Shown here in pieces: positions 1 to 6,577 of a stretch of 6,577 bases of DNA. The notes beneath the pieces were generated by a model. The model worked only from the letters and a program-made list of their open reading frames with translations, was not told where the DNA came from and did not search any database. This DNA comes from Candidatus Desantisiibacteriota bacterium. GTDB taxonomy: Bacteria > UBA9089 > CG2-30-40-21. The translations under genes were made by a program, and so were the position numbers. Every line of letters starts with the position of its first letter. The stretch's first letter is position 1. The stretch is taken from the NCBI GenBank assembly GCA_016208205.1, contig JACQYP010000070.1:1-6577 (forward strand). Direction: 5' to 3'.

Positions 1-19
1 TCCACCTAAAAATTGACCC
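1..19. repeat. Possible mobile-element end sequence, left copy
   Basis: The first 19 bases align with 6100-6117 in the same orientation, with three mismatches and one single-base gap; the shared core is CT(A)nTTGA. From memory, short motifs of this kind occur in terminal repeats of some IS21-family elements, but no transposase is visible here, and the match is short and AT-rich. The left edge of the window cuts the sequence, so the full extent is unknown. Confidence 0.2.
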
Positions 20-119
20 ACAGATTGATAGTCTTATTGACCTTTTTCACCACAAGACCAAACTACATCTGAAAAGAAAAATTGCGTATTACAGGGGATG
101 TTTTGCCCACAGCAATGCT

Positions 120-142
120 AAAGGCATTGATATGCCTTTTTT
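120..142 (+). terminator. Terminator-like hairpin
   Basis: A perfect 8-bp stem, AAAGGCAT (120-127) and ATGCCTTT (132-139), with a TGAT loop is followed on the plus strand by three more T residues, giving a run of six. Only four pairs are G-C, so it is a modest intrinsic terminator for transcripts entering from the left. On the minus strand the T tail is only three bases, so it is a weak terminator for the operon that ends near 280. Confidence 0.4.
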
Positions 143-153
143 CTGCATAAACA

Positions 154-279
154 CTATTCGTTCTCATTTATCTTTAATATTATATCCTCTATATCCTCAA
201 AAACAAACATCTTATTCTTGCTTGTGTTAATGGTTTCTGGGTAATTTAATTCTGAAATTGACAACTTACCAATTTCAGG
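154..279 (-). pseudogene. 41-codon open stretch in frame after the propeller gene
   Basis: Reading on in frame past the TAA of the TolB-like gene (280-282) gives 41 sense codons before a TAG at 154-156. The peptide has coding-like composition: it begins PEIGKLSISELNYPE and ends in an acidic, amphipathic stretch around FEDIEDIILKI. It has no Shine-Dalgarno site, and its only ATG lies late, leaving 18 residues. It could be the 3' remnant of another gene or a read-through extension of the propeller gene. I do not recognise the family. Confidence 0.25.
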
Positions 280-306
280 TTAATACCTAAAATCACAAGC
301 AAGAAT
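214..306. repeat. Nested inverted repeats across the 3' end of the propeller gene
   Basis: Outer arms are a perfect 13-bp inverted repeat: ATTCTTGCTTGTG at 214-226 and its complement at 294-306. Inside lies a perfect 9-bp stem, CTGAAATTG at 252-260 and CAATTTCAG at 270-278, with a 9-nt loop. The outer right arm overlaps the last codons of the TolB-like gene, and the stop codon lies between the arms. No T-run follows on the minus strand, so this is not a classical intrinsic terminator. It may be a small palindromic insertion that replaced the original gene end. Confidence 0.45.
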
Positions 307-1287
307 TGTGCCGGACAGTATTGAGTCTGACCCTGACTCTGCTCCTTTACAACTTGGTCGCCATGAGGGAGATGACTCATCCCAATCTGGGGTATTTGTC
401 AGGTTCTTTAGGTTTTTGCCATCTATGTTAATGGAATAAATATCATTACTAAATCTTCCTGTTAATTTATATATCTCTATAGGTGCAAATGCAAAAACAA
501 GTTTTTTCTTAGAAGAAGAAAAACATATAGAATTAGCCTGCTCTATAGGATGAAGAAAGGATAAAATTTCATAGCTTTCTTTAGTTTTAAGATTTTGTAA
601 AACTATTTTACTGCCTTTCCTCATAATTCGATTATTAAAAGCAATCAATTCTCCATCTAAGGAAATGCAAGGAGAACCCTCACAACTTGTTGAGGAAAAA
701 TCCCCTGTTAATTGTTCTATCTTTTTCCCCTTATTATCTGTTATATAAATTTTGTATCCATTTTCTTCGAGGGAAGAAATAAAAATTTTATTTTCTATAG
801 GTGAACATGTAATATAGTGTATGCTTTTTGCAACAATTGGCAATTTTGTTAAACTTTTCCCTGAGATGTCTATCATGTAAATTTCTCGTTCATTTGTTTT
901 GGTAAAAACAATTTGCTGACTATTTGATAACCAACATGCATTCTCAGATACTTTTATATCTTGTTTTATTGGTATTTTATTTATCTTCATTGTTGTTGTA
1001 TCAATTATCCAAATTCCTGCAGCATAAACAAACATAATCTTCTTTCCATCTATAGACCAAGAAGGCGTAAGAATTAACTTTTGTTTTGATAGTAATTTTA
1101 CCTGATTCTTTCCATCCCTATCCATTCCCCACAATGAGTATCCGTTAAATGGTTTGAATGGGTTATATCTCACAAATATAATTTCAGTAGAAGGAAGGAT
1201 AGGATGAAGGAGTTTCATCTTTTCTTTACAGCTAAAATATCCAATTATAACTATAAATATTAGAAATAGCCCAATTTTTTTAAGCAT
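280..1287 (-). CDS. TolB-like (PD40) beta-propeller lipoprotein
   Basis: The product is probably an envelope-anchored beta-propeller that binds a protein or ligand; no catalytic site is visible. I start it at the ATG at 1285-1287 because GGGGAG lies six bases upstream; a longer frame opens at 1320 but its ATG lacks a well-placed ribosome site. From this start (335 aa), residues 1-19 are a Lys-Lys plus hydrophobic signal segment ending YFS before Cys20, an imperfect lipobox. About six PD40-type blades follow, with cores such as PSWSIDGKKIMF, SNSQQIVF, SPIENKIF, SLDGELIAF and SSSKKKLVF, closing with SPSWRP as is usual for TolB/PD40 proteins. The last 23 residues after that, rich in Ser/Gly, look appended and overlap an inverted repeat. 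It lies 45 bp downstream of the big gene's C-terminal piece and is visibly more AT-rich than the big gene. The client is unknown. Confidence 0.8.
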   Translation of the reverse strand: MLKKIGLFLIFIVIIGYFSCKEKMKLLHPILPSTEIIFVRYNPFKPFNGYSLWGMDRDGKNQVKLLSKQKLILTPSWSIDGKKIMFVYAAGIWIIDTTTMKINKIPIKQDIKVSENACWLSNSQQIVFTKTNEREIYMIDISGKSLTKLPIVAKSIHYITCSPIENKIFISSLEENGYKIYITDNKGKKIEQLTGDFSSTSCEGSPCISLDGELIAFNNRIMRKGSKIVLQNLKTKESYEILSFLHPIEQANSICFSSSKKKLVFAFAPIEIYKLTGRFSNDIYSINIDGKNLKNLTNTPDWDESSPSWRPSCKGAESGSDSILSGTILACDFRY

Positions 1288-1332
1288 CCTCATCTCCCCA
1301 AAAAACTCCTTTCTATCCATATAAATTAATTA

Positions 1333-1902
1333 TCAGTTTGAAAGTGGATTCTTGCTTTTTATATACTCTTCAAATGCCTTTTGGGCAGCTGCAATAGTTG
1401 CTTTTTCCCATACTGTTAGAGTTAAATCTCTTCCAGTCGCATCCTTATATGTTTGAATCATTACCGATGGATTTCTTATATCCATTCCTTGTCCGTGCTC
1501 TTTACAATCCCTAAGTATACTAGCCCAATCCTGCATTTCTTGATGAGTTTTTAGTCTCTTTCCAAGTATTGTTCCTACATCATCTATTGCCTTTTGAGCT
1601 GCATCACTGCCAGCTTTTGCCATATCAACTATTGTATTTCCTGTGTTAAGTGTATTTAAGATAAATTTTTCCGCATCTCCACCAGAAGCCATCATCCTCG
1701 ACCCATCCGGCAATTCAACCCTTTTACTTGCCTCTGACACCATCATTCTTGTTGCCAATTCACCCCGATACGCATTTAATAATTTTTCCTGTTCCGCAGC
1801 AAGCCTTATGCCATGTCCCTGCAACCTCTCCAAACTCACAATCTCTCGCCCCAACTCCGTATCTGTCATCCTTTCCGCAAGCTCATCCCTTAACTTTGTC
1901 AA
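1333..1902 (-). CDS. C-terminal fragment of the big modular protein (or small separate ORF)
   Basis: This 189-codon frame has only a TTG as first possible start, and no Shine-Dalgarno site at normal distance from it. The frame is open a further six codons upstream (SVAEKR), back to the TAA at 1921-1923 that ends the preceding fragment, and both are in the same frame. The simplest reading is that this is the last 195 codons of the big gene, cut off by one nonsense change. The sequence begins with a charged helical segment holding a repeated LRDELAERM / YRGELATRM motif, likely coiled coil. An Ala/Gly-rich part then leads to a C-terminal region with several Trp residues around RDCKEHGQGMDIRNP and TVWEKATIAAAQKAF. 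I do not recognise a catalytic family. If the parent was a polymorphic toxin, the effector domain would sit here. An AAGGAG lies 21 bases upstream of the TTG, too far for ordinary initiation. Confidence 0.6.
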   Translation of the reverse strand: MTKLRDELAERMTDTELGREIVSLERLQGHGIRLAAEQEKLLNAYRGELATRMMVSEASKRVELPDGSRMMASGGDAEKFILNTLNTGNTIVDMAKAGSDAAQKAIDDVGTILGKRLKTHQEMQDWASILRDCKEHGQGMDIRNPSVMIQTYKDATGRDLTLTVWEKATIAAAQKAFEEYIKSKNPLSN

Positions 1903-1920
1903 TCGTTTCTCAGCAACACT

Positions 1921-2298
1921 TTACTCCTTCACATCTGTAACCATACCACCAACAGTGCCAATCTTACTATCCACTCTATTCTTTTCAACTTTTTTCATCA
2001 AATCAACAATCTCATCCTTGCCCAATTTGTCTACATTCAAATCACCGGCTACATATCTTTCATACCTTCTATTACCAGCATATGCCTTGGCTACATCCAT
2101 AGGGGTCTTCACCCCTGCCACCATATCCGTCCCAAACCTGCCCAGCTCCTGCACCCCTGCCTTGACCCCACCATTTACCCCAGCACCAATCGCATTCCCA
2201 AAATACGGCGACACCATACCGATTGCCAGACTCTCCTTTTCTGCAGCAAAAATACGGCGACACCATACCGATTGCCAGACTCTCCTTTTCTGCAGCAC
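1921..2298 (-). pseudogene. Middle fragment of the big gene, frame restored after the duplication
   Basis: This frame carries the true continuation of the big gene. Inside the duplicated copy nearer the 3' end it reads AAEKESLAIGMVSPYF, exactly as in the upstream frame, then continues GNAIGAGVNGGVKAGVQ and on through a charged helical stretch to TAA at 1921-1923. The first 17 codons, starting from a GTG at 2298, are out-of-frame translation of the other copy and not a genuine N-terminus; no Shine-Dalgarno site supports that start. Deleting one 49-bp unit joins this segment to the upstream 1081 residues with no other change. The real content is therefore about 109 codons (1921-2247). The Ala/Gly-rich helix composition matches the region just before it. 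It is probably not translated on its own. Confidence 0.75.
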
Positions 2299-5200
2299 TC
2301 ACTCCCCCATCCAGCATTGCCCCGGCACGATACAAATTGCTCAAGCCATTAACCTGACTCTGGCTGAGTTTGCTAATTTTATCCCCATTTATCTTATCAA
2401 ATCCAGTTGTTCCCAGGAATGATATGCCACCAAGTATCTGCCCGATTCCACCTACTTTCTGGTCTTTATCAAGGAAATCCCTGCCTCTTATGGCTATGCT
2501 TGCTGTACGCAAATCACTGAGTTTGGAACCAAGAGTACCAAGATTTTTGCCAATGCTTACTAACTTGCCTGCACTGGCCGTTGTATTTGCCAGACTGCCT
2601 ATTCCGCCAAGCAGTCCCAATCCCATATCTGCTGCACTCATCCGGTCATTTGTTATCAAATCCCTGCCGGTTAAGGCTGATACAGCCGTGTATACCTGTC
2701 CCCACACCGGTATAAACTTTACTGCTGCACTTAACAATCTCTGAAATGTCTTATTCTTAATTGTCTGGGTATCATGAACCTCTATCCTTTCTAATCCATC
2801 ATCTGTAGGGAGAGATACCAGCTCTTCATCCGTTATATTTATGACACTATTTCGGTCAAGCCCATACCCATTAAATGTCGTCTCTCCCTCTGGTACAGCC
2901 ATCTTTCTACCGCCCATAACCATATACACAGTCTCGCCAGAACCTTTAACAAGGCTCTGGTTTGCATATTTGATTGTCGGTAATGTGGCAGCTGCTGGAA
3001 TTTTATCCATCTGCTCTTTTGAAAGATCTCTATTATTGTTTTGAGATAATCCCATCGCTTCAAGTGTTGTTTTGTCAGGTATCAACATCCTTGTCCCTGC
3101 CTGCACCAGATAATATTTACCATCCGTATCCTTCAATACAGTCCCATTTGCATATTTTATCTCAACGGCAGTCTCCTGGCTTATCACAGGCAATTTATCC
3201 TTTGAGACATTCACAATCTTGTTTGCATCTATCCCCAATGCCTCAAGCGTGGTCTGGTCATCCTTTATTTCCCTGCCTATGCCAAAAGACACCAGATACA
3301 ACCTGCCATCAGCTCTTAGCACGCTACCATTAGCGTATAATATCTTATCTAAATTCATTGATCTTAATTTTGGTGCATTATTCTCTAATATTGCATTGCC
3401 CTTATCATCTACAACCAATTCCTTCATATCTGTTATCTCTTTTAACTCATTATTTGTCATCCAGATATTATTATTCACATCAGTTGTAAATCTCAATGCC
3501 CCTGCCCATTCCATCTTCTCCGTAGCTGTGGTTAAATCCTTGCCATCAAAATAGTTTTCAAATTTATTGCTTTCACCCTTATCATAGCTTACCTTTGAGA
3601 CATCCTCTGCCTGAACGGATTGTTCGCCAACCCGGATATAATCAACCCATAGCGTTCTGTCTGCAATAACATCATGAACCGTATCTGTATGCACAATGGT
3701 GCGACTTGTTCCCTTCCACCACTTTCCAGTCTTTTCCTCCCAGGTATTTATCCTGGTCGATATGTCCTGATCATTTGAATAGACAACATCTATTGAGTGT
3801 TTACCGTTGCTTAAGGGTAGTGTAACTGAATAATTTGTCCAATTGTCTGTTACAAACCATTCCTTTGCCACCTGTCCATCTACTCGCAATTGTATCAATG
3901 GATATGTCCCTCTTGCAGCATCACCCTTAGCACGAATGGTAATGGTCGTATCCTTTGTTCCAAGCCCCAAGGCATCCCGGGTTATGGCATCTGGTATACC
4001 AATCTTTTGCAGGGTATAATCTGTATAGCCTACACCATCTACTATTTTAACCCCTTTATCCAGGAATGTCAAGTACATTTTTCCATCTTCTAATGATTTT
4101 AGCACCCGGTTTGGCTCATAGGGTATGGGTTTGATCTCAGCACCAAGTGGAGGGGCATTGGATGATTTTATCTCGGCAACAAATCCATCCCCTAACCCAA
4201 GCTTAGTCAAGGTATTTTTTTCAACCGGACGACGACATCCGCTTTCTGCAAGATATAGCTTAGTCTGTTCATCCTTGAGAATGGTACCATCCATATAGTT
4301 GGTAGGGATAAGTTCCAGCTCTTTTGACTCAATAATGGTTGTTCCGTTTTTGTCCAAACTCAAGACCTCAAGGATTTGCTTATCTGGGACAAATATCTTT
4401 TCTCCGTTCATCATCAGGTAGATATTCTTGTCCCCTTCAGCCTGTATTAATGTGCCATTTTTGTACATGGCTCCAAAATACATCTTCAGATCCTCTTTAT
4501 CAACCTGACCATCAACCGTAAAATCCCAATTCTTGGCACCCTTGACCATGATTGGCCGTAGCAAATCCTCCCAGTTAAGATCCCCAGCCATGCGATTGAA
4601 TGCCTTTTTTAAGAGATTAAGGCTGACCTCAGGATTACCCTTTTCTGTCCATAGGCTAAAGATGTCGTTGGTATCTATTATGCCGTCACGGTTAAGGTCA
4701 AGCCGCTTCGTCCCCTCCTGGATGAGTACCTGAGTGGTATATTCTTGCCAGCGGCGACGCCACCCAACCCTTCTGGAGTGTTTTTCTTCTCGATACGAAT
4801 CCTCCCAGCCGACATTACCCTCCTTCTTGCCAATGTTATTATTGAGCTTTTCAATCGTATCCTGTAGCTCTGGTGAAACCAGACCCAAGTCCTTTGTATC
4901 TATTTTATTATCATGATTATAGTCAAGATTTTTGTATCCTGTGCCGGCCACAGAAACCTGTTCAATAACATCCTCCCAGCCAGACTGCCCAATACGCTTG
5001 TTTATAGATGCTGACAGGTCATCAAATGGCGAGACATTATTGGCTATCTGGGTGGGGCTATAAAGATTAGCAGATGAAATAATTCGCTTTGACATGGATG
5101 AGGACGACCAGGAAAGCTTGGCAGTTGCACCGGCATAATTTTCATTGTATTCCATAACAATATCATGAAGCCCTTTGGTAAGGGATGTTTTAGCATTATC

Positions 5201-5491
5201 CTCTCTCTCTACATTATTTCGGGAGCAATCAATCAGCAATTTACCATCAACCCAGACACGAACCCCCTCATCTGTATGGGTATACAGGGTGTATTCGTTT
5301 GATTTATCAACTTGCAGTTTGCCCTCCCAGCGAGCAGTGAAACAGTCGTAGTGTATCTTGGAATGAGGTGAGCCTGTTTTCCAGTCATGATTAATCTCCG
5401 GATCGATTTGATGAACCCTTGAACCCTTTGCGTCCCGATAGGTAACAAGCAATCCACCAGGCATATAATCTGAAATTGGTGCTATCCTCAT
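2072..5491 (-). CDS. Giant modular PA14/dockerin-like/CBM60-like surface protein, frameshifted
   Basis: The ATG at 5489-5491 has AGGAG seven bases upstream. Visible modules in order: PA14 (about 11-130); three DxNxDGxxxDxxD loops (190-201, 265-276, 323-334), each preceded by a WED motif; three 50-residue 'NGT-x-YLM-x-G-x-x-VPD' type repeats (345-510, the third degenerate); a CBM60-like domain (515-623); three more repeats (717-896); and a Gly/Ala-rich region starting FIPVWGQVYTAVSALTGRDLIT (926-947), resembling the pre-toxin TG domain. Such modules are typical of secreted glycan-binding or adhesive proteins, yet there is no signal peptide. Residues 1082-1139 are out of frame: a 49-bp tandem duplication shifts the frame, and the tail becomes Cys/Trp/Gly-rich nonsense. 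Restored, the gene runs to 1921 (1173 aa), and probably to 1333 (about 1369 codons) once a TAA is read through. It heads the minus-strand operon. A binding or adhesive role is inferred from the domains; no enzyme domain was recognised. Confidence 0.8.
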   Translation of the reverse strand: MRIAPISDYMPGGLLVTYRDAKGSRVHQIDPEINHDWKTGSPHSKIHYDCFTARWEGKLQVDKSNEYTLYTHTDEGVRVWVDGKLLIDCSRNNVEREDNAKTSLTKGLHDIVMEYNENYAGATAKLSWSSSSMSKRIISSANLYSPTQIANNVSPFDDLSASINKRIGQSGWEDVIEQVSVAGTGYKNLDYNHDNKIDTKDLGLVSPELQDTIEKLNNNIGKKEGNVGWEDSYREEKHSRRVGWRRRWQEYTTQVLIQEGTKRLDLNRDGIIDTNDIFSLWTEKGNPEVSLNLLKKAFNRMAGDLNWEDLLRPIMVKGAKNWDFTVDGQVDKEDLKMYFGAMYKNGTLIQAEGDKNIYLMMNGEKIFVPDKQILEVLSLDKNGTTIIESKELELIPTNYMDGTILKDEQTKLYLAESGCRRPVEKNTLTKLGLGDGFVAEIKSSNAPPLGAEIKPIPYEPNRVLKSLEDGKMYLTFLDKGVKIVDGVGYTDYTLQKIGIPDAITRDALGLGTKDTTITIRAKGDAARGTYPLIQLRVDGQVAKEWFVTDNWTNYSVTLPLSNGKHSIDVVYSNDQDISTRINTWEEKTGKWWKGTSRTIVHTDTVHDVIADRTLWVDYIRVGEQSVQAEDVSKVSYDKGESNKFENYFDGKDLTTATEKMEWAGALRFTTDVNNNIWMTNNELKEITDMKELVVDDKGNAILENNAPKLRSMNLDKILYANGSVLRADGRLYLVSFGIGREIKDDQTTLEALGIDANKIVNVSKDKLPVISQETAVEIKYANGTVLKDTDGKYYLVQAGTRMLIPDKTTLEAMGLSQNNNRDLSKEQMDKIPAAATLPTIKYANQSLVKGSGETVYMVMGGRKMAVPEGETTFNGYGLDRNSVINITDEELVSLPTDDGLERIEVHDTQTIKNKTFQRLLSAAVKFIPVWGQVYTAVSALTGRDLITNDRMSAADMGLGLLGGIGSLANTTASAGKLVSIGKNLGTLGSKLSDLRTASIAIRGRDFLDKDQKVGGIGQILGGISFLGTTGFDKINGDKISKLSQSQVNGLSNLYRAGAMLDGGVSAAEKESLAIGMVSPYFCCRKGESGNRYGVAVFWECDWCWGKWWGQGRGAGAGQVWDGYGGRGEDPYGCSQGICW
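2200..2297. repeat. Perfect 49-bp tandem duplication
   Basis: Positions 2200-2248 and 2249-2297 are identical over all 49 bases, and identity stops sharply at both ends (2199 differs from 2248; 2249 differs from 2298). The unit runs from AAAATACGGCG to CTTTTCTGCAGCA. Because 49 is not a multiple of three, the second copy moves the reading frame of the big gene by one base. The lack of any divergence suggests a very recent event, a switchable slip, or an assembly error. Confidence 0.97.
2597..2758 (-). other. Pre-toxin TG-like segment of the big protein
   Basis: Residues about 912-965 contain FIPVWGQVYTAVSALTGRDL followed by a Gly/Leu-rich helix (GLGLLGGIGSLA). The hydrophobic stretch, the TGRD core and the Gly-rich helix match what I know of the PT-TG domain that precedes toxin domains in bacterial polymorphic toxins. 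The match is by eye only. Confidence 0.45.
2804..3343 (-). other. Repeat modules 4-6 of the big protein
   Basis: Residues 717-896 hold three units of about 50-55 residues. Shared landmarks are an opening YANGT/YANGS/YANQS, then a Tyr-hydrophobic-Val pair, a Gly, an (I/V)PD or similar, TTLEA-LG, and a closing (V)S/D-x-E/D-x-L-x-x-(I/L)P. This repeat type occurs in bacterial cell-wall and extracellular proteins, commonly with IPD and IP-G signatures. Units 4 and 5 are closest to each other. Confidence 0.65.
3623..3949 (-). other. CBM60-like carbohydrate-binding domain of the big protein
   Basis: Residues about 515-623 read TITIRAKGDAARGTYPLIQL, then RVDGQ, a central SVTLPLSNGKHSIDVVYSND, and finish RTLWVDYIRVG. 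This pattern of ITIRA-x-G, P-x-x-L-R-V-D-G, V-x-x-x-N-D and L-x-V-D-Y-I matches the calcium-dependent xylan-binding modules of families CBM36/CBM60. A Trp- and Lys-rich insert of about 30 residues (TWEEKTGKWWKG region) sits between the ND motif and the last strand, longer than I expect for the family. Confidence 0.6.
3962..4459 (-). other. Repeat modules 1-3 of the big protein
   Basis: Residues 345-510 hold three more units of the same repeat type as the later block. Unit 1 (NGTLIQ..IYLMMNGEKIFVPD) is well kept. Unit 2 (DGTILK..LYLAESGCRRPV) has lost its PD. Unit 3 (NRVLKS..MYLTFLDKGVKIV) is degenerate and carries extra residues before LQKIGIPDA. The CBM60-like domain follows directly and splits the array into two blocks of three. 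Confidence 0.6.
4472..5023 (-). other. Three dockerin/EF-hand-like calcium loops in the big protein
   Basis: Residues 157-340 contain three calcium-loop motifs: DYNHDNKIDTKD (190-201), DLNRDGIIDTND (265-276) and DFTVDGQVDKED (323-334). Acidic or Asn residues sit at loop positions 1, 3 and 5 and Asp at 12; loop 3 has Thr at position 3. Each is preceded by WED at 172, 229 and 307. The distance from Trp to loop is 18, 36 and 16 residues, so the middle unit carries an extra Arg/Trp-rich insert of about 19 residues (HSRRVGWRRRW region). Dockerins normally have two loops; three spaced units fit a structural calcium-binding linker better than a cohesin partner. Confidence 0.65.
5102..5461 (-). other. 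PA14 domain of the big protein
   Basis: Residues about 11-130 show the PA14 pattern: GLLVTYRD at the first strand, a FTARWEGKLQV strand, YTLYTHTDEGVRVWVDGKLLID in the core, then LTKGLHDIVMEYNENYAGATAKLSWSS. The DEGVRVWVDG motif and the YxE..G.A...L.W ending are hallmarks of the family, which often binds glycans in adhesins, glycosidases and toxins. Confidence 0.85.
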
Positions 5492-5498
5492 GATACGA

Positions 5499-5503
5499 CT
5501 CCT
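5499..5503 (-). promoter_or_regulatory. Ribosome binding site of the big gene
   Basis: AGGAG on the minus strand with seven bases before the ATG at 5491. It fixes this start even though the frame stays open upstream to a TAA near 5551-5553, and it argues that the missing signal peptide is not just a wrong start choice. Confidence 0.8.
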
Positions 5504-5521
5504 GCCTAAGAAGAGATATTG

Positions 5522-5541
5522 ATTATGCAGGGTTGCATAAT
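5522..5541. promoter_or_regulatory. Dyad upstream of the big gene
   Basis: ATTATGCA (5522-5529) and TGCATAAT (5534-5541) form a perfect 8-bp inverted repeat around a GGGT centre, 18 bases upstream of the Shine-Dalgarno site. On the minus strand it contains CATAAT, which resembles a -10 box, but no good -35 box lies 16-18 bases upstream. It could be an operator or an mRNA 5' hairpin. Confidence 0.4.
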
Positions 5542-5579
5542 TATGACATGGTTAAGAACAGATGGTTGAGGGATTACAA

Positions 5580-5746
5580 CCCCCTGACCCCCTTTTTTAA
5601 GGGGGAATTCCACCCCCTGACCTCGACAGCGAGGGACAATCTCTGGATTTCTGCCGGAGTTTACCCTCGTGAAGCTTGTCCTCACGAAAGTGGGGAACGG
5701 GGGGTAGGAATGACGCAAACCCTGACCCCGCCAGCAGGGACAATCT
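5580..5746. repeat. Mosaic of GC-rich dispersed-type intergenic repeats
   Basis: This GC-rich block contains several related pieces. CCCCCTGACC occurs at 5580-5589 and 5613-5622. An imperfect direct repeat of about 28 bases lies at 5615-5642 and 5720-5746, running from CCCTGACC to AGGGACAATCT. Hairpins include CCCCCTT-TTTT-AAGGGGG (5588-5605), CCTCG-ACAG-CGAGG (5621-5634) and TCGTGA/TCACGA (5667-5672/5682-5687). Open frames across it on both strands are repeat translations, not genes. Composition is far from the AT-rich flanks. Such blocks are usually present in many genomic copies, but that cannot be seen here. Confidence 0.7.
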
Positions 5747-5753
5747 TCAGGAA

Positions 5754-5773
5754 CACAGACAAGAATGTCTGTG
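5754..5773. repeat. 8-bp-stem palindrome
   Basis: CACAGACA and TGTCTGTG flank an AGAA loop, a perfect 20-base hairpin at the right end of the repeat mosaic. There is no T-run of terminator length (CTACTTTT follows on the plus strand), so a repeat-element arm is more likely than a terminator. Confidence 0.5.
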
Positions 5774-5813
5774 CTACTTTTGCCAAAGGAATAGGCAAAA
5801 CCTCATCAGACAC

Positions 5814-5850
5814 AAAAAAAGCGTTCCAGCTTAATTATGCCAGAACGCTT
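5814..5850 (-). terminator. Intrinsic terminator, minus strand
   Basis: On the minus strand AAGCGTTC (5850-5843) pairs with GAACGCTT (5826-5819), with a further G-C/C-G pair inside after a two-base mismatch. Five more T residues (5818-5814) extend the run to seven. Stem, loop and U-tract are all good. The nearest minus-strand promoter is about 160 bases upstream, so it closes a very short unit. The big gene starts over 300 bases further on. Confidence 0.8.
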
Positions 5851-5923
5851 ATTGTAATTATCATTAATATTGTTGTGATTTGGTTCAGAAACTGATGTGC
5901 CAGCATCTCGACAAGCACATTGT

Positions 5924-5977
5924 CTATATTGACTGATTGACTGATTGACTGATTGACTGATTGACTGAAATCTGCAT
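5924..5977 (-). CDS. 17-codon micro-ORF read through an octamer repeat
   Basis: ATG at 5975-5977 opens MQISVNQSISQSVNQSI and stops at TAG 5924-5926. The body is translated octamer repeat, so in any frame it yields a Gln/Ser/Asn/Val/Ile pattern. GAAGG lies about 12 bases upstream, a weak, distant ribosome site. The odd feature is frame: with one 8-bp unit fewer, the same ATG would read through the TAG and continue as IDNVLVEMLAHQFLNQITTI, ending in a hydrophobic LMIITISVLA at TAA 5835-5837, for 44 residues. Translation is unproven. Confidence 0.25.
   Translation of the reverse strand: MQISVNQSISQSVNQSI
5928..5968. repeat. Octanucleotide tandem repeat, 5.1 copies
   Basis: The unit ATTGACTG is repeated perfectly over 41 bases (minus strand TCAGTCAA). 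Each unit is itself two related tetramers, GACT and GATT. Perfect short-unit arrays of this kind are prone to slipped-strand copy change; gain or loss of one unit shifts reading frame by two bases. It lies inside the short minus-strand transcription unit. Confidence 0.97.
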
Positions 5978-6012
5978 GATTATCACCAACCTTCAAATTA
6001 TTTAATGTATTT

Positions 6013-6041
6013 ATAATACCATATTTTTTGGATTTTGTCAA
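6013..6041 (-). promoter_or_regulatory. Consensus sigma-70-type promoter, minus strand
   Basis: TTGACA (6041-6036) and TATTAT (6018-6013) are separated by exactly 17 bases, with an AT-rich spacer. The -35 is perfect and the -10 has one mismatch to TATAAT. It points left toward the octamer repeat and the terminator. A TTG-started open frame in the area begins inside the -35 box and so cannot be expressed from this promoter. Confidence 0.8.
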
Positions 6042-6099
6042 GGAGTTTTTTCACATTTTTTTGAATAACCGCGTGAGCGTTGCATAAATGTACAAAAAG

Positions 6100-6117
6100 T
6101 CAACTTAAAATTGATCC
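6100..6117. repeat. Right copy of the sequence at the window's left edge
   Basis: TCAACTTAAAATTGATCC resembles bases 1-19, as described there. It lies 15 bases before the palindromic element at 6133-6293. The surrounding 6042-6132 stretch shows no gene or strong signal. Confidence 0.2.
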
Positions 6118-6132
6118 GAATATTCCATAATT

Positions 6133-6293
6133 AGAATTGTTGCTCATACCACAGCAATTCTCATTTTGAAATAACTTTACCATTTAGGGATACTTATTTT
6201 GGAGCAAGGCATCCGTGATGCCGTTATTATCTTAAGAACGCCAACACGGTTGGCTTGCTCCAAAAGTCAAAATGAGAATTGTTGCTCATGCCA
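6133..6293. mobile_element. 161-bp palindromic element with direct-repeat ends (MITE-like)
   Basis: The ends are 19-bp direct repeats, AGAATTGTTGCTCATACCA (6133-6151) and the same with one base changed (6275-6293; A at 6148, G at 6290). Inside is a 15-bp perfect inverted repeat (CAATTCTCATTTTGA at 6155-6169 with 6267-6281), then a second 12-bp one (6197-6208 with 6254-6265), then two side hairpins. No coding capacity is present. It resembles a short non-autonomous mobile or dispersed palindromic element. Because it abuts the promoter at 6303, a regulatory role is also possible. Confidence 0.55.
6197..6265. repeat. Three-way-junction (cruciform-like) core
   Basis: A perfect 12-bp outer stem, TTTTGGAGCAAG (6197-6208) with CTTGCTCCAAAA (6254-6265), encloses two perfect 6-bp hairpins with three-base loops: GGCATC-CGT-GATGCC (6208-6222) and GCCAAC-ACG-GTTGGC (6240-6254). 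A 17-base AT-rich linker lies between them. Each hairpin shares one base with the outer stem, so the helices can stack at the junction. It would fold as DNA or as RNA from either strand. Confidence 0.85.
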
Positions 6294-6302
6294 AAAAAAT
6301 AC

Positions 6303-6331
6303 TTGACATCTCCTGCAAATTTTGATATACT
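6303..6331 (+). promoter_or_regulatory. Near-consensus sigma-70-type promoter, plus strand
   Basis: TTGACA (6303-6308), 17-base spacer, TATACT (6326-6331). A seven-A run at 6293-6299 just upstream resembles an UP element. Predicted start is near 6338, giving a leader of about 25 bases before the ATG at 6363. The palindromic element ends nine bases before the -35. Confidence 0.85.
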
Positions 6332-6362
6332 ATGTTATAAATAATAGAATGGAGGATTTTTT

Positions 6363-6577
6363 ATGAAGCGATGGTTATTGCCTTCAGTTATTGGATTATT
6401 TATTATTTCATCAGCTACATTTGTTGTTTTATTGGTTGCTTCTACTACTGAGATAAGTGATGTAGAAGAAATGCCTGTTGAGGGAGTAAACACTGCAAAG
6501 CAGGAATTAGAAGAAAAGCCTGTATCAATAGTAAAGGTTAACCCCGAAAAAGTTGAAAAGATACCGGAAGTAAAGCC
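6363..6577 (+). CDS. Membrane-anchored or secreted protein, N-terminal part
   Basis: The ATG has GGAGG seven bases upstream and a strong promoter 32 bases before the start codon, so this gene is well supported and probably highly expressed. The 71 complete codons open MKRWLLPSVIGLFIISSATF, a basic tip followed by about 22 hydrophobic residues (to about residue 26), either an uncleaved anchor or a signal peptide with possible cleavage after VAS (25-27). From about residue 30 the chain is low-complexity, rich in Glu, Val, Lys and Pro, with EKP / PEK / PEV spacing that suggests a stiff, extended linker on the outside of the membrane. There is no Cys for a lipoprotein. The gene continues past the right edge, so the functional domain is not seen. 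It is divergent from the minus-strand unit at 5814-6041. Confidence 0.85.
   Translation, partial: MKRWLLPSVIGLFIISSATFVVLLVASTTEISDVEEMPVEGVNTAKQELEEKPVSIVKVNPEKVEKIPEVK

What the first reader, a model, noticed from the sequence alone, without database searches (positions are those of the whole stretch)
2200..2297. A perfect 49-bp tandem duplication breaks a giant modular gene
The two copies are identical and the edges are sharp. Removing one copy restores an exact open frame from 5491 to 1921 (3571-49=3522, 1174 codons). Zero divergence means the event is very recent, reversible, or an assembly artefact. If reversible, it is an on/off switch for the C-terminal third of a surface/toxin-like protein by recombination or slippage of a 49-bp unit.
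Basis: partly seen in the sequence, partly recalled or inferred. Interest (0 to 1): 0.75.

Follow-up and report, generated by a model that had tools for sequence, protein, structure and literature searches.

The report
Recently broken toxin-like bacterial gene
A perfect 49-letter tandem copy really does knock a large toxin-like bacterial gene out of frame, but the gene also appears to carry a second stop, so it looks like an ordinary broken gene (or partly an assembly error) rather than a reversible on/off switch.

Summary
Two identical, abutting 49-bp copies lie at 2200-2248 and 2249-2297, inside a minus-strand gene, and shift its frame. The gene resembles a polymorphic toxin: PA14, CBM60 and PT-TG pre-toxin domains. 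Relatives have one copy at this place: 13 of 13 sites that a motif found. The frame beyond is coding: piece B and the start of piece C match one uninterrupted 809-aa frame in relative G001. The C-terminal module is 63% identical over 78 residues to the end of a different, transglutaminase-type carrier in G003, with dN/dS about 0.33.

The TAA at 1921-1923 is followed, in the same frame, by 195 open codons holding that module, and G001 (the only relative sharing both flanks) has no stop there. So two lesions separate carrier from module, and copy number of the 49-bp unit alone would not connect them. Best reading: a recent loss-of-function duplication in a decaying toxin-like gene. The window is a lone contig with no second assembly found, so a false duplication remains open (about 0.25).

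The parts
2249..2297 (-). 49-bp unit, first copy in reading direction; read in the frame of the gene body
   Evidence: in the alignment the body frame ends in the segment that the aligned relatives have once
2200..2248 (-). 49-bp unit, second identical copy; frame is shifted from here on
2072..5491 (-). Open frame A (1139 aa): gene body plus an out-of-frame tail of 59 codons (stop included) after the junction
5075..5413 (-). PA14 domain (residues 27-139)
   Evidence: PF07691, E 2e-19, 70.3 bits, cut-off 24
4661..4726 (-). Dockerin/EF-hand-like repeat (residues 256-277)
   Evidence: PF00404, 22.3 bits, just under cut-off 22.9
3770..3946 (-). CBM60-like domain (residues 516-574)
   Evidence: PF16841, E 3.9e-12, 46.9 bits, cut-off 28.2
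2546..2740 (-). PT-TG pre-toxin domain (residues 918-982)
   Evidence: PF14449, E 2.8e-6, 27.6 bits, cut-off 23.5
1924..2199 (-). Piece B beyond the array, coding in the shifted frame
   Evidence: tblastn to G001:C224 (L039) E 4e-15, 35% identity over 114 columns; Smith-Waterman 159 against a maximum of 59 in 2000 shuffles
1921..1923 (-). In-frame TAA between pieces B and C; probable second lesion
   Evidence: the 809-aa frame of G001 is open at the matching place
1333..1920 (-). Piece C, 195 codons in the same frame as B, with its own stop at 1333-1335
   Evidence: first 70 residues match G001 L039 at E 7e-6; the whole piece gave no match to L039 at E 1e-3 by tblastn
1363..1614 (-). C-terminal module shared with a different carrier protein (toxin-like position, fold unknown)
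   Evidence: residues 109-186 are 63% identical over 78 columns to the end of the 939-aa transglutaminase-type ORF of G003:C193 (L058), E 1.5e-26; residues 103-186, 82 codons: dN 0.255, dS 0.777
280..1320 (-). TolB-like beta-propeller gene 12 bases downstream; lipoprotein-like start by eye only
   Evidence: NCBIfam TolB E 9e-29, 100.6 bits, below cut-off 343; 57% identical ORF downstream of the same C-terminal module in G003

Best explanation
A polymorphic-toxin-like gene (carrier with PA14, dockerin-like, repeat, CBM60 and PT-TG domains, then a swappable C-terminal module) has recently been broken. Shown: a 49-bp exact tandem duplication shifts the frame, and an in-frame TAA lies further on, ahead of the C-terminal module. 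Inferred: both are loss-of-function changes in this lineage, so the cell makes at most a carrier truncated a little after its pre-toxin domain, without the C-terminal module. The duplication is young (no differences between copies) and could in principle be lost again by slippage, but copy number alone would not reconnect carrier and module. The gene sits in a family in which partial and broken copies are frequent.
For: Exact array. PT-TG carrier. One copy at 13 of 13 relative sites found by a motif (12 in 16 fetched loci plus P0002) and no exact tandem array at the 12 sites with DNA. B and the first 70 residues of C match one stop-free 809-aa frame in G001. The C-terminal module is joined in frame to another carrier in G003, and its dN/dS (0.255/0.777) is like that of the intact neighbour gene (0.259/0.702), which suggests recent decay. 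Of the 12 relative sites, 6 have 110 or fewer open codons before the site, and 5 of 45 match rows contain stops. In the surveyed ORFs the other two exact tandem arrays with units of 25 bp or more have units of 120 and 222 bp, both multiples of three; the 49-bp one is the frame-breaking exception (17 sequences, 110,806 bases, a run of N in L034 dropped).
Against: Only one relative (G001) shares both B and the start of C, at 34-35% identity; B reached E 1e-3 in 1 of 19 genomes, matched P0002 only weakly (E 0.10) and P0004 not at all beyond chance (its contig ends soon after the site), and C matched neither. C as a whole did not reach E 1e-3 against G001 by tblastn; only its first 70 residues did, by blastp. 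The end of B and the start of C overlap on about 13 residues of G001 (474-486), so the window has about 20 extra codons around the TAA and the stop's exact counterpart is not fixed. Synonymous sites are saturated for B and for C1-70 against G001, so no dN/dS there; the G003 values cover both lineages and cannot date the loss. With no reads, either lesion could be a sequence or assembly error. The multiple alignment misplaced piece C, so the case for C rests on pairwise matches.
Confidence: 0.58

Rival explanations
1. Assembly or scaffolding artefact: the ends of two contigs overlapping by 49 bp were joined without merging, giving a false tandem copy; the gene is interrupted only by the TAA, or not at all. 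(Overlaps with the other readings, so the odds need not sum to 1.)
For: The window looks like a complete contig (longest contig 6577, one member sequence) and no genome is held. Copies are identical, abut exactly and share no junction homology, as an unmerged overlap would give. The relatives' sites have one copy (13 of 13).
Against: Zero junction homology is not special: 5 of the 8 exact arrays in the relatives (N run left out) have none either. No other 49-bp array occurs in the surveyed relatives, though those are other assemblies. The separate TAA suggests the gene is decaying anyway.
Confidence: 0.25
2. Reversible phase variation: gain and loss of one 49-bp unit by slippage switches the downstream part off and on, as with the spontaneous duplications in pneumococcal capsule genes.
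For: Perfect adjacent copies, unit not a multiple of three, in a surface/toxin-type gene; the frame beyond is coding. Precedents exist in print (PMC4022640 passages; PMC4243769 passages).
Against: The in-frame TAA still cuts off the C-terminal module. No array at this site at the 12 relative sites with DNA. No second allele in the protein collection.
Confidence: 0.07
3. The TAA at 1921-1923 is a genuine gene end and piece C is a standalone downstream cassette, as occurs in polymorphic-toxin loci; only the duplication is a lesion.
For: Standalone toxin cassettes are described for such loci (PMC3482391 passages). An AAGGAG motif overlaps the stop. B and C overlap slightly on the G001 protein. 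Several relatives are short pieces.
Against: C follows with no intergenic space, in the same frame, and has no ATG in its first 17 codons (first possible start TTG at 1902). G001 runs through without a stop.
Confidence: 0.15

Closest known systems
Polymorphic toxin systems (Zhang et al. 2012, PMC3482391; 12 passages seen, not the whole text)
   Same: Multi-domain carrier, pre-toxin domain, C-terminal part swapped between carriers, tight downstream gene, partial copies nearby
   Different: Piece C matches no Pfam family at or above its cut-off and its last part gave no confident fold; the neighbour is a TolB-like propeller gene, and 'TolB' does not occur in the held part of that paper; this copy is broken
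Phase-variable duplications in pneumococcal capsule genes: type 3 capsule locus, cap8E and tts (Waite et al. 2001, 2003; papers not seen, only their reference entries and citing passages)
   Same: Spontaneous sequence duplication inside an open frame switching a gene off
   Different: There the duplication is described as reversible; here a further in-frame stop is present and reversibility is untested

Membership tests
Polymorphic toxin system | Multi-domain protein with adhesion/presentation domains ahead of a C-terminal effector | tested here: met
   PA14, CBM60 and PT-TG above Pfam cut-offs; dockerin just below
Polymorphic toxin system | C-terminal domains vary on a shared carrier | tested here: met
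   Relatives with the same core carry NlpC/P60 (E 2.9e-10), an NTP_transf_2-like domain (18.5 bits, below cut-off 21) or a DUF2380-like domain (23.9 bits, below cut-off 26.3); the others scanned showed no known C-terminal domain. The window's module sits on a transglutaminase carrier in G003
Polymorphic toxin system | C-terminal domain of a known toxin class | tested here: inconclusive
   No Pfam or NCBIfam match at or above cut-off and no PADLOC match for piece C; no relevant solved-structure match; structure model of low confidence, pLDDT 47.8
Polymorphic toxin system | Immunity gene directly downstream | tested here: inconclusive
   A TolB-like gene follows 12 bases after piece C. In 14 fetched loci, 7 of 9 TolB-like ORFs start within 60 bases of, or overlap, the ORF before them. 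Protective function not testable here
Polymorphic toxin system | Secretion signal or secretion-system marker | not tested
   No signal-peptide prediction was run
Polymorphic toxin system | Intact carrier-effector reading frame | tested here: not met
   Frame broken by the 49-bp array and an in-frame TAA
Tandem-duplication phase variation | Exact tandem duplication shifting the frame of an ORF | tested here: met
Tandem-duplication phase variation | Gene otherwise intact, so that copy number alone decides | tested here: not met
   In-frame TAA at 1921-1923 ahead of the C-terminal module; that the gene naturally runs on is inferred from one relative
Tandem-duplication phase variation | Both copy-number states found in one population | not testable with these tools
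   No reads; a single contig

The most novel reading that the evidence does not exclude
The 49-bp unit is a living copy-number switch on an interbacterial toxin-like gene of an uncultured phylum: cells alternate between carriers cut short near the pre-toxin domain and longer ones, while piece C is translated separately after the TAA as a split effector paired with the TolB-like gene product.
Probability: 0.05. Interest if true: 0.6.

Novelty: new member of a known kind. Interest (0 to 1): 0.22.

Why it matters
As it stands it is an example of how modular toxin-like genes decay: a carrier separated from its effector module by a frame-shifting duplication and a stop. It also warns that a single tandem duplication in a lone contig should not be read as a switch before the rest of the gene has been checked. 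If real and variable in the population, it would extend duplication-based switching to polymorphic toxins.

Tried and rejected
Window's own genome: none held. First genome-contig scan with the single protein: 7 stretches matched a pattern, none encodes a relative; the second, with alignment A2, gave 2 loci out of 187 pattern matches. Viral collection: nothing with the alignment, with the TolB-like protein or with a 32-base pattern from the unit. Plasmid collection: 33 records; the 20 listed all match within query residues 9-149, the PA14 part, and 13 were not listed. Rfam: 0 matches at gathering score. The protein searches scored only the 7995 and 7998 candidates sharing most words, so distant relatives may be missing; a near-identical allele should not be. 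Junction homology as a test of mechanism: none in the window, but none in 5 of 8 exact arrays of relatives either, so not diagnostic. An apparent series of arrays in L034 5259-5358 is a run of N and was dropped. Fold of the C-terminal module: confidence too low for a fold search, so none was run. DNA search with window 1300-2400 in 19 genomes: one long match, the module in G003 (77%); four short ones (27-51 bases) judged chance. The TAG that one search counts inside the G003 match is that ORF's own end stop (compare). Promoter and terminator scans were run but nothing rests on them. Literature, listings only; led to PMC3482391, to the pneumococcal papers; (assembly artefacts) held nothing to the point; (five terms on tandem duplication, microhomology, reversion, bacteria, gene inactivation) found 0 papers. 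PMC4292784 passages cite Waite et al. without detail on the duplications.

Considered and rejected: target-site duplication (unit long, no insert between copies; inference). Slipped-strand duplication guided by flanking repeats: no junction homology, but not excluded.

Full report
OBSERVATION. The two 49-bp copies at 2200-2248 and 2249-2297 are identical and abut. The run of period-49 matches is exactly 49 bases, so there is no homology at the junction. Chance is excluded (expected about 2e-22). The array lies in a minus-strand gene starting at 5491. The body frame runs through the array and then ends out of frame at 2072-2074; another minus frame is open across the array down to TAA 1921-1923.

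THE GENE. Frame A (1139 aa) holds a PA14 domain, a dockerin-like repeat (just under cut-off), a CBM60 domain and a PT-TG pre-toxin domain. That pre-toxin domains go with polymorphic toxins is said in PMC3482391 (passages); that PT-TG in particular is one rests on its Pfam name and recall ('PT-TG' does not occur in the held text). In the protein collection P0001 (the window itself) and P0002 matched the region searched first; a search from P0002 added P0004, an NCBI MAG protein. Two loci came from bacterial genome contigs. Through one of them the held genomes of its phylum could be searched: 9 of 19 have matches to the three-row alignment A2. That the window comes from the same phylum is inferred from the 57% identity of its TolB-like gene and the 63% identity of its C-terminal module to G003. 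Of eight carrier-type or module-bearing proteins of relatives scanned, four have PT-TG above cut-off (L039, L034, L038, P0004), one below it (L035 2644-4731), and three none (L035 8972-10822, P0002, and the transglutaminase carrier L058).

ANCESTRAL STATE OF THE 49-BP SITE. The stretch encoded by the unit has a recognisable counterpart in relatives, just after a K-E-[VLI]-[ST] type motif. A search for that motif found 12 sites in 16 fetched loci, plus one in P0002; in 13 of 13 the stretch is there once (sites without the motif would be missed). Seven of the 13 were also seen in a multiple alignment. An exact-repeat survey of the window and the 16 loci (110,806 bases, periods 12-599) found no exact tandem array at those 12 sites. 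The duplication is therefore derived in this contig, or false. In the ORFs surveyed, the two other exact arrays with units of 25 bp or more (120 bp in L002, 222 bp in L033) are multiples of three.

IS THE DOWNSTREAM FRAME CODING? Yes. Piece B matches G001:C224 (L039) by tblastn at E 4e-15, with a Smith-Waterman score of 159 against a maximum of 59 in 2000 shuffles. It is the only one of 19 genomes with a match at E 1e-3; against P0002 the match is weak but collinear (E 0.10) and against P0004 there is none beyond chance. The aligned relatives mostly differ beyond this point, as expected if C-terminal parts are swapped: NlpC/P60 in one L035 copy, a nucleotidyltransferase-like domain in L039 and a DUF2380-like domain in L034, the last two below cut-off.

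THE GENE PROBABLY DOES NOT END AT 1921. The frame of B continues after the TAA for 195 open codons (piece C). Residues 4-62 of C match residues 474-531 of the same 809-aa G001 frame that matches B up to residue 486 (E 7e-6 for C1-70; score 74 against a maximum of 63 in 2000 shuffles), and that frame has no stop. Against this: C as a whole gave no tblastn match to G001 at E 1e-3, P0002 and P0004 do not match C, and the matches of B and C overlap by about 13 residues, so the window has roughly 20 more codons here than G001. Residues 109-186 of C are 63% identical over 78 columns to the last part of a 939-aa transglutaminase-type protein in G003, whose next gene is a 57% identical TolB-like gene, as in the window. 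dN/dS is 0.255/0.777 for the module and 0.259/0.702 for the TolB-like gene: the module evolved under constraint until recently, in at least one of the two lineages. Against G001 synonymous sites are saturated, so no ratio can be given there.

MECHANISM. Most likely two inactivating changes in a toxin-like gene: a recent 49-bp duplication (shown in the contig) and a premature TAA (inferred as premature from one relative). The product would stop a little after the pre-toxin domain and lack the C-terminal module. Such loss is not unusual here: of 12 relative sites, 6 have 110 or fewer open codons before the site (L035 6274, L037, L040 twice, L041, L059), and 5 of 45 match rows have stops inside (some of these may be alignment overrun).

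WHY NOT A SWITCH. Spontaneous duplications inside capsule genes are reported to cause phase variation in pneumococci (Waite et al. 2001, 2003; I saw only the reference entries and citing passages). Here the in-frame TAA means that copy number of the unit alone would not connect carrier and module. Neither a second allele nor arrays in relatives were found.

ARTEFACT. The window looks like a whole contig (its length equals the longest contig listed, with one member sequence), and no genome or reads are at hand. A false duplication from an unmerged contig overlap fits the exact edges. It is the main rival and can be decided only with reads.

VERDICT. Observation confirmed; interpretation partly supported; an ordinary kind of event in an interesting gene family.

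Noticed in passing
window 280-1320; L035, L038, L040, L043, L058: A TolB-like beta-propeller gene, often with a lipoprotein-like start by eye, closely follows family ORFs: in 14 fetched loci 7 of 9 TolB-like ORFs start within 60 bases of, or overlap, the ORF before them. Of those 7 preceding ORFs, 4 match a module of the window's gene, 2 hold the site motif and 1 (L035 3-1319) begins like the residues after that motif in another. Possible immunity or surface partner, not tested.
   Followed up: partly
L033 960-1597: The relative L033 (contig of the same length as that of P0004) carries 2.9 copies of a 222-bp in-frame unit at 98% match, so the family also gains frame-preserving tandem copies.
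   Followed up: partly
L035 about 1341-2513 and 7669-8841; 2644-4731 and 8972-10822: A 6328-base offset repeats a TolB-like gene and the start of a toxin-like gene whose C-terminal ends differ (one NlpC/P60), which looks like duplication with swapped 3' ends.
   Followed up: partly
window 5928-5968: About five copies of an 8-bp unit (ATTGACTG) upstream of the gene, between it and the plus-strand ORF at 6363.
   Followed up: no
window 6126-6303: A 33-nt inverted repeat (6197-6229/6233-6265, 85%) inside an 18-nt inverted repeat and an 81% direct repeat; perhaps a small palindromic mobile element upstream of the ORF at 6363.
   Followed up: no
L001: The record is titled 'Nitrospira sp.', but its genome falls in a phylum for which only 19 genomes were returned when 200 were asked for, together with an unnamed bacterium, so the label may be wrong.
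   Followed up: no
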